DNA of 45,376 nucleotides from Candidatus Stahliibacteriota bacterium (GTDB taxonomy: Bacteria > Hydrothermota > UBA3072). A program made the position numbers and the translations under genes. The notes below the pieces were generated by a model. The model searched no databases and was not told the DNA's origin. It worked only from the letters and a program-made list of their open reading frames with translations. Location of the stretch: positions 1-45,376 of the forward strand of contig DAOVFB010000002.1 in the NCBI GenBank assembly GCA_030668705.1. Reading direction: 5' to 3'. Below, in pieces: positions 1-45,376 of this stretch; positions within the stretch are counted from its first letter, which is position 1, and the number at the start of each line of letters is the position of its first letter.

Positions 1-27
1 ATGAAAATAAAACTTTAAGGAGGTTTT

Positions 28-351
28 ATGATAAAGGAAAAATCTATTAAGATAATCTTAGTGCTCATTCTCATTCTCCTTAGTTTGAATTTATTCAAAG
101 ATAAGTTATCTTTTCCTCTATTCTATGTAGAGGCAAAAGCCGAAACTAAGGCAGGTGAGGCACAAACGATTGCTCTTTCAAATGTTTCCGGAGTAGCGTG
201 TAGCGCCGATGGTAAATTTGTGTATGTAATAGGCGAATATTACGACAAAGAAGAGCAGATATCAAATAGAGAAGGCATTTACCGCTCCGATAATTTCGGA
301 AAGCCTGGAAGTTGGCAATTGGTAGCAAAACAAAACGTGGAAAAATTTTAG
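28..351 (+). pseudogene. Short secreted protein, probably a truncated beta-propeller-like protein (signal peptide plus one blade-like segment)
   Basis: Perfect SD (aaggaggt) before ATG at 28; hydrophobic N-terminus; 'GVACSADGKFVYVIGEYYDKEEQ...GIYRSDNFGKPGSWQLV' looks like a first propeller blade and the ORF then stops at 351. Confidence 0.4.
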
Positions 352-388
352 TATAGTTACAGAGACGTAAAAGAAACGGGGATGGGGG

Positions 389-2062
389 TCAATCCGCATC
401 TCGTTTAGCTTTTTCTAATTTCAGAAGTATCTTAACTGCATTCTTATTATCGGGATTCAACTTCAATGACTTCTTATAGTTTTCAATGGCGAGTTCTTTC
501 TTTCCCGCCTTCATATATGCATTAGCCAGGGCATAATAAGCTCTATAAGATTTCGGGAATAGAACTACATTGAGCTTGAAAGCCCTAATTGCGTCTTCTG
601 ATTTGTTTTTAATGAGCAAGTTAGTTCCTCTTTCCTGTATCAGACTTTCGCACAAATCAACAGCTTCCCCGTGGTTTTCCCTCAATTCATAATATTTTCT
701 ACTTGCAGCATCTATTCCCTTATTTTCCATTGTATTGAAAAGAGTTTGACAGATATTAAATTCTCTAACCCTCTTCATCCACAACATATCCTGCAGCCAT
801 GCTTTGTATTCTCTAAAGCTCTCCGAGTAGGGAGAAACCTCCTCAGGCATATACTTCTCCATTTTCTCCATTATTTCCAGACCCTTTGTGTAATCACCGT
901 TATCTATATAGTGTTTTGCCAACTCCCTTAGTACATATTGATAGTACTGTAATAGGTGGGAACAATATGGTATTTTTGAATCCTTCACTGTGGAAATGTA
1001 TCGATAACTCTCCGGATCCAGAAGAACCCTCTCTATTTCCTTAAGATTCATTTCAATTCTATACTCTTTTACATCTACCGGGAGCAGTCTATATGTCAAT
1101 CCGCACAGTTGCAGATGAGAACCAAGTTTTGGCATTCTATTTTCAGGCCATACCAGGGTAAAATATACTGGTCTCTTCCATCTATTATTTTTTATTACAT
1201 CCAAAATTAAGGCAGTTGAGGGATTCAAGAAACCCACAGAGTCTCTCATATAATCGGGTTTTAACTCCCATTCAATCACCTCCTTTGCAGTTGATAGATT
1301 AAATCTTTCTTTAACCTCTTCACTTAGAGGAATCCTTATTCTTTTCGTTTCCCATTCCTCGAGTTTCATACCTTCAATTTTCTCTTCATCCCAGGTTATC
1401 GGAAGAGGTATGAAGTAACCCTCAAGACCATTTTTCACGAACTTCACATATGGAGTGTAGTTCAATAAACCACCACTTACTACGGTAATATCCTTTCTGT
1501 AGTTTTCGACAAACTGACAATACCATATCGGGTGTGTTAAAGCATCACCAAACGTAAAAAGGATTGCATTTGAGTCACACGATTTTAGAGTATTTCGATT
1601 AAGTTCAAGAAGCCAGTTGGGGTAACCACCCTTCTCCCTTGCTTTTGTGTATTCCCCTTTTACCCTGAGTGTATCACCTATTCTCATATAAAAAAGGGCT
1701 CGAGTTCCATGTTCAACACCGATAAAATAATATGCATCCCCAATATCAGGATTCAGTTCCACAGCTTTATATAAGTATTTTAGAATTTTATTGGACTTTT
1801 TTTCATCATATTCACGAGGTGGTACATCGTATAAGATATGATGAAGTGAATAACCGAGATAATAATAGATTTCCGCATCATCCGGATATTCTGAAACTGC
1901 CTGTTTAAATAGAGAATATGCCTTTTTGTAATTACTATTATTAAACTCCTTTAGTGCTCTATTTTTCAGGTTCAGTTCCTGGGAATATAATAGTACGCTA
2001 AATAAAAAAACTAAAAATATGGATGAAACCCTCCTTAAATTAATTACTGTTTTCAATTTCAT
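389..2062 (-). CDS. TPR-repeat protein, exported (signal-peptide-like N-terminus)
   Basis: TPR motifs at both ends (KAYSLFKQAVSEYPDDAEIYYYLGYSL; RAYYALANAYMKAGKKELAIENYKKSLKLNPDN). The ORF-track start at 2080 is TTG; an in-frame ATG at 2062 preceded by aaaggaaataagg is more likely. Confidence 0.8.
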   Translation of the reverse strand: MKLKTVINLRRVSSIFLVFLFSVLLYSQELNLKNRALKEFNNSNYKKAYSLFKQAVSEYPDDAEIYYYLGYSLHHILYDVPPREYDEKKSNKILKYLYKAVELNPDIGDAYYFIGVEHGTRALFYMRIGDTLRVKGEYTKAREKGGYPNWLLELNRNTLKSCDSNAILFTFGDALTHPIWYCQFVENYRKDITVVSGGLLNYTPYVKFVKNGLEGYFIPLPITWDEEKIEGMKLEEWETKRIRIPLSEEVKERFNLSTAKEVIEWELKPDYMRDSVGFLNPSTALILDVIKNNRWKRPVYFTLVWPENRMPKLGSHLQLCGLTYRLLPVDVKEYRIEMNLKEIERVLLDPESYRYISTVKDSKIPYCSHLLQYYQYVLRELAKHYIDNGDYTKGLEIMEKMEKYMPEEVSPYSESFREYKAWLQDMLWMKRVREFNICQTLFNTMENKGIDAASRKYYELRENHGEAVDLCESLIQERGTNLLIKNKSEDAIRAFKLNVVLFPKSYRAYYALANAYMKAGKKELAIENYKKSLKLNPDNKNAVKILLKLEKAKRDAD

Positions 2063-2152
2063 CCTTATTTCCTTTTCCAATCAATATCTATTTAATTTAA
2101 ATTAAAAATTTGCGAATTTTTTACGAGTTAAGCGTCGAAATCTCTTAGTTTA

Positions 2153-3289
2153 TTAAGTGATACCGGCGATTAATATTTTACCTGCTTCTTTCAGGATAGT
2201 ATCAGATTGTGCGAATGAGAATCTAATTTTTTTCTTGCCTTTTTTCTTATCAAAATAGAATGCAGAACCGGGGACCACCGCTATTTTCTTATTCTTCAAT
2301 AGATATTTAGCAAATCCCCAATCAGTCCCATCCCAGATTTTGCCAATATCTGCAAATATGTAATACGTGCCTTTGGGTTCCTCGAAGACAAACCCTGCCT
2401 TCTTTAAAGCTTTACATAGCAAATCGCGCTTCTCTTTATATTTGTTCTGTAATCCTTCAATATAAGTAGTGGAAAATTCAAAATTCTCACAAGCCCACTG
2501 AAAAGGTGTTGGAGCACAAATAGTATTATAATAGTGAACTTTCATAATTTCTTTCATTATAGGTTCCCTTGCCACAACATAACCAATTCTCCATCCACTT
2601 ATCGATAGAACAACTGAGAAGCTCCCAATGAGTATAGTTCTGTCAATAAGATCTGGAATCTTCAGGGGAGATATATATTCACCCTCATACACAATATCTT
2701 TATATCTCTCATCAACTATGAGACATGCATCCTTTTCAAGGATTGCTTCGCCTATTGCTTCGATTTCTTCCTCTTTGAAAACCTTGCCTGTGGGGTTATT
2801 CGGATTATTCAATATAAATACAGTAAAGGGCGGTAATTTCTGAAGATCGGTATAATGAAATGAATAATCAGGTTCATTTAGAGACAGGAATATCGGTTTG
2901 CCTCGGCTTAACTTCGTAACCGGAAGGTAATTTTCGTAAAAAGGCTCAGGAATAACAACGCCCTTCTCGCTCTCGAGTAGACTGTACATAGCGGCAGCGA
3001 ACCCGGAACTCCCTCCACAGGTAATAAGAATTTCTTTCTCCGGATCGAAACTCGCTCCTGTCTCCCTCTCAATCCTATCTGCTATAAGACTCTTTAACGA
3101 CTTTCTGCCTCCGCTATAAGTATAGCCATTAAGCCCTCCCTCGATGGCTTCTTTTGCCCATCTTATAAGTGTCTCAGGGGTAAATATCTCAAGATTATTC
3201 TCTGCAAGATTCATTGCATCATTCTCTATGGCTAATCGCATCATCTCTGAAATTATGGAGCCCTCTATTTTTTCTAATATTGTATTCAT
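2153..3289 (-). CDS. Class I/II pyridoxal-phosphate aminotransferase (aspartate aminotransferase family)
   Basis: Motifs NPNNPTGKVF, DERYKDIVYEG, SFSVVLSISGWRIGYVV (the usual PLP-lysine SK appears as 'VVLS'), C-terminal RFSFAQ. Confidence 0.85.
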   Translation of the reverse strand: MNTILEKIEGSIISEMMRLAIENDAMNLAENNLEIFTPETLIRWAKEAIEGGLNGYTYSGGRKSLKSLIADRIERETGASFDPEKEILITCGGSSGFAAAMYSLLESEKGVVIPEPFYENYLPVTKLSRGKPIFLSLNEPDYSFHYTDLQKLPPFTVFILNNPNNPTGKVFKEEEIEAIGEAILEKDACLIVDERYKDIVYEGEYISPLKIPDLIDRTILIGSFSVVLSISGWRIGYVVAREPIMKEIMKVHYYNTICAPTPFQWACENFEFSTTYIEGLQNKYKEKRDLLCKALKKAGFVFEEPKGTYYIFADIGKIWDGTDWGFAKYLLKNKKIAVVPGSAFYFDKKKGKKKIRFSFAQSDTILKEAGKILIAGIT

Positions 3290-3295
3290 AATGGC

Positions 3296-3323
3296 ATTAT
3301 ACTGGCAATTTTAAACATGTCAA
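3296..3323 (-). promoter_or_regulatory. Promoter of the aminotransferase gene: TTGACA-N16-TATAAT, 6 nt before ATG
   Basis: Reverse complement TTGACAtgtttaaaattgccagTATAATgccattATG; fits within the 37-nt gap after rpoD. Confidence 0.8.
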
Positions 3324-3326
3324 TCT

Positions 3327-4994
3327 TTAATAAGCCTCAAATTCCTCCAGCCTGAGGAACTCTTCCAATTTTCTCCTCTGATTACACCTCCTCATCTTTC
3401 GGAGAGCATTTGCCTCTATCTGTCTAATGCGTTCCCTTGTGACATTGAACATCAACCCTACATCCTCAAGTGTTTTCTGATTTCCATCTATTAGGCCGAA
3501 GCGCAACTGGAGCACTTTCTTCTCCCTGGGGGATAAAGCTGTATTCAAAGCCTCTTCTAAATATTCTCCTATCAAAGTAAGACATGTATTCTTCGCAGGT
3601 GAAAGAACATCCGTATCAGGGATAACATCCCCCAGAAGAACTTCTTCATCACCTGTAGCCGGGTCTTCTAAGGATAATGAACCGTGATCAAGTTCCCGGG
3701 CAATTCTTATCTTATCCATAGAAAAACCTGTCATTTCAGAGATTTCTTCAAGCGAAGGTTCTACACCATTTTCCTGAACCCAATTATGTTGTACTTTTTT
3801 GATTTTATTTATAACGGCAACTGCATGAACAGGAATGCGAATTGTATCGTGCTGTTCAGCTAAAGCTTTTGCTATTGCTTGCTTTATCCACCAAATACCA
3901 TAAGTGGAAAATTTATAACCTTTCAGATGATCAAATTTCTCCACTGCTTTTATCAGTCCTGTATTCCCTTCCTGAACCGCATCCATAAAGTCAACTCCCC
4001 TCCGAAAATACTTCTTTGCAATTGCTATTACCAGACAAATATTGGCCTCAATTAGTTGCCTTTTAGCTTTAAGAAAATATTCTTCCCATTTTTGTATCTT
4101 CTTCATCCTCGATTTGACTTCATCCCAATTTGCATGAATTTCTTTATTGAAATCCTTTAGAGCCTGCTTACGGCTTTCAACGGCTTTTCCGAGTCTTATT
4201 AATTCATCATCATTAGAATCCTTAATACGAATACATCCTTTATCCTGACCTATTCTTGAATGTAACTTTGCCTCCATGGAATCAATTGCGTCAACCATAC
4301 TCTGCTGTCTGTTGTATATCCCTTTTTGGACTTTAAGCATCCTTTTGAGATAAGGAGTTTGAATACGCAAAGTCTGAATCTCATCTATTATCCTTTTTTC
4401 ATACCTTTTATATCTCAGTTTATACCTTTCTCTGCCAGTATCAACATATACATCCTTATATTTTATGAGTCCTGCCCTCCATTTTCGCACCTTCTTCATA
4501 ATCTTCTTAAGCGACTGCTTTTCCCGATATCCATTATAACCTTTTGACCATTGGTGGTTATTGAGGTAGAGAAACTGTTCTATAGGGAGTGAAGCACTTT
4601 CTAGCCGTTCTTTATAGCTCAGGAATTCACTAATTACTGGGATGGACCGAAATAGGTATTTAGAAATCATTTTACGGCCCCTTTCCATTTTCGAGCCGAT
4701 ACTACACTCTCCTTCTCTCGTTAGAAGGCAAATGTTCTTTATCTCACGGAGATATAGTTTTATTGGTTCATCTGTTTGTCTGAGTGCTTGTTGACTTTTG
4801 TTATTTATTCGCTCCTTTACCTCCTCTTCCTCCTCGGTTAGAACATCGATACCACCTTTCTCTAATCTACTAATTATCTTTTTTAAATTTTTTTCTTCAA
4901 TGTCGAGTTCTCTCCTAAGGTCACTAAGGTTAATGTCGCCCTCACTGTTTACCAAATCCATAATCTCTTCCCAGACAATGCCATCAGATTCCAT
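3327..4994 (-). CDS. rpoD: RNA polymerase primary sigma factor (sigma-70 family)
   Basis: Region 2: ANICLVIAIAKKYFRRGVDFMDAVQEGNTGLIKAVEKFDHLKGYKFSTYGIWWIKQAI. Region 4: LSPREKKVLQLRFGL...TLEDVGLMFNVTRERIRQIEANALRKMR. SD aagggggtg; overlaps the dnaG 3' end. Confidence 0.95.
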   Translation of the reverse strand: MESDGIVWEEIMDLVNSEGDINLSDLRRELDIEEKNLKKIISRLEKGGIDVLTEEEEEVKERINNKSQQALRQTDEPIKLYLREIKNICLLTREGECSIGSKMERGRKMISKYLFRSIPVISEFLSYKERLESASLPIEQFLYLNNHQWSKGYNGYREKQSLKKIMKKVRKWRAGLIKYKDVYVDTGRERYKLRYKRYEKRIIDEIQTLRIQTPYLKRMLKVQKGIYNRQQSMVDAIDSMEAKLHSRIGQDKGCIRIKDSNDDELIRLGKAVESRKQALKDFNKEIHANWDEVKSRMKKIQKWEEYFLKAKRQLIEANICLVIAIAKKYFRRGVDFMDAVQEGNTGLIKAVEKFDHLKGYKFSTYGIWWIKQAIAKALAEQHDTIRIPVHAVAVINKIKKVQHNWVQENGVEPSLEEISEMTGFSMDKIRIARELDHGSLSLEDPATGDEEVLLGDVIPDTDVLSPAKNTCLTLIGEYLEEALNTALSPREKKVLQLRFGLIDGNQKTLEDVGLMFNVTRERIRQIEANALRKMRRCNQRRKLEEFLRLEEFEAY

Positions 4995-6672
4995 TAGTCA
5001 CCCCCTTTCGCATTCGCTCTCTCTTTTCTATGAGATCCTTGATTTCTCTAAGGAGCTCACTTCCATCACCTCCGCTCTCCTCAATTTTTTGTAATTCCCT
5101 ATCCTTTCTCTCTTTAAGTTCATTCAATAGGAAATTTTTTAATCCAATAGCGGAAGATAGGACAGAAATCTCGGGCTTCTCGTTTTCCCTCACAAGATAA
5201 TCTATATGGCTTTTAGGCAGTGATTCTATAATATCGTCAAGTTTCATCTCACCCCCCTCTTTTAACAATCTTAAAGCTTTCCTTAAATAGGGATTGCTAA
5301 TCTCTTCGTCATTAATTAGAGAAAATACTGTATCCTTTTCTTCTGGCCTTTGTGCTATTGCATAGAGCAGACTCAACTCGCACATCTCTCGCTCCGAGAC
5401 AGGAGTGATTTTCTCTATTTTTGAAGATGGACGCATGGGCTCTTTTGCCTCCAGAAGATACTCTTCTATCATCAATTTTCCGGACACTGCTTTCCTGTAT
5501 ATTTCTTTTTTAATAGGATCCTTAATTTGACTCAACATTGCAGATACACGTTCTATTGCCTTAGAAAGGCCTAAAGGAGATGCAAGGTCATATTCTTCTT
5601 TTATGCGATCAAGTGTATAATCGAATAATTCACTTGCCAGAGAGAGTAAACGCTGGAATTCTTTCTTTCCACCCTCAAGAATTATCTCGTCAGGGTCCTT
5701 CTTTGCGCCTGTATTTCCAACTTTTACGTTCACGCCACGGTCAAGTAACATACCCAAAGACCTGAGAGTTGCTGCTCTACCTGCCTTATCTCTATCAAAG
5801 AATATAATAACTTCGTTTGCGTATCGCGAAAGAAGTTCTGCCTGATCATTAGTTAAAGCAGTTCCAAGGCAGGCAACGGAGTTCTTGATATCCGCTTGAT
5901 ACAGGGAAAGGAAATCAAAATACCCTTCTACGAGAATTATCCTACCTTCCCTTCTTATATCCTCTTTTGTATGCCAGAGACTGTAGAGGTTTTTCCCTTT
6001 CTTATGGATAGGCGTATCAGGAGAGTTTAAATATTTTGGTCCAATTTTACTTAACCTTCTACCACCAAAACCTATCAGCTGCCCCCCTGAAGAGAACAAA
6101 GGGAAAAGAAGACGCAAAAAGAAGCGATCTTTTACAGTGGTGCCTGTTCTTTTTATAAGTCCTGAAGTAAGAAGGTCTTCTATCTTGAATTTTTTCTTTG
6201 CCACCTTTAAAAATTCACTGCCAGAAGGAGCAAATCCTAATTGGAATTCGTCAATCGTTTCTTCTTTTATTCCTCTTTTCCCTAGATACCCGAGAACCTT
6301 TGATGACTTTTGTAAGGAATCATGATAAAATTCTGCAGCAAAATCATGTATTGAATACAATACTTTATTTTTTCCTCCAAATTCCCCAATCTCTATACCT
6401 GCTTTATTTGCAAGCATCCGAACAGCTTCCTGAAAAGGCACTTTTTCGTACTCCATTACAAAGGTAATTATATCACCACTCTTTCCACAACCGAAGCAAT
6501 GAAAAAAGTTAAGTTCTGGAGTGACATAAAAGGACGGAGTATCATCCTCATGAAAGGGGCAATTTGTCACATAATTCTTTCCGGATTTCTTTAAGGGTAG
6601 ATATTCTTCGATAAGGTCAACTATATTGATAGCATCTTTGATTTGATGAACTACCCCCTCTGTAATTGACAT
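4984..6672 (-). CDS. dnaG: DNA primase
   Basis: CHC2 zinc finger CPFHEDDTPSFYVTPELNFFHCFGCGKSGD; Toprim ILVEGYFDFLSLYQADIKNSVACLGTALT...IIFFDRDKAG. The ORF-track start at 6705 is TTG; ATG at 6672 (MSITEGVVHQI) is more likely. Confidence 0.95.
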   Translation of the reverse strand: MSITEGVVHQIKDAINIVDLIEEYLPLKKSGKNYVTNCPFHEDDTPSFYVTPELNFFHCFGCGKSGDIITFVMEYEKVPFQEAVRMLANKAGIEIGEFGGKNKVLYSIHDFAAEFYHDSLQKSSKVLGYLGKRGIKEETIDEFQLGFAPSGSEFLKVAKKKFKIEDLLTSGLIKRTGTTVKDRFFLRLLFPLFSSGGQLIGFGGRRLSKIGPKYLNSPDTPIHKKGKNLYSLWHTKEDIRREGRIILVEGYFDFLSLYQADIKNSVACLGTALTNDQAELLSRYANEVIIFFDRDKAGRAATLRSLGMLLDRGVNVKVGNTGAKKDPDEIILEGGKKEFQRLLSLASELFDYTLDRIKEEYDLASPLGLSKAIERVSAMLSQIKDPIKKEIYRKAVSGKLMIEEYLLEAKEPMRPSSKIEKITPVSEREMCELSLLYAIAQRPEEKDTVFSLINDEEISNPYLRKALRLLKEGGEMKLDDIIESLPKSHIDYLVRENEKPEISVLSSAIGLKNFLLNELKERKDRELQKIEESGGDGSELLREIKDLIEKRERMRKGVTNGI

Positions 6673-7076
6673 AATGGAAATTATGTAATTATATTTTTTT
6701 CGCAACCCCCCTAATTAATAATCTATATCTTTAATTCAATCTCCCACAAGGGTCACAAAAGAAGATCAGCCACAGAGGCACAGAGAACACAGAGAAGAGA
6801 TTTTGTTTTGCAGGAAGGAAGATTAGACACAGATTTACACAGATATCAACTGATTAACTACTAAATCCTAAACCCTAAAACCTAAGACCAAACACCTAAC
6901 AATGCCACAGAGACACAGAGAACACAGAGAAGAATTTTTTTGTGTAAAAAACGCACACCACCAAAAATTAGCCACGGCAAACTCACGGTTAATTTTCAAT
7001 AAAGGTGATATGTGATAGAACTCAAGCAAGAAGACAAGCAGGTGATATGTGTTATGAGATAGAAGATGAATATGCA

Positions 7077-7123
7077 CGTATCCCTTATCACTTACCACTT
7101 ATCACATACCACATATCCCATAT
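7077..7123. repeat. 47-nt direct repeat, copy 1 (CGTATCCCTTATCACTTACCACTTATCACATACCACATATCCCATAT)
   Basis: Matches 7581-7627 at 46 of 47 positions by hand alignment (mismatch at 7083/7587). Confidence 0.9.
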
Positions 7124-7580
7124 CACCCTACGAACCCAACGAACCCTATGAACTCAATAAACCCAGAACACACCACCCAAGGAAATGAAACCGCAGATAA
7201 ACGCAGATAGATATGAATAAAAGACACACACCACCAAAGGGTTATGCCACGGTAAACTCACGGTTATTTTTTAATAAAGACACACACCACCAAATCCTAA
7301 ATCCTATATCCTAAATCCTAACCCCTGAATTAGACACAGATTTACACTGATATCAACTGATTAATATAAACTAAGAACACTGAACTCAGAACTAAATTTT
7401 AGACACAGATTTACACAGATTTGAACTGATTTTCATTCAAAATTTATAATTCATAATTCAACATTAGAAACAATAAACCCAAGACCTAAAAGCTGGACGC
7501 TCGACGCAAGGGACGCTATGAACGCAACAGACGCAATAGACGCAATGGACGCTCGACTCTCGACTAATTCCCACATATCA

Positions 7581-7627
7581 CGTATCTCTTATCACTTACC
7601 ACTTATCACATACCACATATCCCATAT
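7581..7627. repeat. 47-nt direct repeat, copy 2
   Basis: Matches 7077-7123 at 46 of 47 positions by hand alignment. Confidence 0.9.
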
Positions 7628-7720
7628 TACTTACCACTTATCACATACCACGATAGTCCTTAACATACCAACCGACTAACCGACCAACTTATATACTTAT
7701 AGCTATTTTGTTGATAGCCT

Positions 7721-7793
7721 GGAGTAGCAGAGCTTGCTCTGCGTTGCCATGGCGCGAAACTTGTAGAGGCAATTCATGAATTGCCCCTACTCC
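7721..7793. repeat. 73-bp compound palindromic element (MITE/REP-like)
   Basis: Terminal GGAGTA...TACTCC; internal perfect palindrome GCAGAGC-TT-GCTCTGC (7727-7742) and near-perfect 28-nt palindrome GTAGAGGCAATTCATGAATTGCCCCTAC (7763-7790, one mismatched pair). Confidence 0.75.
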
Positions 7794-7873
7794 AATTCTA
7801 TCTTTTGACACTTTGCTCTATACTCTAAACTCTCTACGCTATATTCTTTCTCTCGACCCACTCATCTCACTCC

Positions 7874-7901
7874 TTGACTAACCAGGATGGATATTTATAA
7901 T
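7874..7901 (+). promoter_or_regulatory. Sigma-70 promoter of polA: TTGACT-N16-TATAAT, ending 6 nt before ATG at 7908
   Basis: -35 at 7874-7879, -10 at 7896-7901, ATG 7908; no SD between. Confidence 0.75.
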
Positions 7902-7907
7902 AATAAT

Positions 7908-10385
7908 ATGGGTAAATTAATCCTTCTTATTGACGGCTACTCTCTTGCATACCGCTCGTACTATGCTTTCATAAATAATCCACTGACTACTTCCGGGGGA
8001 CAACCGGTATCTGCCGTATTTGGCTTTACCCGAAGTTTAAAAAGGGTTCTTGAAGAATTAAAGCCGGATTACGGTGCTATCTGTCTCGATCGTCCCGAGC
8101 TTACTTTCAGAAAGAAAAAATATGCCGATTATAAAGCGCAAAGAAAAAAGATGCCAGAAGAACTTAGAGAACAAATTCCTTATATTATCAAAATATGTGA
8201 AGCAGCTGGGCTTTCAGTTATTACCCAACCTGGTTATGAAGCTGACGATATAATTGCTACTATAACAGGGAAAGCACGCGCTGAAGGAATAGAAACAGTA
8301 ATATTCACTCTGGATAAAGACCTAATGCAACTTACTGAGGATGGAGTAACCATATTAAATATGCGCACAGCGGGAGAAGAATGGATAGATAGGGAAAAAG
8401 TGGAGGAAAAATTTGGAATTCCCCCAGAACAATTATTGGATTTTCTTTCAATCACTGGAGATAGCTCTGATAATATACCCGGTATTAAAGGCATAGGGAA
8501 AAAAACAGCCAGCAAATTATTAGAAGAATTTGGTTCCCTTGAAAATATCTTTTCCAGCCTGGACAATATCAAAAACCCCTCGATAAGGAAAAAATTGGAA
8601 GGAAAAAAAGATGAAGCATTGAGATGGAAAGAATTAATACAATTAGAAAAAGATGTTCCTCTGGAGAAAGACATAGAAGAATTAAAGTATACCGGAATTA
8701 ACCGGGAAGATTTAGAACGGATACTTAATCAACTTGAGTTCTATTCTCTTTCAAGGGAATGGGTAAGGAAGGATACGAACTCTATTGATTATACTATTGT
8801 TGATAGAATAAAGATAGGGAAAAGAGATAATCTATCCCTCTTTCCAATAGAAGAAAATATAGCCATATCTAATGGAAGGGAACTAATGGTATGCAGTGAA
8901 AAAGAAGTCAACTCTATTCTACATAAAATGGACTGGAATTCATTGCTTACCGAAGATGCAAAAGAAATTGCCCATCTTCTCGGTTATTACCCTGAAGGTC
9001 ATATACTGGATATTTCGGTTATGCACTACCTGCTTTCACCAAACAGAAAGAACCATACACTAAACCGTATTCTTATTGAAATGGGGCTTTCGGTAAAAAA
9101 TGAAGGAGCTAAGGCAATTCTCCTGCATAAAGTGGCGGAAAACCTGGTAAATAATTTAAAGGCAAATGGTCTATTCGAACTTTATAAAGAGATAGAAGAA
9201 CCACTTATAGGTATATTGTTTTCCATGGAGAAACACGGAATACTTTTTAATATAGAGTTACTTAAAGAGCTTCAAGCCTCCATGGGAATAGAAATCAAGG
9301 AGACCGAGCAGAAGATATATGAACTGGCTGGCGAGGAATTTAATATCCGTTCATCCAAACAATTGGCAGAAATCCTGTTTACCAAGATGGGGTTACCTGT
9401 AGTGAAAACCACAAAGACAGGTTGCTCCACCGATATAGAGGTTCTCACCGCCCTATTAAACAGAAATCCTATAATAGCAGAAATATTGGAGTTTAGAGAA
9501 ATAGATAAATTAAAATCATCCTATATAAATTCTTTGATTGATTGCATTGACACCGAAACCGGGCGCATCTACACTACGTTCCAGCAGACTGTGGCCGCTA
9601 CGGGAAGAATTACAGCCAGAGACCCAAATTTACAAACACTCCCGATAAGAAGTGATAGAGGCCGGATGATAAGACAAGCAGTTATTGCTCCACCCGGATA
9701 TCATATTCTCTCATGTGATTATTCTCAAATAGAACTCAGAGTACTAGCGCATCTCTCAGGTGATGAAAAATTGATAGAGGATTTCATAAAAGGGGGTGAT
9801 ATTCATTCCATAACTGCCTCAAGAATTTTCGGCATTGAGCCAGGAGATGTTACAGCAGCCATGAGAAGGCGGGCAAAAGCGGTAAACTTTGGTATCATTT
9901 ACGGGATAAGTCCTTATGGACTCTCAAAACAACTCCGTATAACTCCAAAAGATGCCGGTATGATAATAGAGACTTATTACTCATCTCACAGCGGTGTGGA
10001 AAGCTGGCAAAAGGAAACAATAGATGCAGCTATTGATTCAGGTTGGGTTGAAACAATTTTCAGAAGAAAAAGGTGGATTCCTGAATTGCAAAATCTACGG
10101 CAGAAGGAGTATGGAAAAAGAATTGCTATGAATAGCCCTATACAGGGTAGTGCAGCAGACATCGTAAAAAAAGCTATGATAACGATTCAGGAAAGAATAG
10201 AAAAACTTGGATTAGATACCAGGATGATTCTCCAGATTCACGATGAGCTCCTCTTCGAGGTCCCGGAAAGAGAAAAGAGGGATATAATTGACCTAATTAT
10301 ACCAATTATGGAGTCTGTTATTGATTTAAGGGTTCCCCTAAAGGTAGGATACAAGCTTGGCGAGAACTGGGATGAAGCGCATTAG
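7908..10385 (+). CDS. polA: DNA polymerase I, Taq-like with degenerate 3'-5' exonuclease domain
   Basis: 5' nuclease: LILLIDGYSLAYRSYYAF...GYEADDIIATI...GDSSDNIPGIKGIGKKTA. Polymerase: SCDYSQIELRVLAHLSGD, RRRAKAVNFGIIYGIS, LQIHDELLFEVP. ORF-track start is 7887; ATG at 7908 (MGKLILLIDGY) fits better. Confidence 0.95.
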   Translation: MGKLILLIDGYSLAYRSYYAFINNPLTTSGGQPVSAVFGFTRSLKRVLEELKPDYGAICLDRPELTFRKKKYADYKAQRKKMPEELREQIPYIIKICEAAGLSVITQPGYEADDIIATITGKARAEGIETVIFTLDKDLMQLTEDGVTILNMRTAGEEWIDREKVEEKFGIPPEQLLDFLSITGDSSDNIPGIKGIGKKTASKLLEEFGSLENIFSSLDNIKNPSIRKKLEGKKDEALRWKELIQLEKDVPLEKDIEELKYTGINREDLERILNQLEFYSLSREWVRKDTNSIDYTIVDRIKIGKRDNLSLFPIEENIAISNGRELMVCSEKEVNSILHKMDWNSLLTEDAKEIAHLLGYYPEGHILDISVMHYLLSPNRKNHTLNRILIEMGLSVKNEGAKAILLHKVAENLVNNLKANGLFELYKEIEEPLIGILFSMEKHGILFNIELLKELQASMGIEIKETEQKIYELAGEEFNIRSSKQLAEILFTKMGLPVVKTTKTGCSTDIEVLTALLNRNPIIAEILEFREIDKLKSSYINSLIDCIDTETGRIYTTFQQTVAATGRITARDPNLQTLPIRSDRGRMIRQAVIAPPGYHILSCDYSQIELRVLAHLSGDEKLIEDFIKGGDIHSITASRIFGIEPGDVTAAMRRRAKAVNFGIIYGISPYGLSKQLRITPKDAGMIIETYYSSHSGVESWQKETIDAAIDSGWVETIFRRKRWIPELQNLRQKEYGKRIAMNSPIQGSAADIVKKAMITIQERIEKLGLDTRMILQIHDELLFEVPEREKRDIIDLIIPIMESVIDLRVPLKVGYKLGENWDEAH

Positions 10386-10440
10386 GACAGATACATCTCT
10401 TAATGTGAATTGCAAAATTATCCCCTCCTCCCCCTTTTTT

Positions 10441-10470
10441 GACACAGATTTCCACTGATTAAAACTGATT
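10441..10470. repeat. Outlying copy of the ACACAGATTT dispersed repeat family
   Basis: gacacagatttccactgattaaaactgatt resembles 6825, 7331 and 7401. Confidence 0.7.
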
Positions 10471-10511
10471 TTGATTAAACCCACCATCCCCGCAACCATT
10501 GGGTTACTTAG

Positions 10512-11060
10512 CTACCTTATCGGTAGGACGGTAAGCCTGACCTGATCTATCCAGACGGTTCCGCTACCTTCAACAATCATGTTTAACTGGACGATATCAA
10601 CTTTGCGTTTTTCCATTACCAGAAATTCTACTTCCATTTTCTCCCAATCAGTTGTCCCGCATAAACTATCCCTTGAACAATGAAGAAACGTCTCGACACC
10701 CTTGCCGTACTTTCCAGGAATCTGAACACCTATTTCTAAAAAGGCCTTACCTTTTAAATCTTTCGATTTACAGTAAACCTCCCATACGAGTTTTGGCCTC
10801 TCAACAGGAATATCCCTCAACACAAATAGATAGGCAGTAGTGGTATCTTCACAATCTATCCTTATAGATCCCAATCCATCATATGAGACCTTATTATCCA
10901 GTTTAATATTGAATTTCGCAATAGTTCTCGCCAGTGAATTAACAGGAAAATTATATACTAATGGTTTCTCCTTTTTACAACTTAAGAGAAAAAACAACAA
11001 AAATACTACAGGCAGGATAAAATGCCCACGCCTAAATTGACCTTTACTATAACCAATCAA
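10512..11060 (-). CDS. Putative lipoprotein, unknown function (CBM-like beta-sandwich suspected)
   Basis: Lipobox-like FLLFFLLSC followed by KKEKP. The ORF track starts at 11111; a TTG at about 11060 just after the DUF123 stop is plausible. Confidence 0.55.
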   Translation of the reverse strand: MIGYSKGQFRRGHFILPVVFLLFFLLSCKKEKPLVYNFPVNSLARTIAKFNIKLDNKVSYDGLGSIRIDCEDTTTAYLFVLRDIPVERPKLVWEVYCKSKDLKGKAFLEIGVQIPGKYGKGVETFLHCSRDSLCGTTDWEKMEVEFLVMEKRKVDIVQLNMIVEGSGTVWIDQVRLTVLPIR

Positions 11061-11062
11061 CC

Positions 11063-11503
11063 TTAGCCAAACTCTCTCGCATATATTTGATTTAAACCAA
11101 GTACCCTGCATGTCTCATTCACCTCCTCCTTTAATTTTAGAAGATTTCTTGCAAAGAAAAGATGAGAAGGGGCACTTGAATCAGAGGAACCGAACCCAGG
11201 GATATAACTCAGATTCCCTGATAATTTATTTGCCATCTCTTCTTCTTTTCCAGGTTTTACAGTCAAAGCAAAAACCCATTCTACAACTTTAAGGTGAGGA
11301 ACTATGTAATCGATATGCCAATGTGGGTTTTGAACACCTCCCTTCTCTATATTATTTAGATGCCTGTCTAATCTGTGGATTCCCGAGAGAGCAGATCCTA
11401 TATAGGCATAATACCCACTTTGAAATAATATCCTGCCAAGCTTACCCACCCCTATATTTTTCTCCGAAGAGAGCTTAAGTATTAAAATGTATATGCCCTT
11501 CAC
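11063..11503 (-). CDS. DUF123 / GIY-YIG family protein
   Basis: MKGIYILILKL...GYYAYIGSALSGIHRLDRHLN...HWHIDYIVPH...FGSSDSSAPSHLFFA is characteristic of DUF123 GIY-YIG-like proteins. Confidence 0.8.
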   Translation of the reverse strand: MKGIYILILKLSSEKNIGVGKLGRILFQSGYYAYIGSALSGIHRLDRHLNNIEKGGVQNPHWHIDYIVPHLKVVEWVFALTVKPGKEEEMANKLSGNLSYIPGFGSSDSSAPSHLFFARNLLKLKEEVNETCRVLGLNQIYAREFG

Positions 11504-12264
11504 TTCATAAGTTCCCTGTAAAGTTTAACTACTTCATAAACACTTAAGGATTCGGCTCTACGTTCCAAAGGAAAATTTATATTCTTTATATCATAATCAA
11601 AAAGGTTATTCTTTAATGTTTTTCTCCTGTAGCGAAATATATCTTGCAAGAAGCGCTCAAAGCCGTCCGATACTTCTATCATAGGCTTCTTTCTGAGTGA
11701 GGCTTTTACCACTGCGGAAGTTACCTCGGGTGCAGGGAAAAATGACCGTGGGGGAATATCGAATTCAATATCCATTTGATATAGTATTTGAAAGAGAATA
11801 GATAGTGAAGAGTATGATTTTTCATTAGGTGTGGAGGTCAAACGTGTAGCTACTTCCTTTTGCATAACAACAACCCATTCCTTAAAATGATTCCTGTATT
11901 CCTTCAATCGAAGAAGTATCTTAATAGATACTGAAAATGGCAGCGCACCAACTATAACACGAGGCAGGGAATCATCAATGGAGAATTCGAGAAAATCATC
12001 ATTTATTACCTCTACACCCATACTTCTTAAATATTTACAAAAATCCGTATCAACCTCTACAGCCTCAACTTCATACCCCTTTTCAATTAGATGCTTTGTT
12101 ATAATCCCAAGACCCGGCCCAATCTCAAGAACCCTCGCATCCCCTACACAACCTACCAAATCAGCAATTTTCTGTGCTATATTTTCGTCCAGAAGTAAGG
12201 TTTGTCCCCGCGATTTCGAAAGATATTTATCTCCTAAGATTCGCTTAATGTCTTCAACCTTCAT
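11500..12264 (-). CDS. ksgA: 16S rRNA dimethyladenosine transferase family
   Basis: SRGQTLLLDENIAQKI...VLEIGPGLGIITKHL...VIVGALPFSVSIKIL...FFPAPEVTSAVV. 'GQTLLLDE' and 'GALPFS' are variants of the usual GQNFL and NLPY motifs. Confidence 0.85.
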   Translation of the reverse strand: MKVEDIKRILGDKYLSKSRGQTLLLDENIAQKIADLVGCVGDARVLEIGPGLGIITKHLIEKGYEVEAVEVDTDFCKYLRSMGVEVINDDFLEFSIDDSLPRVIVGALPFSVSIKILLRLKEYRNHFKEWVVVMQKEVATRLTSTPNEKSYSSLSILFQILYQMDIEFDIPPRSFFPAPEVTSAVVKASLRKKPMIEVSDGFERFLQDIFRYRRKTLKNNLFDYDIKNINFPLERRAESLSVYEVVKLYRELMK

Positions 12265-12307
12265 GACATCGAATTAGCACTGGAGGATTTTTTAATAATG
12301 ACAAGCA

Positions 12308-13309
12308 TTATAAAGAAAGTAATTGGGGGCGTACTCTCCCCAATTCTATATCCAGATCTATCAATTCCTGACAAGCCTTATCATAGTCCCCTCCTGCTTC
12401 CCAAAGTATAAACCCATCTCCTCTTGAATCATAAACAGCTCTTAGCTGATTCTTTATATATTCCTTACCTAACTTTGATTGTTTCCAATTAAAGGCTTGA
12501 ATGTAAGGAGTTATTCGGATTCCCTTATTTGATAACCTTTCTCTTGCTTTTTTTATTGACCTATAGATGATTGAATATGTTCGCCATTCCTTTGTTGAGT
12601 CAGCCATAAAAGCATTTCTGAAATGAGAAGGGTATAACATTGGATAAACAGCATCCACCTTCTCCGCCATTTTCTCGAGATTTTGCCCTTCTTTTATGAG
12701 AACATCTCCCCAGACGGCATAACCATACAGTGTAAGAGATATCTTCCGCCCCGGTGGTGCATGAGTAATAGCTGTATCCAGAAATTGAAGGAGTCGGCTG
12801 AGTTTATTGGTATTATTTTTATACCGTTTACTCCCTGAGGGATAACGGATATAATCAAACTGGACTTCATCAAAACCTATCTCATACGCTTTTTCTATAA
12901 TGCGTAAATTGTAGTTTCTAACTTCTTTTAGCGAAGGATCTGTCCAGTATCCCGACTTTTCCTCAAACCATATATTTCCCTTAGTATCCTTTAGTGCATA
13001 CCTACCGGAGTCTTTAAGAGCAAAATACCTGTCCTTAAAGACACATTGTCTTGCTATCAGGTATATTCCCTTCTCTTTTGCCACCTTTATAAAATCGCTA
13101 TAGAGAGAAAACATAACTCTACCTTTAACGTCTTTAATATCAATAACAGCAGTGTTAAGCAGTCCCAGATCTACCATCTGATAGAACTTATTCAAACCAT
13201 AACTGGAATGGATAACTCCGGGTGAGAGATATATTCCTTTAATTAAAGGTGGAGTGTTATCTGCCACCGGTATATCTCTCGGAGAGAAACAAAATAAAAG
13301 TAGAAGCAT
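12308..13309 (-). CDS. Putative glycoside hydrolase, DUF4015 family
   Basis: IKGIYLSPGVIHSS..., AVIDIKDVKGRVMF, FDEVQFDYIRYPSG, YPMLYPSHF, ITPYIQAF. Confidence 0.8.
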   Translation of the reverse strand: MLLLLFCFSPRDIPVADNTPPLIKGIYLSPGVIHSSYGLNKFYQMVDLGLLNTAVIDIKDVKGRVMFSLYSDFIKVAKEKGIYLIARQCVFKDRYFALKDSGRYALKDTKGNIWFEEKSGYWTDPSLKEVRNYNLRIIEKAYEIGFDEVQFDYIRYPSGSKRYKNNTNKLSRLLQFLDTAITHAPPGRKISLTLYGYAVWGDVLIKEGQNLEKMAEKVDAVYPMLYPSHFRNAFMADSTKEWRTYSIIYRSIKKARERLSNKGIRITPYIQAFNWKQSKLGKEYIKNQLRAVYDSRGDGFILWEAGGDYDKACQELIDLDIELGRVRPQLLSL

Positions 13310-13316
13310 TTATTAA

Positions 13317-13325
13317 AGTATAGCA
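13317..13325 (-). promoter_or_regulatory. Extended -10 (TGCTATACT) 7 nt before the DUF4015 start codon
   Basis: Reverse complement reads tgcTATACTttaataaATG; no SD. Confidence 0.5.
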
Positions 13326-13395
13326 GTTTTCAATTGGTAGCCACTATGAGCATTGAATATACCCCTGCACGCATCAACTAATTTACTCATATACC

Positions 13396-14643
13396 CTATA
13401 ACTGATGTACAAACAGTCCTGACCTTAACTTAGGTTCAAACCATGTGGATTTAGGAGGCATATTGAGGCCTTCGTCAGCAACCGACATCAATTCCTCCAT
13501 CGATGTTGGATAGAGAGCAAATGCCAGGGCGAACTTCCCTGAATCTATGAGGTACAGAAGGCCCTCTAATCCTTTAATCCCTCCAACAAAATCTATCCTA
13601 TCAGATTGTTTCGGCTTCTTTATCGAAAGTATTGGATTGAGGAGATTTGCCTGAAGAATAGAAGCATCGATAGAGCCCACAACATCGTCTTTTAGGAAAG
13701 TGCCTTCCCTGGCTATCAAATGAAACCATCGCCCGTCAAGATACATCCCAAAATGATGTTTAGCCTCTGGTTCATATCTTCCACTCACTTCTTCAATTAT
13801 AAAATCCTTGCCTATTCTATCAATAAATTCTTTCTTGTTAAGACCGTTTAAGTCCTTTACCACTCGATTATAAGCCATTATCTTTAGTTCGGTATGGGGG
13901 AATATTACCGAAAGAAAATAATTGTACTCCTCTCTTCCAGTGTGATTTGGGTTCCCTTTTCTTCTGACTTCCCTTACAAGACTGGCTGACTTTGACCGAT
14001 GATGACCATCAGCAATATAAAGTGATTCCGCTCTTTTTATTATATTTTGTATCTCTTCAATCTCTTTTACTTCATCTATCCTCCAGACAGTATGGAGTAC
14101 ACCACCATCGCCCTCAAATTTATATAGTGATTCCCTCTTTCGTATTCTTTCATAGATATCGTGCAATCCAGCCGTGCTATCATCATCACGGTAGGAAAGG
14201 AATACTGGACCAGTTTGTGCATTTAAGATATCTATGTGCCTTGTTCTATCTTCCTCTTTAGCTTTTCGAGTGAGTTCGTGCTTTTTTATCTGATCTTTAT
14301 CGTATTCATCCACAGATGCCAGACATACAAGTCCATTTTGAATATGGGCACCAATCCCTTGAGTATATAAATAGAAAGAGGGAGAATCCTCTCCTATGAG
14401 ATGCCCCTCGTTTATTAAAATGTTCAAGTTCTCTCTGCTTTTCTCATACACTCTATCATCATAGGTATCAATCCCATCCGGTAAATCAATCTCTGCCTTT
14501 ACAACATGCAAAAAACTAATAGGATTATCTTTTGTGAGTTCCTTCGCCTCAGTTCTCCCCAAAACATCGTAGGGAGGAGATGCTACCTTTGCTACCTCTT
14601 CCTTCTTTGGTCTTAGTGCTTTAAAAGGTCTTATCCTTGCCAT
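13396..14643 (-). CDS. DUF1015 family protein
   Basis: IRPFKALRPKKEEVAKVASPPYDVL...NPISFLHVVKAEIDLP...ADGHHRSKSA is typical of DUF1015. Confidence 0.9.
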   Translation of the reverse strand: MARIRPFKALRPKKEEVAKVASPPYDVLGRTEAKELTKDNPISFLHVVKAEIDLPDGIDTYDDRVYEKSRENLNILINEGHLIGEDSPSFYLYTQGIGAHIQNGLVCLASVDEYDKDQIKKHELTRKAKEEDRTRHIDILNAQTGPVFLSYRDDDSTAGLHDIYERIRKRESLYKFEGDGGVLHTVWRIDEVKEIEEIQNIIKRAESLYIADGHHRSKSASLVREVRRKGNPNHTGREEYNYFLSVIFPHTELKIMAYNRVVKDLNGLNKKEFIDRIGKDFIIEEVSGRYEPEAKHHFGMYLDGRWFHLIAREGTFLKDDVVGSIDASILQANLLNPILSIKKPKQSDRIDFVGGIKGLEGLLYLIDSGKFALAFALYPTSMEELMSVADEGLNMPPKSTWFEPKLRSGLFVHQL

Positions 14644-15359
14644 TACTTGCCTCCTCTCTTTAGGTGTTTCTTTATCTCATCCCAGTTTTTTAATGCATCT
14701 TTAAAAATTCTGAATCCCTTTATTCCATCAACAAGTAAGCCTTCCTCTTCATAGAATGGTATACCTGCTATCCTATACCGGTGGAACACAAAGTCAATAT
14801 CCGCATCGAGAATATCGGCTCTTGTATGTGCTTGTATTGAAAGAAACATAACTCTTGTGAGTTCCTTTGCATCTTTGTAAGTATACTCTGCTCCTATCAT
14901 ATGCTTAGGAGTTGTCCCTATAAGTTTTGGCGGATCCACTGTAAATTGAAATCCTGGCTCATCCATCAATTGGTACCTGTTGGTAATGCCAAAAGCAGGC
15001 ACAAAGAAAATCATCTTCTTCTCAGCATTCCTATCTTTGAATAAACCGGTAAGCAACTTACTGAATCGGCGGTTTATGAGTAACTCCTCGGGGATATCCT
15101 GATAATTTAATGAATATTGTTCTTTTATGGAGATAGTCGTCTGAATCTGCCACATGGGAAGATAATATAACGGCCTTTTCCCAACTTCTTTTAGGGGCTT
15201 TGCATAAATGACATCCACTTTCTTAAACCTATCTCCTTCAAGTTGAAATCCCAGGCCGCAAACTGAACAAAAATATACGCAATCTTCTTCTTTACTATCA
15301 ATTTCTTCCCCACATTCCGGACACCGGAATGGGATTAGTTTAATATCATTCTGTCCCAT
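14643..15359 (-). CDS. Zinc-ribbon protein, unknown function
   Basis: N-terminal CPECGEEIDSKEEDCVYFCSVCG; start overlaps the upstream gene. Confidence 0.7.
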   Translation of the reverse strand: MGQNDIKLIPFRCPECGEEIDSKEEDCVYFCSVCGLGFQLEGDRFKKVDVIYAKPLKEVGKRPLYYLPMWQIQTTISIKEQYSLNYQDIPEELLINRRFSKLLTGLFKDRNAEKKMIFFVPAFGITNRYQLMDEPGFQFTVDPPKLIGTTPKHMIGAEYTYKDAKELTRVMFLSIQAHTRADILDADIDFVFHRYRIAGIPFYEEEGLLVDGIKGFRIFKDALKNWDEIKKHLKRGGK

Positions 15360-16323
15360 ATTGCAACTCCCATATAAGAAAGAGCACTGCCAGACCTACC
15401 AGAAGAGTCCATCCCCTACCTATAACCGAAGGAAGTACAGAAATTGTAACCCCGGCCAGACCAATAATAGCATACAGGGGATTTAACTTAATCACCCTTC
15501 TCTCTTTCTTGCGAACCACTGCTTCTTTAATCAATACTTCTCCGGAAACTGCATCAATGGAATATGTATAAGGAACACCATCCACTTCCAGACGTGAGAA
15601 ATATACAGGACAATAGTAAACGATGGCGCTCTTCTTGATTGCTCTGAGGTTCCATTTAAACTTATCCCATCCACGATATTCCCCGGTAATATTGCTTATC
15701 AGTGTATCTTCTCCCTGTTTCAAGTATTCCTTGATTGACAAAGGCAGATCGAATACATTACCGAACTGGTGCAAAAGGCTATCATCATATGGTTCGAATT
15801 TCTTCTCCTCGAGTTTTATCCTTTCTATCCCAAAACGATAAAAATTTGAGGGGTCTATTCTCATTTCCAGAATGCGTCTTACCTTCTTTTTTACTCTCTT
15901 CTCTCCTACAACTCGAGTTCCAATAGAAGAGGACCCACGGGGGTAAGTTCCACTGGAAAGCAAATTGGCCTGGCTTCCACCTGAACTATCGTAGTGATAA
16001 TCCTTTTTCACCTCTCCCTTCTTATACCCGTGTATCCATCCAATTATCTCTGCCCTGAGTTTTATCATGGGGATAAAAAGCAGGTCCAGATCGATAATCT
16101 TTGCATCCTTTCCAGCAATGCTTTTTATTATACCTCGTGGATTCTTTACAACAGGTCTTGAAAAGACCCTGGGCATTCCTAATCGCTCGGTTATGAGGAG
16201 TCTACTCCCACAGTAGTCGCATTGAACATTAGTATGCCCTTCCAGGGCATTTACCTCAGCCCCGCAATTGGGGCATACAAAGGAAATGACAACTCTTTCA
16301 GACATTTTCCCTCTGATATTCAA
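15346..16323 (-). CDS. TFIIB-type zinc-ribbon membrane protein (YdjG/YdjH-like)
   Basis: CPNCGAEVNALEGHTNVQCDYCGSRL; C-terminal TM segments. Confidence 0.65.
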   Translation of the reverse strand: MNIRGKMSERVVISFVCPNCGAEVNALEGHTNVQCDYCGSRLLITERLGMPRVFSRPVVKNPRGIIKSIAGKDAKIIDLDLLFIPMIKLRAEIIGWIHGYKKGEVKKDYHYDSSGGSQANLLSSGTYPRGSSSIGTRVVGEKRVKKKVRRILEMRIDPSNFYRFGIERIKLEEKKFEPYDDSLLHQFGNVFDLPLSIKEYLKQGEDTLISNITGEYRGWDKFKWNLRAIKKSAIVYYCPVYFSRLEVDGVPYTYSIDAVSGEVLIKEAVVRKKERRVIKLNPLYAIIGLAGVTISVLPSVIGRGWTLLVGLAVLFLIWELQYGTE

Positions 16324-16960
16324 AGAAGTAAAAACCTACAGTAATTGAAATGGCTATAAAAATCTTAAGGATTGGATTAAAGGGTAAGAATAAGACAAGG
16401 AGTGAAACAATTAACCAGTTAAGAATAGCCAATGGATGTTTATTCATGTTTACTTCTCTCCTAGAGAGCAGGGTGTTAGAAAGAATATTTCCCGTTGCTG
16501 CATCTACATAGTAGATAGTATCACCATCTAATGCGGTAAAGAAAGGCAAATAGACTATGACTATTGAATCTGCCTTTTCAAGCCCGGCCATATCAAGCGC
16601 AACATCTACTGAATACTCAGGTTCCTCAACATCAAAGGTTAGCGGCACTCTATCCCCACGAGGAACATACCGGTCTATACCGTATAAATCAATTGCTTTT
16701 CCAGGGATAAAATGGGTTTCACCCTCTCTTACTATCCTATAGAATGGGAAATACTCCATCTCTACAGTTAATTTCTTCCCCGCAAAGTTCTTAAGGAGTT
16801 TTACGGCAACAGAGGAGTGGTGTGTGGGTTTTATAGATTCACGCGATAAGAATACACCCTTCCTGTAAACTAAATGAACACCGCAATATGGACATTTTCT
16901 GATGATACGGTCAGTTCCTACATCTATTAATGCATCACATTGTGGGCAATGAATCTTCAT
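16298..16960 (-). CDS. Zinc-ribbon membrane protein, unknown function
   Basis: CPQCDALIDVGTDRIIRKCPYCGVHL; C-terminal hydrophobic hairpin LAILNWLIVSLLVLFLPFNPILKIFIAISITVGFYFF. Confidence 0.65.
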   Translation of the reverse strand: MKIHCPQCDALIDVGTDRIIRKCPYCGVHLVYRKGVFLSRESIKPTHHSSVAVKLLKNFAGKKLTVEMEYFPFYRIVREGETHFIPGKAIDLYGIDRYVPRGDRVPLTFDVEEPEYSVDVALDMAGLEKADSIVIVYLPFFTALDGDTIYYVDAATGNILSNTLLSRREVNMNKHPLAILNWLIVSLLVLFLPFNPILKIFIAISITVGFYFFEYQRENV

Positions 16961-17023
16961 CTACTACTTTTTAAGAAAAACCGCAGAATATTATGTTCCT
17001 GATATGACATTTCATAAAGAACT

Positions 17024-18067
17024 TTATAGCTTCTTTCCGCAGCCAGGACAGAATTTTGAATCAGGTGGAATTTCTTTTCCACATTCAGGGCAAAAACGGC
17101 TTCCCTCTAATTTTGCTCCACATTTAGGACAGAATTTTGCATCATCTGGAACTGGTTTCCCACACAGAGGACAACTCCGGCTGGGAGTTGCTCCAGAATC
17201 CTTTTCTTCTGTAGTTCTCTGTTCCCTACCTTTCTGAAGCATGCCCGGAATCATCGCACCCATACCAATACCTGCACCAACACCAACCCCCGTGCCTGCT
17301 GCTCCACCTTCCTGAGATGCAGCATCCCTGAGAGCCTTTGCAGCCTGAAACTGAGTAAACTTATCCAGGTCCCCTACAACCCCCATACCTGTCCTTTCAT
17401 CTATTATCTTTTGTACCTCAGGGGGAGGCGTTATTGATCTTATATAAAAATCCGTAAGATTAAGACCATATTTATCGAAATCTTCATCTATTCTTGATTT
17501 CGCACCGGCCGAGAGTTCATCATAATCCCTGGCAAGATCAAAGATGGTAGAATAAGTCTCACCAAGGAAATCAGTCAATCTTGAGATGATAACATTCTTA
17601 AAGAAGTTCTCAATCTCGTCTCTATCCGTGATGCTCTCTGTTCCAACAATCTTATTCACAAATAACTGGGGCTGTTCGACTCTATACGAATATATTCCAT
17701 TAGCTCTTATCCTTATCATCTTGAGCTCTTTATCTCTGAAGGGAACGGGTTCCTGTGTTCCCCATTTCGCATTGGTGAAGACCCTTTTACTAACGAAATA
17801 TACCTCGACCCGAAATGGGCTCTTCCCCCCAAAGACAGCACCCACTACTCTCTTGAGAACCGGAAGGTTGGCAGTTGTCAACGTATGTCTCCCTGGTCCA
17901 AAGGTATCAAGAGCCCTGCCATCCCGGAAGAACACTGCTGATTGGTTCTCTCTTACTATGAGCTGACTACCCAGGGAAGTTTCTGCTGAACCATCCTGTG
18001 GAATCCTATGAACTATCTCATTACCCTCATCATTTAAAAACTCGATAACTTCCAGAAATAGAGACAC
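17024..18067 (-). CDS. SPFH/virion-core (YdjI-like) protein with C-terminal double zinc ribbon
   Basis: Long N-terminal SPFH-like region (VVGAVFGGKSPFRVEVYFVSKRVFTNAKWGTQEPVPFRDKELKMIRIRANGIYSYRV) and C-terminal CPLCGKPVPDDAKFCPKCG...FCPECGKEIPPDSKFCPGCGKKL. GTG start with SD gaggggg. Confidence 0.85.
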   Translation of the reverse strand: MSLFLEVIEFLNDEGNEIVHRIPQDGSAETSLGSQLIVRENQSAVFFRDGRALDTFGPGRHTLTTANLPVLKRVVGAVFGGKSPFRVEVYFVSKRVFTNAKWGTQEPVPFRDKELKMIRIRANGIYSYRVEQPQLFVNKIVGTESITDRDEIENFFKNVIISRLTDFLGETYSTIFDLARDYDELSAGAKSRIDEDFDKYGLNLTDFYIRSITPPPEVQKIIDERTGMGVVGDLDKFTQFQAAKALRDAASQEGGAAGTGVGVGAGIGMGAMIPGMLQKGREQRTTEEKDSGATPSRSCPLCGKPVPDDAKFCPKCGAKLEGSRFCPECGKEIPPDSKFCPGCGKKL

Positions 18068-18068
18068 T

Positions 18069-18542
18069 TTAGACCCCCTCTATAATTTCAGAACGCTTCT
18101 TAAGGAGTTTTAATCCATTCTCAATATAATCGTTTACATCATCAAGCTCGGAATCAATATCAGTACAGGATATAAAATCTTTCACCCAATGGAGAAGTTC
18201 AAGGTCAACTTTATAAACAGAACGTAATGTATCCATGGAAATCTCCTTCTCGTCAAAGAACCCGCTATATCCATACTCAGCATATCTTATTCCATCCATT
18301 AACTTCTCCAATCTTTTCCTTATCTGTTCAATTCCGTCAAGTGGGGAGAGATCCCCGGACTTAGTTATAATTCTACCCTTTTCATTTAGAATATCCTGGA
18401 TATCATTTAACTTATGGAATATCCTCTCTCTCAATCTCTGGTCGTTCTCCCTTCTCTTTTCCTTTTTGTAGTATCCTCCGAATCCAGGGATTCTTTTTGC
18501 AATATCATCAACCCACTCACTAAGTGATTCCTCTAAAGACAT
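18069..18542 (-). CDS. Uncharacterised helical protein preceding the SPFH gene
   Basis: SD aaaggag before ATG; IPGFGGYYKKEKRRENDQRLRE and IRYAEYGYSGFFD motifs. Confidence 0.6.
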   Translation of the reverse strand: MSLEESLSEWVDDIAKRIPGFGGYYKKEKRRENDQRLRERIFHKLNDIQDILNEKGRIITKSGDLSPLDGIEQIRKRLEKLMDGIRYAEYGYSGFFDEKEISMDTLRSVYKVDLELLHWVKDFISCTDIDSELDDVNDYIENGLKLLKKRSEIIEGV

Positions 18543-18595
18543 AATTTACTCCTTTAAAGTTCGACTTATTTTCAATCCTTGCTAATATCCCTTCC

Positions 18596-18946
18596 TTAGA
18601 ATTTAAACTTCTCTGACAACATATATATTCCCAGAGGAGCTTCCCAGTATTTCCCTGTTAGGGATTGAATAATTCCAGCAATAGCAAGAACCACCAAAAT
18701 GATCCATCCAACAATCCAAATAAACCAACCTAAAATCGGGATATGACTTATTATCCATAGAGCAAACCAGCACAAAAACATTACCAATCCCTGCTTTGCG
18801 TGATGTTTACAGAATGAGTTATCCGGTTTCACCAGGAGTGGAATAAGCAATAGAATACCAAGATATGAAAGCCATGCGATACTTTTCCCTTCTTCTATAG
18901 CACTATCCGTATCAATAATCTCTTTCCCCTTTTTCACATCAGCCAT
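18596..18946 (-). CDS. DUF4870/Tic20-like small membrane protein
   Basis: IAWLSYLGILLLIPLLVKPDNSFCKHHAKQGLVMFL...; perfect SD aaggaggt before ATG at 18946. The ORF-track TTG start at 19006 is unlikely. Confidence 0.7.
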   Translation of the reverse strand: MADVKKGKEIIDTDSAIEEGKSIAWLSYLGILLLIPLLVKPDNSFCKHHAKQGLVMFLCWFALWIISHIPILGWFIWIVGWIILVVLAIAGIIQSLTGKYWEAPLGIYMLSEKFKF

Positions 18947-19258
18947 TTTAACCTCCTTTGCTATTTTTTCTTTAAAAAATTCTGGATTCAAGTAAAAAAT
19001 TCCCAAATCTTCCTATAGTATTATCCATATCCAACCCTGTTATTCACTGATTTCAATATAACAATTTCATAAAGAAAAGTCAAGAAAAATATTTACTCTT
19101 CATTAAGGAGATTTAAGTATCGGGCGTAAAGCTATAAATTGTGTAAATGTTTGCCTTTTAAAGTATGTAACTTTTTCGACTAAATATAAATACAGGCCAG
19201 TAAATTAAACGGTAGATAGCAAAAATTTAAGACATTAAAAAGAAGCAAACGGCAAGTT

Positions 19259-19471
19259 TTATTCTCTTATTATCTTATTCAACTCCATAATCAATGAATC
19301 AACATTTACATTGTTTCTATCTGCTTCCTCACCAATAGTTCCCCAAACCGGATCTCCACAGACTATCGGATTCATACCAAAATCCATAAATACATCAATA
19401 GTATCGGGGTATTCTCTTACAACATCCTCTACTGTCGAGAGAGCAGTAATTTCCTTATGCATAAGCCTCAA
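19259..19471 (-). CDS. DUF1858-like small protein
   Basis: ITALSTVEDVVREYPDTIDVFMDFGMNPIVCGDPVWGTIGEEA; 4-nt overlap with upstream GWxTD gene. Confidence 0.7.
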   Translation of the reverse strand: MRLMHKEITALSTVEDVVREYPDTIDVFMDFGMNPIVCGDPVWGTIGEEADRNNVNVDSLIMELNKIIRE

Positions 19472-20736
19472 TATCCTGGCCCCGAAATTTTACTTCTGTC
19501 TTCGGGAAGGATAAGGCCTTCCCAGTTTGGTTCTGTGGGTTCTGCATCAATGCTGGAGTATATTATATCGTACTCACCTGACATATCCCTATCCATAAAA
19601 ATGAACCATTCCCCAGTGTCAAAATAGTGCCAGATGATATAAGGATCGACCTCTAGTTCAGAGGTTCTCCTTATTATATCATCAGGGGGGCCATATTTTA
19701 TATAGATCCTTCCCCTATCGGTAAACCGTCCTTCCTTTCCCCTTTTTTCGGTAGAAAAGTTTTGATCTGAATTTTTCACTCTCGTAACAAAGTCGATTAA
19801 TGCTTCATTCTCTCTTGTATCTGGATCTGGGTCCCTTCTACTCCAGAATTTAAGGAGGAACAATTTCTTTCCTGGAAGGGTAAGGGAATTTAACTCCCTC
19901 ACCTCCCTTGAACTCGCAATATAATTTATGAAGGAAGCATATTCCAGAATAGAATCAGGAATAGAAAAAGTTGCTTTTCTTTTGATTTCTTTAATAGAAA
20001 AGCGCTTACTGGACATCGCCACATGCAAATCACCACGCGCTATTAGTTTTAGTGTATATGTTCCCGGAGAATAGCCCAAGACATTTGCTATCATTGGTAT
20101 AACAATCATGTCACCTGCAGTTTCGTAATGACTATTAAATACTGTGTCTATCTCATCTCCCCTACCTGTGATGATATATGTAATCAAAACAGAATCTTCC
20201 TTTAAACCATAAAGTTCGCAATAACTCGCAAGTAGATACCTATTTTTACTGAACGTTCTCCTCGGGAAAGGAATCAGCTTATAACCATTCTTTACAAAGC
20301 TGTTTTCCTCAGTTGTCGGTAGCAGAGTATGAGACACCTGAATATCACTAAATTGGAATTTGTCACCCCAATCTCGAGAAACAATTGTGGTTTCAGCCCA
20401 GAATGGCTCTCCTTTATTGTTTTCTATCTCTAATCTAATATTATATCTTTTTTTCGAACCGAGCACAACAAGCCGAACATCAGAGAATTCTAACTCCTCA
20501 TCCGGGTTGGAAACATTAACGGTTTTATGAAACGTCTCACTGAATGTTTCTTTTGTAGCTTTATCAGTAATTCGAAGAATAACGGGAAATTCAGCAGTGA
20601 ATTTTCCGCCTGCCTCATTAAACTTTAATCCTTTAGTGGGCATTGAGTAGTATATCTCACAGTACGTTTCCTCCGGAGACAGGGAAAATTGGGCTATATC
20701 AAGATTTATCGTTAAACTTAACAATACAAGTACCAT
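19468..20736 (-). CDS. GWxTD domain-containing protein (copy 2)
   Basis: FTDRGRIYIKYGPPDDIIRRTSELEVDPYIIWHYFDTGEWFIFMDRDMSGEYDIIYS. Confidence 0.75.
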   Translation of the reverse strand: MVLVLLSLTINLDIAQFSLSPEETYCEIYYSMPTKGLKFNEAGGKFTAEFPVILRITDKATKETFSETFHKTVNVSNPDEELEFSDVRLVVLGSKKRYNIRLEIENNKGEPFWAETTIVSRDWGDKFQFSDIQVSHTLLPTTEENSFVKNGYKLIPFPRRTFSKNRYLLASYCELYGLKEDSVLITYIITGRGDEIDTVFNSHYETAGDMIVIPMIANVLGYSPGTYTLKLIARGDLHVAMSSKRFSIKEIKRKATFSIPDSILEYASFINYIASSREVRELNSLTLPGKKLFLLKFWSRRDPDPDTRENEALIDFVTRVKNSDQNFSTEKRGKEGRFTDRGRIYIKYGPPDDIIRRTSELEVDPYIIWHYFDTGEWFIFMDRDMSGEYDIIYSSIDAEPTEPNWEGLILPEDRSKISGPGY

Positions 20737-21861
20737 CTAAAAACCTCTCGGTGGGTTTATTAGTTTATATTCTCCAAGATTATATTGTTCGACAAAAACC
20801 AATCGGTAATCCTTAATATAATAGTACCATATCTCATATGCTTTACCCTCCATCTCAAAAGGATGGCGCTCAACGTAATCGGGAGGACCAAGAAGAATGT
20901 AAGCCTTACCCCTATCGCTCTTCCACCCTTCAGTAAGTCCCGTGGAAAAATGCTCCTGTACATAATCTATCTTTCTAAAATATTCTTCCTTGAATTCATT
21001 GATTTCATCACCACTGGTGGGATCACGCTTTCTCCAGAATTCCTGCCAGAGTTCCTTCCTTTCTTCGACCTTAGCTTTAAGGAGTTCGTCCATTTCCTTT
21101 GTTGTTGCTATATATGTAAGCTCTCTGACCCTTTTGAAAAACATTTTTGATTGGAAAAATGGTTCTCGTATTTCGAAATCCATGGACCTTTCTCGGATTT
21201 CCCTGCCATTAGTACCTTTCAGTTGCACCACCAATTTATACGTATTTTCAGGGAATTGATTTGCCCCTAAATTTATATTGATTAAATACCTCTTACTACC
21301 TTCAAGCAATGTATCAGTCTTGGAATATATACCCCCTTTGCTGCTCCTGTAGTAATAAGATAATTGCCCTCCAACTTTCCCCTTATCAAATACTATAATT
21401 TTGACCCTTACTGTGTCCTTGGTACTGATGATATGTGAAGGGTCAGAAAACCATTGTATTGAACCAATATCCAGCGGCTCTATCTCCGGAATCTCAATAT
21501 CCTCCTCCCAACTCCAGCGTCTGTTGGATTGGAGATCCCAGATATTTAAAATTACCTTATAATCACCATTCCTAAGTTCTTCCTTAAGTGTCCCAGCAGA
21601 ACTCTTATTGGGAGAAATGGTTTCCAAATAGTCCTTTACCACTATTTTCTCTTTGTTACTCATTCCTCCAATTTGATGTTTCCCTTTCTTAACAACAAGG
21701 ACTGAGATGTACCTTGCCTCGTAGAGAGTGTCTTTTTTATAAAAGGTAACATCAGAATACGGAATCTTATAATGAGCAATTACGTAGGGTATTAGATTCG
21801 TATCTCTCTCTACTTGAAAATCAGTATTTATTGCACCAGAAAGAAAGAAAATAAACCACAT
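20737..21861 (-). CDS. GWxTD domain-containing protein (copy 1)
   Basis: TEGWKSDRGKAYILLGPPDYVERHPFEMEGKAYEIWYYYIKDYRLVFVEQYNLGEYKLIN. Confidence 0.8.
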   Translation of the reverse strand: MWFIFFLSGAINTDFQVERDTNLIPYVIAHYKIPYSDVTFYKKDTLYEARYISVLVVKKGKHQIGGMSNKEKIVVKDYLETISPNKSSAGTLKEELRNGDYKVILNIWDLQSNRRWSWEEDIEIPEIEPLDIGSIQWFSDPSHIISTKDTVRVKIIVFDKGKVGGQLSYYYRSSKGGIYSKTDTLLEGSKRYLININLGANQFPENTYKLVVQLKGTNGREIRERSMDFEIREPFFQSKMFFKRVRELTYIATTKEMDELLKAKVEERKELWQEFWRKRDPTSGDEINEFKEEYFRKIDYVQEHFSTGLTEGWKSDRGKAYILLGPPDYVERHPFEMEGKAYEIWYYYIKDYRLVFVEQYNLGEYKLINPPRGF

Positions 21862-21867
21862 ATTCTT

Positions 21868-21895
21868 ATGTTAACATGCTATTCTTTAATGTCAA
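21868..21895 (-). promoter_or_regulatory. Promoter of the GWxTD operon: TTGACA-N16-TAACAT, 6 nt before ATG; -35 lies within the 3' end of the regulator gene
   Basis: Reverse complement TTGACAttaaagaatagcatgtTAACATaagaatATG. Confidence 0.7.
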
Positions 21896-23222
21896 GTGAA
21901 CCTAAATCCAAACTCTTTAGCTTTCGATACAGGGTCGAGGGATGGACACCCAGAAGGTCTGCAGCCTCTTTTTTCTTTCCCCTCGAAATCTTTAAAGCCT
22001 TTATAACCGCTTGTCTTTCAAGAAATTCAAGGTTTAATGACCCGGACAACTCTTTCCTATTGGTATTTTTAGGGAAGGAGTCTTTATCAATTATATCGCA
22101 ATCTTCCAGTACTATCACTCTCTCGAGAAGATTTTCTAATTCTCTTACATTTCCCTTCCAATCATATTCGAAAAGTGTTTTCATTGCCTCATCAGATAGT
22201 TCCTTCCTTTTCATATTCAGTCTTTTTGATATCCTTTCGATAAAATGTTCTACAAGAAGCGGGATGTCTTCTTTTCGCTCGCGAAGAGGCGAAACACAAA
22301 TTGGTATTACATTCAAACGATAGTAGAGATCATCTCTAAATTCTCCTTTTTCAACTAACTCTTCAATATTCCTATTAGTTGCAGATATTATTCTAACATC
22401 AACATGTTCTGGTTTTGTATCTCCGAGGGGGGTAAATTCCATTGTCTGAATTGCCCTGAGGAGCTTTGGTTGAAGACCCAGAGGAAGAGTGCTTATTTCA
22501 TCAAGAAATAAAGTTCCTCTATTTGCAACCTTGAACAGGCCTTTCTTATCCTTATCTGCACCTGTAAAGGCTCCCTTCTTATATCCGAACAATTCTGATT
22601 CCAGTAGTTCAGATGGGAATGCAGCACAATTTATAGGGACAAATTTCCCTACTCTACTTGAATTATAATGCAAAAGATTTGCAACCAGTTCTTTACCCGT
22701 CCCACTCTCTCCTGTAATAAGAACCGGAGAATCAGTAACAGCAACCTTTTCAATCTTTCTCTTTATATCCTCAATCTTCTCGCTCTTGCCAATAAGTTCA
22801 AACTCTTTAAGCTTCTCCCTCCTGAGGTTTACATTCATTTCTTCAATTCTTGCTTTTTTCAGCGCTTTCCTCAAACGCAATAATAACTCAGCCATCCTGA
22901 AAGGCTTTGTTATGTACTCAGAAGCACCCCCTCTAATAGCCTCAATCGCTGATTCCACTGAAGAGTAAGCCGTTATCAATATAACAACAACACCAGGATC
23001 TTTCTCCTTGCAGTACTTCAATACTTCCATCCCCGAAGCCTCAGGCATTTTTATGTCGGTTATTACTGCATCGTAATTCCCCTCTCCAAATTTTTCTATC
23101 GCTCCAATTGGATTACAAAATACGTCCACACTATAACCTTCTTCCAGGAGACCCAGCTTGATTACTTCAAGGAGATTCCTTTCGTCATCTATTACGAGAA
23201 TCCTTTCTTTCACATCCTTCAT
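21879..23222 (-). CDS. Sigma-54-dependent response regulator, NtrC/PilR family
   Basis: Receiver ILVIDDERNLLEVI...VITDIKMPEASGMEVL; AAA+ GESGTGKEL, ELFGYKKGAFTGADK, VDVRIISATNRN; C-terminal HTH KKKEAADLLGVHPSTLYRKLKSL. Confidence 0.95.
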   Translation of the reverse strand: MKDVKERILVIDDERNLLEVIKLGLLEEGYSVDVFCNPIGAIEKFGEGNYDAVITDIKMPEASGMEVLKYCKEKDPGVVVILITAYSSVESAIEAIRGGASEYITKPFRMAELLLRLRKALKKARIEEMNVNLRREKLKEFELIGKSEKIEDIKRKIEKVAVTDSPVLITGESGTGKELVANLLHYNSSRVGKFVPINCAAFPSELLESELFGYKKGAFTGADKDKKGLFKVANRGTLFLDEISTLPLGLQPKLLRAIQTMEFTPLGDTKPEHVDVRIISATNRNIEELVEKGEFRDDLYYRLNVIPICVSPLRERKEDIPLLVEHFIERISKRLNMKRKELSDEAMKTLFEYDWKGNVRELENLLERVIVLEDCDIIDKDSFPKNTNRKELSGSLNLEFLERQAVIKALKISRGKKKEAADLLGVHPSTLYRKLKSLDLGSLDIKE

Positions 23223-24718
23223 ATTGTAATCCTGAATTTAGTACCCTTGTTTAATTGACTGTCAACCTTACAATCCCAGCCGTGTAACTCTATAATCTTT
23301 TTTACAATAGCAAGTCCAAAGCCAAATCCATCATTAAAACGAGAATAGAATGGAGAGAAAATTCTCTTTATATCCTTTTCAGGTATCCCACAGCCCGTAT
23401 CTTCCACTCCGATAACAATCTTCCCGTCTGTATGGCAATTAAAAATTAGTTGTCCTCCGTTTCTCATTGCCTTAAGGGAATTCGTACCAAGATTAAGGAG
23501 TGCACTTCTCAGAAGTGCCTGGTCTGCTTTTATTTTTATAGTATCACTAACTCTATTTTCGATGCTAATATTATCATCGAAATACTTGCTTTTCTTAAGT
23601 AATATTTCTACTTCTCCACAGAGGTCACGCAGATGAACCTCCACTGGATTAATTTCTAAACCCCTGGTAAAATCCAGAAAGTTCAGAACCAATCCATCCA
23701 GATGGTCAGACTCCTCTATAATTAACCTTTTAAGGCGTCTGTTCTTATCAAAGTATTCTCCTTTCTCCACATCAAATAACTCAGCTGAAGCCCTTATCGA
23801 AGACACAGGGTTTCTGACACTATGCGCAAGGTTTGCAGCAAATTGTCCAATGGTAATTAGCTTCTCACGCATTTGTATTTCCTCTTCACGTTGCTTTTCC
23901 AGAGTTACATCATTAATCAATAAAATAGTTCCCTGTCCCTGGTGTAATTCATTTCTTCTAATCCTATAAATCCTATCCCGAAAATCAATCTCCGCTTCTT
24001 TTTTTTCATCGGAAAATACCTTCTCCAGCGAGTCATAGAAAGGACCAGGTAAAATTCTGTCAATATACTTACCCGGCTCTAAATCATCATCAAGTAAAAT
24101 CGAAGCTATTTCATTACTCCAGACAATTCTTCTCTTATCGTCAATGGTTAGAATTCCATAATCAATGGCTCCTAATATATCACCTGTGGTAACTCTCAAT
24201 CTAATCATTTCCCTCCTAAATCTTTCAACAACAAAAGAGGAAAGAGCAGCAGTAAACAAAAAGGATAGGGAATAAATGATATAATTCAGCAAAACATCTG
24301 GCAGGGAAGGAACCGGAGGCAAAGTAATCAGCACAAGACGCTCAGGTATATAACCGGGGAATACAAGACAAATCAACCCATAGAGTAAACCAGAGTAACC
24401 AGCTGTAATAAAAGAATCAAGAGGAGCAAGCAAATAAGCGGAAAGGACTATGAAAGTAAAATAAAATGGCGCAAAAGGACTATATACGCCACCGGTAAAG
24501 ATGATAAATATAGAAAGATAGGTAGAATCGATAAGGATATTGAAAAGCTTTATTTCCTTCTGAAGGGTACGAACGAGAATTTCATCAATAATAAAAAGAA
24601 GTAAAAAAATTAATAAAGGGAATAAACTCCCCCCCTCCTTAATAAAGAAAATAGTAATACCCAGGACAGAAATAAAAAGAACGGTCCGGTAAAGAAAATA
24701 TCTACTGAATCGGTTCAC
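23219..24718 (-). CDS. Membrane PAS sensor histidine kinase, PilS-like
   Basis: N-terminal TM helices; H-box FAANLAHSVRNPVSSIRASAELF; ATPase GVEDTGCGIPEKDIKRIFSPFYSRFNDGFGFGLAIVKKI. Confidence 0.9.
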   Translation of the reverse strand: MNRFSRYFLYRTVLFISVLGITIFFIKEGGSLFPLLIFLLLFIIDEILVRTLQKEIKLFNILIDSTYLSIFIIFTGGVYSPFAPFYFTFIVLSAYLLAPLDSFITAGYSGLLYGLICLVFPGYIPERLVLITLPPVPSLPDVLLNYIIYSLSFLFTAALSSFVVERFRREMIRLRVTTGDILGAIDYGILTIDDKRRIVWSNEIASILLDDDLEPGKYIDRILPGPFYDSLEKVFSDEKKEAEIDFRDRIYRIRRNELHQGQGTILLINDVTLEKQREEEIQMREKLITIGQFAANLAHSVRNPVSSIRASAELFDVEKGEYFDKNRRLKRLIIEESDHLDGLVLNFLDFTRGLEINPVEVHLRDLCGEVEILLKKSKYFDDNISIENRVSDTIKIKADQALLRSALLNLGTNSLKAMRNGGQLIFNCHTDGKIVIGVEDTGCGIPEKDIKRIFSPFYSRFNDGFGFGLAIVKKIIELHGWDCKVDSQLNKGTKFRITI

Positions 24719-24721
24719 TAT

Positions 24722-25930
24722 CTATCCCATAAACTGAGAAGCCATCTGGAAGATCGGAAGATACATGGCCATAACCATACCACCGATAATGACTGCAAGA
24801 AACACAATAACTACTGGTTCAAGTGCACTCATTAGATTCTGTACCGCCTGATCCACCTCATCATCATAGAAGTCTGCGACCTTTTCTAACATTTCATCCA
24901 ATCCACCAGTTTGTTCTCCAATCGTTATCATTTGAATAACCATTGGAGTAAATATGCCTTTTTCTTTAGCGAGTGGCTCAGCTATTGATTCTCCCTGTGC
25001 AATTGATGTTCTCGAACGTAATATTGCATTTTCTACGACTTTGTTGCCTGTGGTTCCAGCGGTTATTTCCAGAGCATCCAATATATTAACACCACTGGCC
25101 AGCAAAGTGGCAAGGGTGCGAGAGAATCTTGTGATTGCTTGTTTATTAATAAGTGTTCCGAATATTGGAACTTTCAAAAGGAAAGCATCTATGCGGAGAT
25201 GTCCATCCTCTGTTCTATAATAATATCTTATGGCAATCAATAATCCCACCACCACCGCTATGATATAAAGTATATAGCTTTGCAAGAAATTGCTAAGTGC
25301 TATTACGACTCTTGTAGGTCCTGGTAACTGTGCTCCAAGTCCACTATACATTTGTGCAAAGGTCGGAATAACAAAGAGTAACATTATTGCAACAGCCATA
25401 ACAGCAACTATAGCAATCATTGCAGGATATATCATCGCGCCTTTAATCTTTCTTTTTATCTCATCAGCCTTTTCAAGATATTCAGCCAGTCTACCAAGTA
25501 TCGTTGCGAGTGCACCACCTTTTTCACCAGCTTCCACCATATTAATATAGAGATCGCCAAAGGTATCCTTATACCTTCTGAGACCATCGGCCAATGTAGA
25601 TCCTCCTTCGACAGAGGAGATAATGCCTTTCAGAATATCCTTAAACTTCTCTGATTTAACCTGTTCAACCTGTATTTCAAGACATTTTATTAAAGGCAGC
25701 CCTGCATTTATCATCACTGAGAACTGTCTGGTAAAAACAGAAATATCCCTGTTTGATACCTTCCCCTTTAAGAAAGGTAATGTTATTTCCCTTGGTTTTG
25801 GACGCACTGAAGTAGGTACAACTTTTCTTTCTCTTAATATACGATGTACTTCTTCAGGATTACTTGCTGCTATCTCTCCATTTTCTATAGAGCCACTTGG
25901 CGTCCTGCCTTTCCATAAATAGACTGGCAT
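24722..25930 (-). CDS. pilC: Type IV pilus inner-membrane platform protein (type II secretion F family)
   Basis: FTRQFSVMINAGLPLIKCLEI, VEAGEKGGALATILGRLAEYLEKADEIKRKIKGAMIYPA, MIQMITIGEQTGGLDEMLEKVADFYDDEVD. Confidence 0.93.
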   Translation of the reverse strand: MPVYLWKGRTPSGSIENGEIAASNPEEVHRILRERKVVPTSVRPKPREITLPFLKGKVSNRDISVFTRQFSVMINAGLPLIKCLEIQVEQVKSEKFKDILKGIISSVEGGSTLADGLRRYKDTFGDLYINMVEAGEKGGALATILGRLAEYLEKADEIKRKIKGAMIYPAMIAIVAVMAVAIMLLFVIPTFAQMYSGLGAQLPGPTRVVIALSNFLQSYILYIIAVVVGLLIAIRYYYRTEDGHLRIDAFLLKVPIFGTLINKQAITRFSRTLATLLASGVNILDALEITAGTTGNKVVENAILRSRTSIAQGESIAEPLAKEKGIFTPMVIQMITIGEQTGGLDEMLEKVADFYDDEVDQAVQNLMSALEPVVIVFLAVIIGGMVMAMYLPIFQMASQFMG

Positions 25931-25940
25931 TCTTCACCTC

Positions 25941-27017
25941 CTATTGTACAACCGCTGTTTTTTTCTGTATCATTTGCTCTAACTCATTTGGGTCCCTGGA
26001 ATATGACATACCATCCTCTAACGATATCTTCCGTTCTACATACAACCTATAGAGTGACTGATTCATGGTCATCATGCCATATTTTCTCCCTGCCTGGATA
26101 TGGGAGTAGATTTGATGAATCTTCCCATCTCTTATCAAAGCCTTTATGGCAGGGGTTCCATATAATATCTCCAATGCGAGTTCTCTACCCCCAGAAATTT
26201 TAGGGATTAAACTTTGAGTTATAATCCCTAAGAGTACAAAGGATAATTGAGCGCGAACCTGAGCCTGCCGGGTGGATTCAAATACATCTACTATTCTTGA
26301 AATTGACTCAGCAGCTGAATTTGTATGAAGTGTAGCAAGTGTCAGGTGACCGGTTTCAGCGATATTCAATGCTGATTCCATAGTTTCCTGGTCACGCATC
26401 TCTCCTATCATAACCACATCAGGATCCTGTCTTAATATATATTTTAATGCAATCATAAATTTATCAGTATCAGAACCGATCTGTCTCTGATTTACAATTC
26501 CTCTCTTGTGTCGGAAAAGATATTCAATAGGATCTTCTACTGTTATAATATGGGATTTTCTCTCTCTACTTATTTTATCAATAATTGCAGCGAGTGTTGT
26601 TGATTTACCGCAACCGGTCGGACCGGTAACCAGAATTAATCCCTTTTTCGCATTAGCCATTTCAGCAACTACAGCAGGAACCCCTAATTGCTTAAAGGTA
26701 CGAATCTTAAAAGGTATTGTTCGTATAGCGGCAGCAATCTGACCCCTCTGGTAGAAGACATTTGCCCTGAAACGAGAGAGACCTGGAATCCCAAAACTTA
26801 AATCAAGCTCCTTATTCATCTCGAATTTCTTCTTCTGTTGATCATTTAGTACTGAATAAATGAGTCTTTTCAACAGATCCGGAGAAAGGGGGTCATAGTT
26901 AGTACGCTCCAATTCCCCATCCTTTCTATACATAGGTGGTGCTGCCACTGTAAGGTGAAGATCAGTTGCATCTCGTTTAACCATCTCTTCTAATAAATCT
27001 TTCATATTAAGTGCCAT
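25941..27017 (-). CDS. pilT: Type IV pilus twitching motility ATPase
   Basis: LILVTGPTGCGKSTTLAAIIDKI, HIITVEDPIEYLFRHKRGIVNQRQIG, IGEMRDQETMESALNIAETGHLTLATLHTNSA. Confidence 0.95.
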   Translation of the reverse strand: MALNMKDLLEEMVKRDATDLHLTVAAPPMYRKDGELERTNYDPLSPDLLKRLIYSVLNDQQKKKFEMNKELDLSFGIPGLSRFRANVFYQRGQIAAAIRTIPFKIRTFKQLGVPAVVAEMANAKKGLILVTGPTGCGKSTTLAAIIDKISRERKSHIITVEDPIEYLFRHKRGIVNQRQIGSDTDKFMIALKYILRQDPDVVMIGEMRDQETMESALNIAETGHLTLATLHTNSAAESISRIVDVFESTRQAQVRAQLSFVLLGIITQSLIPKISGGRELALEILYGTPAIKALIRDGKIHQIYSHIQAGRKYGMMTMNQSLYRLYVERKISLEDGMSYSRDPNELEQMIQKKTAVVQ

Positions 27018-27042
27018 AAAACCCCTCTAAATTTTAATTCTC

Positions 27043-28782
27043 TTATATTTCAACTGTTACCCTCATTACCTCTTCTGGAGTAGTTATTCCCTCCTTTAAT
27101 TTCAGCAATGCATCCCCCCGAAGAGTCCTCATACCTTCCTCTTCCGCCCTTTGTCTCAGTGCATCAGTTGTAGCTCCTTTTAGAATCATATTCCTTAATT
27201 CCATTGAAATAGGCATCACTTCCGTTACAGCAATTCTCCCTTTGTAACCACTAGAATTGCAGAGCTGACATCCATCTCCTGCCGTATATATTTCATTATT
27301 TCTTATTTCATCATCCGTAAGCCCTAATTGATTCAAAAGCTTGACTTTGTCAGTTTCACCCGTCTCTATTCTCCTCCTACATTTCGGACATACTTTTCTG
27401 AGAAGCCTTTGCGCTTGAACGAGATTCAGGGAGCTTGAAATAAGAAAAGGCTCTATCCCGATATCAATCAGCCTGTTTATTGAACTAGGGGCGTCATTGG
27501 TATGTAGAGTAGATAGAACTAGATGACCCGTTAGAGCAGCTCTTATCGCGATGGAAGCAGTGTCGATTTCCCTGATCTCTCCAACCAATATCACATTAGG
27601 AGATTGTCGGAGGAAGGCTCTAAGCGCTTCTGCAAAATTAAACCCTATCACGGGATTTACCTGCACCTGGTTTATACCCTTCAAATTATACTCAACAGGA
27701 TTTTCAACAGTCATCAGGTTAATCTCCGGAGAATTCAACCGAGCGAGTGCAGAATATAGTGTGGTTGATTTCCCACTTCCAGTAGGTCCAGTAACAAGAA
27801 TAAGACCATACGGCTTTTCTATTGCATTTAAAAATTTACGAAGTGCGTCAGGCTCAAAACCAAGGTCTTCCATATTTAACATAAGCGATGATGGATCCAG
27901 GATTCTCATTACCACCTTCTCTCCAAAAACAGTTGGTATAATACTGACTCGAAGGTCTATTGGTTTCCCGTCAACTCTTATTTTTATTCTTCCATCTTGA
28001 GTGAGCCGTCGTTCAGAAGCATCCATTGAACCTGTCATTATCTTCACTCTTGTGGATATTGCATTTTTCAATCGATAAGGTGGCTCTGAAACCAGCTGCA
28101 AGACTCCATCTATTCTAAACCGAACCCTGAGAACCTTCTCGTATGGTTCTATGTGTATATCTGATACACCCTTTTTTACTGCGCTAGAAATAAGGTAATT
28201 TACAAATTTGATTACAGGTTTCTCAGAAGCTTCCTTCCTCCAATCCTCTTCTTCCTCCTCCTCGTCCTCCTCCCCAACAAAGACATCCTCAATGCCCCCG
28301 GAGGTAAATTCAAATTCCTCCTCTTCCTCTTCCTTTTCCTCGACCCTGTCTACTTCTTTGGTAACAGGATAGTACTCTTCCAGTAATTGTTTCATCGTAT
28401 GGAAAGTTACTACAACTGGTTCAACTTCGAGATTTGTTTTAAATTCGACAGCATCTACTGCAACCAGATCACCAGGGTTTACCATCCCAAGAATCAGTTT
28501 CCTTCCCCTTTTGTTTATAGGAAATACCTGGTGTCTCTGTGCCATATCAGGAGGAATAAGCTTTGTCAGTTTACGATCGACATCTTCAAATCGAACATCA
28601 ATAGAAGGCACTTTGAATTTTTGACTTAAGGTTTTTGCAAGGTCCTGCTCAGAAATATAACCTTCCTCAATAAGGATAGCTCCCAGCTTCTTTGCTACTT
28701 TTTTTTGTTTATTCAGAGCACTTTCCAATTGTTCGCGAGTAATCTTTCCAGCAGATATAAGAATTGCGCCAAGTTTTTTCAT
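27043..28782 (-). CDS. pilB: Type IV pilus assembly ATPase PilB/GspE (paralog 2), MshEN N-domain and acidic linker
   Basis: LILVTGPTGSGKSTTLYSAL; CPKCRRR...CQLCNSSGYKGR; N-terminal KKLGAILISAGKIT...KKLGAILIEEGYIS. Confidence 0.93.
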   Translation of the reverse strand: MKKLGAILISAGKITREQLESALNKQKKVAKKLGAILIEEGYISEQDLAKTLSQKFKVPSIDVRFEDVDRKLTKLIPPDMAQRHQVFPINKRGRKLILGMVNPGDLVAVDAVEFKTNLEVEPVVVTFHTMKQLLEEYYPVTKEVDRVEEKEEEEEEFEFTSGGIEDVFVGEEDEEEEEEDWRKEASEKPVIKFVNYLISSAVKKGVSDIHIEPYEKVLRVRFRIDGVLQLVSEPPYRLKNAISTRVKIMTGSMDASERRLTQDGRIKIRVDGKPIDLRVSIIPTVFGEKVVMRILDPSSLMLNMEDLGFEPDALRKFLNAIEKPYGLILVTGPTGSGKSTTLYSALARLNSPEINLMTVENPVEYNLKGINQVQVNPVIGFNFAEALRAFLRQSPNVILVGEIREIDTASIAIRAALTGHLVLSTLHTNDAPSSINRLIDIGIEPFLISSSLNLVQAQRLLRKVCPKCRRRIETGETDKVKLLNQLGLTDDEIRNNEIYTAGDGCQLCNSSGYKGRIAVTEVMPISMELRNMILKGATTDALRQRAEEEGMRTLRGDALLKLKEGITTPEEVMRVTVEI

Positions 28783-28783
28783 T

Positions 28784-30478
28784 CTACCGCTCCATTGTCT
28801 CTCTGCTTATTTCATCAATAGTGGTCACACCTTCCAGCACTTTTTTTAATCCTTCTACCCTGAGGGTCTCCATTCCTTCTTTTACAGCCTGCTCTTCAAT
28901 ATCATCTGAAGTAGCTCCTTCTGTTATCATTTTCCTGATAATTGGAGACATTGCAAGTACCTCAAAAAGACCACTCCTGCCTTTATAGCCAGTTCCCTTG
29001 CAATAATTGCACCCTATTCCATGAAAAATCTCCTTGCCTCTAAATACTTCAGGCCGGAACCCCCTCTTTATTATTTCCTCATCTGATAACTTATGTGGAG
29101 CCTTGCAGCGGGGACAAACCTTTCTTACAAGTCTCTGAGATATTATAAGTTCAAGGGTCGAAGCCATGAGAAAGGGAGCAACACCCATATTTACAACACG
29201 AGTAATAGTAGCAGCAGCAGAATTTGTATGGACGGTTGAGAGAACAATATGTCCTGTTAAGGCAGCCCGTATTGAAATATCCGTTGTAGGCTTATCTCTG
29301 ATTTCTCCAACCATTATAACATCCGGGTCCTGCCTCAGGAAAGATTTCAGAGCAGAAGTAAATGTAAGCCCTATCTCTTCACGAACCTGTACCTGATTTA
29401 TACCAAAAAGCGTATACTCTACCGGATCCTCTGCGGTTGAAATGTTTACCGTAATTTTATTAATCTCTCTTAATATGGAATATAGAGTCGTTGTTTTTCC
29501 ACTGCCTGTCGGTCCGGTAAGCAGTATAATTCCATGAGGTTTTTGGATTGCTATCCTCGTATCCTGTAAGCCCTTTTCCGTAAAACCCAGTTTGGAAAGA
29601 TCAAACTCAATACTCTCTGAGTCCAAAATCCTGAGTGCAACTTTCTCTCCAAATATTGTAGGGACAGTGGATATCCTAAAATCAATCCTTCTCCCATCTA
29701 TCCGTGCCTCAAAACGACCATCTTGAGGCTGTCTTTTTTCCTGGATTTTTAGATTTGACATAACTTTTAATCTTGAAACTACTGCTTTGTGAAGCCTCCA
29801 GGGTGGTGGCGTATAATTACGAAGGACACCATCTATTCTAAGGCGAACTCGGACGTCTTTTTCGTAAGGCTCTACATGCAAATCACTCGCCCCTTCTACC
29901 ACTGCCTTCTTTAAAAGGTAATTAACGTACTCCACTACCGGGCCCGAATCTACCTGCGCTGCCAAATCTGAAACTGTTTCTTCCCCCTCTGCTTCGTCTA
30001 CAATTTCTAATGAATCATCGTCAAAGACGATATCACCAATTACCTCATCTTCAAGTGCCTTAGTCTCGTAGTGATCCTTTAAAACCTTCTCTATTGAAGT
30101 CTCAACAGCTACCATAGGTACTACAGTGCAGCCAGTTCTAAAGCGGATATCATCTTGAACCTGGACATCTGTGGGGTTAATCATAGCGAGATACAAAACA
30201 TTCCCTTCACGTTTCAAAGGAATTACACCATAGGCTCTTGCGATTTCGGGAGGAATCAAATTAAGAACTTCTTTATCCATGGGATACTCGGAAAGCATCA
30301 CCCCTTTTGCGTCCAAATGCTTTTCGAGAGCCTTGAGAAGTGTCCTTTCATTAACAAACCCCAGTGCCATAAGATTAGCGCCAAGTCGCCCTCCCGTCTC
30401 CCTTTGCCTTCTAAGAGCTAATTTTAACTGTTGTTCTGTAATAGAACGCTCTACTAATAATATTCTTCCAACTCTCAC
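28784..30478 (-). CDS. pilB: Type IV pilus assembly ATPase PilB/GspE (paralog 1), MshEN N-domain
   Basis: IILLTGPTGSGKTTTLYSIL; CPRCKAP...CNYCKGTGYKGR; N-terminal MRVGRILLVERSIT...GRLGANLMALGFVN; GTG start. Confidence 0.93.
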   Translation of the reverse strand: MRVGRILLVERSITEQQLKLALRRQRETGGRLGANLMALGFVNERTLLKALEKHLDAKGVMLSEYPMDKEVLNLIPPEIARAYGVIPLKREGNVLYLAMINPTDVQVQDDIRFRTGCTVVPMVAVETSIEKVLKDHYETKALEDEVIGDIVFDDDSLEIVDEAEGEETVSDLAAQVDSGPVVEYVNYLLKKAVVEGASDLHVEPYEKDVRVRLRIDGVLRNYTPPPWRLHKAVVSRLKVMSNLKIQEKRQPQDGRFEARIDGRRIDFRISTVPTIFGEKVALRILDSESIEFDLSKLGFTEKGLQDTRIAIQKPHGIILLTGPTGSGKTTTLYSILREINKITVNISTAEDPVEYTLFGINQVQVREEIGLTFTSALKSFLRQDPDVIMVGEIRDKPTTDISIRAALTGHIVLSTVHTNSAAATITRVVNMGVAPFLMASTLELIISQRLVRKVCPRCKAPHKLSDEEIIKRGFRPEVFRGKEIFHGIGCNYCKGTGYKGRSGLFEVLAMSPIIRKMITEGATSDDIEEQAVKEGMETLRVEGLKKVLEGVTTIDEISRETMER

Positions 30479-30484
30479 ACTATG

Positions 30485-30513
30485 AATATAAAAGTATTGA
30501 GTATAAATGTCAA
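30485..30513 (-). promoter_or_regulatory. Promoter of the pilus operon: TTGACA-N17-TATATT, 6 nt before GTG start
   Basis: Reverse complement TTGACAtttatactcaatacttTTATATTcatagtGTG (-10 TATATT at 30485-30490, -35 at 30508-30513). Confidence 0.75.
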
Positions 30514-30527
30514 GTATTAAAAATGGG

Positions 30528-30555
30528 TTGACAAATCAAGATATCTCAATATTAT
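30528..30555 (+). promoter_or_regulatory. Promoter of MBL hydrolase: TTGACA-N16-TATTAT, 10 nt before ATG
   Basis: TTGACA 30528-30533, TATTAT 30550-30555, ATG 30566; no SD. Confidence 0.7.
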
Positions 30556-30565
30556 GAATTGAATT

Positions 30566-31396
30566 ATGAAGGTTAAATTCTGGGGTACTCGAGGATCAAT
30601 ACCATCACCGGGAAAAGATACTGTTAAATACGGCGGTAATACTACCTGCATGGAGATAGCCCTTAAGAATAACAGAGAAATCATAATAGATGCAGGAACC
30701 GGTATAAGACTGTTAGGCAAAGAGATAACCTCCAAAGGTATTAAGCATCTTGATCTCTTTCTCACCCACTCACATTGGGACCACATACAGGGATTCCCAT
30801 TTTTTACGCCTATTTTCAGTAAGGACTTCTCGTTGAATATCTATGGAGTTTCTCCAACCTTTGAGAGATTGCTGGATATACTAAAGGGACAAATGGAAAC
30901 TATTTACTTTCCGGTTCAATTTAAACATCTTGCAGCAGAAATAAGGTTTAAAAAAATTGGCAACTCCGGAATTTTGATAGACAACGCAAAAGTTAATTCA
31001 ATAAGGACAAATCATCCACTTGAAACTCATGCTTTCAAGTTTGAAGAAAATGGGAAGTCCTTCGTTTTTATGTCAGATAATGAATTGGATCATCCCGATA
31101 TTGCTAAGGTTCCTTACAAGAAGCACTTAGACTTTGTAAAAGGTGCAGATATTCTCGTTCATGATGCTCAATATAGAAAGGGAGAAATGAGCAAATGCAA
31201 AGGATATGGGCATTCTTCCTGGCAGAAAGCAGTATCTTTTGCAAAGCAGGCAAAGGTAAAGAAGCTCTACCTGACACATCATGACCCTTACAGGCCGGAT
31301 TCGGAAATAGATGAAATAGTTGGCAAAGCGAATAAAATCTCCGGAGATGGATTAACAGTTATGGGAGCTATCGAAGGTGAAAGTTTCGAAGTATAA
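30566..31396 (+). CDS. Metallo-beta-lactamase-fold hydrolase
   Basis: MKVKFWGTRGSIPSPGKDTVKYGGNTTC; LTHSHWDHIQGFPFF; LVHDAQYRKGE; GHSSWQKAV; LTHHDP. Confidence 0.9.
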   Translation: MKVKFWGTRGSIPSPGKDTVKYGGNTTCMEIALKNNREIIIDAGTGIRLLGKEITSKGIKHLDLFLTHSHWDHIQGFPFFTPIFSKDFSLNIYGVSPTFERLLDILKGQMETIYFPVQFKHLAAEIRFKKIGNSGILIDNAKVNSIRTNHPLETHAFKFEENGKSFVFMSDNELDHPDIAKVPYKKHLDFVKGADILVHDAQYRKGEMSKCKGYGHSSWQKAVSFAKQAKVKKLYLTHHDPYRPDSEIDEIVGKANKISGDGLTVMGAIEGESFEV

Positions 31397-31527
31397 ACCG
31401 AATTGATACTGGAGTGGCATAGCTAGCTTAAAGATTTTAGTTAAACTCTTTAAGTTCCCAGGAATGATAACACCTTGACAAAACCCATATTTATATCATA
31501 TTTTCCACAAAAAAGATGGAGGAAGAG

Positions 31528-34005
31528 TTGATAAAACAAAAATATATTTTTCTATCCTTAATTGTTACGCTCCTTATCTCTGCAACAAATTTATTTGCAC
31601 AGACAATAGACAAAAGTCTAATAGAAGAACTTCGGCGAGGCCGTGAAGTTATCTCCAAGGAAGAGCCGAAGGAAACAGAAATGCCTTTGCCAGAGGCGGA
31701 AATATTTAGGGCCGAATCCCTCTCAACAATCGAGGAAATGTTTAAGAATCGATATTTCATAACCAATGACAGACTTAAACTTGTATCTCTAAGGGACTCA
31801 CTTAAGGGTTTATTTAAAGCAGAATCGCTTAAGATCGCAATAAGAGGCGAATATCGTCTTTCAGACACTCTCTATTTCCAACTCTTAATAGAATTACCTA
31901 AAGTAGAAGAAAAACTTGATTCAACAATTGTGACACTCAGACAATTTGGGTACAACATGTTTCAAGTGGCCCTTCCCGTAATACCATCTTTCACTCCTGT
32001 AGCAGAAGACTATATACTTGGACCTGGGGATGAGATTACAATTGAGGTCTCCGGGCAGATGAATGAATCATGGGACAAGATAATTGACCGTGATGGAAAG
32101 ATAGTGATACCAAAGGTAGGACAGATTAATATCTGGGGAAAAACCTATAAAGAAGCAAAGGAAACCATAGAAAGAGCACTCAAGAAAGAATTCACAAATA
32201 TTGAAGTCAGTGTTGTGCTGGGGGAACTAAGGAGTGTTAACATATTCATATTAGGCGAAGTAAGAAGGCCCGGTTTATATAATATCAGTGCTCTTTCAAA
32301 CCCACTCTCCGCTCTCTTCAAAGCGGGCGGACCGAAGAAGTCCGGGAGTTTAAGACGCATAAAATATATCTCAAATAAAGGGTATACCAGCACTTCCGAT
32401 TTGTATGATATCCTGATCGAAGGGAAAAGATTGGCGAATATACAGTTGGAAACAGGGGATATCATCTATGTTCCTCCTATCGGAGGAATTGTCGGTGTAA
32501 CAGGAGCAGTAACAAGGCCAGGCATTTTCGAATTAAATAAGTCAGCCGATCTATCGGATATATTCCTGATGAGTGGAGGAATGCTCCCTATCGGGGGAAC
32601 TTTTAGAATTCAATTAGAGCGTGTTTCTTATGGTGAAAAGAAAGTAATTGAAGATTTCAGGTTCCAGTCTAGGGAAGAATTCAGAAAAAAAGCACATGAA
32701 ATAAAAATAAAGAACGGTGACCTTATTGAAACATTTGAAGTTCCACCAATTAGGCGCAATTATATCACAATTTCTGGAAATGTTGAGAGAAGTGGTACCT
32801 ATGGTTTGAATGAAGGAATGACTATCCTGGATCTCATTAGAGAAGCCGGTGGGTTTAAAAAAGGAACCTATTTAGAGAGAGCAGAACTCCTCCGTTTTCG
32901 TGGAGTAAGGAATCCCGAAATTATAGAGATAAATCTAAATAAAATAATGGATGAAAACTCCAGAGAAAATATCGAATTGAAAGAATGGGACAATCTGAGA
33001 GTTTATTCTATTGACGAGATACAGGAAAAATTCACTGTAAGCATAAGTGGTGCAGTAAGGCATCCCGGGGTATACCCGTTAAGTCCGGATATGTCAGTAG
33101 ACGATTTACTTTTCAAGGGCATTCTTACGCGAACTGCTACAGAAAAAGCGGAACTTTTCAGCATAGACCCTGATTATGGTGTTTCAATAAGAACTATTGA
33201 ACTCACCGATAGTGCAGCTCTCAATATAGTGCTCAAGCCCAACGACCATATTCTGGTGAAGATGAAACCAGCCTATCGTGAAGTTGGATATGTTTCCCTT
33301 ATTGGCGAATTTACTTATCCAGGTACCTACCCGATAAAAGAGGGTGATTTAATAAAGGATGTCATAGAAAGGGCAGGAGGATTTACAAAAGACGCTTACC
33401 TTGGGGGAGCAAGATTTTCGAGAAAATCAGTAGCTGAACTTCAGCATAAGGCTATTAAGAATTTAATCAGGGAAACCAGACTGAGGCTCCTTGCGGAGCA
33501 AAGAACAACTATGGAAGCCGGTCTTTCACCTGAAGAAGTAGCCAACCGCAGGCAGTACCTCGCAAACCAACAAGCAGAGCTTACCCAATTAAGCAGGATG
33601 GAAACTCCCGGGAGAGTGGTAATAGACCTTAATGACCCTGAGCAGTTAAATATGCCTCTTGAAGATGGAGATATTCTCAATATTCCGAAATTACCCAAGA
33701 CCGTTCAGGTTGTGGGTCAGGTATACAATCCTACAGGAATCACGTACGAAGAAGGTCTGTCACTCAAGGATTATTTAAGTATGTCAGGTGGACCAAAGCC
33801 AACAGCGGATAAGAAAAGAATCTATGTTAGAAGAGCGTCAGGTAAAGTTGTTAGGAATCCCGATGAAATTAAACCAGGTGATACAATCATAGTCCCCGAA
33901 AAAGTGGAGGTTGGCAAATCCTTCTGGGAGATTGCAGGAACTTTCGCAACTCTTATTTACCAGATAGGACTTGGTGTTGCGGCATTCAGTGTGTTTGTAA
34001 AATAA
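31528..34005 (+). CDS. Polysaccharide export-type protein with multiple tandem SLBB domains
   Basis: YILGPGDEITIEVSGQ...IVIPKVGQINIWGKT (Poly_export) followed by about six SLBB-like repeats; C-terminal TM. Start revised to TTG (MIKQKYIFLSLIVTLLISATNLFAQ) with SD ggagga; the ORF track starts at 31516. Confidence 0.88.
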   Translation: MIKQKYIFLSLIVTLLISATNLFAQTIDKSLIEELRRGREVISKEEPKETEMPLPEAEIFRAESLSTIEEMFKNRYFITNDRLKLVSLRDSLKGLFKAESLKIAIRGEYRLSDTLYFQLLIELPKVEEKLDSTIVTLRQFGYNMFQVALPVIPSFTPVAEDYILGPGDEITIEVSGQMNESWDKIIDRDGKIVIPKVGQINIWGKTYKEAKETIERALKKEFTNIEVSVVLGELRSVNIFILGEVRRPGLYNISALSNPLSALFKAGGPKKSGSLRRIKYISNKGYTSTSDLYDILIEGKRLANIQLETGDIIYVPPIGGIVGVTGAVTRPGIFELNKSADLSDIFLMSGGMLPIGGTFRIQLERVSYGEKKVIEDFRFQSREEFRKKAHEIKIKNGDLIETFEVPPIRRNYITISGNVERSGTYGLNEGMTILDLIREAGGFKKGTYLERAELLRFRGVRNPEIIEINLNKIMDENSRENIELKEWDNLRVYSIDEIQEKFTVSISGAVRHPGVYPLSPDMSVDDLLFKGILTRTATEKAELFSIDPDYGVSIRTIELTDSAALNIVLKPNDHILVKMKPAYREVGYVSLIGEFTYPGTYPIKEGDLIKDVIERAGGFTKDAYLGGARFSRKSVAELQHKAIKNLIRETRLRLLAEQRTTMEAGLSPEEVANRRQYLANQQAELTQLSRMETPGRVVIDLNDPEQLNMPLEDGDILNIPKLPKTVQVVGQVYNPTGITYEEGLSLKDYLSMSGGPKPTADKKRIYVRRASGKVVRNPDEIKPGDTIIVPEKVEVGKSFWEIAGTFATLIYQIGLGVAAFSVFVK

Positions 34006-34074
34006 TACACCATAAAGAGAACTAAATCCTTCTCTCTTGACTAATAGAATAAACCCTGTAATATTAGACTGAAT

Positions 34075-34683
34075 ATGAGCCTTAAAAACAAGATAAAGAG
34101 ACACTTTATAACCGGTCTGGTAGCAATACTTCCTCTTGCACTCACAGTTGGAGTCGTATGGTTTTTAATTCAAAGAATCGGCGGCTTTCTGGGGAATTAC
34201 TTTACCCGAATACCAACGTTTGCCAATATTTCAAGACCATTGAGTTCTTTCCTTGGTTTTGTAGCTGTGATAATAGGGGTATATCTGATAGGTCTTGTTA
34301 CCTCGGGGTTTCTTGGCAGATGGTTTGTAAAGCAGATGGATAACATGATGACAAAGGTACCATTCATAAAAGTTCTATACAATGCATCCCGACGACTGGC
34401 TAATACCATTTTTCTGGATCGCTCTGCCTTTAGTAAAGTAGTACTCATTCAGTACCCATGGGAAAATACATACACACTTGCATTCCTCACCAACAAAGAT
34501 AAATGGACAATTAGTAATAAGGAATATTACAATATCTTCCTTCCAACAAGTCCCAATCCCACTTCCGGTTACTATCTTTTATATCCAGTATCTGATGTTC
34601 TTCTAACGGACATATCTATCCAGGAAGGTTTTAAGATTATAGCCTCAGGGGGTATTATAATCCCCGATGAAAGAAGGTTTTAA
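34075..34683 (+). CDS. DUF502 family membrane protein
   Basis: FITGLVAILPLALTVGVVWFLIQRIGG...GLVTSGFLGRWFVKQMDNMMTKVPFIKVLYNASRRL; TSPNPTSGYYLLYP. Confidence 0.88.
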   Translation: MSLKNKIKRHFITGLVAILPLALTVGVVWFLIQRIGGFLGNYFTRIPTFANISRPLSSFLGFVAVIIGVYLIGLVTSGFLGRWFVKQMDNMMTKVPFIKVLYNASRRLANTIFLDRSAFSKVVLIQYPWENTYTLAFLTNKDKWTISNKEYYNIFLPTSPNPTSGYYLLYPVSDVLLTDISIQEGFKIIASGGIIIPDERRF

Positions 34684-35462
34684 TGCTGAAGTGGTTCAGA
34701 AAGTCGCAAATTAAAACAGAAAAAAAACTAAAAGAATTAATTGCTGAAGTCGAAGATGAAGGAGTGATAACAGAAGACGAAGAAGAACTGCTTACCGCTA
34801 TATTCGAACTTGATAGGACAGTTGCGGAAGACGTTATGGTCCCCCGTACGGATATGCAGTGTATTTCTATCGACTCGTCAATGGATGATCTTATCAAGCA
34901 CTTCAGGGAAAAAAGACATACCAAGATACCGGTATTTGAGGGGTCTGTAGACAATATAGTTGGCATGATATATATGACAGAGGTTCTCCGTCTATGGGGA
35001 GGTGAAATGAAGTTCTATGCTGGAGACATCATGCGATTACCATACTTTATACCTTATACCAAAAATGTTCTTTCGACTCTTAGAGAATTCCAGAAGAAGC
35101 ATATCTCCATAGCAATCGTTATGGACGAATTTGGTGGTGTAGCAGGGCTTCTCACCACAGAAGACCTCATCGAGGAAATAGTCGGGGAACTTCAGGATGA
35201 ACTGGATAAAGAAAAAACAACTTATGAGAAATTAGAGGACGGCTCCCTGGTCTTGCCAGGGGTCTTTGAACTCGACCGTCTGGAAGAAATCCTGGATGTT
35301 AAGTACGATGTCGAAGACATACGCACAATTGGCGGACTTCTCATCGATAAGCTGGAACATGTGCCCCATGAAGGTGAAGAAGTTAAGATTTCTGGAACTC
35401 TTATCACAATACTTAAAGCTTCCAAACAACGTATCAGTAGAGTCAAAGTGAAAAAACTATGA
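34683..35462 (+). CDS. CorC/HlyC-type CBS-pair protein with CorC_HlyC C-terminal domain
   Basis: RTVAEDVMVPRTDMQCISID...HTKIPVFEGSVDNIVGMIY...AIVMDEFGGVAGLLTTEDLIEEIVGEL. Confidence 0.88.
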   Translation: MLKWFRKSQIKTEKKLKELIAEVEDEGVITEDEEELLTAIFELDRTVAEDVMVPRTDMQCISIDSSMDDLIKHFREKRHTKIPVFEGSVDNIVGMIYMTEVLRLWGGEMKFYAGDIMRLPYFIPYTKNVLSTLREFQKKHISIAIVMDEFGGVAGLLTTEDLIEEIVGELQDELDKEKTTYEKLEDGSLVLPGVFELDRLEEILDVKYDVEDIRTIGGLLIDKLEHVPHEGEEVKISGTLITILKASKQRISRVKVKKL

Positions 35463-38400
35463 GTTTCACACATTTGCACGTCCACAGTCATTATTCGATT
35501 CTTGATGGAGCCATTAAGATAGATGATTTAATCTCCCGTGTTAAGGAACTGGATATGGATGCTATAGCTCTGACTGACCATGGTAATATGTTCGGTGCTT
35601 TCGAATTCTATCAGACTGCTGTTAGCAGAAATATAAAGCCAATTATCGGGATGGAAGGATATTTCTCTGTAGAGGGAAGAAAAGAGAAGTCTAAGAATTA
35701 CCATATAACCCTGTGGGCCAAAAATGAAGAGGGATACAAGAACTTGATGAAGTTGTCATCCCTTGCTTATATAGAGGGATTTTACAGGAAACCTCGCATG
35801 GATAAAGAATTACTTCTAAAATATAAAAAGGGGATTATTATCGGAAGCGGATGCAGAAGTGGAATAATACCTGGACATATTGAAGAGGGAAAAACAGAAG
35901 AGGCCCGTAAATATACAGAATATTTCAAGAAAGAATTCGAAGATGACTTCTATATGGAAATAATGAGGGTAGGGATACAGAGGGAAAACGAAATCAATGA
36001 AATCTTGATTTCAATGGCAAGAGAATTTGATGTTCCATTACTTGCAACCAACGACGTTCACTACTTAGGAAAAGAAGATTCAAAGAAACATAATATACTC
36101 CTTGCTCTCCAGACGAAAAAGACAATAAGCGAAGAGAATAAATTCTCACTCCCAACCGATCAATTCTATCTCCGTTCCACCGAGGAAATGGAAGAATTGT
36201 TTAAGGATCTTCCCGAAGCAATTCGTAACACTGAGGAAATTAAAGAAAAATGCATACCTGTCCCATTTGAAACAGATAGGACACTATTGCCTTCCATAGA
36301 AATTCCAAAGGGATTTAAAGGGGCAGAAGAGTATCTTGAATATCTTGCTCTAAAGGGCCTGAAAGAAAAGCTTCTGCGTGTGACTCCTGGAGAGAAAGAA
36401 CGTCTTACCTATGAACTCTCGGTTATAAAAGAGATGGGACTCACAGGTTATTTTCTGATAATAAAAGATATCGTGGATTATGCACGAGAGCATAAAATTC
36501 CAGTGGGTCCAGGCAGAGGCTCAGCTACCAGCAGTCTTGTTTTATATAGTCTTGGCATTACCAATATAAATCCCCTAAAATACGGTTTGATCTTTGAGCG
36601 TTTCTTGAATCCACAGCGAGTCTCGATGGCAGATGTGGACATAGATTTCTCTGATACCAGACGAGATGAAGTGATTCAACATATAAAGGAGAAGTACGGA
36701 GAAAGGAACGTGGCCCAGATAGTCACTTTCAGTATCTTAAAGGCCAGATCGGTTATACGAGATGTAGGTAGAGTCCTTGAAATTCCCTACGGTGAATGCG
36801 ATAAAATAGCTAAAGAAATAGATAGAGATATCTCAATTGAAGATGCCATCAACAAATCAGTGGAACTCAAGGAAAAAATAAACAATAGACCGGACCTGAA
36901 GGAACTTATACAATATGCACAAGGACTGGAAGGGCTAATAAGACAGACCTCTACACATGCAGCAGGTGTAGTCATTGCTCCTGGAGATATTACCGATTAC
37001 GTCCCTTTATTTATAACTAAATCCAACGGAGAAGAGTTAATTTCAACCCAGTTCCCAATGGAAACCCTGGAACGGCTTGGATTACTCAAAGTAGATATAC
37101 TCGGTTTAAAGACACTCTCTGTCATAATGGAGACGCTTAAAAATATTCCACATAAGGTAGACATATATAACCTCCCTAAAAATGATAAAAAGACCTTTGA
37201 ACTATTAAGAAGAGGAGATACTACAGGTGTCTTTCAACTGGAATCATCAGGTATGAAACAAATGCTTCGGAAAATCCAACCTACAAATTTTTCCGACCTG
37301 GTTGCAACAGTGGCACTCTATCGGCCGGGCCCATTGCAGAACATCGATCAAGATGAATTTGCTCTAAAGAAAAAAGGAAAGATGGATGCGGAATATATTC
37401 ATGCCAAATTAAAACCTGTTCTTGAAGAAACTTATGGAATTATGCTATATCAGGAACAGGTGATGAAGATAGCCAATGTAATAGCCAACTTTTCATTGGG
37501 AGAGGCAGATATACTCCGGAAGGCTATGGGTAAAAAGAAACTGGACGTAATGGAATCTATGCAGGAAAAGTTTATTAAAGGCGCAATCAAAAATGGACTC
37601 ACAGAGAAACAGGCACATGAAATATTTAGCGAAATGAGTTCTTTTGCAAGTTACGGTTTTAATAAAGCTCACTCTGTGAGTTATGCTGAAATTGCCTACC
37701 AAACTGCATATCTGAAAGCTCATTACCCTGTTGAATTCTATGCCGCCTCGCTCACCAGTAGTATCGGCCAGGAAATGGAAGATATCAGGAAGTTTATAAA
37801 AGATTCAAGAAAACATGGAATAGAGATAAAACCTCCTGATGTTAATATCTCTATGTACCAATTCGTTCCTGAAGAGAACGCAATTAGATATGGACTGGGA
37901 GGGATTAAAAATGTAGGAGAGAGCGCCGTTATAGCGATAGTAAAAGAAAGAGAAAAAGAAAAATATAAGGACTTTTTTAACTTTGTGGAGCGGGCAGGGG
38001 GAAGATTGGTAAATAAGAAAGTTATAGAAAATACGATAAAAGCAGGATGCTTTGATACGCTTCCAGGGAACCGACATTCACTCCTTTCATCAATACAAAA
38101 AGCCATAGATCAGGCAAAAAAGAAAGGGAAAGGGAAGATGCAATCACTCTTTGGAGAAGAAGATAAGGAACTTATACCTACCCCACCATTTGACCTTGAG
38201 GAGAAGCTCAGGTATGAGCAAGAAGCTCTGGGTTTCTTTTTCTCCGGTCACCCTCTTGCACAGTTTAAGAATCTTACATCCACAGTCTTTACCTCCTCAT
38301 CTAAACTTTCAGAACTGCCGGATAATAAGCTAATTATAAGCGGAGGAGTGATTACAAATTTAGAAAAAAAGACATCCAGTAAAAACCGCCGCTGGGCAAA

Positions 38401-38824
38401 ACTTACAGTTGAAGACATGGATGGAAATTATTCAGTTCTCATCTTTCCAAAACTATTCAAAGAGATAGGCGACAAATTAAGTTCATTCCAGAACATTGCT
38501 GTAAAGGGACGCGTGAAAGATGGCAAACAGGGCTCCTTATCCGAAATAAACGCCGAAATGATAATCCCCCTCGGAGACATAGAGAATTACCTGAAGGCCG
38601 CTTATTTAATCCTGCACTTTTCGCGCTTAGAGGAAGAAGATATACAGGGAATAAAAAGAGTGCTTTTAGAAAATCCTGGTAAATTACCTTTAAGATTTTT
38701 ATGTAGGGATAAAGGAAGTGAGATACGATTGGAATCGAGAGATATAAAGGTAAAACCGACTGAGGAAATGATAGAGAAAATTTTAAAGATAGTGGGAGAA
38801 GGTAATATTAGATTCACAATATAA
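35459..38824 (+). CDS. dnaE: DNA polymerase III alpha subunit with intact-looking PHP domain
   Basis: FTHLHVHSHYSILDGAIKI; LTDHGNMFG; GPGRGSATSSLVLYSLGIT; MADVDIDFSDTRRDEVI; FQLESSGMKQMLRKI; C-terminal OB-fold. Confidence 0.97.
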   Translation: MSFTHLHVHSHYSILDGAIKIDDLISRVKELDMDAIALTDHGNMFGAFEFYQTAVSRNIKPIIGMEGYFSVEGRKEKSKNYHITLWAKNEEGYKNLMKLSSLAYIEGFYRKPRMDKELLLKYKKGIIIGSGCRSGIIPGHIEEGKTEEARKYTEYFKKEFEDDFYMEIMRVGIQRENEINEILISMAREFDVPLLATNDVHYLGKEDSKKHNILLALQTKKTISEENKFSLPTDQFYLRSTEEMEELFKDLPEAIRNTEEIKEKCIPVPFETDRTLLPSIEIPKGFKGAEEYLEYLALKGLKEKLLRVTPGEKERLTYELSVIKEMGLTGYFLIIKDIVDYAREHKIPVGPGRGSATSSLVLYSLGITNINPLKYGLIFERFLNPQRVSMADVDIDFSDTRRDEVIQHIKEKYGERNVAQIVTFSILKARSVIRDVGRVLEIPYGECDKIAKEIDRDISIEDAINKSVELKEKINNRPDLKELIQYAQGLEGLIRQTSTHAAGVVIAPGDITDYVPLFITKSNGEELISTQFPMETLERLGLLKVDILGLKTLSVIMETLKNIPHKVDIYNLPKNDKKTFELLRRGDTTGVFQLESSGMKQMLRKIQPTNFSDLVATVALYRPGPLQNIDQDEFALKKKGKMDAEYIHAKLKPVLEETYGIMLYQEQVMKIANVIANFSLGEADILRKAMGKKKLDVMESMQEKFIKGAIKNGLTEKQAHEIFSEMSSFASYGFNKAHSVSYAEIAYQTAYLKAHYPVEFYAASLTSSIGQEMEDIRKFIKDSRKHGIEIKPPDVNISMYQFVPEENAIRYGLGGIKNVGESAVIAIVKEREKEKYKDFFNFVERAGGRLVNKKVIENTIKAGCFDTLPGNRHSLLSSIQKAIDQAKKKGKGKMQSLFGEEDKELIPTPPFDLEEKLRYEQEALGFFFSGHPLAQFKNLTSTVFTSSSKLSELPDNKLIISGGVITNLEKKTSSKNRRWAKLTVEDMDGNYSVLIFPKLFKEIGDKLSSFQNIAVKGRVKDGKQGSLSEINAEMIIPLGDIENYLKAAYLILHFSRLEEEDIQGIKRVLLENPGKLPLRFLCRDKGSEIRLESRDIKVKPTEEMIEKILKIVGEGNIRFTI

Positions 38825-38858
38825 ATTTCCCAATATAAACAAATAAAACGGAGGGACC

Positions 38859-39494
38859 ATGGCTATATTGATACTTTCTTTCATAACCAGTTATAACCAA
38901 CCAACCCTGGGAGTTGATAACCCACTGCCAGTGCTCTTAAACCATGGAGAAGTTTATATCCAGATAAAGAATGAACCCATTAATAAGCTGCGGACAAAGA
39001 TAGGAGTAGGGATCTGGAACAGTATATTTCTGGGGATTAGTTACGGAGGGGGAAACCTCGTCGGCTACGGAGATATAGAATGGGAGGAGCAACCAGCTCT
39101 TGATTTCAGAATACGGTTATTCGAAGCAGGGGGGATAGAAAGCGTAATAGGATTCAATAATGAACCGATAGAAAATTATATTGGAAAGGGAGTATTCTGT
39201 GTAGTTGGGTATCGAATGTACCTTGGTGGCCTCCGATTACTTTTAAGCGGGGGTGGGAACTATAACACTACAGAAAATGGGGCTGATCTATTCGCAAATC
39301 TTGCAATGAATATAAACGGCCCCCATACATTCCATGTAGAATATATCCTTGGAGCAAATGATGTGGAGAAGAATCGTCTTCATATTGGCTATAGAATACA
39401 ATCCGGGGCTCTTGGCGTACAGATGGACCTTAAGGATATTTTATCAGGTGATTTGGGAAGACAAATACAGATATTCTACAGGGAGAACTTTTAA
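38859..39494 (+). CDS. Hypothetical beta-rich protein (possible outer-membrane or periplasmic)
   Basis: SD ggaggga before ATG; alternating hydrophobic beta-strand-like, Gly/Asn-rich sequence; no family recognised. Confidence 0.5.
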   Translation: MAILILSFITSYNQPTLGVDNPLPVLLNHGEVYIQIKNEPINKLRTKIGVGIWNSIFLGISYGGGNLVGYGDIEWEEQPALDFRIRLFEAGGIESVIGFNNEPIENYIGKGVFCVVGYRMYLGGLRLLLSGGGNYNTTENGADLFANLAMNINGPHTFHVEYILGANDVEKNRLHIGYRIQSGALGVQMDLKDILSGDLGRQIQIFYRENF

Positions 39495-39505
39495 AAGAAG
39501 GAAAA

Positions 39506-40699
39506 ATGAATACAGCACTTATTGGCCTGCAATGGGGGGATGAAGGTAAGGGAAAACTAATAGATTATATAGCAGACTCTTTTGATGTGGTTTGCCGATA
39601 CCAGGGTGGTGCTAATGCCGGACATACAGTAATATTCGAGGATAATAAAATCTCTCTTCATCTAATACCCTCTGGCATATTTCATCCGGATAAAGTTTGC
39701 ATAATAGGAAATGGAACTGTAATCGATATCGAACAACTCGTGAGAGAATTAAACGAACTAAAGGAAATTGGAATCGGGTTCGAGGATAGATTCTATATCA
39801 GTAAAAGAGCACATATCATCCAACCCGCTCACTTTCTCATAGAAAAAGACATAAAGAAAGAGATTGGAACTACAGGAAAGGGAATTGGACCCGCTTATGC
39901 AGATAAAATGAGTCGAGGCGGCATCAGGATGGGTGATATCTTCAACTCAGAATATCTTCAGAAATTTGGAATATCCAGTGATTTTATCGAGACACTAACA
40001 GAATTTCGGGAAAAGTATGGTCACTTTATAGTCAATACAGTAGAGCTGTTACACAGCTTTGCTAAGAAAAAGAAGAAGATACTCTTTGAAGGCGCTCAGG
40101 GTGTTATGCTGGACATAGACTTCGGGACTTATCCCTTTGTCACTTCATCCAACCCAACACCAGGAGGTATCTTTACAGGAACCGGAGCTTCCCCCTTCTC
40201 TGTCTCTCGAATAATAGGGGTTACAAAAGCATATTCCACCAGGGTCGGCAAGGGCCCATTTCCTACGGAGATGAGTGATAAGCTTCAAAACCAAATCAGA
40301 GAATCTGGCGGAGAATATGGTGCCACGACTGGAAGACCCAGAAGATGTGGATACCTGGATCTTGTATCCCTCAAATATGCAGTTCAAATCACCGGAATAA
40401 CAGAACTGGCTCTTAGCAAAATCGATGTGCTGGATGGACTTGGTGAAGTAAAATTGGCTACCGAATACAAGATAGACGGCAAAACAATAGACAGGTTTCC
40501 TCCCGAGATATGGAAGGTAGAACGCGCTAAACCTATTTATAAAAGTTTCCCGGGATGGAAAAACACAAAGGGGATAAACGAATATAGGAAGCTGCCAGAA
40601 GAAGCAAAAGAATATATAAGTTATATTGAAGACTTTTTAGGTAGCAAAATATCAATGATATCAACAGGAAGGAAAAGAGGTGATTTAATAAGTGTTTAA
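39506..40699 (+). CDS. purA: Adenylosuccinate synthetase
   Basis: GLQWGDEGKGKLIDYIA; RYQGGANAGHT; TTGKGIGPAYADK; GATTGRPRRCGYLD. Confidence 0.97.
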   Translation: MNTALIGLQWGDEGKGKLIDYIADSFDVVCRYQGGANAGHTVIFEDNKISLHLIPSGIFHPDKVCIIGNGTVIDIEQLVRELNELKEIGIGFEDRFYISKRAHIIQPAHFLIEKDIKKEIGTTGKGIGPAYADKMSRGGIRMGDIFNSEYLQKFGISSDFIETLTEFREKYGHFIVNTVELLHSFAKKKKKILFEGAQGVMLDIDFGTYPFVTSSNPTPGGIFTGTGASPFSVSRIIGVTKAYSTRVGKGPFPTEMSDKLQNQIRESGGEYGATTGRPRRCGYLDLVSLKYAVQITGITELALSKIDVLDGLGEVKLATEYKIDGKTIDRFPPEIWKVERAKPIYKSFPGWKNTKGINEYRKLPEEAKEYISYIEDFLGSKISMISTGRKRGDLISV

Positions 40700-43600
40700 T
40701 GTTCTAAAGAAAGTAATACCATCACATAACGAACGCGTATTAAAAGGACTTTATCCAATCGTTGATGAAATAAATAGAAAGTGGGAGGGGTTTAAAAAAC
40801 TAAAGGAAGAGGACCTACCAGGAAAAACAGAGGAATTCAAACAAAGATTAAAAGAAGGTGAAACGGTTGATAATTTAATAGTAGAGGCTTTTGCACTTGT
40901 AAAAAGAACATGTGAACTTATGCTGGGCAAATCCTGGATGATTACAGGCTTAGAATGGGAATGGGGAATGATTCCGTTTGATGTCCAGTTAGTCGGAGCC
41001 ATAGTCCTCCATCAGGGAAATATTGCAGAAATGAAAACAGGAGAGGGTAAAACCCTTGCCGCTACAATGCCTCTATACCTCAACGCACTTTCCGGGAAAG
41101 GGGCTCATCTGGTAACTGTAAACGATTATTTGGCAAGAAGGGACCGAGAATGGATGGGGCCCATCTATGAAGCCCTTGGGTTAACAGTAGGAGTCATACA
41201 AAGCGAGATGAAACCCGAAGAGAGGATAGTAGAATACAACTGCGATATCACCTACGGAACCAACAATGAGTTTGGATTTGATTATCTAAGAGACAATATG
41301 GCAGTAATTCCAGAATACCGCGTCCAGCGAGGGCATAATTATGCTATAGTCGACGAAGTAGACTCTGTACTTATCGATGAAGCAAGAACCCCTTTGATTA
41401 TCTCTGGCCCGGTGCAACACTCAGTGACACGGCAATATGAAGAAATAAAGCCAGCTGTGGAAGAGATGGTTCACAAACAGACACTTATGTCAAACAGACT
41501 GATTGCAGAAGCCAAGGTACTATTTAAAGAAGGGAAAGAAAAAGAAGCAGGGGAAAATTTACTTCTGGCTAAAAGGGGGGCCCCAAAAAACAAGCAATTG
41601 TTAAAACTCCTGCATGATCCAGACCTTGAACAATTAGTACTGATTACAGAGTCCAGATATATCAAAGATAAAAACATGCACGAGATAGATGAACAATTAT
41701 ATTTCTCCATTGATGAAAGAGAGCATTCAACAAATATATCGGAAAAAGGACAGGACCTGATTACCCGAAGAGAACGTGAAAATTTTTTCCTATTACCAGA
41801 TTTATCCATACAACTGCATGAAATAGAGAATGACAAATCCCTCTCATCCAGAGAAATGATAGTGGAAAAAGAAGCCATTGAACGTGAATACGCGGAGAAA
41901 TCAGAGAGAATACATGCAGCAAATCAGCTTACCAAAGCCTATGCTTTATTTGAGAAGGACGTTGAATATATAGTAAAACAGGGAAGAATACTAATTGTAG
42001 ATGAATTTACAGGACGCCTCATGCCAGGACGGAGATACTCAGACGGTCTCCATCAAGCACTGGAAGCAAAAGAAAAAGTGGAAGTAGAACGGGAAACACA
42101 GACCTTCGCTCAGATAACCCTCCAGAATTACTTTAAGATGTATGATAAACTTTCAGGCATGACAGGAACAGCTGCCACAGAAGCAGCGGAATTCACGGAC
42201 ATCTACGGACTGGATGTAGTGCAGATACCAACTAATAAACCTGTTCGGAGAATTAATTACGAAGACCTTATCTACCGAACAAGAAGAGAAAAATACAACG
42301 CAATAATAAAAAAAATCAAGGAATTACATAAAAATGGTCTTCCTATTCTTGTAGGTACAGTCTCTGTTGATGTTTCCGAACTCCTCTCAAGGATGTTAAA
42401 GAGAGAAGGAATCCCGCACCAAGTCTTGAACGCGAAATACCATGAGAAAGAATCAAAGGTTATAAGTCATGCAGGCGAAAAGGGCCAGGTTACCATTGCT
42501 ACCAACATGGCAGGAAGAGGGACCGATATAAAATTGGCAAGAGAGATAGTAAAATGTGATGAATGTAGTTTAAAACTTGAGGAGGGACAGAAACCCCCTG
42601 AAGATATTGATGTCAATGCGTGCAAAGAAAATGTACCCTGTGGCCTACATGTTGTTGGAACCTCAAGACATGAGGCGAGAAGAATTGATAATCAGCTACG
42701 TGGACGTTCAGGAAGGCAGGGGGATCCTGGTGCTTCTCGATTTTATGTATCCCTGGAAGACAATCTCATGCGTATTTTTGCAACCGAAAGGATAGCTCAT
42801 GCTATGGATAGGATGGGTATCGAGGAGGGAGAGCCAGTAAAGCATCCTCTTATCTCAAAAGCTATAGAGAATGCCCAGAAACGCGTAGAACGAATGAATT
42901 TCGATATAAGAAAGAGATTACTTGAATTTGACGACGTGATGAACAAGCAAAGAGAGGTTATCTATAAAATAAGAAATGATATACTGGATGGTAAGGATCT
43001 TAGAAACAGCGTGATAGAATGGATAGAGGATACCCTCTATGAAACAATAGATTCTTACCTCTCTGGAAAATATCCCGATGAGTGGGACTGGGATGGCTTT
43101 AAAACTGACCTGATAGAATTTTTCCTGCTCGATTTTGATTTAGGTAAAGAGGAGAGAGCGCGAATTGACAAAAAGAAACTTGAAGAGGACCTGGAAAAAT
43201 TAGTTGAGGCACGCTACAATGAGAAAGAAAAAATGATTGGTGAAGAAATGATGAGAGAATTCGAACGTCTAATCATCCTCAGGGTAATAGATAACCAATG
43301 GCGTGACCATCTGTATGAATTGGACGCACTAAGGGAAGGTATAAACTTACGAAGTTTTGCACAAAAGGATCCACTTGTAGAGTACAAACGGGAATCCTTT
43401 ACAATGTTTGAGTATCTCCTCTTAAATATAGCTAAATCGTCAGTGAGACTATTATACCGTTTCCGCCCAGAGGCAGTAGAGGTACCGAAAGAAATTCGAG
43501 GAGTTGAGGTAAAGGAAGAATTTCAAGGGGTCGAGATGAAAGAGGAAAAGAAAGTAAAAGTGCCTACGGAAGAAATACCAACCATAGGGAATCCTGAACT

Positions 43601-43736
43601 GGATGAAAAATTCCGAAAAGCTATTGAAGAATTAAGGATGAAAGGTAGGGGTATGAAAGATATTGGAAGGAATGATAGGTGTCCTTGCGGAAGTGGAAAG
43701 AAATTCAAGAAATGTCATGGGAAATGGGTAAAATAA
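40692..43736 (+). CDS. secA: Preprotein translocase ATPase SecA with extra insertions and C-terminal SEC-C zinc motif
   Basis: EMKTGEGKTLAATMPLYLNAL; VNDYLARRDREWM; VDEVDSVLIDEARTPLIISG; ATNMAGRGTDIKL; LRGRSGRQGDPG; C-terminal CPCGSGKKFKKCHG. GTG start. Confidence 0.97.
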   Translation: MFNVLKKVIPSHNERVLKGLYPIVDEINRKWEGFKKLKEEDLPGKTEEFKQRLKEGETVDNLIVEAFALVKRTCELMLGKSWMITGLEWEWGMIPFDVQLVGAIVLHQGNIAEMKTGEGKTLAATMPLYLNALSGKGAHLVTVNDYLARRDREWMGPIYEALGLTVGVIQSEMKPEERIVEYNCDITYGTNNEFGFDYLRDNMAVIPEYRVQRGHNYAIVDEVDSVLIDEARTPLIISGPVQHSVTRQYEEIKPAVEEMVHKQTLMSNRLIAEAKVLFKEGKEKEAGENLLLAKRGAPKNKQLLKLLHDPDLEQLVLITESRYIKDKNMHEIDEQLYFSIDEREHSTNISEKGQDLITRRERENFFLLPDLSIQLHEIENDKSLSSREMIVEKEAIEREYAEKSERIHAANQLTKAYALFEKDVEYIVKQGRILIVDEFTGRLMPGRRYSDGLHQALEAKEKVEVERETQTFAQITLQNYFKMYDKLSGMTGTAATEAAEFTDIYGLDVVQIPTNKPVRRINYEDLIYRTRREKYNAIIKKIKELHKNGLPILVGTVSVDVSELLSRMLKREGIPHQVLNAKYHEKESKVISHAGEKGQVTIATNMAGRGTDIKLAREIVKCDECSLKLEEGQKPPEDIDVNACKENVPCGLHVVGTSRHEARRIDNQLRGRSGRQGDPGASRFYVSLEDNLMRIFATERIAHAMDRMGIEEGEPVKHPLISKAIENAQKRVERMNFDIRKRLLEFDDVMNKQREVIYKIRNDILDGKDLRNSVIEWIEDTLYETIDSYLSGKYPDEWDWDGFKTDLIEFFLLDFDLGKEERARIDKKKLEEDLEKLVEARYNEKEKMIGEEMMREFERLIILRVIDNQWRDHLYELDALREGINLRSFAQKDPLVEYKRESFTMFEYLLLNIAKSSVRLLYRFRPEAVEVPKEIRGVEVKEEFQGVEMKEEKKVKVPTEEIPTIGNPELDEKFRKAIEELRMKGRGMKDIGRNDRCPCGSGKKFKKCHGKWVK

Positions 43737-44443
43737 TGGATAGGAATAAAGTCTGGAAAGAAGTTCGATCCTGGTTAGTGGCTATCGGATTCCTTCTCTT
43801 CCTTCGTGGGTTTATCATTCAAACATTTCATGTCCCTTCGGGTTCAATGGAGCATACCATCCTGATAGGTGATTTCCTTATTATTAACAGATTGAAATAT
43901 GGAGTAAAACTTCCATTCACTGATCGGTATCTCATAAAAACAGCAAGACCTAAAAGGGGCGACATCATCGTATTTCGTTACCCAATCCAGAAGAGAGGAA
44001 TAATGACCACTAACTTTGTCAAAAGATGTGTAGCCATCGAAGGTGACACAGTATATATAAAACACAAACAATTATATATAAACGGGAAACAGGAAGAGGC
44101 GGATTTTGTATTATTCATAGATCAAAAAGAATATCCACCTCTTGATCTGGATAAAGATACCTTCCAAAAATTATGGGAGAGAAGAAAGCTCACTCGATAT
44201 CCCTATGTCAGAGATAATTTTGGACCCATTGTAGTTCCTAAGGATTACGTTCTTGCGTTAGGTGACAATCGGGACAATTCTGATGATTCCCGATTCTGGG
44301 GCCCTGTCCCTGTTGACTATATCTCGGGAACCCCAATGTTTGTATACTGGTCCTGGAGACCAAATATCTCTTTAAGTAACCTATGGAGGAAAATACGCTG
44401 GGAAAGAATAGGGAAAATATTCTCATGCCCTCCGGAGTTGTGA
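43736..44443 (+). CDS. lepB: Signal peptidase I
   Basis: FHVPSGSMEHTILIGDFLIINRLKYG; RGDIIVFRYP...FVKRCVAIEGDTV; LGDNRDNSDDSRFWGPVP. ATG overlaps the secA TAA (TAATG). Confidence 0.95.
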   Translation: MDRNKVWKEVRSWLVAIGFLLFLRGFIIQTFHVPSGSMEHTILIGDFLIINRLKYGVKLPFTDRYLIKTARPKRGDIIVFRYPIQKRGIMTTNFVKRCVAIEGDTVYIKHKQLYINGKQEEADFVLFIDQKEYPPLDLDKDTFQKLWERRKLTRYPYVRDNFGPIVVPKDYVLALGDNRDNSDDSRFWGPVPVDYISGTPMFVYWSWRPNISLSNLWRKIRWERIGKIFSCPPEL

Positions 44444-45138
44444 TAAATAGAAAAAATCTACTCATATTTGATTTAGATGGGACAATAATAAATGTATTCG
44501 GGTGCGGCAGGAAAGCATTGGATACAACTATGAGGATAATGTATGGAATAAAGGGGGCTGGGGAAAAACTGGATTTCTCTTCATCCACTGATTATGGCGT
44601 TTTCTTAAGATTAATCGAACAGTTCAACCTAAATGAAATTTTCTTTAATAGAATTGAAGAATTCTATTCTATCTATTCCAAGGAACTCAAAGAAGAGATA
44701 GAAAAGAATGCTGGCTCAAGACTTCTGCCTGGCTTAACCGAACTGCTTGATTACTTCTTCCAGGAACCATCGTTCTATCTTGCACTTGCCACCGGAAATA
44801 TGAAAGTTGGAGCAAGAACAAAATTGGCCCACTTCGGGCTCGAGGAATATTTTCCGGTGGGTGGATTTGGGGACCACGCAAAGAGTAAAAAAGATGTTAT
44901 CTCCACCACATTCCAAAAAGCAAGTGAATTCTATGGGGAAAAATTCAAAAATGATGAGGTCTTTGTTATAGGTGATACCACAATGGATATAGATGCAGCA
45001 AAGAACTTTGAATTTCATTCCATTGCAGTCGCCACAGGATTCGAGGAAAAAGAAAAACTCATTCAGGCTAATCCCGATTGGCTATTTGACAATATCTCAT
45101 CTACCTCTGAATTCTTAAAAGTCATAAGTAATCTTTAG
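44425..45138 (+). CDS. HAD-superfamily hydrolase (phosphoglycolate phosphatase-like)
   Basis: LLIFDLDGTIINVFG; LALATGNMKVGARTKL; VFVIGDTTMDIDAAKN. Confidence 0.88.
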   Translation: MPSGVVINRKNLLIFDLDGTIINVFGCGRKALDTTMRIMYGIKGAGEKLDFSSSTDYGVFLRLIEQFNLNEIFFNRIEEFYSIYSKELKEEIEKNAGSRLLPGLTELLDYFFQEPSFYLALATGNMKVGARTKLAHFGLEEYFPVGGFGDHAKSKKDVISTTFQKASEFYGEKFKNDEVFVIGDTTMDIDAAKNFEFHSIAVATGFEEKEKLIQANPDWLFDNISSTSEFLKVISNL

Positions 45139-45276
45139 CTAATTTAGTTCCTGACTCAACCAAATTTCTCCTTTTACATTTAAATTTTCCCTTATATCCT
45201 AACTTTAATGGGGGAAGGTTAGAGGAATATTGTTGCAATAAAAAGTCTAAAAAGTTCAGCCTATGAACGAGTAAAG

Positions 45277-45304
45277 AAAAGTGTGACATTCATGTCACAC
45301 TTTT
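45277..45304. promoter_or_regulatory. Perfect 13-bp inverted repeat AAAAGTGTGACAT-TC-ATGTCACACTTTT (activator site or terminator)
   Basis: Arms are exact reverse complements with a 2-nt centre; about 75 bp upstream of a sigma-54-like element. Confidence 0.8.
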
Positions 45305-45352
45305 AGACCCTCAAGAATTCTTAAGGAGTTACCTATCAGTGAGTTAGTTTTT

Positions 45353-45368
45353 TGGCACAAAATTTGTA
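45353..45368 (+). promoter_or_regulatory. Sigma-54-type -24/-12 promoter element TGGCACAAAATTTGTA
   Basis: TGGCAC-N5-TTG(T)A keeps the GG and TTG at canonical spacing; only the -12 C is T. Confidence 0.6.
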
Positions 45369-45376
45369 CTATATTT

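Follow-up and report, generated by a model that had tools for sequence, protein, structure and literature searches.

Features of the locus

The window, i.e. the whole stretch of DNA that was analysed (45,376 nucleotides), is the complete contig G000:C93. An inverted repeat and a sigma-54 -24/-12 element lie at its right end, downstream of a HAD gene, and a type IV pilus cluster with a pair of regulatory genes is encoded further to the left. The features considered are as follows.

21879-23222, minus strand: PilR/NtrC-like enhancer-binding protein (EBP) of the type IV pilus cluster, with a receiver, an AAA+ domain carrying GAFTGA and a Fis HTH; a possible regulator of the site, but not the favoured one
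23219-24718, minus strand: histidine kinase partner of the PilR-like EBP (HisKA, HATPase_c), assigned from domain matches
44383-45138, plus strand: HAD-family hydrolase, last gene of a secA-lepB-HAD string; it adjoins the control region on the upstream side and is not taken as part of it
45235-45300, plus strand: 66-bp segment including the dyad, 94% identical to G000:C11:6852-6917; on C11 the segment stops at a truncated gene and lacks a promoter
45281-45300, no strand: dyad GTGTGACAT-TC-ATGTCACAC, a putative upstream activator site (enhancer) for an EBP of the NtrC family; A/T flanks extend the repeat to 45277-45304
45309-45326, no strand: second palindrome CCTCAAGAATTCTTAAGG, imperfect and placed between the dyad and the promoter
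45352-45368, plus strand: predicted sigma-54 -24/-12 promoter TTGGCAC-AAAAT-TTGTA (TTGGCACAAAATTTGTA), from the pattern match, rpoN in the genome and the alignment with the C70 and G004 L242 promoters

The inverted repeat and the sigma-54 element

The exact 13-bp inverted repeat described in the initial annotation is present at 45277-45304 (AAAAGTGTGACAT-TC-ATGTCACACTTTT), with arms at 45277-45289 and 45292-45304 that are 100% complementary. It is the only perfect repeat with arms of at least 13 bp and a spacer of at most 10 in the whole window, compared with 0.03 expected from first-order Markov simulations. For the dyad motif GTGTGACATNNATGTCACAC, with up to three mismatches allowed, 0.00 occurrences were expected from shuffles of the window. 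The dyad can also be read as TGT-N12-ACA half sites. This gap is among those reported for Desulfovibrio, where the EBP motif groups include TGT/ACA half sites 9, 11 or 12 bp apart (PMC4641369). The second palindrome was seen neither beside the further dyad copy on C11 nor between dyad and promoter in G004.

The sigma-54 element was likewise found as annotated: TGGCACAAAATTTGTA (45353-45368) differs from TGGCAC-N5-TTGCW by a single mismatch, TTGT in place of TTGC. Its -24 GG (45354-45355) and -12 G (45366) are exactly 10 bp apart (GG-N10-G), and the distance of about 75 bp to the dyad centre holds when measured to the -12. TTGGCACAAAATTTGTA was the best-scoring intergenic -24/-12 match in the sequence examined; the match alone is not significant, with 0.63 expected by chance in a window of such size. 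Genome-wide, the pattern with at most one mismatch gave 10 forward and 21 reverse matches versus 24 and 28 for a reversed-pattern control. Since there is no enrichment over this control, sigma-54 pattern matches alone are no evidence. Most of them fall inside genes, and a few are intergenic and well placed. The well-placed candidates (window 45352-45368, C70:1675-1691, C95:19673-19689 and L242 1657-1673) all carry TTGT, not TTGC, at -12. The gene rpoN, which the initial annotation had wished to see confirmed, was detected on contig C67 (Sigma54_DBD, E=9.3e-47).

The window ends with ...AAAGAAAAGTGTGACATTCATGTCACACTTTTAGACCCTCAAGAATTCTTAAGGAGTTACCTATCAGTGAGTTAGTTTTTTGGCACAAAATTTGTACTATATTT at position 45376, 8 bp past the promoter, and the transcription start is predicted at about 45378, just beyond this end. 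Because the contig stops here, the gene that the promoter would drive lies beyond this record. A second copy of the HAD gene, 96% identical, was found on contig C171 (G000:C171:1-872 of L139, corresponding to window 44297-45169). On its upstream side, C171 has exactly 140 bp in common with the window; downstream of HAD the two diverge. From reading the translations, the HAD gene is followed there by a small secreted-looking gene and then by queA and mnmE; neither dyad nor promoter was found in this region. The DNA downstream of the HAD gene is variable, and the C171 copy is either a strain variant or a duplication. Contigs C10 and C22 overlap by 141 bp, and overlaps of 140/141 bp look like an assembly with k=141 in the presence of strain variants. 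Related repeats are common to the intergenic region 6769-7505 of the window and to C171 (L139 2498-2842 and 7274-7434).

The related locus in another genus

The decisive comparison was made with G004, a genome of a different genus in the same family. Its locus L242, on the minus strand of contig C14, has the order EBP ORF, three TGACAT-NN-ATGTCA cores, sigma-54 promoter TTGGCACGATTTTTGTT, GGAGG and small gene. A dyad-symmetric site thus recurs in three copies at the same kind of promoter, and the nearest of them shows identical spacing: from the start of the core to the first T of the promoter it is 68 bp both at L242 and in the window, the two loci on which this argument is based. The two further cores are located at -134 and -155. 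The flanks of the three copies differ, and the ATG of the target gene is 53 bp from the first base of TTGGCACGATTTTTGTT. In the contigs read, which cover about a quarter of G004 and about half of the relative G002, the core occurred three times in 451 kb of G004, always at the L242 promoter, and 0 times in 827 kb of G002. No pilA was found in this part of G004. The motif of the window has outer G/C bases that are absent from the G004 copies; for this reason, G004 was first missed by pattern searches.

The L242 dyads directly follow the EBP gene. Its ORF comprises at least 860 residues, the start being lost at the contig edge, and a profile search identified TPR, GAF, Sigma54_activat (E=2e-64) and HTH_8. 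Because the same sequence and spacing are found in G004, with an EBP gene adjacent and the core absent elsewhere in the sequence read, the dyad is best explained as an EBP enhancer and not as a terminator or a chance repeat.

The target gene at L242 is a 66-residue ORF that starts hydrophobic and contains a 14-residue repeat twice in identical form (GGPNDGGGFIDELK). Next to it are a 64-residue ORF and then a PAS sensor kinase. For the 66- and 64-residue ORFs no match was obtained in Pfam and NCBIfam. L242 is a possible peptide-signalling module.

The regulator and the pilin promoters

The initial annotation had interpreted the repeat as an NtrC-type activator site and as the likely target of the PilR-like regulator encoded in the window. 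The first part is upheld by rpoN and by the spacing in G004; the assignment to PilR is not. By its domains, the PilR-like protein is a complete EBP. It remained below every cut-off of the curated equivalog models listed, including NtrC and AtoC, so that its name is based on the position of its gene within the pilus cluster.

In the rival reading this protein acts at the dyad, and the next gene would be that of the major type IV pilin, pilA, found on contig C109. In Geobacter and Pseudomonas, transcription of pilA is driven by PilR together with RpoN (PMC2725144, PMC6058289), and the protein of the window has the GAFTGA motif. Compared with PilS-PilR/RpoN control of pilA in Geobacter sulfurreducens and Pseudomonas aeruginosa, the window likewise holds a PilS/PilR-like pair and type IV pilus genes, and its genome encodes RpoN as well as a pilin operon that is preceded by a sigma-54-like promoter. 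This promoter, on C70 (TTGGCATGGAATTTGTA), stands 25 bp ahead of the ATG of the operon, which consists of pilin-like genes, and a GGAGG lies between. Among 912 chunks of own sequence, it was the closest to the window promoter TTTTGGCACAAAATTTGTACTATATTT (score 17, next 12), and 22 of 27 aligned positions are alike. Furthermore, pilA1 of G002 is preceded by an element somewhat like the window promoter. Contig C109 (L148) begins with GAGGTAAT-ATG, only eight bases before the ATG of the 147-aa PilA; of the four pilin-like genes found, this pilA alone lacks its upstream DNA. It remains a candidate for the downstream gene. Downstream of it, L148 contains repeated, REP-like palindromic units (GCACGAATAAATTCGTGCC).

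Against this, the dyad was not found upstream of the C70 pilin-like operon or of G002 pilA1 and pilA2; it is not common to the pilin promoters examined. A sigma-70 promoter (TTGGAA-17-TATAAT) is another possible reading of the sequence preceding G002 pilA1. Upstream of the C70 operon there is only a loose GTGTG-N9-CACAC, which was rejected as a shared site because the inner ACAT/ATGT that the G004 copies define is missing and the spacing differs. No 141-bp overlap of the C10/C22 kind joins C109 and C93, and pilA is not adjacent to the HAD gene in G002. In G004 the dyad is tied to a different EBP and to a target that is not a pilin but a small repeat-containing peptide gene. The recognition helix of the L242 EBP, ISRRHLYRLLKK (NISRRHLYRLLKKFNI), differs from that of the PilR-like protein, VHPSTLYRKLKS (GVHPSTLYRKLKSLDL). 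Hence, PilR as the activator is not supported, because the G004 dyads belong by position to the TPR-GAF EBP, the recognition helices differ and the pilin promoters lack the dyad. Control of C109 pilA by the PilR-like protein through this site is therefore unlikely.

EBP genes often adjoin their own target promoters (PMC2725144). On contig C95 (L026, minus strand), the gene of an NtrC-type response regulator (EBP) is followed by the palindrome CGGGTAAATTTTACCCG, the sigma-54-like promoter GTGGCACAGAAATTGTA and a gene. This is a second predicted unit of EBP, dyad and promoter, with the same layout but a different palindrome. The activator of the window site is probably the counterpart of the TPR-GAF-AAA+-Fis EBP of L242, and only with small probability the PilR-like protein.

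Terminators and dispersed repeats

The repeat could also be a (bidirectional) intrinsic terminator of the secA-lepB-HAD transcript, its proximity to a promoter being incidental. It lies 139 nt after the HAD stop, its RNA folds with -18.2 kcal/mol (z -5.1), and the form AAAA-stem-TTTT is also seen in several hairpins of G002. With these A and T flanks and its place behind a coding sequence it resembles rho-independent terminators. It differs from them in the short, interrupted T-run, as only four T follow the stem before AGACC. An intrinsic terminator would have a G+C-rich stem with a run of T behind it; the terminator scan did not call the repeat, whose tail is TTTTAGACC. The terminator-like hairpin after C109 pilA (AAAAGGGGACGGACATCCGTCCCCTTTTTTTT) is far stronger, and the dyad copies on C11 and in G004 have no T-run. 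Nor would termination explain why the exact sequence and its spacing to the promoter are kept in another genus. We regard a terminator as improbable.

Within its own genome, the palindrome recurs once, at C11:6898-6917. This sole further copy has no sigma-54-like site nearby on either strand. The similarity between window and C11 stops at the palindrome. What directly follows on C11 is the 256-residue C-terminal end of a secretion-tagged surface protein (L094, 6912-7676), which has 1008 residues in G003; the remainder of the gene was not found in the own genome assembly. The C11 copy looks like an orphan left by a rearrangement, as judged from sequence. At least one copy of the dyad is thus not a working enhancer, because it lacks a promoter and abuts a truncated gene.

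The palindrome might instead mark one end of a small repeat, mobile or dispersed, that came to lie near a promoter by accident. This could account for the 66 bp shared with C11, which end at the palindrome beside a gene remnant. It is more improbable still: the genome has just two copies, an exact copy was found in none of 146 relatives, no rve-family transposase was found, and the three G004 copies stand with differing flanks at one sigma-54 promoter, as a regulatory site and not a transposon end would. The end of an IS or MITE, suspected from the C11 copy, was also pursued in plasmids, phages, rve transposases and 100 relatives, with nothing convincing. The best plasmid matches, between traA and an Arc-family gene, were of chance-level likeness (E=0.05), and Rfam contains no family for the window end or for C11.

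In 257 Gb of public genomes, the exact 18-base motif had four matches, with about 3.7 expected by chance according to our own estimate. In IMG/VR, the exact palindrome GTGTGACATNNATGTCACAC was present once in each of 20 viral stretches (L047-L066), mostly between genes. By our own estimate this is more than chance, and it is possibly an unrelated viral operator. No link to sigma-54 was seen in the contexts of these 20 stretches.

Discussion

We interpret positions 45277-45368 as a sigma-54 control region with an NtrC-family upstream activator dyad, reading rightward out of the contig, and assign a probability of about 0.8 to this reading. The two motifs and their exact spacing are present, motif and spacing are conserved in another genus, and rpoN is encoded in this genome. 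Binding, activation and the identity of the activator are predictions. RNA polymerase with RpoN would bind TTGGCAC-N5-TTGTA and wait there as a closed complex. A dimer of an NtrC-family EBP would bind the palindrome TGTGACAT-NN-ATGTCACA, whose centre lies about 61 bp upstream of the promoter, counted to its first T. The bound EBP would then oligomerise, reach the polymerase by DNA looping and open the promoter at the expense of ATP; the gene so switched on would start just past 45376.

Such a control region is a known kind of system. As in other NtrC-family activator sites with sigma-54 promoters, a palindrome with TGT/ACA half sites is found upstream of GG-N10-G(C), rpoN is present, and an EBP gene stands beside the related locus. 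In contrast to these systems, the -12 element is TTGT rather than TTGC, in the window and in the related promoters, and the activator is a predicted one. The regulator was probably misassigned in the initial annotation.

A broader proposal must be considered doubtful: small secreted peptides may be controlled by a TPR-GAF sigma-54 activator, with the dyad marking its regulon, possibly as a sigma-54 peptide-signalling circuit that has the window end as a second output.

The locus provides a concrete candidate for a sigma-54 activator site whose motif and spacing are conserved between genera of a little-studied lineage. Attention is moved from PilR to the TPR-GAF activator. Furthermore, standard sigma-54 promoter models may under-call in this clade, because the well-placed candidates carry TTGT at -12.
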